A DNA stretch of 31,752 nucleotides from the IMG/VR virus record IMGVR_UViG_3300043446_001152, positions 1 to 31,752 of that record, one strand, 5' to 3'. Below the pieces are notes generated by a model that was not told the origin of the DNA, made no database searches, and saw only the letters and a list, made by a program, of their open reading frames with translations. This document shows positions 1 through 31,752 of the stretch, one piece after another. Within the stretch, counting starts at the first letter, position 1, and each line of letters starts with the position of its first letter. The stretch is from a virus. The translations under genes and the position numbers were made by a program.

Positions 1-123
1 GAACTATTTCCTTGGCCAGAAGTAACTGACCAAAGAGAAATGATGATTCATTCTGATAGTATTCTAACTATTGTAGATCCTAAACCTGAAATTGTTGAAA
101 AGTATCTTGAACTGACTGCATAA
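1..123 (+). CDS. 3' end of an unidentified gene upstream of gp43 (partial)
   Basis: An open frame runs from the window edge to TAA at 121-123, giving the last 40 residues (it includes FPWPEV and ends EKYLELTA). Its stop overlaps the gp43 start as TAATG, so the two are translationally coupled and the gene belongs to the replication operon. In T4, regA sits directly before gene 43, but this tail does not resemble the T4 RegA C-terminus as I recall it, so I give no function. Confidence 0.6.
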   Translation, partial: ELFPWPEVTDQREMMIHSDSILTIVDPKPEIVEKYLELTA

Positions 124-2624
124 TGCGCTTTTATACAAACGTCCAAATGGTCGGGGATCACTTCTTGGTCCGTGGTTATGAAAATGGTAAACATTTCATG
201 ACTCGTGAGAAGTTTTACCCGACTCTTTTTGTCCCTTCAAAAAAGAATACCGAATACAAAACTCTGAATGGCGAATCTGTTGAACCAATTCAACCAGGAA
301 CTGTAAGAGAGTGTAGGGAATTTATTAAAAAATATAATGATGTTCAGGGATTTTCAATTCATGGAAATGACCGATACATCTATCAATACATTTCTGAAAC
401 TTATCCTGAAGATGAAGTTAAGTTTGACATTAATAAAATCAAAGTAACTACAATTGACATTGAGGTTGCATCAGAGAATGGATTCCCTGATGTAGAAAGT
501 GCTGCCGAAGAAGTGTTGCTTATCACGATTCAGGATTATAATACGAAGCAGATTCGTACTTGGGGTCTTGGTAAGTTTAATAATCAGCAGAGTAATGTAA
601 AATATCGTTCTTTTACTAACGAGCACGATTTGTTAAATGACTTTATCAATTGGTGGATGATTGAGGAGAATACTCCAGAAGTCATTACTGGTTGGAATAG
701 TGAACTATATGATATTCCATATTTGGTTCGTCGTATCGATCGTGTTCTTGGTGAAAAACTGATGAAGCGCATGTCTCCATGGGGACTAGTGACTGAAAGT
801 GAAACATTTATCTCTGGGCGTAAGCATATTTGCTATGATATTGGTGGAATCAGTCAACTTGACTATCTGAATCTTTATAAGAAATTTACTTATAAGGCAC
901 AGGAATCTTATCGCCTTGACCATATTGCCAATGTTGAACTTGGGTCAAAAAAACTAGACCACTCTGAGTTTGATACTTTCAAAGATTTCTATACCAAAGG
1001 ATGGCAGAAGTTTGTAGAATATAACATCATTGACGTGGAACTTGTTGACCGATTGGAAGACAAGATGAAACTAATTGAACTTGCTTTGACTATGGCATAT
1101 GATGCTAAGGCAAACTATGCTGATGTATTTTCTCAAGTTCGGATGTGGGATACGATTATCTACAACTATCTGAAAAAAAGGAATATTGTGATTCCTCCAA
1201 ATGTGAGGTCTGATAAGGATTCAAAGTATGCTGGTGCTTATGTAAAAGAACCGATTCCTGGTGTTTATGATTGGGTAGTGAACTTTGACCTTAACAGTCT
1301 ATATCCGCATCTGATTATGCAATACAATATTTCACCAGAAACACTTTTGGAAGAGAGGCACCCTTCTGTAACTGTAGATAAAATTCTTAATCAAGAAATC
1401 AATTTTGAAATGTATAAGGATTATGCAGTTTGTGCAAATGGTGCAATGTATCGTAAAGATGTTCGCGGATTTCTTCCAGAATTGATGGAAAAGATTTACG
1501 AAGATCGTACCGTCTACAAGAAGAAGATGCTTGCCGCAAAACAAGAATATGAGAAGAAAAAGACAAAAGAACTGGAAAAGGAAATTGCAAGGTGTAACAA
1601 CATTCAAATGGCAAGGAAGATTCAACTTAATAGTGCTTATGGTGCTATTGGCAATCAGTACTTCCGTTATTTTAAACTAGCAAATGCTGAGGCAATTACT
1701 CTTTCTGGTCAAGTTTCAATTCGTTGGATTGAAGATAAAATTAACAAGTACCTAAACAAAATTCTTAAGACAAATGATGTTGACTATGTTATTGCTTCGG
1801 ATACTGATTCTATCTACCTTAATATGGGTCCTTTGGTTGAAACTGTATACAAGGGAAGAGAGAAAACTACTGAAGGCGTTGTTTCGTTCCTTGATAAGGT
1901 CGCTAAGGTGGAACTTGAAAAACATATTGAAAGTTGCTACCAAGAACTGGCGGACTATGTAAATGCCTATGACCAGAAGATGCAGATGAAGCGGGAGAAT
2001 ATTGCCGATCGTGGAATCTGGACTGCTAAGAAGCGATACATTCTAAATGTTTGGGATAGTGAGGGTGTTCGTTACGAAGAACCCAAACTCAAAATGATGG
2101 GTATTGAGGCAGTTAAATCTTCCACTCCAGCACCTTGTCGTCAGATGATTAAGGATGGTCTGAAACTGATGATGAGTGGAACTGAAGAGCAGGTAATTGA
2201 GTTTATTGATAAGTGTCGTTCTGAATTCAAAAAACTTCCTCCAGAACAGATTGCATTCCCAAGAACTGCTTCTGATGTTCGGAAATATTATTCTTCATCA
2301 AACATTTATGCTCCCAAAACTCCAATTCATATTCGTGGAGCACTTCTTTTCAATTATTATATTAAGAATAAAAATCTTACTAATAAGTATTCTCTCATTG
2401 GTAATGGAGAGAAAGTCAAGTTTATTTTCTTGAAAAAACCAAACATTATTCAAGAGAATGTGATTTCTTTTATTCAAGATTTCCCTAAGGAACTTGGTCT
2501 TGACAAATACATAGACTATGACTTACAATTTGAAAAGAGTTTTGTAGACCCACTTAAATCAATCTTAGATGCAATTGGGTGGAATGTGGAAAAAACTGTA
2601 AACCTTGAATTATTTTTTGCCTAA
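123..2624 (+). CDS. 43: DNA polymerase, T4 gp43-like (family B)
   Basis: Replicative family B polymerase with 3'-5' proofreading exonuclease. The Exo I motif TIDIE lies near residue 112. Polymerase motif A DLNSLYP is at 389-395, motif B begins at S504 (SAYGAIGNQ), motif C SDTDS is at 559-563 with both metal-binding Asp residues (D560, D562), and KKRY is at 636-639. At 833 aa it is somewhat shorter than T4 gp43 (898 aa), as is common in cyanophages. It starts at an ATG overlapping the upstream stop and its own stop overlaps the next gene (TAATG), placing it in a tightly coupled operon with uvsX and gp41. No intein or intron interrupts it. Confidence 0.97.
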   Translation: MRFYTNVQMVGDHFLVRGYENGKHFMTREKFYPTLFVPSKKNTEYKTLNGESVEPIQPGTVRECREFIKKYNDVQGFSIHGNDRYIYQYISETYPEDEVKFDINKIKVTTIDIEVASENGFPDVESAAEEVLLITIQDYNTKQIRTWGLGKFNNQQSNVKYRSFTNEHDLLNDFINWWMIEENTPEVITGWNSELYDIPYLVRRIDRVLGEKLMKRMSPWGLVTESETFISGRKHICYDIGGISQLDYLNLYKKFTYKAQESYRLDHIANVELGSKKLDHSEFDTFKDFYTKGWQKFVEYNIIDVELVDRLEDKMKLIELALTMAYDAKANYADVFSQVRMWDTIIYNYLKKRNIVIPPNVRSDKDSKYAGAYVKEPIPGVYDWVVNFDLNSLYPHLIMQYNISPETLLEERHPSVTVDKILNQEINFEMYKDYAVCANGAMYRKDVRGFLPELMEKIYEDRTVYKKKMLAAKQEYEKKKTKELEKEIARCNNIQMARKIQLNSAYGAIGNQYFRYFKLANAEAITLSGQVSIRWIEDKINKYLNKILKTNDVDYVIASDTDSIYLNMGPLVETVYKGREKTTEGVVSFLDKVAKVELEKHIESCYQELADYVNAYDQKMQMKRENIADRGIWTAKKRYILNVWDSEGVRYEEPKLKMMGIEAVKSSTPAPCRQMIKDGLKLMMSGTEEQVIEFIDKCRSEFKKLPPEQIAFPRTASDVRKYYSSSNIYAPKTPIHIRGALLFNYYIKNKNLTNKYSLIGNGEKVKFIFLKKPNIIQENVISFIQDFPKELGLDKYIDYDLQFEKSFVDPLKSILDAIGWNVEKTVNLELFFA

Positions 2625-2788
2625 TGGATTTGCCTATTAATGATAAAGAACTTGATACTATTGTAAAAGCACTTGGATTTGGTGGTGATGGTGCTCTTTA
2701 CCATAAACTTAAACTTGTAAAAGAACTTAAAGAACAAGGTTTACCTTATAAAAAAATACTTCGTGAAGAATATGGGATGGTATGCTGA
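2624..2788 (+). CDS. 54-aa hypothetical protein between gp43 and uvsX
   Basis: Short frame starting at the ATG that overlaps the gp43 stop (TAATG at 2622-2626) and ending in TGA that overlaps the next ATG (2786-2790). The protein (MDLPINDKEL...) is charged, predicted helical, and has no membrane segment or recognisable motif. Overlapping stop/start signals at both ends are the main evidence that it is real. It may be a small accessory factor of the replication operon, but no function can be assigned. Confidence 0.65.
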   Translation: MDLPINDKELDTIVKALGFGGDGALYHKLKLVKELKEQGLPYKKILREEYGMVC

Positions 2789-2925
2789 TGAAAAATTTAA
2801 TTAAAGTTAAGTATCAATTTAAAGATTATTCTAATTCTACTCTTTTTAAGTTCTTTAAAACTCAAGAAGAAGTAAATTCTTTTAAACTTAAAAATCCAAA
2901 TTATGTTTTTATTGGAGAAAAGTGA
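2788..2925 (+). CDS. 45-aa basic hypothetical protein upstream of uvsX
   Basis: Tiny Lys/Phe-rich frame (starts [11 protein letters not shown], ends YVFIGEK). Its ATG overlaps the previous stop and its TGA (2923-2925) overlaps the uvsX ATG. The unbroken chain of overlapping stop/start signals from gp43 to uvsX supports translation. No domain is recognised. Content is strongly AT-rich, like its neighbours. Confidence 0.6.
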
Positions 2926-3929
2926 TGGATTTTCTTAAGGACATTGTAAAAGAAATTGGTGGTGAGTATACACAACTTGCTTCCGATATTGATGAGACTG
3001 AGACTTATGTTGACACGGGTTCGTACATTTTTAATGCACTGGTTTCAGGTAGTATATTTGGTGGTGTATCTGGGAATAAGATTACTGCTATTGCTGGAGA
3101 GTCTTCTACTGGAAAGACTTTTTTCTCTCTCGCCGTGGTTAAGAACTTTCTTGATATTAACCCCAATGGTTATTGCCTCTACTTTGATACTGAGGCTGCC
3201 ATTACAAAGTCACTCTTGGAATCACGCGGCATTGACACATCACGCCTTGTCGTGGTTAATGTTGTCACAGTAGAAGAGTTTCGTGGTAAAGCACTTAAAG
3301 CAGTTGACCTTTACTTAAAAAAACCTGAAGGAGAGCGCAATCCCTGTATGTTTGTGCTAGACTCTTTGGGTATGCTTTCCACGAGTAAGGAGATTAACGA
3401 TGCCCTGAATGATAAAGAAGTTCGGGACATGACCAAATCTCAACTGATTAAAGGTGCATTTCGTATGCTTACCTTAAAATTGGGTCAGGCAAACATTCCA
3501 ATGATTGTAACAAATCATACCTATGATGTCATCGGTGCTTATGTTCCTACTAAGGAGATGGGAGGTGGCAGCGGTCTTAAGTATGCTGCTTCTACCATTA
3601 TTCATCTCTCAAAGAAAAAAGAGAAAGATGGTACAGAAGTCATTGGAAACATTATCAAAGCAAAGACTGCTAAGTCGCGTTTAAGTAGGGAGAACCAAGA
3701 CGTTGAAGTCCGTTTATTTTATGATGAGCGCGGTCTTGATCGCTATTATGGTCTTCTGGAACTCGGGGAACTCGGCGGACTCTGGAAAAATGTTGCGGGT
3801 CGTTATGAGATGGATGGTAAGAAACTCTATGCAAAAGAGATTCTTAAAAATCCAGAAAAATATTTCACTGAAGAAGTAATGCAAAAATTAGATGTGATTG
3901 CTAAAGGTGAATTTAGTTATGGGACATGA
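2925..3929 (+). CDS. uvsX: UvsX RecA-like recombinase
   Basis: Strand-exchange ATPase that loads on ssDNA for recombination-dependent replication and repair. The Walker A motif GESSTGKT is at residues 58-65. Walker B (FVLDSLG) has its Asp near residue 146. The [10 protein letters not shown] stretch fits the DNA-binding loop region of RecA-type proteins. At 334 aa it is shorter than T4 UvsX (about 390 aa) but matches cyanophage versions. A GTG lies one codon upstream (2922), but the ATG at 2925 overlaps the previous TGA and is the better start. The end overlaps the following gene by 4 nt (ATGA). Confidence 0.95.
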
Positions 3930-4471
3930 AGAACATTAGAATTATTGAAACTGGTGTTGATGTATCAAAAATCATAGAACAACTTGAGCAATATCCAGAA
4001 GATTGGGGATCTCAAAAAAATATTAAAGATACTGAACAACTTGATTCTAATAAGTATACTGTGACTGTCGATGTTCTCCAATTAATTATGGGTGGTATTA
4101 CCAAAGAAGGTGAATATGTTGGAAATACTGAAATATGTAATAAGACTCCAGCATATGAGCATCATACTGAAGTTCTTAAATTTGTATTTGATAGATTTAA
4201 GAAACTAAGACGATGTGCCTTTTTATCTCTTCCTGTTGGGCAGATAGTTGGAACTCATATTGATGAGGGAACCTACTATCTTACAAAAGATAGATATCAT
4301 CTTTCTATTCAAGGAAAATACGAGTATACTGTTGGTGATGAAGTTGTAATTATTGAACCAGGAACATTTTTTTGGTTTAATAATAAACTTCCACACAAAG
4401 CAGTGAATATTGGTGATGAACCTAGAATTACATTTGTATTTGACATACCTCACCATAAGAAAAATTTGTAG
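3926..4471 (+). CDS. Aspartyl/asparaginyl beta-hydroxylase-like 2OG-Fe(II) oxygenase
   Basis: 181-aa protein with a cupin-like double-stranded beta-helix pattern. Candidate iron ligands are H111 and D113 (GTHIDEG) and H157 ([10 protein letters not shown]), followed ten residues later by R167, the expected 2-oxoglutarate carboxylate contact. This H-x-D...H...R layout fits the aspartyl/asparaginyl hydroxylase fold rather than a prolyl hydroxylase. 2OG oxygenases are common in T4-like cyanophages but their substrates are mostly unknown. It overlaps uvsX by 4 nt and is followed 8 nt later by gp41, so it is co-expressed with the replisome. A role in modifying a replication protein or a host target is only a guess. 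Confidence 0.75.
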
Positions 4472-4479
4472 TTAAAATA

Positions 4480-5859
4480 ATGGAACGACTTGAACTTACG
4501 ATTCTCCGAAACCTTGTATACAATGAAGATTATTCCAGAAAAGTTATACCGTTTATACAACCTGAATATTTTGAGCAAAGGTCTGAAAGAGTAGTCTTTG
4601 AGGAAATCGTTCAGTTTATTGTCAAGTATAATTCTGCAATTACCAAAGAGGCACTTGGTATTGAGATTGAAAATAGGACTGATTTAACTGAGACTGATAT
4701 TAAAGATATTCGTGAAATATGCGAAACACTAACTGATTCAGTAGTGGAGAAACAATGGTTGCTAGATACTACTGAGAAGTGGTGTCGTGACCGAGCAATT
4801 TATCTTGCTCTGATGGAATCAATTCATATTGCTGATGGTAATGATGGGAAAAAGAATCGGGATGCAATTCCAAGTATTCTTTCCGATGCCTTAGCAGTAT
4901 CTTTTGATAATAATATTGGGCATGACTATCTTCAGAATTATGAGGAGCGTTATGAATTTTACCATCGCAAAGAAGATAAGATCGAATTTGATCTGGAATA
5001 TTTCAACAAAATCACAAAAGGTGGTCTCCCTAATAAGACTCTCAATATTGCTCTCGCTGGAACGGGAGTCGGCAAATCCCTCTTTATGTGCCATGTTGCT
5101 AGTTCCGCGTTGTTACAAGGTAGGAACGTACTCTACATCACTCTTGAAATGGCGGAAGAGCGAATTGCAGAAAGAATTGACGCAAACCTTCTCAATGTCC
5201 CGATTCAGCAACTGGTTGATTTACCACGCCAAATGTTTGAAACGAAAGTAAATAGTATTGCAAAGAAGACTCAAGGTTCTTTAGTCATTAAAGAATACCC
5301 AACTGCTTCTGCTCATGCTGGTCATTTCAAGGCACTTCTCAATGAACTTGCTCTCAAGAAATCATTTAGACCTGATATTATTTTCGTTGATTACCTTAAT
5401 ATTTGTGCTTCCTCTAGGCATAAGGCAAACAGCTCTATCAATTCTTATTCATATATCAAGTCAATTGCAGAGGAACTTCGCGGTTTGGCAGTGGAATTCA
5501 ATGTTCCCATTGTCTCTGCTACCCAGACTACCCGCAGTGGTTATGGCAACTCTGATGTTGAACTTACTGATACTAGTGAGTCCTTTGGTCTCCCTGCTAC
5601 TGCTGATCTTATGTTTGCCCTTATTAGTACTGAAGAGTTGGAGGGGTTGGGACAGATTATGGTGAAGCAATTAAAGAACCGATATAATGATCCAACAATC
5701 TACAAACGTTTTGTTGTTGGTATTGACCGTGCCAAAATGAGACTGTATGACTGTGAGCAGTCGGCACAGAATGATATACTTGACAGTGGGCAGGAAGAGG
5801 AGTATAATTACGAAGAAAAGAAACCAAAAAAATCATTTGAGGGATTTAAATTTTCATGA
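4480..5859 (+). CDS. 41: Replicative helicase, T4 gp41-like (DnaB family)
   Basis: Hexameric 5'-3' helicase that unwinds the fork and partners the gp61 primase encoded at 13039. An N-terminal alpha-helical region (about residues 1-165) precedes a RecA-like motor. Walker A GTGVGKS is at 194-200, Walker B IIFVDYLN has its Asp at about 304, and an SATQTTRSG motif follows as in DnaB-type helicases. Length 459 aa compares with 475 in T4 gp41. The last codons contain a near-consensus sigma70 promoter (5780-5808) and the stop overlaps mazG (ATGA). Confidence 0.95.
   Translation: MERLELTILRNLVYNEDYSRKVIPFIQPEYFEQRSERVVFEEIVQFIVKYNSAITKEALGIEIENRTDLTETDIKDIREICETLTDSVVEKQWLLDTTEKWCRDRAIYLALMESIHIADGNDGKKNRDAIPSILSDALAVSFDNNIGHDYLQNYEERYEFYHRKEDKIEFDLEYFNKITKGGLPNKTLNIALAGTGVGKSLFMCHVASSALLQGRNVLYITLEMAEERIAERIDANLLNVPIQQLVDLPRQMFETKVNSIAKKTQGSLVIKEYPTASAHAGHFKALLNELALKKSFRPDIIFVDYLNICASSRHKANSSINSYSYIKSIAEELRGLAVEFNVPIVSATQTTRSGYGNSDVELTDTSESFGLPATADLMFALISTEELEGLGQIMVKQLKNRYNDPTIYKRFVVGIDRAKMRLYDCEQSAQNDILDSGQEEEYNYEEKKPKKSFEGFKFS
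5780..5808 (+). promoter_or_regulatory. Sigma70-type promoter inside the 3' end of gp41
   Basis: TTGACA (5780-5785), a 17-nt spacer and TATAAT (5803-5808): a perfect match to both hexamers. The predicted start near 5815 would serve mazG and the 58-aa gene without reading gp41. Confidence 0.7.
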
Positions 5860-6266
5860 CACAAAAAGTTGATTTTGACAAATACCAAAACTTTGTAGAT
5901 GCCGTAACCTCTGATGCATCCAAAGATTTTCTTGCTCTGTCTGATCGTATGGTTCAGTTAGATGAGAAGGGTGCAAATATTGAACGTCTTCTGACTGCTG
6001 CCGTTGGTATTAATGCTGAAGGTGGTGAGTTTATGGAGATTGTGAAGAAAATGGTTTTTCAGGGTAAGTCCTGGAATGAAGAAACCCGCACTCATTTGAT
6101 TAAGGAACTTGGTGATACTATGTGGTATGTTGCCCAAGCTTGTATTGCTTTGGAAGTTTCTTTCGATGAGGTTGTTCAGACCAATATTGATAAACTGATG
6201 AAGCGTTATCCTGACGGTTTCTTTGATGTCTATTATAGTGAAAATCGTGAAGAGGGAGACATCTGA
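5856..6266 (+). CDS. mazG: MazG nucleotide pyrophosphohydrolase
   Basis: All-alpha NTP pyrophosphohydrolase. The metal-binding residues typical of MazG are visible: E55, E58 and E61 in AEGGEFMEIVKK, and the ExxD pair E84/D87 in KELGDTMWYV. Length 136 aa fits single-domain phage MazG. In cyanophages this gene was first linked to lowering host (p)ppGpp, and later biochemistry pointed to dGTP/dCTP hydrolysis that would recycle host DNA nucleotides. It overlaps gp41 by 4 nt and is coupled to the next gene through TGATG. It also lies just downstream of the strong promoter inside gp41, so it can be made separately from the helicase. Confidence 0.93.
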   Translation: MTQKVDFDKYQNFVDAVTSDASKDFLALSDRMVQLDEKGANIERLLTAAVGINAEGGEFMEIVKKMVFQGKSWNEETRTHLIKELGDTMWYVAQACIALEVSFDEVVQTNIDKLMKRYPDGFFDVYYSENREEGDI

Positions 6267-6442
6267 TGGTTAAATCTGTATCTGTAAAAATGGATGTTCG
6301 TGCTGCCGCAGCAGTTCGTCAAGTTCTATTTGAAGCACAAAAAGGATACACTTATGATGAATTGAGTGTTCCTCCTCGTATTACTGATATTCGTAATGTG
6401 ATTTCTAATCTTGATAGTGAGATTGAAAAACATAATCTTTGA
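6266..6442 (+). CDS. 58-aa hypothetical protein coupled to mazG
   Basis: Short frame whose ATG overlaps the mazG stop (TGATG at 6264-6268). The protein begins MVKSVSVKMDVRAAA and ends EIEKHNL. It is soluble and probably helical, with no known motif. It is the last gene of the replication operon before the hairpin at 6448-6466. No function can be assigned. Confidence 0.65.
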   Translation: MVKSVSVKMDVRAAAAVRQVLFEAQKGYTYDELSVPPRITDIRNVISNLDSEIEKHNL

Positions 6443-6447
6443 TTTTT

Positions 6448-6466
6448 AACCCTTTCGGGGGTTTTC
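6448..6466 (+). terminator. Small intrinsic terminator after the replication operon
   Basis: AACCC (6448-6452) pairs with GGGTT (6459-6463) around a 6-nt loop and is followed by four T. The stem is short, so termination may be partial, which would let transcripts reach tRNA-Ala one nucleotide downstream. Confidence 0.5.
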
Positions 6467-6539
6467 GGGGAATTAGCTCAGTTGGTAGAGCGCCTGCTTT
6501 GCAAGCAGGATGTCAGCGGTTCGAGTCCGCTATTCTCCA
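6467..6539 (+). tRNA. tRNA-Ala (TGC)
   Basis: Complete cloverleaf: acceptor GGGGAAT/ATTCTCC, D stem GCTC/GAGC, anticodon arm CCTGC-TTTGCAA-GCAGG with TGC at 6500-6502, T arm AGCGG-TTCGAGT-CCGCT. No encoded CCA. It stands apart from the main tRNA block, between the replication operon and the late genes. Confidence 0.95.
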
Positions 6540-6547
6540 TTTTAGAC

Positions 6548-6555
6548 ACTAAATA
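6548..6555 (+). promoter_or_regulatory. Weak late-promoter-like site
   Basis: ACTAAATA lies 19 nt before the ATG at 6574, between tRNA-Ala and the 377-aa gene. It differs from the T4 late consensus TATAAATA at two positions, so the call rests mainly on position. Confidence 0.3.
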
Positions 6556-6573
6556 AAAATAAAATGAAAACAG

Positions 6574-7707
6574 ATGGCGGAAAAAATATCAGCAAATAGG
6601 GGTGACTTATTCGAAGTATTTTTTGCTGCTGCAGTTGCTGCCAGATTTGTAAAAAGAGCAAAAACTAAATCTGCCAAGATTTTACCCACAGTCAGTGGAT
6701 CTGATGTTGATATTGTATTGACTGAGATGATGAAAGGTGGTTACATTAAAAATGTCAATGATGTTGGTAGTGCTGTAATTGATACTGTTTCTGTCTCAGT
6801 ATCTGTTCCAAAAAAAGCACAAGATTTTTTATCTAACAGAGTAAATTGGGTTAAAGTTTCTGATTTAAGAAATGGTGCTATAGCATTTGTAAATTCTCAT
6901 AGTAGACTTAATGCCCAAGCAAGAGGATTATCAATTAACGCTAGACAAGATATTATTAGAGTAACTGCAGCAGGAACTGAAGATCAAAAAGGCACAAAAG
7001 CTGATGTTAAGATTGAAGTAAATTCACCAACAAATCCTGATAAAAAATTTAGAAATATTGATTATTCCCTTAAGGTTGAAGGTGGAGAGCAATTTCACCA
7101 AGTTTCTGGACAAGGATTTGATAAATTTTTAAATATTTTTGGAGAAATGGGATTAGATGTTTCTCCAATTGCTGACAAGTATCAAAATTTTATTGATGAA
7201 TTCTTTGATAAAGAAATATTTACTAAAAAATATACCTCTAGAGATGATGCGAAGGCAACTGGGGGTGGCGAATATCTTAAGAAAGCAGCAAGACTTGTTT
7301 ATACTTATGCTACACAAAAGTTAAATGAAGGATTGGACACTGTAGATAAGACTGGCACCAAAGTAAAATTTGCTGATTATATTATTTACGGTCTTTCTAG
7401 AGATATTAATACTGAACTTGTAAAATTTACAGGAAATGGTAAAGTTAAAACCAGATTAGCAAATAGGGAATTTAGAGATATTCTTGCGAATAGTAGATTT
7501 AATGCTAGAATTAATGCCTCTGGGGATCCAAAAATTGAAATTTATAAGTCAAATTCAGACGGTTCAAAACTAAGTGGAAATACCAATTTGATTATTCAAA
7601 TTCGTTATAAGATGGAAGTGGCAAGTTCAACCACTGCTTCGGGAAAATCTTATAGATTTTATCCAAGAAATTATTTGGAAGCTCAACCTGGAATGTTTCT
7701 AATATGA
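6574..7707 (+). CDS. 377-aa conserved-looking protein, possible PD-(D/E)XK-like fold
   Basis: No family is recognised with confidence. The protein starts MAEKISANRGDLFEV and contains SGSDVDIVL (about residues 41-49), KADVKIEV (about 142-149) and a beta-strand-like IDYSLKVEGGEQFHQ (about 168-182). An Asp-bearing strand followed by a strand ending in SLK, then a Gln-rich helix, resembles restriction-endonuclease-like cores, but the spacing is not decisive. The C-terminus is basic. It could equally be a virion or head-associated protein given its late-gene neighbours. It overlaps the next gene by 4 nt (ATGA). Confidence 0.7.
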   Translation: MAEKISANRGDLFEVFFAAAVAARFVKRAKTKSAKILPTVSGSDVDIVLTEMMKGGYIKNVNDVGSAVIDTVSVSVSVPKKAQDFLSNRVNWVKVSDLRNGAIAFVNSHSRLNAQARGLSINARQDIIRVTAAGTEDQKGTKADVKIEVNSPTNPDKKFRNIDYSLKVEGGEQFHQVSGQGFDKFLNIFGEMGLDVSPIADKYQNFIDEFFDKEIFTKKYTSRDDAKATGGGEYLKKAARLVYTYATQKLNEGLDTVDKTGTKVKFADYIIYGLSRDINTELVKFTGNGKVKTRLANREFRDILANSRFNARINASGDPKIEIYKSNSDGSKLSGNTNLIIQIRYKMEVASSTTASGKSYRFYPRNYLEAQPGMFLI

Positions 7708-7949
7708 AAGAACTCCAATTATTTCTTAATAATGTTCTTGATGTTTTTACCACTAAGAAGTCAAGACCAAAAGATGTTTTCAATGATTTTATCAAGTATT
7801 TTTACTTTACACTTGACAAGGAAATCAAAGATAATAAATCAGATTTATTAAAGAATAAATATATTAAGATTAGGAAGAATGGTCTTAACTATATTATTGC
7901 AAATGAAAAGTCAATAATGTTGAGCATTCATAATAGAATCAAAAAATAA
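7704..7949 (+). CDS. 81-aa Lys-rich hypothetical protein
   Basis: Starts at the ATG overlapping the previous stop (7704-7707) and ends 2 nt before the next ATG, so it is the middle gene of a three-gene unit. Highly charged (many Lys/Asp), predicted helical, no membrane span, no motif recognised. Its tight linkage to the 377-aa gene suggests a partner or accessory role, by context only. Confidence 0.65.
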   Translation: MKELQLFLNNVLDVFTTKKSRPKDVFNDFIKYFYFTLDKEIKDNKSDLLKNKYIKIRKNGLNYIIANEKSIMLSIHNRIKK

Positions 7950-7951
7950 GA

Positions 7952-9277
7952 ATGAAAAGTTTTTTCCAATTTATTTCAGAAACAACTGCATCTCAGCAAG
8001 CTCAACGTCTTGGTCTTGTTGGTGATGGTCATGGTGGTTGGTATGATAAGCAGGGAGAGTTTGTAGCAAAAACGGAACTTGGTAAACTTAAGTTTTTTAA
8101 TAAGCGTCAAAGAGTAGGAGCAAAAGACCCAAAACAAACTGAAAAGGAAAAGACGATTGCTTCACCAGGATATAATGATCCTGCATTAATGCAACAACAA
8201 GCGGCACAACAGCAAGTTCAACAACAACCAGCACCAGAGCAACAACCTGCTGCACAGCAACCAGTTGCACAAGAACCACAGCAACAGGTCGGACCTCCTC
8301 CAGTTCCCAAAACAAAAGGAACTCTCACAATTGCCTTTGGTCGTTTCAATCCTCCTACGATTGGGCATCAACAATTGATGGATGTTGCTGCTCAATCTGC
8401 ACAAGCAGATGGTGGAGATTACTTAATCTATCCTTCTAGAAGTCAGGATAAGAAGAAAAATCCTTTAGATGCAGATACGAAAGTTTCTTATATGAGAAGG
8501 ATGTTCCCTGCTCATAGTGAGAGAATTGTAAATGACGCAAACAGCAAAACAATTTTTGATGTTCTTAAAAAAGCACACAATGATGGATATGCGAATGTCA
8601 GAATTGTTGGTGGATCTGATAGAGTTAAAGAGTTTGAAAAACTATCAGGTAATTATAATGGGCAACTTTATCAATTTGATAATATTGAAGTAGTCTCTGC
8701 TGGAGATAGAGACCCCGATGCAAAAGGTGTTGAAGGAATGTCTGCTTCAAGAATGAGGCTTGCTGCTGCAGAAGGAGATTTCCGTAAGTTTAGAGAAGGT
8801 CTTCCTCCTGATATGAAGCGTAAGGATGCATTAGAACTTTTTGATACGGTTCGTGCTTCCATGAACATTAAAGAAGGATGGGATATTTGGGAGATTGCTC
8901 CTAAGTTTGATTTTAGAACTTTAAGAGAAAATTATTTAACCGAATCTATTTTTAGAATTGGGGAAATTGTTGAGAATTTAAATACTGGGTTGGTCGGTCG
9001 TATTATTCGTAGAGGAACAAATTATCTGATTTGTGTTACAGAATCTGGTATAATGTTCAAATCTTGGATTAAAGATTTATCTGAATATACTGAAGTTAAA
9101 GTTGATGGAATAATGAGAGATAAAATGCATCCAAATACTTTAGTTGGAACTCTTGGTGCATTTAAAAATTATGCAAATAAAACTCCTGGAGCAATTGGAA
9201 CTGGAAAAGAGAATTTGCAAGCAGGAGGAAAACCATATGATATTCGTTATTTCATAAATAAATATAGAAAAAAGTAA
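7952..9277 (+). CDS. Cytidylyltransferase-like protein with head-targeting-like N-terminus
   Basis: 441 aa in three parts. The N-terminus MKSFFQFISE resembles the capsid-targeting peptides of T4 internal head proteins, with an IxE site (FISE) of the kind cut by the gp21 prohead protease. A Gln/Pro/Ala-rich linker covers about residues 70-120. The centre is a nucleotidyltransferase fold: GRFNPPTIGH at 130-139 contains the T-x-G-H signature, and SASRMR at 264-269 matches the (I)SxSxxR motif that binds the triphosphate. Cyanophage genomes often carry a gene annotated as cytidylyltransferase of this type; its substrate (NMN, pantetheine-phosphate or CTP-linked) cannot be told from motifs alone. 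The C-terminal 130 residues are unassigned. Confidence 0.85.
   Translation: MKSFFQFISETTASQQAQRLGLVGDGHGGWYDKQGEFVAKTELGKLKFFNKRQRVGAKDPKQTEKEKTIASPGYNDPALMQQQAAQQQVQQQPAPEQQPAAQQPVAQEPQQQVGPPPVPKTKGTLTIAFGRFNPPTIGHQQLMDVAAQSAQADGGDYLIYPSRSQDKKKNPLDADTKVSYMRRMFPAHSERIVNDANSKTIFDVLKKAHNDGYANVRIVGGSDRVKEFEKLSGNYNGQLYQFDNIEVVSAGDRDPDAKGVEGMSASRMRLAAAEGDFRKFREGLPPDMKRKDALELFDTVRASMNIKEGWDIWEIAPKFDFRTLRENYLTESIFRIGEIVENLNTGLVGRIIRRGTNYLICVTESGIMFKSWIKDLSEYTEVKVDGIMRDKMHPNTLVGTLGAFKNYANKTPGAIGTGKENLQAGGKPYDIRYFINKYRKK
9253..9260 (+). promoter_or_regulatory. Putative late promoter CATAAATA
   Basis: CATAAATA (one mismatch to TATAAATA) lies within the last codons of the cytidylyltransferase-like gene, 32 nt before the ATG of the 544-aa structural candidate. 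Confidence 0.45.
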
Positions 9278-9291
9278 AGTAAAGAATTTCC

Positions 9292-10926
9292 ATGGCTCAA
9301 ATTACAGGTGGAACTCATCGTGGTCACGCCGCTGGTGATACTGATATAGAAAAGGCAGCATCGCAGCTTGTTTCCGATATTAAATATAAGGCTAGAAAAA
9401 AGTTGAGTGGTGCGACTCATATGAATCCTGCTCAGGTTGCTCGTGAATATCAAACACTATTGGATGCATCTTCTGCCACTGGAGCAGTTAAAGCGATTGC
9501 AAAGAAAAAGTTGATGGGAGCTTCAGCACCTATTAGAAAGGAAGAATTTACTAATGGTGCTGAATTGGCAACGGAAAGTGTTGTTAATGCACTGTATAAA
9601 GTTTTTGTAGAGAAAAAAGAAGTTAGTATAGAAGAGCAAACTGAATATCTAAAAGAATTATATTCTAAAGTTAATAAAAAAGGCGAAAGACTTTATCATA
9701 TTATTGTAACGGATAAGAAGACTGGCAATACATATACTCGTGATGCGACTCGTGAAAAGATTTCCGAACTTCGTGCAAATCCAAATATTGCTTCAGTTGA
9801 AATGAGTGAGCGTCAGTTAGATTCTGAAAAAGAAAAAAATAAAGGAGAAAATACTGCTAAAGTAAAGGCAGGTAAAGGTTTAGATCCAGTTGGTCAGGAA
9901 GATGCTGATGTGAATAATGATGGTAAAGTAGATAAAACTGACAAGTATCTTAAGCATCGTAGAGATGTTCGTGGTGCTGCGATTTCAAAAGAAGAAGTTG
10001 AATATATTGAAGAAAGAGATGAAGGAAAGCCTGGTCTAATGTTTAAGAAGATTGCGGCAACGGCAGCAAAGAGATATGGTTCACAAGAAGCAGGTAATAG
10101 AGTTGCTGGAGCAATTCGTAAAAAAGTTCTTGCTAAAGAAGAAACCGAAGTAAAAGAAAAACCAGCAACTAGCGAAGAGAAAGCAAAAATTAAAAAGATG
10201 CAAACTCTTCATAGATTGATGAAAGCTGCCAAAGCAAAATCTTACTCTTCTGATATTGCTAAGGAAGAATTTATTGCTGATGCAGTAGGTAAAGACCAAA
10301 ATGATAGGCAGATTAAACCTATGCCTAAGGGGGCAAGTAATAAAGTTGTAATTGCTCCTGCCCCTAAAAATTTGATGGCTCATAATGAACTAGAAGGTGA
10401 GCAACTTGATGAGAAGATTACTGCTAAAACTGATATGGGCGCAGCAATCAGAGATTTTAAACAATCAACATCAAAGCAACTTGCAGGAAGAACGCAAGAG
10501 CAAAGAAGACAGGCTGCGATTGCTGCTGTTCTCACTGCTCGTAGAGGAGGTAAAAAATTGGGTGAAGAGGTAGATTGTGGTTATGATGATAAAGGTGGTG
10601 AAAAAGAAAAGGAAAGAGATACTCGTGGCGATTATGCAAAAACTAACTTAATTAAAAATAAATTGAGAGCAATGGGTGCTAAGAATCCTATTGTGATGGT
10701 TGCTGGATATGAACCAGAAGGTGAGCAGATTGATGAAAGTGAGCGTAGAGAAAGAGACCAAGAAACTTATGGTCTAGGGGGTCGTCCAGGAGATGACCGC
10801 CCTTCGAGACCACTTAATGCTCCTACTGGACCTAAGAAAAAACCAAAACCAAAAGTAAAAGATGTTAATAAGACTGCGATTGCTATGGTAATGGCTAAGT
10901 ATGGTGGTAAAAAGAACTTCATGTAA
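9292..10926 (+). CDS. Lys/Ala-rich structural or internal head protein candidate
   Basis: 544-aa highly charged protein, rich in Lys, Ala, Glu and Gly and probably mostly helical with disordered stretches. It repeats short acidic signatures with the (L/I)xE pattern cut by T4 gp21 protease (GEQLDE, GEQIDE, VEYIEE), suggesting processing during head maturation. [13 protein letters not shown] segment near residue 206 matches a Ca2+-binding dockerin/EF-hand loop (D-x-N-x-D-G-x-x-D). Similar repetitive proteins are annotated as virion structural proteins in cyanophages, but I cannot name a T4 counterpart. It has its own late-promoter-like site and follows the head-targeted cytidylyltransferase. 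Confidence 0.75.
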
Positions 10927-10932
10927 TAAATA
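10925..10932 (+). promoter_or_regulatory. Putative late promoter AATAAATA
   Basis: AATAAATA overlaps the stop codon of the 544-aa gene and lies 30 nt before the 59-aa gene. One mismatch to TATAAATA; moderate support only. Confidence 0.35.
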
Positions 10933-10961
10933 AGACAGGATACTCTTCACAAGAGGTTATT

Positions 10962-11141
10962 ATGTCAGCTGTAATCGCATGGGCAATCGCTAATCAAGCA
11001 CTTATCGCAACTGTTCTTTTTGCAGTTTCAGAAGCACTTGGAGCAAACCCAAAGGTAAAATCAAACGGTATTCTTTCACTCATTCTTCTTCAAGTTCAAG
11101 GGCAACTGAAAGCAAAAGGTGCTAAGGATTTAACTCCCTGA
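10962..11141 (+). CDS. 59-aa small hydrophobic protein
   Basis: Starts at ATG 10962 after an AGAGG purine run (10951-10955) that can act as ribosome binding site. The sequence has a hydrophobic N-terminal half (VIAWAIANQALIATVLFAV) able to span a membrane, then a polar tail ending AKDLTP. It is a stand-alone cistron between a late-promoter-like site and a strong terminator, which argues that it is a real, separately regulated gene. Function unknown; a small membrane or virion-associated protein is possible. Confidence 0.65.
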   Translation: MSAVIAWAIANQALIATVLFAVSEALGANPKVKSNGILSLILLQVQGQLKAKGAKDLTP

Positions 11142-11160
11142 GTTTTTAACTCTAAATCGT

Positions 11161-11193
11161 AAAGGAGACCAAAAGTAAAGGTCTCCTTTTTTT
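11161..11193 (+). terminator. Strong intrinsic terminator
   Basis: AAAGGAGACC (11161-11170) pairs perfectly with GGTCTCCTTT (11180-11189) around a 9-nt loop and leads into a T run. The last T of the run is the first base of the TATAAATA late promoter at 11193-11200. Confidence 0.85.
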
Positions 11194-11200
11194 ATAAATA
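11193..11200 (+). promoter_or_regulatory. Late promoter TATAAATA
   Basis: Perfect T4 late consensus 31 nt before the ATG at 11231, directly abutting the upstream terminator. Confidence 0.8.
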
Positions 11201-11230
11201 TTACTAGAAAAAGAATTATAGGTAAGAAAC

Positions 11231-11998
11231 ATGGCTCTTTGGGGCATTTCAACAAACGCCGAGACTGCTGCTAATAATTATGCTATTCCCAAGTATTTGG
11301 GTAAGTATTCTTCTGCCACTGGTCTTTTTGAAGCAACTGATAGAAATAGAAGTCCTTATAACTGTTTTGCCGATAATCGTGGATGGATTCAAAGACATTA
11401 TAAGAGTACACATCATTCTGGAATTTCTACTCGCTATTGGGATTCCGTTTTAGTTCCTGTTATTGGATTGAATACATCAGGTGCTGGAACAAGTACGACT
11501 GGTTTAGGTCAAGCAACCCCAATTGCGGTTTTCTTTGAAGATCCAAACTTTGCCTCACCAATCAGTATAGGTGCTGGCGGAACTACTGGAATCGGTACAG
11601 GAACTACTGGATATGTTCATGTTGTTTGGAATGAAGCAGTTTATTGTAGTGCTGGTGCAACAGTTCTGATTACTCCTTCTACTGGTGCAAATATTGTTGC
11701 TACTGCTGCTTCTACTGGAGTTCCAGTTCAACTTAATGTTCCTGGTTTAGGGCAAACTGCAATTACTTTTAACGGGCAAGTAACCAATAGAATTGCTTTT
11801 GCTTTCACTGTACCTTCAACTGGTATTGGAACTGTTTTGAGAATTGCTACAGCAAACGGAGTAGTCGGAACAATTACTGATTTCTCTGGTGGTGCCGATG
11901 TAGATAAAGTTATTAATGGATTAGTTAAAAATATCGCTGGCGCTGGAACAACTTCTGGGGTTGGTATTGGAACGACTACTTTGACAATTAAAGCATGA
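11231..11998 (+). CDS. Gly/Thr-rich virion structural protein candidate
   Basis: 255 aa, starting MALWGISTNAETAANNYAIP. The N-terminal ~75 residues are mixed; the rest is built of Gly/Thr/Ala/Val-rich stretches (GTGTTGYVHV, GVGIGTTTLTIKA) typical of beta-structured virion fibre or decoration proteins. Proteins with a similar MALWG start are annotated as structural in other T4-like cyanophages, as I recall. A perfect late promoter directly upstream supports a virion role. No signal peptide. Exact position in the particle is unknown. Confidence 0.7.
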   Translation: MALWGISTNAETAANNYAIPKYLGKYSSATGLFEATDRNRSPYNCFADNRGWIQRHYKSTHHSGISTRYWDSVLVPVIGLNTSGAGTSTTGLGQATPIAVFFEDPNFASPISIGAGGTTGIGTGTTGYVHVVWNEAVYCSAGATVLITPSTGANIVATAASTGVPVQLNVPGLGQTAITFNGQVTNRIAFAFTVPSTGIGTVLRIATANGVVGTITDFSGGADVDKVINGLVKNIAGAGTTSGVGIGTTTLTIKA

Positions 11999-11999
11999 T

Positions 12000-12371
12000 A
12001 TGAGATTTGATGAATTGAATGAAAATAATTATTTGTTATTTGCTATAAAATTTTACGATAATCCTCAAGCAGTAACAATGGAGGATTTTGAATCCGATTT
12101 GAAACGAATTCGTTATGTAAAAAGATTATTAAAAAGATATAAAAATACAGGTGAATTGAAGACTCATTTGATTCTCAATCACCTGACAATTCTTTTTAAT
12201 GTCTTTAATGATGCTGCTGTTCCCTTATTGTTTTATAATTTAGAAAGTGAACTTTGGCCATCTATTAAAAGTTTTCTTCTTTTTCTGAATAGATTGCCAG
12301 AATATCCGAGAACACAAATTCATGATATAGAGCAAGATTATGAATGTTTATCTCAATTGCAAGCAATCTGA
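12000..12371 (+). CDS. 123-aa conserved-looking cyanophage hypothetical protein
   Basis: Starts one nucleotide after the previous stop; probably co-transcribed with the structural gene. The sequence is helical with a hydrophobic core (KTHLILNHLTILFNVF) and a basic patch (KRLLKRYKNTGELK). It resembles a small protein found repeatedly in T4-like marine phages near structural genes, but I know of no assigned function. Its TGA overlaps the next ATG (TGATG), so the two are coupled. Confidence 0.7.
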   Translation: MRFDELNENNYLLFAIKFYDNPQAVTMEDFESDLKRIRYVKRLLKRYKNTGELKTHLILNHLTILFNVFNDAAVPLLFYNLESELWPSIKSFLLFLNRLPEYPRTQIHDIEQDYECLSQLQAI

Positions 12372-12598
12372 TGGAAAGAAAAATAAATAAAATTATTGAT
12401 ATAGTTCACCAATTACGTGAAGATGGTATGGGTGCTGGTGCAGTTTCTGGTGCTCCTACAAATAATGCATCTAGTGGAAATATAGCAGGATTGCCACCTG
12501 ATCAACCCCCAGTTGATTTGAGAAAAGGAAGAAGAAGAAATTGGAATCCCTTCTTTAAGAATCTTGCAAAAATGCAAAGAAGAAAACCACTGCAATAA
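12371..12598 (+). CDS. 75-aa Pro/Arg-rich small protein
   Basis: The ATG at 12371 overlaps the previous stop and is preferred to an in-frame ATG at 12344 inside the upstream gene. The protein has a short helical start (MERKINKIIDIVHQL), a Gly/Ala/Pro-rich centre and a strongly basic tail (KGRRRNWNPFFKNL, QRRKPLQ). No family recognised. The basic tail could bind nucleic acid or another virion protein; this is inference only. Confidence 0.6.
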   Translation: MERKINKIIDIVHQLREDGMGAGAVSGAPTNNASSGNIAGLPPDQPPVDLRKGRRRNWNPFFKNLAKMQRRKPLQ

Positions 12599-12606
12599 TT
12601 AGAACA

Positions 12607-13029
12607 ATGTTTCCAACATCATCTACTGAAACAAAAATAGCACTCCTTGAAGAGCGCATTAATGTTTATGAGCAGATGATGGAACGTATTGATACTGCAA
12701 TTCAAAAGATTGGTGAAACAAGTCAAAATATTAGTCAAATGCTTGCAGTTCACAATGAAAAAATTGAGCAGTGTAATCGAACTGATAATTTAATTGTATC
12801 AATGATTGAAGATATTAAAAAATCTTCAAGAGAACAGCATGATGAAATTAGTAGAAAACTTGGAGAAAGAATAGATAATTTAGAAGAAAAGGTAGAAGCA
12901 ATATCTCAGTTCAAATGGAAGGCGGTTGGAGCAATTGCGATAGTTGTATTTTTAATCGGAGTCATTCCAACAGCAACTTCCCTCTTGACACGCCCATCAT
13001 CTCAGGTTACAATAGAGCAAGGAAAGTAA
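12607..13029 (+). CDS. Coiled-coil protein with C-terminal membrane anchor
   Basis: 140 aa. Residues ~8-100 form heptad-rich coiled coil (KIALLEERINVYEQ..., RIDNLEEKVEAIS), followed by one hydrophobic span near 104-125 (WKAVGAIAIVVFLIGVI) and a short tail. The layout matches XhlA/hemolysin-type and other small phage membrane proteins that cooperate with lysis proteins, though it lies far from the lysis genes at 19530-21237. A near-consensus promoter for the primase operon lies inside its last codons. Confidence 0.65.
   Translation: MFPTSSTETKIALLEERINVYEQMMERIDTAIQKIGETSQNISQMLAVHNEKIEQCNRTDNLIVSMIEDIKKSSREQHDEISRKLGERIDNLEEKVEAISQFKWKAVGAIAIVVFLIGVIPTATSLLTRPSSQVTIEQGK
12985..13013 (+). promoter_or_regulatory. 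Sigma70-type promoter of the gp61-nrdA-nrdB operon
   Basis: TTGACA (12985-12990), 17-nt spacer, TACAAT (13008-13013). Predicted start near 13020, 19 nt before the primase ATG. It sits in the coding end of the coiled-coil gene. Confidence 0.7.
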
Positions 13030-13038
13030 TCTTTTATA

Positions 13039-14013
13039 ATGGATTTGATTGATTCCAAGTACATTGGACTCGTATCTTCGCGTCTTCAAAAATTTAAAAG
13101 GGTTAAAGCGGATCTCTACAACTTCCGTTGCCCTATCTGTGGGGACTCCCAGAAGAACAAGAACAAAACAAGAGGATATATCTATCCCGTAAAAAATAAT
13201 ACAAACTTTAAGTGTCACAATTGTGGTGCTAGTTTATCCTTTAATAACTTTCTCAAAGAGTTAGATCCTGTTCTTCATAAGCAATATACACTTGAGAAGT
13301 TCAAAGAAGGTCATACGGGTAGAAACTTTGTGGTTGAGGAACCTACTTTTCAGTTTGTAACACCATCTTTTAAAAAAAGATTAGACTTACCAAAGGCATC
13401 TGAGAACCCTATTTCTAAACAATATCTTGAAAAGAGACTTATAAATCCTGATAAGTTTTACTTTGCTGACAAATTCCAAGAATGGACTAATACTCAAAAA
13501 CCCACATTTAGTAGAATTGTAAGAGATGAAAGTCGTATAGTCATACCACTATACACTAGCGAAGGTGAAATCTTTGGATTCCAAGGAAGAGCATTAGGTC
13601 CTAGCAATGTTAAATATATTACAGTGATTTTAGATGAAAGTATCCCCAAAGTCTATGGATTAGAAGGAGTAAACAAAAATGAAACAATCTACGTCACAGA
13701 AGGTCCATTTGATTCAACGTTTGTCAAAAATGCCATCGCAATGTGCGGATCGGATATTTTACTCGATAGTCTTGATTTGGGCAACGATATTGTGTACGTT
13801 CTTGATAATGAACCTAGGAACAAAGAAATCTGTAACAGGATCTCAAAACTCATCGATAGAGGTGAGAAAGTAGTAATTTGGCCAAGGTCAATTACTGAAA
13901 AGGATATTAATGATATGGTGCTCTCTGGACTTTCTGTTATGGATGTGTTAAAATCAAATACATATAAAGCACTAGAAGCAAAAATTAAATTCAATGAATG
14001 GAAGAAGGTATGA
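13039..14013 (+). CDS. 61: DNA primase, T4 gp61-like
   Basis: DnaG-type primase that lays RNA primers for lagging-strand synthesis with the gp41 helicase. The N-terminal zinc ribbon is CPIC at 31-34 and CHNC at 59-62. The Toprim core shows YVTEGPFDS with catalytic Glu near 221 and VYVLDNEP with Asp near 256. Length 324 aa is close to T4 gp61 (342 aa). It is the first gene of an operon with the two ribonucleotide reductase subunits, overlapping nrdA by 4 nt, so priming and dNTP supply are expressed together. Confidence 0.92.
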   Translation: MDLIDSKYIGLVSSRLQKFKRVKADLYNFRCPICGDSQKNKNKTRGYIYPVKNNTNFKCHNCGASLSFNNFLKELDPVLHKQYTLEKFKEGHTGRNFVVEEPTFQFVTPSFKKRLDLPKASENPISKQYLEKRLINPDKFYFADKFQEWTNTQKPTFSRIVRDESRIVIPLYTSEGEIFGFQGRALGPSNVKYITVILDESIPKVYGLEGVNKNETIYVTEGPFDSTFVKNAIAMCGSDILLDSLDLGNDIVYVLDNEPRNKEICNRISKLIDRGEKVVIWPRSITEKDINDMVLSGLSVMDVLKSNTYKALEAKIKFNEWKKV

Positions 14014-16307
14014 GTAACGGAACAAACGTAATTAAAAGGAATGGGTCAATTGAAAGCCTCAATCTGAATAAACTTCATTTGATGGTTGAAGAGGCATGTA
14101 AAGACCTTGCTGGAGTCTCTGCATCACAAGTTGAGATGCAGTCTGGTATTCAATTTTATGATGGAATTACAACAGCAGAAGTTCAAGAGATTCTGATTCG
14201 TTCTGCATCAGACCTAATTGATCTTGAGCACCCTAATTATCAATTTGTTGCTGCTCGTTTGCTTCTATTTGCGCTTCGTAAGCAATTGTTTGGTCGTATG
14301 CATGAGTGCCCCACGGTGCTTCAACATACTCAAAAATGTGTAGAATTGGGTGTTTATGATGCAGAGATTCTATCTCTGTATAACGTTGAGGAGTTTGAAA
14401 AACTTCAATCATTTATTGATCATGGTCGTGACTATCTGTTTACCTATGCTGGTCTTCGTCAGGTAGTTGATAAATATCTTGTGCAGGATAGGAGCACTGG
14501 GGCACTTTACGAAACGCCACAATTTATGTACCTATTGATTGCGGCGACAATTTTTTCAAAGTATCCCAAAGAAACACGTCTAGACTACGTGAGGAAGTAC
14601 TATGACGCAATCAGCAAGCACAAAATCAACATTCCGACTCCCATCATGGCAGGAGTTAGGACACCACTGCGACAATACGCTAGTTGTGTTCTTGTTGATG
14701 TTGATGACACCCTCGATAGTATCGGTAGTAGCGACCTGGCTATTATGCGCTATGTTGCTCAAAGGGCGGGAATCGGTATCAACGCAGGCAGAATCCGTGG
14801 TATCAACAGCAAAATCCGAGGCGGAGAAGTTGCTCATACTGGGGTTATCCCATTCCTCAAGAAGTTTGAAGCAACTGTCCGATGCTGTACACAAAATGGC
14901 ATCAGAGGTGGAAGCGCAACTGTACACTTCCCAATCTGGCACCAAGAAATAAGTGATATTTTAGTATTAAAAAATAACAAAGGAACCGAAGATAATCGTG
15001 TTCGTAAGTTAGACTACAGTATCCAAATCAGCAAAATCTTCTATGAACGATTCATCCAAAATGGAGAAATTACACTCTTCTCTCCACACGACGTTCCTGG
15101 TCTGTATGATGCTTTTGGCACTGATAGATTTGACGACCTTTATGTGGGTTATGAACGAGATGCATCTGTTCCAAGAAAAACTATTGGCGCTCAAGAACTC
15201 TTTCTGGACCTCCTAAAAGAACGTGCTGAGACTGGTCGTATTTACATTATGAATATTGACCATTGCAATTCTCACTCATCCTTTTTGGATAAGGTTGAGA
15301 TGAGCAATCTGTGTCAGGAGATTACACTTCCTACCAAACCAATTCAACATATCGATGACCCTGATGGTGAAATTGCTCTTTGTATCCTTTCTGCTATTAA
15401 TATTGGTAAAATTAAGACCAATGAGGATCTTGAAGTTCTTTGTGATCTTGCTGTTCGCAGTTTGGATGAACTCATTGATTTTCAAGGATATCCCGTTAGA
15501 GCAGCAGAAATCGCCACCAGAGCACGTCGCTCACTTGGAGTAGGTTATATTGGTCTTGCTCATTATCTTGCCAAGCACGGGGAGCACTACGATGATCCTG
15601 GTGCTTGGAAATTAGTTCATGACCTGACCGAAGCATTCCAATATTATCTGATTCAGGCAACTGTCAATCTTGCTAAGGAAAAGGGTGCTTGTGAATATTC
15701 GCAACGAACTAAGTACGGGCAAGGTATTCTTCCTATAGATACTTACAAGAAAGATGTCGATGAAATCGTTTCAAATAATTTGAAGTATGATTGGGAGAGT
15801 CTTAGACAGCAAGTGCTCCAGTATGGTGTACGGAACTCAACATTGTCCGCACAGATGCCATCGGAGAGCAGTTCCGTTGTGTCAAATGCAACCAACGGAA
15901 TCGAACCACCTCGCGGATACTTGTCCGTTAAGAAGTCGAAGAAAGGTCCACTCAAGCAGATTGTTCCTCAGTATCAAACTCTTAAGAACAATTATACGCT
16001 TCTTTGGGATATGCCTAGCAATACTGGGTATATTAATATTGTTGCAGTTATGCAGAAATTCTTTGATCAAGCGATTTCTGGAAACTGGTCCTATAATCCA
16101 GAAAATTATCCCAATAATGAAGTTCCTGTTAGTGTAATGGCACAGGACCTGTTGACTACATATAAGTACGGTTGGAAAACCAGTTACTACCAAAATACTT
16201 ACGATATTAAAACAGATGAAGTGGAGGAATCCAAACCATCTGTTGATGATTTAATTAACGATATTCTAAATTCGGAGGAGGAAGATTGTGAGTCTTGTAA
16301 GATTTAA
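14010..16307 (+). CDS. nrdA: Ribonucleotide reductase class I, alpha subunit NrdA
   Basis: Reduces ribonucleotides to deoxyribonucleotides with NrdB. Key residues are present: C226 (ASCVLVDVDD), the thiyl-radical Cys C435 with E437 (NLCQEI), C458 (LCILSAINIG) and the C-terminal redox pair in CESCKI. The RGGSATVHFP and PSESSSVVSNATNG substrate-binding motifs are intact. Length 765 aa is typical of class Ia. The ATG at 14010 overlaps the gp61 stop and has GGAAG upstream; an in-frame ATG at 13998 is possible but lacks a ribosome site. The stop lies 20 nt inside nrdB. Confidence 0.96.
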   Translation: MSNGTNVIKRNGSIESLNLNKLHLMVEEACKDLAGVSASQVEMQSGIQFYDGITTAEVQEILIRSASDLIDLEHPNYQFVAARLLLFALRKQLFGRMHECPTVLQHTQKCVELGVYDAEILSLYNVEEFEKLQSFIDHGRDYLFTYAGLRQVVDKYLVQDRSTGALYETPQFMYLLIAATIFSKYPKETRLDYVRKYYDAISKHKINIPTPIMAGVRTPLRQYASCVLVDVDDTLDSIGSSDLAIMRYVAQRAGIGINAGRIRGINSKIRGGEVAHTGVIPFLKKFEATVRCCTQNGIRGGSATVHFPIWHQEISDILVLKNNKGTEDNRVRKLDYSIQISKIFYERFIQNGEITLFSPHDVPGLYDAFGTDRFDDLYVGYERDASVPRKTIGAQELFLDLLKERAETGRIYIMNIDHCNSHSSFLDKVEMSNLCQEITLPTKPIQHIDDPDGEIALCILSAINIGKIKTNEDLEVLCDLAVRSLDELIDFQGYPVRAAEIATRARRSLGVGYIGLAHYLAKHGEHYDDPGAWKLVHDLTEAFQYYLIQATVNLAKEKGACEYSQRTKYGQGILPIDTYKKDVDEIVSNNLKYDWESLRQQVLQYGVRNSTLSAQMPSESSSVVSNATNGIEPPRGYLSVKKSKKGPLKQIVPQYQTLKNNYTLLWDMPSNTGYINIVAVMQKFFDQAISGNWSYNPENYPNNEVPVSVMAQDLLTTYKYGWKTSYYQNTYDIKTDEVEESKPSVDDLINDILNSEEEDCESCKI

Positions 16308-17472
16308 AACAGGTTTAGAGGATGCAAAAGTGATTAATCAAATGACCGTTTTCAACTCTCAAGAAGTTGATACTAAAAAACAACCAATGTTTTTTGGACA
16401 ACCATTAGGAATTCAGAGATATGATTCTTACAAATATCCCATCTTCGAAAAACTTACAACTCAACAATTAGGATACTTTTGGAGACCCGAGGAGGTCTCC
16501 TTACAAAAAGACCGTGGAGATTATCAATCTCTTCGTCCAGAACAAAAACATATCTTTACTTCTAATCTAAAATATCAAGTTATGCTTGATAGTGTTCAAG
16601 GTCGTGGACCTGGTATGGCATTTGCTCCATACTGCTCACTTCCCGAACTGGAAGCGTGTATGAAGGTCTGGGAGTTTATGGAAATGATCCACTCCCGTTC
16701 ATACACATATATCATCAAGAATGTTTATTCAGACCCTTCGGATGTGTTTGATACGATTCTTAAAGATGATCGTATTCTTGAACGCGCTGTGAGTGTAACT
16801 GAAGCATATAATGACTTTATCAATAGTGCTCAACATTATGGAACTTCTGAACTTTGGAAACATGCCCAAGAACAAGTTCCTTACGCACAAGCAGAAAGAT
16901 ATGAACTCAAACGCAAACTTTTCAGAGCAGTTGCAAACGTTAATATTCTTGAAGGTATTCGCTTTTACGTCAGTTTCGCTTGCAGTTTTGCATTTGGCGA
17001 ACTCAAACTTATGGAAGGAAGTGCAAAAATCATTGGACTGATTGCTCGTGATGAGAATCAGCATCTGGTCATCACTCAGAACATTCTGAATAAGTGGAAA
17101 GAAGGTGATGACCCCGATATGAAGAAAATCTCACAGGAAGAGGAGCAGTGGGTCTACAAGACCTTTGAGAATGCTGTGAATCAAGAAAAACTTTGGGCAG
17201 AGTATCTGTTCAAGGATGGTTCTATGATTGGTCTGAATGATAAACTTCTTCAGCAATATGTTGAGTGGATTGCTAATCGTCGTATGAAAGCGATTGGTCT
17301 TCGTCCTCTTTATGATATTCCAGCAAAGAACAATCCACTTCCTTGGACTGAGCATTGGATTTCCTCTAAGGGACTTCAAGTGGCACCTCAAGAAACGGAG
17401 CAAGAAACGTATATTATTGGTGGATTAAAGCAAGATATGACATCAAATCATTTTTCTAATTTTAAATTGTAA
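16288..17472 (+). CDS. nrdB: Ribonucleotide reductase class I, beta subunit NrdB
   Basis: Diiron/tyrosyl-radical subunit. The ligands and radical site align with E. coli R2: Asp in MLDSVQGR, Glu and His in EMIHSRSY with the radical Tyr at the end of that motif, Glu in ILEGIRFY, Glu and His in RDENQH. Length 394 aa. It starts with GTG at 16288 behind an exceptionally strong ribosome site GGAGGAGG (16274-16281), overlapping nrdA by 20 nt; the strong site probably compensates for the weak start codon and balances the subunits. A UUCG-capped terminator follows. Confidence 0.96.
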   Translation: MSLVRFKTGLEDAKVINQMTVFNSQEVDTKKQPMFFGQPLGIQRYDSYKYPIFEKLTTQQLGYFWRPEEVSLQKDRGDYQSLRPEQKHIFTSNLKYQVMLDSVQGRGPGMAFAPYCSLPELEACMKVWEFMEMIHSRSYTYIIKNVYSDPSDVFDTILKDDRILERAVSVTEAYNDFINSAQHYGTSELWKHAQEQVPYAQAERYELKRKLFRAVANVNILEGIRFYVSFACSFAFGELKLMEGSAKIIGLIARDENQHLVITQNILNKWKEGDDPDMKKISQEEEQWVYKTFENAVNQEKLWAEYLFKDGSMIGLNDKLLQQYVEWIANRRMKAIGLRPLYDIPAKNNPLPWTEHWISSKGLQVAPQETEQETYIIGGLKQDMTSNHFSNFKL

Positions 17473-17517
17473 ATTATTATGAGACTGAAGTTGAATAGTG
17501 AGATTCCAACTTTGATA

Positions 17518-17543
17518 AAGAGGGTCTTCGGATCCTCTTTTTT
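17518..17543 (+). terminator. Intrinsic terminator with UUCG tetraloop after nrdB
   Basis: AAGAGGGTC (17518-17526) pairs with GATCCTCTT (17531-17539), one G-T wobble, around a TTCG tetraloop, followed by a T run that merges into TATAAATA. Confidence 0.85.
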
Positions 17544-17551
17544 TATAAATA
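17544..17551 (+). promoter_or_regulatory. Late promoter TATAAATA
   Basis: Perfect late consensus starting at the end of the terminator T run, 26 nt before the ATG at 17577. Confidence 0.8.
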
Positions 17552-17576
17552 AAAGAAAGTAAAACGTATTAGCAAG

Positions 17577-18824
17577 ATGACTCTTTCTTCAAATAACCTG
17601 AATGAAATTGCAAATTTATATGAAAGTATTGTTGCTTCTGAGCAAGAGCAATTAAATGAAGGCGCCGCTGATGCTGGTGTTGCTGCTAGAAATATGATTG
17701 GAGGTGCTGTTAAACGGGGACTTAATGCTACGGCTGATATTGCAGGAGCCCAATATCAAGGATATGCAGGACAAAAAACAACATCCAAGGATCCTATTGC
17801 AAGAGCATCTAATGCTGTTTCAAGGGCAATATCTTCTCCAGTTAGAGATGCTGGAAATTTTGTAAAGGGATTAGTAACAGGGCAAGGAGATAAGGCAGCA
17901 AAACCTGCAGCACCTGCCAAATATAAGTCATCTTCTGATGGTAAGATGTATGCAAATTATAATGATGCACTTGCAGCACATAATTCTCGTTTGAAATCTG
18001 GCACCGGTTCCTCTGGTGCTCGTCCTCCCGCTGGTGGTGCTCGTCCTCCCGCTGGTGGTGCTCGTCCTCCCGCTGGTGGTGCTCGTCCTCCCGCTGGTGG
18101 TGCTGGTACTACTGGAGGTCCTAAAGTTCTTCCAACCAAACCAGCAGCATCTGCAAAACCAGCAGGTTCTCCGATGCAACAATGGGCAGCAGCACATTCA
18201 GATCTTGCTGCTAAAGTAAAACCAGGACAATCTGGTTATGGTGATATTCAAAAACAAAGAAATGCAGCGTCTCTAAGTGCTCCAGCAGCGCCTGCAACTT
18301 CTACATTAGGTCGTACAGTAGCAGCAGCATCAAGACCACAAACAGCATTTACTCCTCGTCCTGCAACCACTGCTCAAGCAACTGCTGCTGCTCCTAGCAC
18401 CTCTCCTGCTGCTTCTGGAAGCGTTGCTACTCAAACTAATAAACTTGCTGCTATGAAGCAACAACCTCAAGTAAAACCAGCAGGTGCAGGTGGCGCTCCA
18501 AGAGATAAGCCCCTTTGGGAAGGAGTTGATGCCTATGACCTCGTTCTTGAGTATCTCTTCGACAACGGGCACGTAGACACCTTAGAAGAAGCGCATTATG
18601 TCATGATGGAGTTAGATGCTGAAATCATTCAAGATATTGTTGAAGCTCACAAACCTCTTCCAACTCAAAAAATGCAGAATAGAAGATATTATGTTCATAT
18701 GAAGACTGGAGAAGCTGCTGGTAGTTCCAATAATGAGAAAATTAGAGATGTGCTGGATAAGTATAAGAAAGATCCAGAAGGTGAAGCAGCAAAAGCAAAG
18801 GCAAAATCAAAATATAAAGGTTGA
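17577..18824 (+). CDS. Low-complexity virion structural protein candidate with GARPPAG repeats
   Basis: 415 aa with a short helical N-terminus containing LxE-type sites (EQLNE/G) like those cut by the T4 gp21 prohead protease. A long Ala/Pro/Gly/Ser/Thr-rich disordered middle follows, including four perfect GARPPAG heptads (about residues 147-174). The ordered acidic C-terminal module (DAYDLVLEYLF...TLEEAHYVMMEL) recurs, as I recall, in several cyanophage structural proteins, and the tail is basic. The perfect late promoter upstream supports a head or virion role. No catalytic motif. Composition is much more GC-rich in the repeat than in neighbouring genes. Confidence 0.7.
   Translation: MTLSSNNLNEIANLYESIVASEQEQLNEGAADAGVAARNMIGGAVKRGLNATADIAGAQYQGYAGQKTTSKDPIARASNAVSRAISSPVRDAGNFVKGLVTGQGDKAAKPAAPAKYKSSSDGKMYANYNDALAAHNSRLKSGTGSSGARPPAGGARPPAGGARPPAGGARPPAGGAGTTGGPKVLPTKPAASAKPAGSPMQQWAAAHSDLAAKVKPGQSGYGDIQKQRNAASLSAPAAPATSTLGRTVAAASRPQTAFTPRPATTAQATAAAPSTSPAASGSVATQTNKLAAMKQQPQVKPAGAGGAPRDKPLWEGVDAYDLVLEYLFDNGHVDTLEEAHYVMMELDAEIIQDIVEAHKPLPTQKMQNRRYYVHMKTGEAAGSSNNEKIRDVLDKYKKDPEGEAAKAKAKSKYKG
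18015..18098 (+). repeat. Four perfect 21-bp tandem repeats encoding GARPPAG
   Basis: The unit begins GGTGCTCGTCCTCCC and repeats at 18015, 18036, 18057 and 18078 without a mismatch, in frame. Identity at third codon positions points to recent expansion by slippage rather than selection on protein alone. Confidence 0.9.
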
Positions 18825-18844
18825 TAAAAACTTAAATAATACTC

Positions 18845-18871
18845 AAAGGGGGTTGACAAACCCCCTTTTTT
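18845..18871 (+). terminator. Intrinsic terminator with TTGACA at its apex
   Basis: AAAGGGGGTT (18845-18854) pairs with AACCCCCTTT (18859-18868) around a GACA tetraloop, followed by T. The loop and adjoining stem bases form a perfect -35 box. Confidence 0.85.
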
Positions 18872-18882
18872 ATTGCTAGACT
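18853..18882 (+). promoter_or_regulatory. Sigma70-type promoter overlapping the terminator
   Basis: TTGACA (18853-18858), 18-nt spacer, TAGACT (18877-18882). The spacer is the 3' half of the terminator and its T run. Predicted start near 18889, upstream of the GIY-YIG-like gene. Confidence 0.55.
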
Positions 18883-18900
18883 AGGTTTGTCCCGGTTAAA

Positions 18901-18908
18901 GATAAATA
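18901..18908 (+). promoter_or_regulatory. Putative late promoter GATAAATA
   Basis: One mismatch to the late consensus. With T4 spacing the start falls near 18914, inside the upstream arm of the inverted repeat at 18911-18937. Confidence 0.55.
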
Positions 18909-18910
18909 AT

Positions 18911-18937
18911 AGCTCATAAGATTACTTTATATGAGCT
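18911..18937 (+). promoter_or_regulatory. Inverted repeat covering the start codon of the GIY-YIG-like gene
   Basis: AGCTCATA (18911-18918) is a perfect inverted match to TATGAGCT (18930-18937), which contains the ATG at 18931. In an early transcript from 18889 it would fold and hide the start codon. Confidence 0.65.
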
Positions 18938-19386
18938 ATGAAAACCCTTGGATATACGATGGAGAAGTATTTGAGTTTTCTCATATTCAAGATTGGTTTG
19001 GTTTTGTTTATCATATTCACTGCACTACAACTGGGCGTAGTTACATTGGTAGAAAATATTTCTGGTCATTCCGCACACCAAAGGGAAAATCTAGAAAAGT
19101 TAAATCAGAGTCTGATTGGAAGCAATACTACGGATCTTGTCCAGAACTCAAAGAAGATGTAAAAAAATACGGTAAAGAATGTTTCCAAAGAAAAATATTA
19201 TCTTTGCATAAGACCAAGGGCAAATGCAATTTTGAAGAGACAAGACAACTTTTCCTAAATAATGTGCTGACCGAAGCACTTGACTCTGGAGTTCCTGCAT
19301 ACTATAATAGTAACATACTCTCCAGATACTTTAGGAAGGATTATTTTGATGGTTACCCTGGAACAGACCCTTCGGACATCACATGA
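18931..19386 (+). CDS. GIY-YIG-like endonuclease (SegE-like)
   Basis: 151 aa. The GIY-YIG signature is recognisable as FGFVYHIH (about residues 23-30) followed by RSYIGRKYF (about 36-44). Next come a basic SDWKQYYGSC segment and KKYGKECFQRKIL, the arrangement seen in Seg-type and related phage endonucleases. Such proteins are usually free-standing homing endonucleases, but in many cyanophages a copy is a stable resident. It has both an early and a putative late promoter and its start codon lies in a perfect hairpin. The next gene begins 38 nt before its stop. Confidence 0.75.
   Translation: MSYENPWIYDGEVFEFSHIQDWFGFVYHIHCTTTGRSYIGRKYFWSFRTPKGKSRKVKSESDWKQYYGSCPELKEDVKKYGKECFQRKILSLHKTKGKCNFEETRQLFLNNVLTEALDSGVPAYYNSNILSRYFRKDYFDGYPGTDPSDIT
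19280..19308 (+). promoter_or_regulatory. Sigma70-type promoter inside the GIY-YIG-like gene
   Basis: TTGACT (19280-19285), 17-nt spacer, TATAAT (19303-19308). Predicted start near 19315, upstream of the small gene at 19349 and the peptidase/lysozyme pair. Confidence 0.65.
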
Positions 19387-19549
19387 TTGGGCAGTTGATC
19401 GTATTCATTCTCTCTGTGATCAAAAGGACTATGAAGATGCTCAGGCAATTCAATCAGAGTTTAGTGAATGGTTGAATCCAGATATTCCTGATCATGATAT
19501 TTTTTCATTAGAGTTTATAGGAGAAGAAAATGACTTTAGATCTTCATAA
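19349..19549 (+). CDS. 66-aa hypothetical protein, possible UvrB/UvrC-motif-like helix pair
   Basis: The best start is ATG 19349, 8 nt after a strong ribosome site (AGGAAGGA, 19333-19340); longer in-frame starts lie inside the upstream gene without such a site. The protein (MVTLEQTLRTSHDWAVDRIH...) is acidic and helical. The stretch QKDYEDAQAIQSEFSEWL resembles short helical-hairpin motifs of the UvrB/C type, but this is weak. It overlaps the upstream gene by 38 nt and the peptidase gene by 20 nt, so it is translated as part of this cluster. Confidence 0.65.
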   Translation: MVTLEQTLRTSHDWAVDRIHSLCDQKDYEDAQAIQSEFSEWLNPDIPDHDIFSLEFIGEENDFRSS

Positions 19550-20210
19550 CTTTTTTAAGTATTATGATGAAAAGAATCCAAATCATGTGGCAGCAGTTCA
19601 ATGGTTAGAGGATAACCTTCCTGCTGAATACATGGATGATTCAGAAACTGATTGGGTACAAATTTTCAGGACTAAACCACCAACACCTGCGGTTCTTGCA
19701 GTCCCTTATTTCAATCAGGTAGATAATTATAGAGATGCTCATAGAACTTGTAACAGTTCTAGTTGCGCCATGTGTCTTGAGTTTTTAAAACCAGGCACTT
19801 TAAAAGGAGCCAAAGGCGATGATGCCTATGTTCAAAAAGTATTTGCAATTGGAGACTCAACAGATCACGCAGTTCAAACCCGTGTTCTTGAAAGCTATGG
19901 TGTTAAGTCACACTTTAGCTACAATCTTTCTTTTTCTGATATTGATAAGAGTTTATCTGCTGGCAAACCTGTCGTTATTGGTATTTTACATCGCGGTTCT
20001 TTATCTGCACCTACTGGTGGGCACATGGTTGTAGTCATTGGAACTACTCCAGATGGTAAAGGTTATTATATTAATGACCCCTATGGATCATTGAATGATA
20101 ATTATACTGGTCCAGTAGAAAATGGTAAAAAGACCATTTACACCAAAGCAGTTCTTAAGTATCGTTGGTGCCCAGGCGGCAACGATGGCTGGGGTCGTAT
20201 CTTTCACTGA
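19530..20210 (+). CDS. C39-type cysteine peptidase, putative endolysin
   Basis: 226 aa. Residues 1-32 (LHNFFKYYDEKNPNHV then VQWLEDNLP) form a module shared with the next gene. The rest is a papain-like C39 peptidase domain: Q63 (PYFNQVDN), candidate nucleophile C74 (RTCNSSSC; C79 is the alternative), H165 (GGHMVVVIG) and D183 (YINDPYG). Such phage proteins are expected to cut peptide bridges of peptidoglycan. It starts at ATG 19530 after AGGAG, inside the end of the previous gene. Adjacent to the GH24 lysozyme, it would provide peptide cleavage next to glycan cleavage. No signal peptide, so release would need a holin. Confidence 0.8.
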   Translation: MTLDLHNFFKYYDEKNPNHVAAVQWLEDNLPAEYMDDSETDWVQIFRTKPPTPAVLAVPYFNQVDNYRDAHRTCNSSSCAMCLEFLKPGTLKGAKGDDAYVQKVFAIGDSTDHAVQTRVLESYGVKSHFSYNLSFSDIDKSLSAGKPVVIGILHRGSLSAPTGGHMVVVIGTTPDGKGYYINDPYGSLNDNYTGPVENGKKTIYTKAVLKYRWCPGGNDGWGRIFH

Positions 20211-20224
20211 TAGGAGATAGTACA

Positions 20225-20884
20225 ATGGCAAAAGTAGATTTACACAATTTCTTCAAGTATTATGATGAAAAAAACCCCAACCATGTAAAGGGTGTTCAGT
20301 GGATGGAAGACCATCTTCCAGTTAAATTTCTAGAAGATAATGCAGAGTGGGCAGAGATTTATAGAGGAAAAAAGAATAGTGCTGTAGCAGCTGCTCCAGC
20401 CGCTGCAGCATCTGGTGGTGATGATCTTCCAGCATCTGGTATCAAACTTATTAAAGAGTTTGAAGGATGTAGGTTGAATGCCTATCCAGACCCCCTTTCT
20501 GGCAATCTTCCAATCACAATTGGTTGGGGAAGCACCAGAGATAAAAATGGTGGTCCATTCAGAATGGGTCAAACCATCACTCAGGCAGAAGCAGATTCAT
20601 TATTGGTTGATGAGTGCCGCAAGCACTTTCTTCCAGCACTTCGTAAGATTCCACACTGGAATGAAATGTCTGATGGCAAAAGAGGTGCATTACTTTCCTT
20701 TGCTTATAATCTTGGTGCTGGTTTTTATGGTGGTGATAACTTCAATACCATTACACGCACACTGAAGAATAAAGAATGGGACAAAGTTCCCGATGCGCTT
20801 TACTTATACAGAAATCCTGGTTCAAATGTAGAAGCAGGACTTGCTCGTAGAAGAAAAGCAGAAGGTGAATCTTGGAAACACTAA
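20225..20884 (+). CDS. GH24 lysozyme (T4 e-like) with shared N-terminal module
   Basis: 219-aa muramidase. The N-terminal LHNFFKYYDEKNPNHV module is almost identical to that of the preceding peptidase. An Ala-rich linker follows (about residues 56-68), then the GH24 domain with E80 (EFEGCRL), D89 (AYPD) and T98 (ITIGWG) in the E-D-T positions of T4 lysozyme (E11, D20, T26). The start is ATG 20225 behind AGGAGA (20212-20217); an in-frame ATG at 20165 lies inside the peptidase gene. The small membrane protein downstream is a holin candidate. It is the main endolysin candidate of the window. Confidence 0.9.
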   Translation: MAKVDLHNFFKYYDEKNPNHVKGVQWMEDHLPVKFLEDNAEWAEIYRGKKNSAVAAAPAAAASGGDDLPASGIKLIKEFEGCRLNAYPDPLSGNLPITIGWGSTRDKNGGPFRMGQTITQAEADSLLVDECRKHFLPALRKIPHWNEMSDGKRGALLSFAYNLGAGFYGGDNFNTITRTLKNKEWDKVPDALYLYRNPGSNVEAGLARRRKAEGESWKH

Positions 20885-20907
20885 CCCACGATTAACCCTT
20901 AGGACAA

Positions 20908-21237
20908 ATGACCGACAACAACAAAAGAGAAAAATGTATGAGCACTATCATTAGAGTTACTGTTTTGAGTTGGAGTGCTGCATTACTTACCGCTAGTTAT
21001 GCTGGTCTTCTTGCTAAAATGGATCCTACATTTATTGCAACAGTATTCACTGCTGCAGCTGCAACTTTTGGAGTTGATACTCTGAAGAAGGGTGATAAAG
21101 ATGATGAAGAAAAACCTGCGGCAAGAACCCCAGAACCAGAGTTCGTGATTGAACCAGAACCTATTGTAGAACCAGTTGCAGCAACTGAACCTTGCCCAAC
21201 TTGTGGTGATAATCCAGACTACACAACAAGAGCATAA
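20908..21237 (+). CDS. Small membrane protein, holin candidate
   Basis: 109 aa with two hydrophobic spans (about residues 14-35 and 40-56: VTVLSWSAALLTASYAG, FIATVFTAAAATFGV), an acidic Pro/Glu-rich tail and a C-terminal CPTC pair. Position right after the lysozyme, size and membrane pattern suggest a holin or related lysis regulator. ATG 20908 has an AGGA site; a second in-frame ATG at 20938 would drop ten residues including three positive charges, a layout like dual-start holins. The long acidic tail with CPTC is unusual for a holin, so the call is tentative. Confidence 0.55.
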   Translation: MTDNNKREKCMSTIIRVTVLSWSAALLTASYAGLLAKMDPTFIATVFTAAAATFGVDTLKKGDKDDEEKPAARTPEPEFVIEPEPIVEPVAATEPCPTCGDNPDYTTRA

Positions 21238-21241
21238 AACA

Positions 21242-21355
21242 ATGGCAAAATCAGCAAACAAAGGTAAGAAAGGTTCTGCTGGAGGTAAAACTTCAAAGCA
21301 GAATCAAGGTAATGCGACTGCAAAGAAAGCAAAGAATGGTGGTAAGAAAAAATGA
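21242..21355 (+). CDS. 37-aa protamine-like Lys/Gly-rich peptide
   Basis: Starts 4 nt after the previous stop at ATG 21242. The peptide (MAKSANKGKKGSAGG..., ending GGKKK) contains about one third Lys with Gly, Ala, Ser, Asn and no acidic residue. It would be fully disordered and bind nucleic acid. Similar tiny basic peptides occur in marine T4-like phages, as I recall, without known function. It could condense packaged DNA or be injected, but that is inference. Confidence 0.6.
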   Translation: MAKSANKGKKGSAGGKTSKQNQGNATAKKAKNGGKKK

Positions 21356-21361
21356 GGTATT

Positions 21362-21562
21362 ATGCCAAGAGAGTGGAATACTCCAAAACGTGAATGTTGG
21401 AATGCTCCCATTCATCAAATACTTAAAGCGATAGATAATCACACCCGTCTTCATTTGGAGACGGGTGATTTTTGGCATGAACAGCAAGCAAATATATTGA
21501 GACAATATCTAAGAGATTTAAAAAGTTTTATTCATAAACAAGAAGGTGGTTGGAATGAATGA
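21362..21562 (+). CDS. 66-aa hypothetical protein
   Basis: Starts at ATG 21362, 6 nt after the previous stop, with GAGG-type bases just upstream. Soluble and helical, rich in Trp, His and charged residues (MPREWNTPKRECWN, HLETGDFWHEQQ). No motif recognised. The stop overlaps the next ATG region by 8 nt, consistent with a compact operon. Confidence 0.65.
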   Translation: MPREWNTPKRECWNAPIHQILKAIDNHTRLHLETGDFWHEQQANILRQYLRDLKSFIHKQEGGWNE

Positions 21563-21707
21563 ATTTCCTTGGGGAGTAATGTTAATACTTGGATCAGGTT
21601 TAGTATTCACTGCTTGGTGTATTTACTATATACTTCGGTTAGCATATTTGGAAACAAAAGATGAAACAAATAGCACTGATTCTATCAACACTAAGTCTCA
21701 CTATTAG
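21555..21707 (+). CDS. 50-aa single-span membrane protein
   Basis: ATG 21555 lies inside the end of the previous gene. The protein has one membrane segment (GVMLILGSGLVFTAWCIYYI) and a short polar tail. Its 3' end overlaps the following gene by 47 nt in another frame. Two small membrane proteins in overlapping frames downstream of lysis genes recall Rz/Rz1 spanin pairs, but the coiled coil and lipobox expected of spanins are not seen. Confidence 0.6.
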   Translation: MNEFPWGVMLILGSGLVFTAWCIYYILRLAYLETKDETNSTDSINTKSHY

Positions 21708-21873
21708 TGGTGCTCTTTGTGTAGGTGCCTATCTTACCTACAAGAAAGCAGAAGCAATTTTGAATAACCCAGAAGATTTTGTGGGTGCTGTTGTAGAGAA
21801 GCAAGTCAGTAAAGCATTTGAGAAACTACCGATTCCCAAGATAAATACTGAGAAGTTTAAATTACCATTCTAA
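21661..21873 (+). CDS. 70-aa membrane-anchored protein
   Basis: Begins with a hydrophobic N-terminus (IALILSTLSLTISGALCVGA) that can be a signal anchor, followed by a charged helical tail ending KFKLPF. A Cys follows SGAL but does not match a strict lipobox. It overlaps the 50-aa gene upstream by 47 nt and its stop overlaps the nuclease ATG (TAATG). Function unknown. Confidence 0.6.
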   Translation: MKQIALILSTLSLTISGALCVGAYLTYKKAEAILNNPEDFVGAVVEKQVSKAFEKLPIPKINTEKFKLPF

Positions 21874-22292
21874 TGGCGGATAGAGACCCATACATTTATA
21901 GAATCAAAGAGATTCATAAGGTTGTAGATGGAGATACAATAGATGCGTCAATTGATTTAGGGTTTGATATAAGTTTAGAAAAAAGAATTCGCCTTGCTGG
22001 TGTCGATACCCCAGAGAGCAGAACATCTGACGCGAATGAAAAGAAGTATGGTCTTGAATCTAAAGAATGGTTAAAATATCGCTGCGAGAACGCTAAAAAC
22101 ATTCTAATAAAGACAGAACTTCCAGACTCCACAGAGAAGTATGGTCGTATTATTGGGCATCTCTTTATTAATAATGAACCAACTTCTCTAAATGAACAAA
22201 TGATTGTTTCCGGTTATGCCTGGACTTATGATGGTGGAACAAAGAAAAAGAACTTTGCAGAGTTAGATGCCAAACGTACCAGAAGTTCCTAA
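21873..22292 (+). CDS. Thermonuclease-like (SNase fold) nuclease
   Basis: 139-aa OB-fold nuclease of the staphylococcal type. The active-site set is complete: D21 (VDGDT), R40, D45 and E48 (RLAGVDTPE) and R92 (EKYGRIIG), followed by LNEQMIVSGYAW typical of the family. No signal peptide is seen, so it probably acts inside the host, or after release, on DNA or RNA; breakdown of host nucleic acid for dNTP recycling is a plausible role. A GATAAATA late-like site lies at 21840-21847. Its end overlaps the next gene by 26 nt. Confidence 0.88.
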   Translation: MADRDPYIYRIKEIHKVVDGDTIDASIDLGFDISLEKRIRLAGVDTPESRTSDANEKKYGLESKEWLKYRCENAKNILIKTELPDSTEKYGRIIGHLFINNEPTSLNEQMIVSGYAWTYDGGTKKKNFAELDAKRTRSS

Positions 22293-22986
22293 TATAAAAT
22301 CAAATAATGTAGAAACTCCAAGAGTGGATGTTCCAATCATTCGTTCATTGGAACCTCCACCTATTCTGTTACCAATTAATAGAACACTTCCGAAACCTAT
22401 TGTAGATGTTCCTTTGGACGGCATTCCAAATTATGAACCTATAGATGCTCCTACTGCGGAAGAGTTTAGGAGAATGGTGACTCCGCAACAGGAAAAAAAG
22501 AAAGAAGAAGAGATACAAGAAAAACCCAGAGCACTTCCAGATACAAAACCATTTATACCTCCAATACCAACAGTTACGCAACAAGAAACTCAAACGATTG
22601 CCCCACCACAAAGTAATCTAGGTGTCCCAGAAATCAAAGTTCCATTTGTCGGAGCAGTTCCAGTTCCTCCTAAAGAACAAGTTATTCTTGCTGGCACCAC
22701 TGCTACTGCTAGTGTTGCTGCGGCTCTTGTTGGGAAATCTCTGGTGGAATGGATGGTAGGTAAAATGAAACCTATTATTCAGCAGTTGTTTGTGCGGGCA
22801 AAGCAACTGTTGAACCGAGATCTGACGCCTTACGAGACTCAATTACTCTTTGCTGCCGAACTGGATAAGAAGACTTTAAAACTTTTGAAGAAGGAACAGA
22901 AGGCTGAGAAACTACGCCAGAAGAAGGCATTTGTTGAATCACTACGACATCCGCACATATCTTTGCGTAGGGAGAAGAAGGAATAA
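22267..22986 (+). CDS. Proline-rich protein with one membrane span
   Basis: 239 aa. Residues 1-130 are Pro-rich and disordered (PNVPEVPNIK, PPPILLPINRTLPKP). A hydrophobic stretch near 141-166 (VILAGTTATASVAAALVG) may cross the membrane, and the last 70 residues are strongly basic and helical. The layout resembles proteins that span the periplasm (TonB-like Pro-rich regions), but no named family is recognised. Its last 212 nt overlap the 3' end of a minus-strand gene, so the two messages are antisense there. Confidence 0.65.
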   Translation: MPNVPEVPNIKSNNVETPRVDVPIIRSLEPPPILLPINRTLPKPIVDVPLDGIPNYEPIDAPTAEEFRRMVTPQQEKKKEEEIQEKPRALPDTKPFIPPIPTVTQQETQTIAPPQSNLGVPEIKVPFVGAVPVPPKEQVILAGTTATASVAAALVGKSLVEWMVGKMKPIIQQLFVRAKQLLNRDLTPYETQLLFAAELDKKTLKLLKKEQKAEKLRQKKAFVESLRHPHISLRREKKE

Positions 22987-23497
22987 AAAAGATACCTGCT
23001 TTCTTTGCTTCCCCGCATTTTAATAATCTTACAAGTTCAAAGTCTAATCTTGATTTATCAGTTTCTGCTTTTTGTCTAGCAGTCCAAGTATCTGCTGCTG
23101 ATTTACATCTTTCCTGCAATCCACCATCTAATGGAAATGATAAGGTGGCAGATAATCCAAAGTTGTTTGAGAATGTATCTTTCTGACCCGTCCTTTCTAA
23201 ACCATTGATTCCTGTGGTTGGATCATTATCAACATCAGCATATGCCTCAAAAGGTCTTGAACCACCTTGAGATGTAGTCATAAAAGGAGTAAGATTGAAA
23301 GTTGGTCCTTGACAACTAACCCCACCACCATATGAGTTTGTTACATATGGACCCTGTAAGACCTGCACCGCTTGATTAGTTACACTTCCTGTTGATGTTG
23401 CCTGTGGATTTGCAACAGCAGTTACAGGAGTATCTCCTTCTGCATATACAGGAAGAGCAAAGACACCTAATGCAAGGATAATTTGCAAATATTTCAT
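22775..23497 (-). CDS. Secreted hypothetical protein (240 aa)
   Basis: Has a clear signal peptide (KYLQIILALGVFALPVYA, cut after AYA-like VYA). The mature part is polar, with a Gly/Asn-rich region and an FGLSATLSFPL strand typical of outer-membrane or surface beta proteins, then a charged helix with two Cys and a Ser/Val-rich tail. Last gene of a three-gene minus-strand unit; its ATG is one nucleotide after the stop of the gene before it. Its C-terminal ~70 residues are encoded opposite the proline-rich gene. Function unknown; export to the host envelope or surface is the main inference. Confidence 0.7.
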   Translation of the reverse strand: MKYLQIILALGVFALPVYAEGDTPVTAVANPQATSTGSVTNQAVQVLQGPYVTNSYGGGVSCQGPTFNLTPFMTTSQGGSRPFEAYADVDNDPTTGINGLERTGQKDTFSNNFGLSATLSFPLDGGLQERCKSAADTWTARQKAETDKSRLDFELVRLLKCGEAKKAGIFFIPSSPYAKICADVVVIQQMPSSGVVSQPSVPSSKVLKSSYPVRQQRVIESRKASDLGSTVALPAQTTAE

Positions 23498-23498
23498 T

Positions 23499-23858
23499 TT
23501 ACTGAGTAAATACTGACAATGAATCTGTAACAGATTGAATTGTTGTAGTTCTTTCTACTGTTGTGTCTTTAATTAATCCGGGAGCAGAATAAGTTTCTGA
23601 AAACTGAAATGCTTCTCCTTGATTAATAATTGTATATTGAGTTCCAAGAGTTGGAGTTCCTGGAACATTTACATTTGTGCCTGTAACTGTATAACTAAAT
23701 CCAGTCTGAAAATCTTGTTGCCTAATGACTTCATTTACGGTGGTGGTTGATTCTGTGCGAGAAGTTACAGTGCCACTAGTAAAGTTAGGTGTTACTGGAG
23801 CTGCTAGGGCAGGAAAAGAAAACCCTAGCAGGAATAACCCTGCTAGGATGTTTCTCAT
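23499..23858 (-). CDS. Secreted beta-rich protein, paralogue of the 164-aa neighbour
   Basis: 119 aa with signal peptide (ILAGLFLLGFSFPALAA). The mature protein is Thr/Val/Ser-rich and shares with its upstream neighbour the pattern Y-x-V-x-GTN, then YTI-x-N-x-G-x-AF-x-FSE, and an ending in LSVF. This points to gene duplication. It overlaps the upstream gene by 4 nt (ATGA on the minus strand). A secreted amyloid- or fibre-like role is conceivable; no family is assigned. Confidence 0.72.
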   Translation of the reverse strand: MRNILAGLFLLGFSFPALAAPVTPNFTSGTVTSRTESTTTVNEVIRQQDFQTGFSYTVTGTNVNVPGTPTLGTQYTIINQGEAFQFSETYSAPGLIKDTTVERTTTIQSVTDSLSVFTQ

Positions 23859-24349
23859 TTGAATACACTCAGTTCTACACTACGTTGACCGATTGCAGTG
23901 GTTCCAGAACCACCAGCAGTAACTGTAAGAGCACCTGTAGAGGTATCAATTGTGCCCGCAAGAGTTCCTTTTTCACCTGCTGCTTGTGTGGTATTCTTAC
24001 CATACAGAGTTGGCGATGTAATTGCACCATTGGTAACTGTCTGTGATGTGACAGTGCTGTCTCCAACAGTTAATGATTCTGAGAATGAGAATGCTTGACC
24101 ATCATTGTTGATCGTATAAGTTCCAGCACTCATTGTAGCTGCTGCACTGGATGTTCCACCAGTCAGACCACCTAAGTTTGAAACTCCAATATTAGTTCCC
24201 GAAACTGCATAGGAACTACCGATTCTTTCTGTTTGTACCGCTGCACCCTGTACTGTTAATTGAACGGAATCAGTGATTGTTGATGTAATTTCACCAGCAA
24301 AAGTAGGAGTAGTTAAGAATAACGAAAAGATAAGAGCTAATCTTTTCAT
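23855..24349 (-). CDS. Secreted beta-rich protein (164 aa), first gene of minus-strand unit
   Basis: Signal peptide (RLALIFSLFLTTPTFA) followed by a Ser/Thr/Gly/Val-rich mature region with repeated strand-like segments (SSYAVSGTNIGVSNLGG, GTYTINNDGQAFSFSE, ALTVTAGGSG). Related to the 119-aa neighbour. Similar signal-peptide proteins are found in other T4-like cyanophages, without known function, as I recall. A GATAAATA late-promoter-like site on the minus strand lies 25 nt before its ATG, so the cassette is probably late. Confidence 0.72.
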   Translation of the reverse strand: MKRLALIFSLFLTTPTFAGEITSTITDSVQLTVQGAAVQTERIGSSYAVSGTNIGVSNLGGLTGGTSSAAATMSAGTYTINNDGQAFSFSESLTVGDSTVTSQTVTNGAITSPTLYGKNTTQAAGEKGTLAGTIDTSTGALTVTAGGSGTTAIGQRSVELSVFK

Positions 24350-24374
24350 TGTTCTATAGTTATAGATTTGTAAG

Positions 24375-24382
24375 TATTTATC
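24375..24382 (-). promoter_or_regulatory. Minus-strand late-promoter-like GATAAATA
   Basis: Read on the minus strand this is GATAAATA; T4 spacing puts the start near 24369, 20 nt before the ATG at 24349. A near-perfect dyad (TCTATA-GT-TATAGA on the plus strand) lies between promoter and start. Confidence 0.5.
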
Positions 24383-24390
24383 AAATAATG

Positions 24391-24399
24391 TGGTATAAT
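24391..24399 (+). promoter_or_regulatory. Extended -10 promoter TGGTATAAT
   Basis: TG-G-TATAAT with no good -35 box, 24 nt before the ATG at 24423. It diverges from the minus-strand late site. Confidence 0.5.
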
Positions 24400-24422
24400 A
24401 TACGAAATTAAAATTTATTTTT

Positions 24423-24623
24423 ATGACAGAACAACAAGAACATCTTGCAAATCTTTTGCAACAACGTCAAACTCTTTCTCAAGAACTTGAATCTCTTCAA
24501 GGACAAGCAACGGCAAAAAGAGAACTTCTCCTTAAGGTGCAAGGAGTTATTGAATACCTGACACAAATTGGTGTAGTGCTTCCCGAACCTGAACCAGTAG
24601 AAGAAGTGTCTGCGGATGCTTGA
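24423..24623 (+). CDS. 66-aa coiled-coil protein
   Basis: Starts at ATG 24423. The sequence is a Leu/Gln heptad helix (EHLANLLQQRQTLSQELESL), then RELLLKVQGVIEYLTQIGV and an acidic Pro/Glu tail. Small proteins of this type are frequent in marine T4-like phages and have no assigned role as far as I know. It has its own extended -10 promoter and is followed within 3 nt by a consensus promoter for the next unit. Confidence 0.7.
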   Translation: MTEQQEHLANLLQQRQTLSQELESLQGQATAKRELLLKVQGVIEYLTQIGVVLPEPEPVEEVSADA

Positions 24624-24648
24624 CAAATCCTAAATATTAACTTATTAT
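24620..24648 (+). promoter_or_regulatory. Sigma70-type promoter before a structured RNA
   Basis: TTGACA (24620-24625), 17-nt spacer, TATTAT (24643-24648). Predicted start near 24655, at the foot of the first hairpin of the following structured region. Confidence 0.7.
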
Positions 24649-24652
24649 GAAA

Positions 24653-24773
24653 AATCCCTCTCACAAGGGATTACATCATGAGAATTTGATGTGACATTAG
24701 AGCCCAGGAAAGTGCCCTCCGAGAGGAGTGGTGTACCCCCTTTCTATTGGGATGTAGAGTTCAATTAACCTTA
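24653..24773 (+). ncRNA. Candidate structured RNA or leader (train of hairpins)
   Basis: Starting at the predicted transcript end, AATCCCT/AGGGATT (24653-24672) and ACATCA/TGATGT (24673-24692) are perfect hairpins, CTCC-GAGA-GGAG (24717-24728) is a GNRA-capped hairpin, and TACCCC.../GGGATGTA (24734-24756) closes the region. It ends just before the ATG of the tail-lysozyme-like gene. It may be a 5' leader controlling that gene or a separate RNA. No known riboswitch class was recognised. Confidence 0.45.
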
Positions 24774-25415
24774 ATGCAAAACTTCTTTACAGTAGCCCTA
24801 CCTCTTTTGGTATCGGTTACAACCAGTTCGGCAACACTGCCTAAAGTGTTTCCTCCTCCCCCAGTGAACGGTATTCAACCATTCTCTATTATTCAAGAGG
24901 AGCCTACATCAAAGACAGCGACCAAAGAGGTTGCTCCCGAAAAGTCAAAAGAAAAAAGGCTAATTTGTAAAGGGTGTAATGAAAATGAAAATGTTGCCCT
25001 GAATTATTTTCAGGACATTGGAATTAAAGACAGAAACGCCCTTGCTACTATTCTGGGCAATATTAAGCAAGAATCAACATTCGTGCCTAATATTTGTGAA
25101 GGTGGTAGTAAAAGGTCCTATCACTCCTGCTGGGGTGGTTATGGACTGATTCAATGGACATCTGCTAATCGTTATTATGGATTGGGTGATTTTGCTAAAA
25201 AGTATGGTGGTTCTCCATCTTCTATGGGAACCCAACTTCGTTATTTAACAAACGAAATCCAGTGGCAAAAAATTGAGGAGAAGATGAAAACTCCTGGTAA
25301 ATCAATTAATCGCTACATGGATTATGCGTATGATTGGATTGGTTGGGGGCATCATGGCGCCCGTACAGAATATGCGTATGATTATGCTTCTCGACTGATT
25401 CAAGTAGAAGTCTGA
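24774..25415 (+). CDS. Phage tail lysozyme-like exported protein
   Basis: 213 aa from ATG 24774; an in-frame TTG at 24747 lies inside the RNA fold and is less likely. The N-terminus (FFTVALPLLVSVTTSSA) is a probable signal peptide. A Pro/Lys linker precedes two Cys (CKGCNENENV). The domain from about residue 75 has the pattern of the phage tail lysozyme family: NYFQDIGIKDRNALATILG, a catalytic-type Glu in NIKQESTFVPN, then GGYGLIQWTSANR and a Tyr-rich end. It would cut peptidoglycan from the periplasmic side or during entry. It is separate from the lysozyme at 20225. Confidence 0.75.
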   Translation: MQNFFTVALPLLVSVTTSSATLPKVFPPPPVNGIQPFSIIQEEPTSKTATKEVAPEKSKEKRLICKGCNENENVALNYFQDIGIKDRNALATILGNIKQESTFVPNICEGGSKRSYHSCWGGYGLIQWTSANRYYGLGDFAKKYGGSPSSMGTQLRYLTNEIQWQKIEEKMKTPGKSINRYMDYAYDWIGWGHHGARTEYAYDYASRLIQVEV

Positions 25416-25420
25416 TATAT

Positions 25421-25445
25421 AAGGGGAGTGTTATGCTCCCCTTTC
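25421..25445 (+). terminator. Hairpin, possible weak terminator
   Basis: AAGGGGAG (25421-25428) pairs perfectly with CTCCCCTT (25436-25443); the T run is short. It lies between the tail-lysozyme-like gene and the next gene. Confidence 0.5.
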
Positions 25446-25447
25446 CT

Positions 25448-25855
25448 ATGTTTAACTTTGGTAATAAAAAACCAGACATAAAGCAATATGCAATCATAGG
25501 AATTGTATTGAGTTCTATTATTGCAACACTTTCACAATGTACTGGAATATCTCAAAATAATATTTGGGATTTACTTGACGAAGTTCAAAGAAGATATTTT
25601 CCAGGTACAATACTTAATGAGTTTGTGATTAAAGACCCAGAGAAACTTGACCGAAGAATACATCGTGATGTTGATAGAGCAATTGATGATTACTGGACAC
25701 AATCTGGATTATCAAAAGCAGAAGTATCAAAACCACGATACAGCGAAAAACAACTAGACACTTCTGTTTGTTATACAAAAGATTGTCAATCATTAGGTGG
25801 TGAAATGAGATTGTGTTCTCCTTGGGTTATTGACTGTCCTAAAGAAAATGGGTAG
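25448..25855 (+). CDS. 135-aa membrane-anchored protein whose stop lies in tRNA-Tyr
   Basis: ATG 25448 is chosen over ATG 25433, which lies within the terminator-like hairpin. A membrane span near residues 14-33 (YAIIGIVLSSIIATLSQC) precedes a polar, charged domain with four Cys near the end (CYTKDCQSLG, LCSPWVIDCP), which suggests disulfides or metal binding outside the cytoplasm. The TAG stop (25853-25855) forms part of the acceptor stem of tRNA-Tyr, so processing of that tRNA would cut the message. Function unknown. Confidence 0.65.
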   Translation: MFNFGNKKPDIKQYAIIGIVLSSIIATLSQCTGISQNNIWDLLDEVQRRYFPGTILNEFVIKDPEKLDRRIHRDVDRAIDDYWTQSGLSKAEVSKPRYSEKQLDTSVCYTKDCQSLGGEMRLCSPWVIDCPKENG

Positions 25856-25931
25856 GTGTCCGAGTGGTTAATGGAGGCGGACTGTAAATCCGCTGGCTCT
25901 GCCTACGGGGGTTCAAATCCCTCCCTGCCCA
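25850..25931 (+). tRNA. tRNA-Tyr (GTA)
   Basis: Acceptor GGGTAGG/CCTGCCC, anticodon arm with GTA in GCGGA-CTGTAAA-TCCGC, long variable arm typical of class II tRNA-Tyr, T loop TTCAAAT. No CCA. First of the ten-gene block; overlaps the upstream CDS by 6 nt. Confidence 0.95.
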
Positions 25932-26003
25932 CTTCCTAAACTGGCACAAAGCCCCCAAATACCCCAGTAATTATCCACTATAATTACAAGGTAATCAAAA
26001 AGA

Positions 26004-26075
26004 GGTCCATTCGTCTAGTGGTTAGGACACCAGATTTTCATTCTGGTAACTGGGGTTCAATTCCCCAATGGACTA
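26004..26075 (+). tRNA. tRNA-Glu (TTC)
   Basis: Acceptor GGTCCAT/ATGGACT, D arm GTCT...GGAC, anticodon arm CCAGA-TTTTCAT-TCTGG, T arm TGGGG-TTCAATT-CCCCA. The discriminator A is followed by CCA (26076-26078), so the 3' end seems encoded. Confidence 0.93.
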
Positions 26076-26079
26076 CCAA

Positions 26080-26154
26080 TGCCTCTTAGCCAAGTGGTAA
26101 GGCAGCGGGTTTTGGTCCCGCCATTCCTAGGTTCGAATCCTAGAGAGGCAACCA
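26080..26154 (+). tRNA. tRNA-Gln (TTG), CCA encoded
   Basis: Acceptor TGCCTCT/AGAGGCA, anticodon arm GCGGG-TTTTGGT-CCCGC, T arm CTAGG-TTCGAAT-CCTAG, then discriminator A (26151) and CCA (26152-26154). Begins 1 nt after the CCA of tRNA-Glu. Confidence 0.95.
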
Positions 26155-26155
26155 A

Positions 26156-26228
26156 GGGTCAATAACTCAGTTGGTAGAGTAGCGGGCTTTTAACCTGTAA
26201 GTCGTGAGTTCGAGTCTCACTTGACCCA
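26156..26228 (+). tRNA. tRNA-Lys (TTT)
   Basis: Acceptor GGGTCAA/TTGACCC, D stem ACTC/GAGT, anticodon loop CTTTTAA with TTT, T arm GTGAG-TTCGAGT-CTCAC. No encoded CCA. Confidence 0.95.
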
Positions 26229-26230
26229 TT

Positions 26231-26313
26231 GGAGGATTGGCAGAGCGGTTAATGCAGCGGTTTGCTAAACCGTGAGGGTAACACCTCCGTTGGTTCGAAT
26301 CCAACATCCTCCG
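26231..26313 (+). tRNA. tRNA-Ser (GCT)
   Basis: Class II tRNA: acceptor GGAGGAT/ATCCTCC, anticodon loop with GCT in CGGTTTGCTAAACCG, long variable arm (GAGGGTAACACCTC), T arm TTGG-TTCGAAT-CCAA. No encoded CCA. Confidence 0.94.
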
Positions 26314-26316
26314 TGT

Positions 26317-26390
26317 GGGAGATTAGCTCAGTTGGTTAGAGCAATGTGCTGATAACGCAGAGGTCGCTGGTTCAAATCCAGCATTTCCCA
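26317..26390 (+). tRNA. tRNA-Ile (GAT)
   Basis: Acceptor GGGAGAT/ATTTCCC, D stem GCTC/GAGC, anticodon loop CTGATAA with GAT, T arm GCTGG-TTCAAAT-CCAGC. The anticodon stem has one mismatch at its base. A sigma70 promoter starts 2 nt after the tRNA. Confidence 0.93.
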
Positions 26391-26391
26391 C

Positions 26392-26420
26392 TTGACAATC
26401 AAATCCATAACTGGTATGAT
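26392..26420 (+). promoter_or_regulatory. Sigma70-type promoter within the tRNA block
   Basis: TTGACA (26392-26397), 17-nt spacer ending TGG, TATGAT (26415-26420): both an excellent -35 and an extended -10. Predicted start near 26427, giving an 80-nt leader before tRNA-Arg. Confidence 0.75.
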
Positions 26421-26507
26421 ACTCTCATAAGGCGGCGGGGGTCCAAACTCCGTATAAGTCCTGCCCCTCCCATGCCTCTCATAGAAGCACAAACAGGGAG
26501 GTCTCTT
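26421..26507 (+). other. Folded leader between promoter and tRNA-Arg
   Basis: An 87-nt non-coding spacer. CCTCCC (26466-26471) pairs with GGGAGG (26496-26501), and a G-rich run (26436-26441) can pair with CCCC (26464-26467). No protein gene is supported. Confidence 0.4.
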
Positions 26508-26581
26508 GTCTTGGTAGCTCAGATGGATAGAGCCACTCACTTCTAATGAGTTGGTCGGGGGTTCGAGTCCCTCCCAAGACG
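26508..26581 (+). tRNA. tRNA-Arg (TCT)
   Basis: Acceptor GTCTTGG/CCAAGAC, D stem GCTC/GAGC, anticodon arm ACTCA-CTTCTAA-TGAGT, T arm GGGGG-TTCGAGT-CCCTC. No encoded CCA. Reads AGA/AGG, codons more common in AT-rich phage genes than in picocyanobacterial hosts. Confidence 0.95.
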
Positions 26582-26756
26582 CTTGGAGATTTATTCTCCA
26601 TATATAAACTGATAGAGGGTAAGTCTCTGTTATATCCTTATGAGATATAGTACATTTACTCCATCAAATGTAGGAAGTGCAACACCTCTCGCTGGTTTAG
26701 ACTGGATGATGTGAAAGGTGATTCTATCCGCACATAGAAATCCCTCCTACCATCAT
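26582..26756 (+). other. Non-coding spacer with several perfect hairpins
   Basis: 175 nt without a supported gene. Perfect small inverted repeats are GGAGA/TCTCC (26585-26599), TATATC/GATATA, ACATTT/AAATGT and TTCTAT/ATAGAA, and GTAGGA pairs with TCCTAC around the last two. It probably folds as a multi-branched RNA in the tRNA precursor. Confidence 0.45.
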
Positions 26757-26829
26757 TCCCTTATAGCTCAATTGGCAGAGCACGGAGCTGTTAACTCTGG
26801 GGTTCCTGGTTCGAGTCCAGGTGGGGGAG
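26757..26829 (+). tRNA. tRNA-Asn (GTT)
   Basis: Acceptor TCCCTTA/TGGGGGA (two G-T pairs), D stem GCTC/GAGC, anticodon arm CGGAG-CTGTTAA-CTCTG, T arm CCTGG-TTCGAGT-CCAGG. No encoded CCA. Confidence 0.93.
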
Positions 26830-27024
26830 TTGGAAGGACTGGAAATGTCTGGGTCTTCCAAATTGAGAAAGGTAAGGAAAGAAAAAAGGAGCATGGGAGT
26901 CGGTGACACTTCTGAAACGCACGACGGATACCGCACCTGCCTATCTCTCTTATTCACTGCCCTCTAATGCAGTGAAAATCGCAGAAAGTGTCTTCTGCGG
27001 GTGTCGGGCACTCGATACCCATTT
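26830..27024 (+). other. Non-coding spacer with four hairpins before tRNA-Thr
   Basis: 195 nt. TTGGAAG/CTTCCAA (26830-26861), TTCACTGC/GCAGTGAA (26953-26976), CGCAGAA/TTCTGCG (26980-26999) and GGGTGTCG/CGATACCC (26999-27020, one wobble). Three of them are stacked back to back directly upstream of tRNA-Thr. No convincing gene. Confidence 0.5.
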
Positions 27025-27097
27025 GCCCTTGTAGCTCAGTTGGTAGAGCAATGGTTTTGTAAACCATTTGTCGCAAGTTCGAATCTTGTCGGGGGCT
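27025..27097 (+). tRNA. tRNA-Thr (TGT)
   Basis: Acceptor GCCCTTG/CGGGGGC, D stem GCTC/GAGC, anticodon arm ATGGT-TTTGTAA-ACCAT, T arm GCAAG-TTCGAAT-CTTGT. The discriminator T is also the first base of the next promoter's -35 box. No CCA. Confidence 0.94.
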
Positions 27098-27125
27098 TGA
27101 CATAATACTCATTATGTCTTATACT
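27097..27125 (+). promoter_or_regulatory. Sigma70-type promoter overlapping the tRNA-Thr end
   Basis: TTGACA (27097-27102), 17-nt spacer, TATACT (27120-27125). A perfect inverted repeat GACATAAT/ATTATGTC (27099-27118) fills the spacer and covers most of the -35 box, a possible operator. Confidence 0.7.
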
Positions 27126-27152
27126 TCATATGTCCGTGTGAAGTGAAGTGCT

Positions 27153-27222
27153 GAGAGTGACGCCAAAAGTAAGGCACCCCGATAAGGGATACAGTAGAAG
27201 GATGCAAAACCTTCCACTCTCA
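27153..27222 (+). ncRNA. tRNA-like cloverleaf, possibly a degenerate tRNA
   Basis: A 7-bp perfect acceptor-like stem GAGAGTG (27153-27159)/CACTCTC (27215-27221), two linking bases, GCC/GGC D-like arm with 8-nt loop, a short CCC/GGG arm, and a T-like arm GAAGG/CCTTC lying directly against the acceptor strand, as in tRNA. The T loop lacks TTCRA and the anticodon stem has only 3 bp, so it is not a normal tRNA. It sits 4 nt before tRNA-Gly. Confidence 0.4.
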
Positions 27223-27226
27223 CATT

Positions 27227-27298
27227 GCGGAAGTAACTCAACGGTAGAGTCCCTGCCTTCCAAGCAGGTTGTTGCGAGTTCGAATCTCGTCTTCCGCT
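27227..27298 (+). tRNA. tRNA-Gly (TCC)
   Basis: Acceptor GCGGAAG/CTTCCGC, D stem ACTC/GAGT, anticodon arm CCTGC-CTTCCAA-GCAGG, T arm GCGAG-TTCGAAT-CTCGT. No encoded CCA. Last tRNA of the block. Confidence 0.95.
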
Positions 27299-27315
27299 TC
27301 TTAACCAAATCTTAG

Positions 27316-27344
27316 TTGACATAAGACCAAAAGTGCTGTAAGAT
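27316..27344 (+). promoter_or_regulatory. Sigma70-type promoter of the porin gene
   Basis: TTGACA (27316-27321), 17-nt spacer, TAAGAT (27339-27344). The predicted start near 27351 falls on a 10-bp palindrome ATCTTAAGAT (27351-27360). Confidence 0.7.
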
Positions 27345-27373
27345 ACTCACATCTTAAGATTTGCTTAAGACTC

Positions 27374-27381
27374 CATAAATA
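27374..27381 (+). promoter_or_regulatory. Putative late promoter CATAAATA for the porin
   Basis: One mismatch to TATAAATA, 58 nt before the ATG. Its predicted start (near 27387) falls in the first arm of a perfect leader hairpin GAAGATTT/AAATCTTC (27384-27409). Confidence 0.45.
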
Positions 27382-27439
27382 ACGAAGATTTGCCTTGTTG
27401 TAAATCTTCACATTATCGTTTAGTACAAAAACAAATTTT

Positions 27440-28918
27440 ATGAAAATCAAACAACTGATGCTTGCACCTGTTGCTCTTGGTATGCTTGCCCCTGTTGCAC
27501 AAGCAGCAGACCTTAATATGTCTGGGGTAAATCAGTATGCTTCGGCACAACAAGTCACAAGCGTCACACAGTTCTCTGATGTTCAACCTTCGGATTGGGC
27601 TTATCAAGCACTCTCCAATCTGGTTGAGCGTTATGGTTGCGTTGCAGGTTATCCCAATGGAACCTTCCGTGGTGGTAAAGCAATGACTCGTTTTGAGGCA
27701 GCAGCACTTCTGAATGCTTGCCTTGATCGTGTGACTGAAACCACTGATGAACTTCGCAAACTTCTTGCTGAGTTTGATGCAGAACTGACTGTTATCACTG
27801 CCCGTGTAGATGGTATTGAGAGTAAAGTTGGACAACTTCAAGCAACTCAATTCTCTACTACTACCAAACTGAATGGTGAAGCAACCTTCGTTCTTGGTGG
27901 TGCTCCTGGTTATAAGACAACTACTGGTGCTACTGCTGGTAATACTGCATTTAACTATGATCTCCGTCTGAACCTGGATACTTCTTTCACTGGCAAAGAT
28001 TTGCTCCGCACTCGTCTGCGTTCTGGCAACTTCTCCAGTGCTCCTTTCGGTTCTGCTAATTCCATCTTCAAACTGGATAAAGCAGAAGTTTCTACCGCAG
28101 GTGCCAGCAATGTCTGGTTGGATCGTCTTTACTACCAATTCCCTGCAGGTAAGAATGTAACTCTGACTGCTGGTGCTCTGGTTCGTAACACTGAGATGGC
28201 TTGGATTCCTTCGGCATACAAGTCGAATATTCTTGACTTCTTCCAACTCGGTGGTGCTTCTGGTGTTTATAACAAAGCAACTGGACAAGGTTTCGGTGCT
28301 CAATATAAACAACCTGGAACTCAAGGTTTTGTTGCTAACCTGAACTATGTTGCTGTTACTGGTTCGGATAGTTCCACTGGTGTATTTGATTCCTCTGGTG
28401 GTCTGAATGCTCTTGCTCAGATTGGATACCGTGCTCCTCAATGGGGTGTGGCAGTAGGATACCGTTATGGCACTGAAGGTTCACGAGTTCGTAACTACAA
28501 TGCTCTTGGCGGTGGTTCTGGTGCCCTTACAAACGGTCAGGATTCCAACAGCGTAGCATTCAATGCTTACTGGCAACCTAAGACCTCTGGTATCGTTCCT
28601 TCCATTAGCTTCGGTTATGGATACAATGGTGTGAGTGGTGCTGGTGCTGTTACTGGTGCTACCAATTCTCAATCTTGGTTCACTGGACTTCAGTGGTCTG
28701 ATGTGTTTGCTAAGGGTAATGCCGCTGGTGTTGCTGTTGGACAACCTTCAAACTCTGAGAATGCTAAAAAAGCAACTCTGTTTGAGGCATTCTATAAGGT
28801 TCAAGTATCTGATAACATCTCAGTTACTCCTGCAATCTTCTATGCTTCTGACAACCAAGGCACTCTGAATGCCTCCTCTGGTTGGGGCGGTGTTGTTCAG
28901 ACAACCTTCAAGTTTTGA
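27440..28918 (+). CDS. SLH-domain OprB-type outer-membrane porin (cyanobacterial SomA/SomB-like)
   Basis: 492 aa, complete. Signal peptide 1-22 (LAPVALGMLAPVAQA). An SLH domain at about 45-105 (FSDVQPSDWAYQAL, RYGCVAGYPNGTF, MTRFEAAALLN) anchors to peptidoglycan-linked polymer. A short coiled coil follows (LAEFDAELTVITARVDGIES), then an OprB-type beta barrel ending in the Phe-terminated strand VVQTTFKF that outer-membrane assembly needs. This is the architecture of the major cyanobacterial porins, so the gene is probably host-derived. It has sigma70 and late-type promoters and a hairpin leader. Third positions look less AT-rich than in neighbours. Possible roles: nutrient entry during infection or masking of a phage receptor. 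Confidence 0.93.
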   Translation: MKIKQLMLAPVALGMLAPVAQAADLNMSGVNQYASAQQVTSVTQFSDVQPSDWAYQALSNLVERYGCVAGYPNGTFRGGKAMTRFEAAALLNACLDRVTETTDELRKLLAEFDAELTVITARVDGIESKVGQLQATQFSTTTKLNGEATFVLGGAPGYKTTTGATAGNTAFNYDLRLNLDTSFTGKDLLRTRLRSGNFSSAPFGSANSIFKLDKAEVSTAGASNVWLDRLYYQFPAGKNVTLTAGALVRNTEMAWIPSAYKSNILDFFQLGGASGVYNKATGQGFGAQYKQPGTQGFVANLNYVAVTGSDSSTGVFDSSGGLNALAQIGYRAPQWGVAVGYRYGTEGSRVRNYNALGGGSGALTNGQDSNSVAFNAYWQPKTSGIVPSISFGYGYNGVSGAGAVTGATNSQSWFTGLQWSDVFAKGNAAGVAVGQPSNSENAKKATLFEAFYKVQVSDNISVTPAIFYASDNQGTLNASSGWGGVVQTTFKF

Positions 28919-29052
28919 TGGAAACTCGCATTTGTTCCAAGTGTAAACAAGAGAAACCCCTTGATTTAAATAACTACCAAATAGTTAAATATTTCAAAAC
29001 TGGTTTTTCCTATTATTGCAACACTTGCGATAAACCTCCAAAAAAACAATAA
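28918..29052 (+). CDS. 44-aa zinc-ribbon protein coupled to the porin
   Basis: The ATG overlaps the porin stop (TGATG at 28916-28920). The peptide has two CxxC knuckles, CSKC (residues 6-9) and CNTC (about 34-37), separated by a basic, aromatic stretch, and a KKQ tail: a minimal zinc ribbon. Such ribbons are often found at the N-terminus of HNH proteins and in small nucleic-acid-binding proteins. Coupling to an exported porin is surprising; it may be a separate regulator using the porin message. Terminator follows. Confidence 0.65.
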   Translation: METRICSKCKQEKPLDLNNYQIVKYFKTGFSYYCNTCDKPPKKQ

Positions 29053-29061
29053 ATCAGGGGG

Positions 29062-29086
29062 GGGGAGTTGACAAACTCCCCTTTTT
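29062..29086 (+). terminator. Intrinsic terminator with TTGACA at its apex
   Basis: GGGGAGTT (29062-29069) pairs with AACTCCCC (29074-29081) around a GACA tetraloop, then five T. It follows a run of nine G (29057-29065). Same design as the terminator at 18845. Confidence 0.85.
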
Positions 29087-29096
29087 AGTGTATTAT
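29068..29096 (+). promoter_or_regulatory. Sigma70-type promoter overlapping the terminator
   Basis: TTGACA (29068-29073), 17-nt spacer, TATTAT (29091-29096). The spacer is the 3' half of the terminator. Predicted start near 29103, 14 nt before the ATG at 29117. Confidence 0.65.
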
Positions 29097-29116
29097 AGTT
29101 TGGAGTCAAAATTCTT

Positions 29117-29272
29117 ATGTCTCTCATATCACAACAAGATAGAACACTTGCAATTAAAGCATTAGAGCATTATACTTCCTCATTTAAGGATGTTATGACC
29201 GAAGCAGAAAGAGCAGAATCAAATGCTCTTCTTAATTGGATTAAACTGGAGCATTATAAAAATGAACATTAA
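29117..29272 (+). CDS. 51-aa hypothetical protein
   Basis: First frame after the promoter, from ATG 29117. Soluble, helical, charged (RTLAIKALEHYTSSFK, TEAERAESNALLNW). Overlaps the next gene by 11 nt. No family recognised; the promoter directly upstream and the overlap support it. Confidence 0.6.
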   Translation: MSLISQQDRTLAIKALEHYTSSFKDVMTEAERAESNALLNWIKLEHYKNEH

Positions 29273-29435
29273 ACTTTGGTATTGTGCTTCTATGAAACAG
29301 TGGAGATGGACACTTACTGATAGTTCTCGTCCTATTCGTAAACAAGAATCTGGTCAACGTCCATTTCTTCGTGATGCAATGAATGATGTTGCAAATACTG
29401 TGGAGTTTATGCTAGAATCCAGTCATCCTGACTGA
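29262..29435 (+). CDS. 57-aa hypothetical protein
   Basis: ATG 29262 is preferred to an in-frame ATG at 29223 inside the previous gene, because it gives a normal short overlap. The protein (MNIKLWYCASMKQWRW...) is aromatic and basic at the N-terminus and ends ESSHPD. It ends 7 nt before tRNA-Val. No motif recognised. Confidence 0.6.
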   Translation: MNIKLWYCASMKQWRWTLTDSSRPIRKQESGQRPFLRDAMNDVANTVEFMLESSHPD

Positions 29436-29442
29436 TTTTATT

Positions 29443-29514
29443 GGGCGATTGGCGCAGCGGTAGCGCAGCTGCTTTACACGCAGACGGTCATTGGTTCGAA
29501 TCCGATATTGCCCA
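29443..29514 (+). tRNA. tRNA-Val (TAC)
   Basis: Acceptor GGGCGAT/ATTGCCC, D stem GCGC/GCGC, anticodon loop TTTACAC with TAC, T arm ATTGG-TTCGAAT-CCGAT. No encoded CCA. A late promoter begins 3 nt after it. Confidence 0.94.
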
Positions 29515-29517
29515 CTT

Positions 29518-29525
29518 TATAAATA
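29518..29525 (+). promoter_or_regulatory. Late promoter TATAAATA for dps
   Basis: Perfect late consensus 20 nt before the Dps ATG. With T4 spacing the start is near 29531, giving a leader of about 14 nt. Confidence 0.8.
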
Positions 29526-29544
29526 CCTAAAAAGTATTGGTGTA

Positions 29545-30123
29545 ATGGAAAAATTATACAAACTCATTAGTGATGTGCAGGCAAATCTGTTTGTTCTTTT
29601 TCATAAGACTTGGGTTTTTCATTGGAATGTAGTTGGACCTGATTTTCAACAACTTCATACTCTATTCGGTGGGCAGTATGAAACTATGTTTGAAGAGATT
29701 GATCGTATCAGCGAACATATGCGTTTTATGAATGTTCGTCCAATTGGAACTCTCACCAGAATGGTTGAAGTTGCAACAATTGGTGAGGGATCGAATATTT
29801 CCCAAATTGATGAGATGGGCCAAAAGCAAATCATTCCTGGTAAACCAATTACAAAGGCAGAGGAGATGATTAAGCGTTTGATGCTTGATAATCTTACTAT
29901 TGTTGAGTTACTTACTGCCTTATCTGAAGAAGCAGAAGCACAGAAGCAATATGCCACAGCAAATCTATCTCAAGATTTGATGGAATCGCATGGTAAGTTT
30001 GTTTGGATGTTGAGGTCATTTACTGAAAAGACTGCTAAACTTTCAATCGAAGATTCTGAGCAAACACCAATTGAAGTTCCAGAAGAGCAACCTGAACAAC
30101 AAATTCAAATACAGCAACAATAA
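29545..30123 (+). CDS. dps: Dps-like ferritin-family protein
   Basis: 192-aa four-helix protein of the Dps family (DNA protection during starvation). The intersubunit ferroxidase ligands are present: H26 (HWNVVGPDF), H38, D53 and E57 (EEIDRISEHMR). Dps dodecamers store iron, detoxify peroxide and can bind DNA. The C-terminal ~30 residues are Gln/Glu/Pro-rich and extend beyond usual Dps. ATG 29545 is chosen because it lies just after the late promoter; the longer in-frame GTG start lies inside tRNA-Val. Late expression suggests protection of progeny DNA or iron handling late in infection. Confidence 0.88.
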   Translation: MEKLYKLISDVQANLFVLFHKTWVFHWNVVGPDFQQLHTLFGGQYETMFEEIDRISEHMRFMNVRPIGTLTRMVEVATIGEGSNISQIDEMGQKQIIPGKPITKAEEMIKRLMLDNLTIVELLTALSEEAEAQKQYATANLSQDLMESHGKFVWMLRSFTEKTAKLSIEDSEQTPIEVPEEQPEQQIQIQQQ

Positions 30124-30150
30124 ATTTCATTAATTGAATTCATAATAAGA

Positions 30151-30411
30151 ATGGAAAACTTACGCATTCGTTGCAAATCGTGCAACAGAGAAATAGAGGG
30201 GCATCCTGTAAAAACAATCAGTTGTGGGTGTTCAAATATGGCAACTATTCGTGCAAATACACATGTGTCTGCACTTGACTTATCGAGAGTTGTTATGCTA
30301 AACTCTATTCAGACAAAAACAAAATCTGGTGTTCTTACAAACGAAGACCTTGCTTTTCAAGAAGCAAGGCGTCAACGTAAAGTTAGACGTTTAGATTTTG
30401 AAGTCCGTTGA
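30151..30411 (+). CDS. 86-aa zinc-binding hypothetical protein
   Basis: Starts at ATG 30151. An N-terminal Cys set, CKSC (residues 8-11) and SCGCS (about 24-28), suggests a zinc knuckle. The rest is helical with a strongly basic segment (EARRQRKVRRLDF). Small proteins of this type are common in T4-like cyanophages, to my knowledge without function. It ends 10 nt before tRNA-Ser(TGA). Confidence 0.7.
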   Translation: MENLRIRCKSCNREIEGHPVKTISCGCSNMATIRANTHVSALDLSRVVMLNSIQTKTKSGVLTNEDLAFQEARRQRKVRRLDFEVR

Positions 30412-30421
30412 GGACTTTTAT

Positions 30422-30508
30422 GGAAAGACAAGCAGATTGGTGACTGCAACGCTCTTGAAAAGCGTCGAGGTGTTAAAGCCCTTAGGAGTTCGACCCTCCT
30501 TCTTTCCG
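30422..30508 (+). tRNA. tRNA-Ser (TGA)
   Basis: Class II tRNA: acceptor GGAAAGA/TCTTTCC, anticodon arm ACGCT-CTTGAAA-AGCGT, variable arm CGAGGTGTTAAAGCCCTT, T arm AGGAG-TTCGACC-CTCCT. No encoded CCA. Second serine tRNA of the window, reading UCA-type codons. Confidence 0.92.
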
Positions 30509-30579
30509 TTACAATGAATACAAAACTCCAATCTCAAAATCTTTATAATAATAACTAGTAATACTACGATACAAAACAA

Positions 30580-30729
30580 ATGGATTCTCACACCTTAAAC
30601 AATTGGGTGAAGATTAAAGAAACATTTGAAAAGTCTGGAAATACGGACAATCATTTTTATAAGAGAGCGTGTGCTATAATCAAAACTGGTAAAGATCCAT
30701 TAGAAAACTTTCTTGGCGGCAAAAAATGA
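30580..30729 (+). CDS. 49-aa hypothetical protein
   Basis: ATG 30580 (MDSHTLNNWVKIK...). Charged, helical, ends ENFLGGKK. Its TGA overlaps the start region of the next gene (ATGATGG at 30726-30732). An extended -10-like TGCTATAAT lies inside it (30672-30680). No function assigned. Confidence 0.6.
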   Translation: MDSHTLNNWVKIKETFEKSGNTDNHFYKRACAIIKTGKDPLENFLGGKK

Positions 30730-30899
30730 TGGAACCTTTTGATGATGATTATGTAACTTGTTCCGAAGTTCAAAGAATGATTGATGCCGCAATTGACAAA
30801 CATAACAAAACTGCATCGATTATATCTGCTTGCATCGGTTCAGTATTGTTGGGATTTTATGCTCATGGAGTTCTTGCAGTGATTGACAGGGTGAGGTAG
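30729..30899 (+). CDS. 56-aa single-span membrane protein
   Basis: Starts at ATG 30729 (or one codon earlier at 30726), overlapping the previous stop. An acidic N-terminus (MEPFDDDYVTCSEV) is followed by an amphipathic helix and one membrane span (SIISACIGSVLLGFYAHG). Similar small membrane proteins occur in other cyanophages, as I recall. Its stop is immediately followed by the inverted repeat that controls the HNH gene. Confidence 0.65.
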   Translation: MEPFDDDYVTCSEVQRMIDAAIDKHNKTASIISACIGSVLLGFYAHGVLAVIDRVR

Positions 30900-30948
30900 T
30901 TATAGTTTAGATTTTTTATAAATAATAATATACCAACCTAAACTATAA
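30900..30948 (+). promoter_or_regulatory. 11-bp inverted repeat flanking the HNH late promoter
   Basis: TTATAGTTTAG (30900-30910) is the perfect inverse of CTAAACTATAA (30938-30948). The second arm covers the region just upstream of the HNH start and includes the A of its ATG; the loop holds TATAAATA. Confidence 0.8.
30917..30924 (+). promoter_or_regulatory. Late promoter TATAAATA in the hairpin loop
   Basis: Perfect late consensus. The predicted start near 30930 leaves out the first arm, so late transcripts cannot form the hairpin. Confidence 0.75.
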
Positions 30949-31451
30949 TGAATAAAGATCTTTTACTTGAAATGTTGAATAATGGAATGTCTATGAATGA
31001 TATTTCAAAAAAGGAAAGTAAATCAGCAACAACGGTCAGATATTGGTGTAAAAAATATGGATTAAAATCTAATTATACTCCTATAAAAAATTCAAAGTCG
31101 AAACATAAATGTGGAATGTGTGGTGAAACTAATCCTGAAAAATTTTATGGGCATAAAAAAAGTGTATGTGGAAAATGTCATAATGGATATACATTAGAAT
31201 TGGGTCAAAAGAAAAGGGAGTTTATTATTAATACTATGGGAGGAAGATGCATTTCTTGTGGATATAATAAATATTCTTCAGCACTTCATGTTCATCATAT
31301 AGATCCGTCAAAAAAAGACCCAAAATTTGCCAATATTCGTTGTTGGAGTGAAAATAGGATACTTGACGAAATAAGAGGATGTGTGCTATTATGTGCTTGT
31401 TGCCATTCAGCAGTTCATGCTAATCAACTAATTCTCCCGAATGTCGCCTAA
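30948..31451 (+). CDS. HNH homing endonuclease
   Basis: 167 aa. Helix-turn-helix-like N-terminus (LLEMLNNGMSMNDISKKES then ATTVRYWCKKYG) for DNA binding; zinc finger CGMC...CGKC (about residues 55-80); HNH nuclease core with CISC, LHVHHIDPSKKDP (His pair), an Asn/Arg-rich helix and CACCHSAVH closing the zinc site. Free-standing HNH genes of this type are mobile and cut near their insertion point. Its last 15 nt are the 5' end of tRNA-Pro, and its start is held in the 30900-30948 hairpin. AT content is higher than in neighbours, consistent with transfer. Confidence 0.9.
   Translation: MNKDLLLEMLNNGMSMNDISKKESKSATTVRYWCKKYGLKSNYTPIKNSKSKHKCGMCGETNPEKFYGHKKSVCGKCHNGYTLELGQKKREFIINTMGGRCISCGYNKYSSALHVHHIDPSKKDPKFANIRCWSENRILDEIRGCVLLCACCHSAVHANQLILPNVA
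31363..31392 (+). promoter_or_regulatory. Sigma70-type promoter for tRNA-Pro inside the HNH gene
   Basis: TTGACG (31363-31368), 18-nt spacer ending TGC, TATTAT (31387-31392), an extended -10. Predicted start near 31399, about 38 nt before tRNA-Pro. Confidence 0.5.
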
Positions 31452-31512
31452 CTTGGTCATGGCACCACTTTTGGGAAGTGGAATAATCTCAGTTCAAATC
31501 TGAGCATTCGGA
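31437..31512 (+). tRNA. tRNA-Pro (TGG)
   Basis: Acceptor CCGAATG/CATTCGG, short D stem GCC/GGC, anticodon arm CCACT-TTTGGGA-AGTGG with TGG, T arm CTCAG-TTCAAAT-CTGAG. No encoded CCA. Overlaps the HNH coding end by 15 nt. A GCCAGT/ACTGGC hairpin (31515-31532) follows. Confidence 0.88.
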
Positions 31513-31536
31513 TTGCCAGTTACTTCACTGGCACAC

Positions 31537-31565
31537 TTGACTTAAAGGTCAAACCACACTATAAT
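31537..31565 (+). promoter_or_regulatory. Sigma70-type promoter after tRNA-Pro
   Basis: TTGACT (31537-31542), 17-nt spacer, TATAAT (31560-31565). Predicted start near 31572, upstream of the ATG at 31589. Confidence 0.7.
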
Positions 31566-31588
31566 AACAAGGCAAACAAATCAAAACA

Positions 31589-31752
31589 ATGTCGGTTACA
31601 ATCAAATTTAAGAAAGATCTTCAAACTCTTAAATCTGCTGCAAATGGTGAATTTTATCTTGATGTAAAGAATCCGAAACTTTATAAAAAGATTCGTCGTT
31701 ATTATGAAAATGAAGGAGTAGTATTTTCTGAAGACCCTCTTGACAATTATGA
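31589..31752 (+). CDS. 5' part of an unidentified gene (partial at window end)
   Basis: Open from ATG 31589 to the window edge, 54 codons. The visible protein (MSVTIKFKKDLQTLK..., ...YENEGVVFSEDPLDNY) is basic then acidic, with no recognised motif. A strong sigma70 promoter directly upstream suggests early expression. Confidence 0.6.
   Translation, partial: MSVTIKFKKDLQTLKSAANGEFYLDVKNPKLYKKIRRYYENEGVVFSEDPLDNY

Follow-up and report, generated by a model that had tools for sequence, protein, structure and literature searches.

The gene examined here lies in a linear virus record from IMG/VR, 31,752 bp long and analysed over its whole length (hereafter the window); the DNA polymerase encoded there is closest to the enzymes of S-SRM01 and S-SKS1. 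Flanked by tRNA-Gly on one side and tRNA-Val (29443–29515) on the other, it encodes an intact SLH-OprB porin of the SomB family (Table 1). Both Pfam domains score above cut-off, SLH with an E value of 5.3e-11 (amino acids 45–88) and OprB with 3.1e-11 (amino acids 100–492), and NCBIfam NF033921 (por_somb, "iron uptake porin") matches over model positions 1–485 of 485 at 286.7 bits against a cut-off of 100 (E 2.9e-85); a PHROGs family for the porin was not found. In an AlphaFold model built from 45 phage relatives, a helix at amino acids 103–136 is followed by 16 strands between 141 and 491, with pLDDT mostly 70–94 in the barrel and a poorly modelled SLH domain and coil. Together with the C-terminal Phe, these matches bear out the sequence-only reading of the gene as a complete, phage-borne SLH-OprB porin. 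Among solved structures, those closest in fold are OprB, OprO/OprP, Omp32 and the attachment porin OmpM1 of Veillonella parvula (PDB 8bym, 8byt). The last of these joins SLH, coil and barrel in one protein and matches in both sequence and fold, but it is cellular and distant, and at the sequence level the similarity is confined to the SLH domain and coil.

Table 1. Features of the porin locus, in window coordinates
Feature	Position	Strand	Remarks
tRNA-Gly, left flank	27227..27298	+	
Pho-box-like tandem repeat CTTAACCA-AAT-CTTAGTTG, running into the -35	27300..27318	+	CTTAN7CTTA form
Left copy of AGTTGACA, module border	27314..27321	+	
Sigma70-type promoter TTGACA-N17-TAAGAT	27316..27344	+	sequence scan
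Second CTTAN7CTTA, inside the inverted repeat TCTTAAG-ATTTG-CTTAAGA (27352-27370), just 3′ of the -10	27353..27367	+	
Late-promoter-like ATAAATA	27375..27381	+	
Leader hairpin	27384..27409	+	z about -2.9
SLH-OprB (SomB-family) porin gene	27440..28918	+	492 aa, ATG start, no internal stop
Likely signal peptide, aa 1-23	27440..27508	+	judged by eye from sequence
SLH domain, aa 45-88	27572..27703	+	Pfam; cell-wall binding expected
Long helix, aa 103-136, coiled coil expected	27746..27847	+	AlphaFold model
16-strand barrel, aa 141-492	27860..28915	+	AlphaFold model and fold comparison
G/C hairpin and T run enclosing the next promoter's -35 (promoter-terminator composite)	29057..29086	+	
Right copy of AGTTGACA, module border	29066..29073	+	
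Small ORF, right flank, homologue of the ORF after pstS in S-SKS1	29262..29435	+	
Dps/ferritin-like gene, frequent neighbour	29545..30123	+	

The surroundings of the gene are those of a module that comes and goes. Many contigs share one gene order: a phrog_512 gene, tRNAs ending in Arg, Asn, Thr and Gly, the porin, tRNA-Val and Dps. One relative (L300) represents the empty site, in which the porin is missing and the window's left and right borders are joined at AGTTGACA; it upholds the proposal, made from the sequence alone, that this is a site of gene gain near tRNAs. In other contigs this site, or one close by, is occupied by a PF24653 barrel together with pstS, by a porin of a second lineage or by a small SLH barrel. 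The marine isolate S-SKS1 has, after tRNA-Gly, a PF24653 barrel, then PstS and the homologue of the window's small right-flank ORF. The cassette site lies between tRNA-Gly and small downstream ORFs, and related phages hold other envelope genes there, or nothing. At the right border of the module, the -35 of the next promoter (29068–29096) overlaps a strong hairpin. Composite promoter and stem-loop cassettes, termed PeSLs, have been described for T4-type phages (cited in PMC4503421). As in those cassettes, the porin site pairs an early promoter with a stem-loop at its border, and the module is present or absent between borders. Cassettes were probably exchanged by recombination at the duplicated early-promoter sequences.

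The small SLH barrel that can take the porin's site is a second SLH-anchored phage protein, annotated in S-PM2 as a "putative S-layer protein". Copies occur at L003:3935-4813 and L004:3932-4771 and in L292, L301, L304, L308, L356 and L419. In S-PM2 and S-CREM1, the match to the window porin is restricted to the SLH and coil part; these proteins resemble the porin there, but they are about 280–290 aa long and an OprB domain was not found in them. S-PM2d169, directly after the small SLH barrel gene, is listed as raised in phosphate-depleted hosts (PMC10976474).

Among the genomes of the phage collection searched, a full porin copy is found in S-SRM01 only. This protein (QPX48248) is 69% identical to the window porin over its full length and likewise sits between tRNAs and Dps; its "porin" label is a GenBank annotation, undiscussed in the phage's paper. 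IMG/VR, by comparison, holds hundreds of relatives: four query scans yielded 137 distinct phage porins, and the promoter scans brought the number to 163. The porin is carried by 29 of 42 Dps-anchored contigs spanning the locus and, where the phrog_512 gene at 24747 served as anchor, by 12 of 29, rough fractions (about 40–70%) for loci that were retained by similarity. It is therefore common yet optional, not core. One phage contig (G011, the record of L064) has two full porin genes, at 62786–64165 and 77589–78953.

In a first tree, the phage porins formed one group with a support of 99. Inside it falls a porin from a Microbacteriaceae MAG (L085), 91% identical to a phage copy and probably a mis-binned phage contig. 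A wider tree recovered a main phage group of 42 with modest support (78/63) and placed L370 and L397, with their kin L400 and L403, among the host porins L089 and L097. Because a single phage origin for all copies is rejected in that tree (AU p 0.006), the porin must have passed between host and phage at least twice. Identity between the phage group and its nearest host porins does not exceed about 66%, and GC3 is 0.31 in the phage porin, a phage-like value, against 0.67–0.71 in the sister host pair. Purifying selection prevails throughout (dN/dS 0.13 overall). By these measures the window porin is no recent capture, nearly all 163 copies belonging to one phage group. The sequence-only reading had set against itself a long-standing phage-only clade present in most cyanophages; the group is indeed long-standing and nearly phage-only, but presence in most cyanophages is not what emerged, S-SRM01 being the one isolate with the gene.

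The host relatives of this group give the first indication of function. Adjacent pstS genes occur in 7 of 13 loci of host porins from the sister and near clades and in 0 of 36 loci of other host porins (Fisher 2e-5), a count made on flanks of only about 1.3 kb and on related, nonindependent genomes; two of the PstS neighbours were confirmed by TIGR00975. These SomB-type porins of the pstS locus (L089, L097 and the near clade) share family and domain order with the window porin, but are chromosomal and differ from it in identity and sister-pair GC3 as given above. On the phage side, PstS lies at most 700 nt downstream in 29 of 94 distinct query-sampled porins, and all 86 loci that have both genes carry them on the same strand, the locus counts including many related sequences and hence not independent events. 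In the window itself, pstS was not found within the 2.8 kb downstream of the porin.

The porin's promoter provides the second indication. The sigma70 promoter, late-like promoter and leader hairpin named in the sequence-only reading were all located (Table 1), and TTGACA-N17-TAAGAT-type sites number five in the window against 0.26 expected. The Pho-box-like repeat and the two AGTTGACA copies at the module borders had escaped that reading. CTTAN7CTTA, the form in use for cyanobacterial Pho boxes, lies 5′ of 32 of the 121 phage porins, where shuffling predicts 0.7. A scan of all IMG/VR viral contigs with CTTAACCWNNNCTTARTTGACA, which occurs once in the window, placed 65 of 80 classified matches 5′ of a porin and five 5′ of a PF24653 barrel; the scan is independent of the porin sequence, yet its pattern was derived from porin promoters. 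With the P-SSM2 form of the element, 13 of 16 matches lie 5′ of a PF24653 barrel, PstS or porin, and in two cases porin is followed by PstS. The P-SSM2 form itself belongs to the g247-pstS operon, where an outer-membrane barrel (PF24653) stands beside pstS behind an element nearly identical to that of the window porin promoter, although g247 is a 118-aa small barrel without SLH, below a porin-size pore. Host PhoBR reportedly controls pstS of P-SSM2 (PMC10976474), the related host porin slr1908 is PhoB-induced (PMC11126600), and pstS-bearing phages reportedly escape the lysis delay in starved hosts. A consensus scan for the Pho box within the window alone was not significant; the box is absent from the S-SRM01 porin promoter, unlike the window's, and from copies with only a late-type promoter, and a clear Pho box of their own was not found in the host sister porins.

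The leaders of phage porins contain further recurrent elements. Those like the window's inverted repeat occur in 24 of 121, and a motif, (T/A)CGTTTAGTA, found at 27415–27425 shortly 5′ of the ATG, recurs in 48 of 121 in varied contexts. An alternative leader form combines a late-type promoter with GTAGTTGTAATTCTTAAC.

A host-type porin at a phosphate-gene site, behind a Pho-like promoter, thus probably keeps phosphate entering the infected cell. We consider it fairly probable that the gene is a phosphate-stress auxiliary porin, raising uptake during infection from a Pho-box promoter at a swappable cassette site; the step from linkage and promoter to greater phosphate uptake is one that we infer. 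The product would be a full-length outer-membrane protein, kin of the host pstS-locus porins, lending auxiliary nutrient uptake during infection. Given the Pho-box-like repeat in the early promoter of the window and many relatives, host PhoB should increase porin transcription in phosphate-starved cells; the porin should then insert as an SLH-anchored trimer and would let more inorganic ions, chiefly phosphate, cross the outer membrane. The next gene would supply a phage PstS too in roughly one relative out of three. A change in nutrient uptake had been suggested from the sequence and is possible in principle for a complete host-type porin; the evidence now narrows it to one nutrient, phosphate. 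A broader proposition, for which the scales are about evenly balanced, is that the locus is an envelope-protein swap site tied to the host phosphate switch, where full host-type porins, small barrels and PstS replace one another in the manner of alleles and the virus supplies both the outer-membrane pore and the periplasmic binding protein for phosphate uptake. Known phage help with phosphate, through pstS and phoA, acts at the periplasm. If this is true, a full porin governed by that switch would extend the help to the outer membrane, the virus providing this step of phosphate uptake as well, and would give a likely role to a gene so far annotated merely "porin".

The Dps gene next door raises the question of iron instead. 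On this account the porin passes inorganic iron, Dps stores iron or protects DNA, and the pair serves iron-dependent ribonucleotide reductase and photosynthesis genes; nrdA and nrdB are present in the window, the NF033921 family bears the name "iron uptake porin", and iron content is lower by about 40% in a Synechocystis Slr1908 mutant (PMC8707739). This rival has to be taken seriously, since Dps neighbours the porin as often as PstS does, lying no more than 3 kb away in 29 of the 82 query-sampled loci. However, the window's Dps is a flexible neighbour that occurs with and without the porin, the closest host porins adjoin pstS, relatives place PstS or PF24653 barrels at the same site, and the promoter element is common to porin and phage pstS promoters. 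Iron uptake is accordingly judged unlikely as the main role. A host ferritin-like neighbour was considered as the source of the phage Dps and set aside, the one pair compared having no similarity.

The outer loops bear on another possibility, raised by the sequence-only reading: that the phage porin replaces or dilutes a host porin used by other phages as receptor, and so excludes superinfection. Such an action has been proposed for the Lc porin of a lambdoid phage. The loops are indeed the least host-like part of the protein, L7 and L8 having identities of 0.10–0.13 to near hosts, and S-SRM01 also has a large surface-glycan cluster. Rapid loop change is normal for any porin, however, and the loops are under purifying selection much like the rest (dN/dS 0.16 against 0.13 overall), which does not favour the proposal but is compatible with exclusion all the same. 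A porin receptor for these phages was not found in the literature searched, nor was anything specific on cyanophage porins, and exclusion leaves the pstS linkage unexplained; we regard it as improbable.

Less probable still is a chiefly structural role, in which the protein, anchored by its SLH domain, would fasten the outer membrane to the cell wall and curb vesicle loss or early lysis while contributing little transport. Loss of an SLH-OprB protein does lead to hypervesiculation in Synechocystis (PMC8707739), and the small SLH barrel can fill the same site. But so can PF24653 barrels without SLH, and pstS, which also occur at the site or with the same promoter element, and the barrel and its L3 loop are conserved as much as the SLH domain. 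The phosphate porin remains the reading we prefer on all three comparisons.

Barrel charge and codon usage were also considered. The barrels of phage porins are less acidic than those of most hosts, a property that the sister host porins share; ancestry therefore accounts for the lower acidity, and the idea of reading anion selectivity from barrel charge was dropped. A capsid-like codon bias was likewise rejected, the S-SRM01 porin ranking only 63 of 153 by likeness to the gp23, sheath and tube genes. This porin wholly avoids AGA/AGG, TTA/CTA, ATA and CCA, and it comes ninth of 153 when ranked on effective number of codons, which suggests, short of proof, that it is strongly translated.

Several other features accompany these loci. 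Downstream of porin and Dps in S-SRM01, a region at 191592–211240 (L449, L450) encodes a fucose pathway, glycosyltransferases and a UDP-2,3-diacylglucosamine diphosphatase; remodelling of the cell surface by this phage may be more extensive. On the minus strand of the window, two adjacent small-protein genes (23499–24349; 119 and 164 aa) have signal-peptide-like starts and are paired in several relatives. Within the tRNA block, at 26466–26502, lies an abiF RNA (RF03085, 44.8 bits), an element reported in S-CREM1 as new to cyanophages.

Follow-up and report, generated by a model that had tools for sequence, protein, structure and literature searches.

An HNH endonuclease cassette with a proposed timing switch of its own at the 5′ end of a cyanophage tRNA-Pro gene

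Anatomy of the HNH locus and its tRNA-Pro target

The window analysed here, the whole 31.7 kb stretch of DNA, was IMG/VR record IMGVR_UViG_3300043446_001152, positions 1 to 31,752, and gave Kyanoviridae-like matches. Its HNH locus contained the following features:

30883–30911, + strand: remnant of a displaced tRNA-Pro promoter, recognised against empty sites L082 and L094
30900–30910, + strand: 5′ arm of a putative start-blocking hairpin, TTATAGTTTAG; also the approximate 5′ end of the mobile cassette
30917–30924, + strand: predicted late promoter TATAAATA in the hairpin loop, with a predicted late start at ~30930
30938–30948, + strand: 3′ arm CTAAACTATAA, spanning −10 to +1 of the HNH start
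30948–31451, + strand: HNH homing-type endonuclease of 167 aa, matching PHROG 2255; dN/dS of 0.09–0.17 against relatives
31363–31392, + strand: candidate embedded sigma-70-like promoter TTGACG-18-TATTAT with extended −10 TGC, inside the HNH ORF and under synonymous constraint
31437–31512, + strand: tRNA-Pro (UGG), the insertion target; ARAGORN, and Rfam RF00005 at 52.7 bits

The HNH identity given by the initial annotation was borne out by PHROG 2255 (HNH; E=2e-22); the match to Pfam HNH (E=0.009) fell under the gathering score. HNH relatives in viral contigs were gathered by protein search, tRNA pattern and profile search, and their alignment revealed C101, C104, H116, H117, C149, C152, H153 and H157 to be invariant, representing the His/His and zinc Cys pairs. 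A solved-structure search using this alignment returned no match.

Perfect 11-bp arms with TATAAATA in the loop and a second arm reaching the A of the ATG had been described from the sequence, and these coordinates were exactly confirmed. The 3′ arm ends on the first base of the HNH start codon (ATG; ORF 30948–31451). Besides 30900–30910/30938–30948, the window contained no perfect 11-bp inverted repeat with arms ≤40 nt apart. Dinucleotide-shuffled windows contained a mean of 0.77 such repeats, so the whole-window count was dropped as evidence; because the repeat alone is unremarkable in an AT-rich window, the relatives must decide the hairpin case. A chance palindrome in AT-rich DNA would agree with this expected number but not with the position, as an 11-bp pair whose 3′ arm abutted the HNH start codon arose in only 0.12% of leader shuffles (P=0.0012), nor with the covariation and recurrence in relatives described below, and is highly improbable. 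No Shine-Dalgarno (SD) element was found in ATACCAACCTAAACTATAATG; the paired part is the SD-less start region itself.

The first 15 nt of tRNA-Pro(UGG) encode the last four HNH residues and the stop. The HNH gene ended inside tRNA-Pro(UGG) in 23/23 near relatives. It lay directly upstream of the tRNA at 58 of the 139 tRNA-motif loci, some of which came from contigs fetched twice, and was absent at the others, S-SRM01 included; it is an optional gene at a fixed site that is empty in relatives. The tRNA acceptor stem was paired in 164/168 loci.

Empty sites often had a TTGACA-17-TATAAT promoter ahead of the tRNA. The remnant in the window consists of TTGACA (30883–30888), 17 nt and then TTTAGA where empty sites have TATTAT. 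A TTGACA-17-TATAAT-type tRNA promoter was retained before the hairpin at several occupied loci (L008–L010, L013–L015, L053), so that both the complete hairpin and the tRNA would be present on read-through RNA. An intact tRNA promoter ahead of every cassette was considered at first and then rejected, as the −10 is displaced in the window group, L122 and many CATAAATA-first loci. Alignments of the window with L006 or L025 showed similarity beginning at ~30895–30900, so that the hairpin, promoter and ORF belong to a single unit, and the three kept together across differing upstream contexts. The initial annotation had recognised the hairpin and promoter, which stand, and had overlooked the tRNA-Pro target, the embedded promoter and a second case in the window. 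The element is probably a free-standing cassette of a putative HNH homing endonuclease.

The putative embedded promoter TTGACG-18-TATTAT was kept in groups A–C and was missing in the distant relatives L100, L145 and L154. Within the shared domain, the synonymous-difference ratio was lowest at codons 138–152: 0.35, versus a domain value of 0.73 (permutation P=0.0001). Codons closer to the tRNA were less constrained. The Leu-Leu codons varied (CTA TTA, TTA TTA, CTA CTA or TTA CTA) such that TATTAT or TACTAT was always left. T4 endonuclease genes also contain promoters of neighbour genes (PMC2988022). This constraint suggests that the embedded promoter probably restores tRNA-Pro expression.

Several further observations concern this site. 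Salmonella phage Arash (L030, 1501–1888) carries an unannotated HNH gene, with 61% protein identity to that of the window and 79% DNA identity over 81 bp, which also ends at tRNA-Pro, so that a phage whose host is distant shares this target. Two loci without HNH, L066 and L073, had apparent last HNH codons before tRNA-Pro (CAACTTATTCTCCCGAATG; ACCAATTCTCCCGAATG), perhaps remnants of loss. At ~1420–1620 of L027, upstream of an HNH relative, a tRNA-like sequence is seemingly split by a group I intron-like stretch. L016 (~2730–3160) and L019 (~2720–3190) encode a second HNH gene near tRNA-Met, with TATAAATA inside a possible hairpin that is farther from the start codon. The tRNA-Pro and tRNA-Ser of the empty site in S-SRM01 (L002; 3872–3947 and 1608–1696) are missing from the features annotated in this stretch of that record. 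An Rfam search of 30350–31752 at the gathering threshold listed no tRNA, whereas E-value mode scored tRNA-Pro (31437–31512) at 52.7 bits, where the cut-off is 29, indicating that fast filters can miss such tRNAs.

Hairpins and late promoters ahead of HNH relatives

NATAAATA has been described as the late-promoter motif of cyanophages, viruses that encode gp55 (PMC2984593). ATAAATA was on the coding strand in 14/15 occurrences in the window, with NATAAATA 28–38 nt ahead of several ORF starts, and in HNH relatives the late motif was found at −28 to −36. The match to the published motif (PMC2984593) and the spacing support TATAAATA as a predicted late promoter, as first proposed; if the T4 late-promoter distance applies, with TATAAATA occupying −13 to −6, the late 5′ end is predicted at ~30930. 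The motif was missing from several distant HNH relatives outside cyanophages. CTAAATA replaces ATAAATA in L189 and L190, where no block is predicted.

The leaders of the relatives followed three designs. Design A/B (the window, L005–L013, L122) has the late motif in the loop, as does a distant group, L196–L203, with 33–37% identity; these read TATAGTTTAG..TATAAATA..CTAAACTATA-ATG or TAGTTCAG..TATAAATA..CTGAACTA-ATG. In design C (L014–L026, L042–L105 and others) NATAAATA comes first, giving CATAAATA-ATGGTAGA..TCTACCAA-ATG, and the predicted late start is inside the 5′ arm. A third set (L217–L233) has TATAAATAGATTAGA..TCTAATCT-ATG, represented in L218 by AGGTTAGAA/TTCTAACCT. Perfect arms of at least 7 bp at the start codon were present in 26/37 HNH leaders, compared to a mean of 2.2 and a maximum of 7 in 200 shuffles. 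The HNH ORF of L025 (2001–2500), and also that of L146, is apparently frameshifted, with hairpin, promoter and embedded promoter intact.

Compensated arms (ATGGTAGA/TCTACCAA, ACGGTAGA/TCTACCGA and TTTGGGAA/TTCCCAA) preceded HNH genes down to 30% identity. Double-sided changes were found in 4/8 pairs of the design C alignment, in which 90% of cells pair, and in 3/12 pairs of the A/B/distant alignment, in which 89% of cells pair; for the latter the number of double-change pairs alone was non-significant (124/500 shuffles). The covariation score was 0.151 for design C, reached in 0/500 shuffles and in no slid version, and 0.169 for A/B/distant, reached in 0/500 shuffles, with values of 0 to 0.125 when partners were slid in both alignments; as these shuffles keep the relatedness of the sequences, the figures are supportive and are not probabilities. 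G-U intermediates were present in both alignments. Arm co-variation across HNH loci had been named beforehand as the refuting test, and compensation was found, with neither score reached by shuffling. The strongest point of the covariation case appears to be the replaced arms of L100 and L145, which, at only ~30% identity, have TTTGGGAA/TTCCCAA in the same place (TTTGGGA/TCCCAAA in L145).

The two RNA forms were then compared by the energy needed to open −14 to +3 at 25 °C. The window start was predicted to require 9.8 kcal/mol in the read-through RNA and 1.3 kcal/mol in the late RNA. Across 39 leaders the predicted means were 11.3 and 5.9 kcal/mol respectively, and the start was more accessible in the late form in 36/39. 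When the leader upstream of −15 was shuffled, many relatives exceeded 97–100/100 shuffles and the window only 88; its opening cost was reached by 12/100 shuffles, the hairpin being A-U rich, and is not decisive alone. Two late genes in this window that share the motif (11231 and 17577) had open starts. The claim that late transcripts lack the first arm was upheld in that the motif lies in or beside the 5′ arm across relatives, all or part of which is predicted to be lost: the whole arm in the window, 3–8 nt in most CATAAATA-first leaders and 1/6 nt in L014. The CATAAATA-first late RNA would retain part of the 5′ arm, so that release would be partial.

A SegE-like gene and other late-promoter genes

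A second hairpin of the same design was present in the window:

18901–18908, + strand: predicted late promoter GATAAATA of the SegE-like gene, directly before ATAGCTCATA
18909–18939, + strand: arms ATAGCTCATA (18909–18918) and TATGAGCTAT (18930–18939), with the start codon inside the 3′ arm
18931–19386, + strand: SegE-like GIY-YIG endonuclease, Pfam PF19835, E=1e-52

In SegE-like relatives the 3′ arm runs into codons 2–3, that is, the coding start itself. Pairing of at least 7 bp between leader and start, G-U allowed, was found in 30/36 distinct leaders (shuffles: mean 4.3, maximum 9), with compensatory changes in L270 and L315. Unrelated hairpins occupied the same place in S-SKS1, S-CREM1, S-SCSM1, SynMITS9220M01 and ACG-2014d. 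Motif and hairpin were both absent from the SegE-like leaders of S-TIM4, S-RIM2, P-SSM4, S-CAM8 and S-SSM7. The SegE-like GIY-YIG gene (18931–19386 in the window) carries the label 'NAD synthetase' in many cyanophage records, ACG-2014d, S-TIM4, P-SSM4 and others among them, and in PHROG 447, which is very probably a propagated misannotation.

As a control, 143 genes with ATAAATA 22–45 nt upstream were taken from ~1 Mb of cyanophage-like DNA and scored for perfect arms of at least 7 bp at the start that began upstream of the predicted late start. Such arms were present in 39/67 endonuclease-like genes versus 15/76 others (P=2e-6), with classes assigned partly by eye and families non-independent. 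Most of the non-endonucleases with hairpins were either a Dps-like gene that follows tRNA-Val or a lipoprotein-like gene, which suggests that the design may serve late genes in early-read regions generally. At 29518–29547 the window has the TATAAATA leader of a Dps/ferritin-like gene that comes directly after tRNA-Val, and some relatives of this gene in L048, L090 and L147 have arms at the start codon.

These comparisons bear on two other readings of the repeat. It could be a DNA operator to which the endonuclease binds, repressing its own late promoter; for I-TevI, the operator bound by the protein overlaps the late promoter (PMC2988022), and here too the repeat surrounds the promoter. The recurring G-U pairs, however, preserve RNA pairing and break DNA symmetry, the arm sequences differ wholly from one close HNH group to another, and again in the unrelated SegE-like genes, while the geometry to the ATG is constant, and the SegE-like 3′ arm is the coding start itself. 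An operator is an improbable explanation of the repeat, although operator and RNA roles could coexist. Alternatively, the hairpin could act otherwise on the RNA, as a terminator, a 5′ stabiliser or a tRNA-precursor processing site. The cassette does lie within a tRNA cluster with processed RNAs, and RNase E processing has been reported for segB and mobE transcripts, but the stem is not followed by a T run, terminator prediction gave no call at the HNH hairpin, no Rfam family matched it, and every group, as well as both unrelated gene families, has its 3′ arm at the start codon, making such a role less probable still. The predicted start-blocking switch is widespread in cyanophages and common to unrelated nuclease genes (HNH and GIY-YIG).

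Comparison with known switches and proposed mechanism

Hairpin/late-promoter control is known for I-TevI, II, III, segB and mobE (PMC2988022). The logic first likened to T4 I-TevI and Aeh1 mobE agrees with the published account (PMC2988022), except that no SD is hidden. In T4 I-TevI, as in I-TevII and I-TevIII, a hairpin on the read-through RNA blocks the start and a late or middle promoter gives a later RNA without the 5′ arm (PMC2988022), as predicted here; those genes are intron-encoded with a hidden Shine-Dalgarno, whereas the present gene is free-standing at a tRNA gene and its SD-less start is hidden. Aeromonas phage Aeh1 mobE, likened here by its description, is also a free-standing HNH endonuclease with an RBS-sequestering hairpin, but is in a ribonucleotide reductase gene, a different insertion site. 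T4 segB is a free-standing endonuclease in a tRNA cluster with a predicted late promoter and hairpin, as here, although it encodes a GIY-YIG protein between tRNA-Arg and tRNA-Ile and not an HNH protein whose ORF overlaps tRNA-Pro. The early RNAs of T4 late genes e, soc and 49 are similarly folded at the start, and the late RNA of gene e is without the 5′ strand (PMC3014915); unlike the gene here, these are not mobile nucleases. T4 segG, segA, segE, mobB and mobC likewise hold the promoter of a downstream host gene within the endonuclease ORF (PMC2988022); in the present case it is a tRNA that lies downstream, and the candidate promoter was recognised from synonymous constraint.

What is new compared to the known switches is their presence in cyanophages, the tRNA-Pro target overlapping the ORF, the SD-less stem, the embedded tRNA promoter and the unrelated hairpins. 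No earlier report of the switch in cyanophages was found in a limited literature search that reached few subscription papers.

The explanation we favour, and consider likely, is an HNH cassette at the tRNA-Pro 5′ end with its own timing switch and an embedded tRNA promoter. On early read-through RNA of the tRNA operon, the arms would fold over the HNH start and prevent translation. At the late stage of infection, transcription directed by the phage late sigma system would begin at TATAAATA inside the hairpin, and the resulting RNA, without the 5′ arm, would leave the start open for the nuclease to be made. The sigma-70-type promoter in the HNH ORF would keep tRNA-Pro expressed despite displacement of its original promoter. 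Start blocking with late release, as initially suggested, is supported by covariation, promoter placement and predicted accessibility.

We tentatively suggest, as a possibility only, that the switch also protects the tRNA, with early RNA serving the tRNA, late RNA serving the nuclease and the embedded promoter acting as insurance, so that the cassette would be an expression-neutral module reinvented by several cyanophage endonuclease families with unrelated hairpins. An untranslated cassette on early RNA would leave tRNA-Pro free to fold and be processed; translation of the HNH ORF would instead drive ribosomes into the tRNA, whose 5′ end doubles as the ORF end. The suggestion is made by analogy with I-TevI, in which early translation disturbs intron folding (PMC2988022).

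These results extend a T4 regulatory principle to cyanophages, and the covariation indicates that the switch moves together with the mobile gene and has reappeared, in the form of unrelated hairpins, at HNH and GIY-YIG genes. They also make it testable whether endonucleases are restrained early on account of their harm to the phage or of ribosomes disturbing the RNA of the invaded gene, here a tRNA rather than an intron. The SegE-like version is present in the cultured phages S-SKS1, S-CREM1, S-SCSM1 and SynMITS9220M01, in which direct tests are possible.
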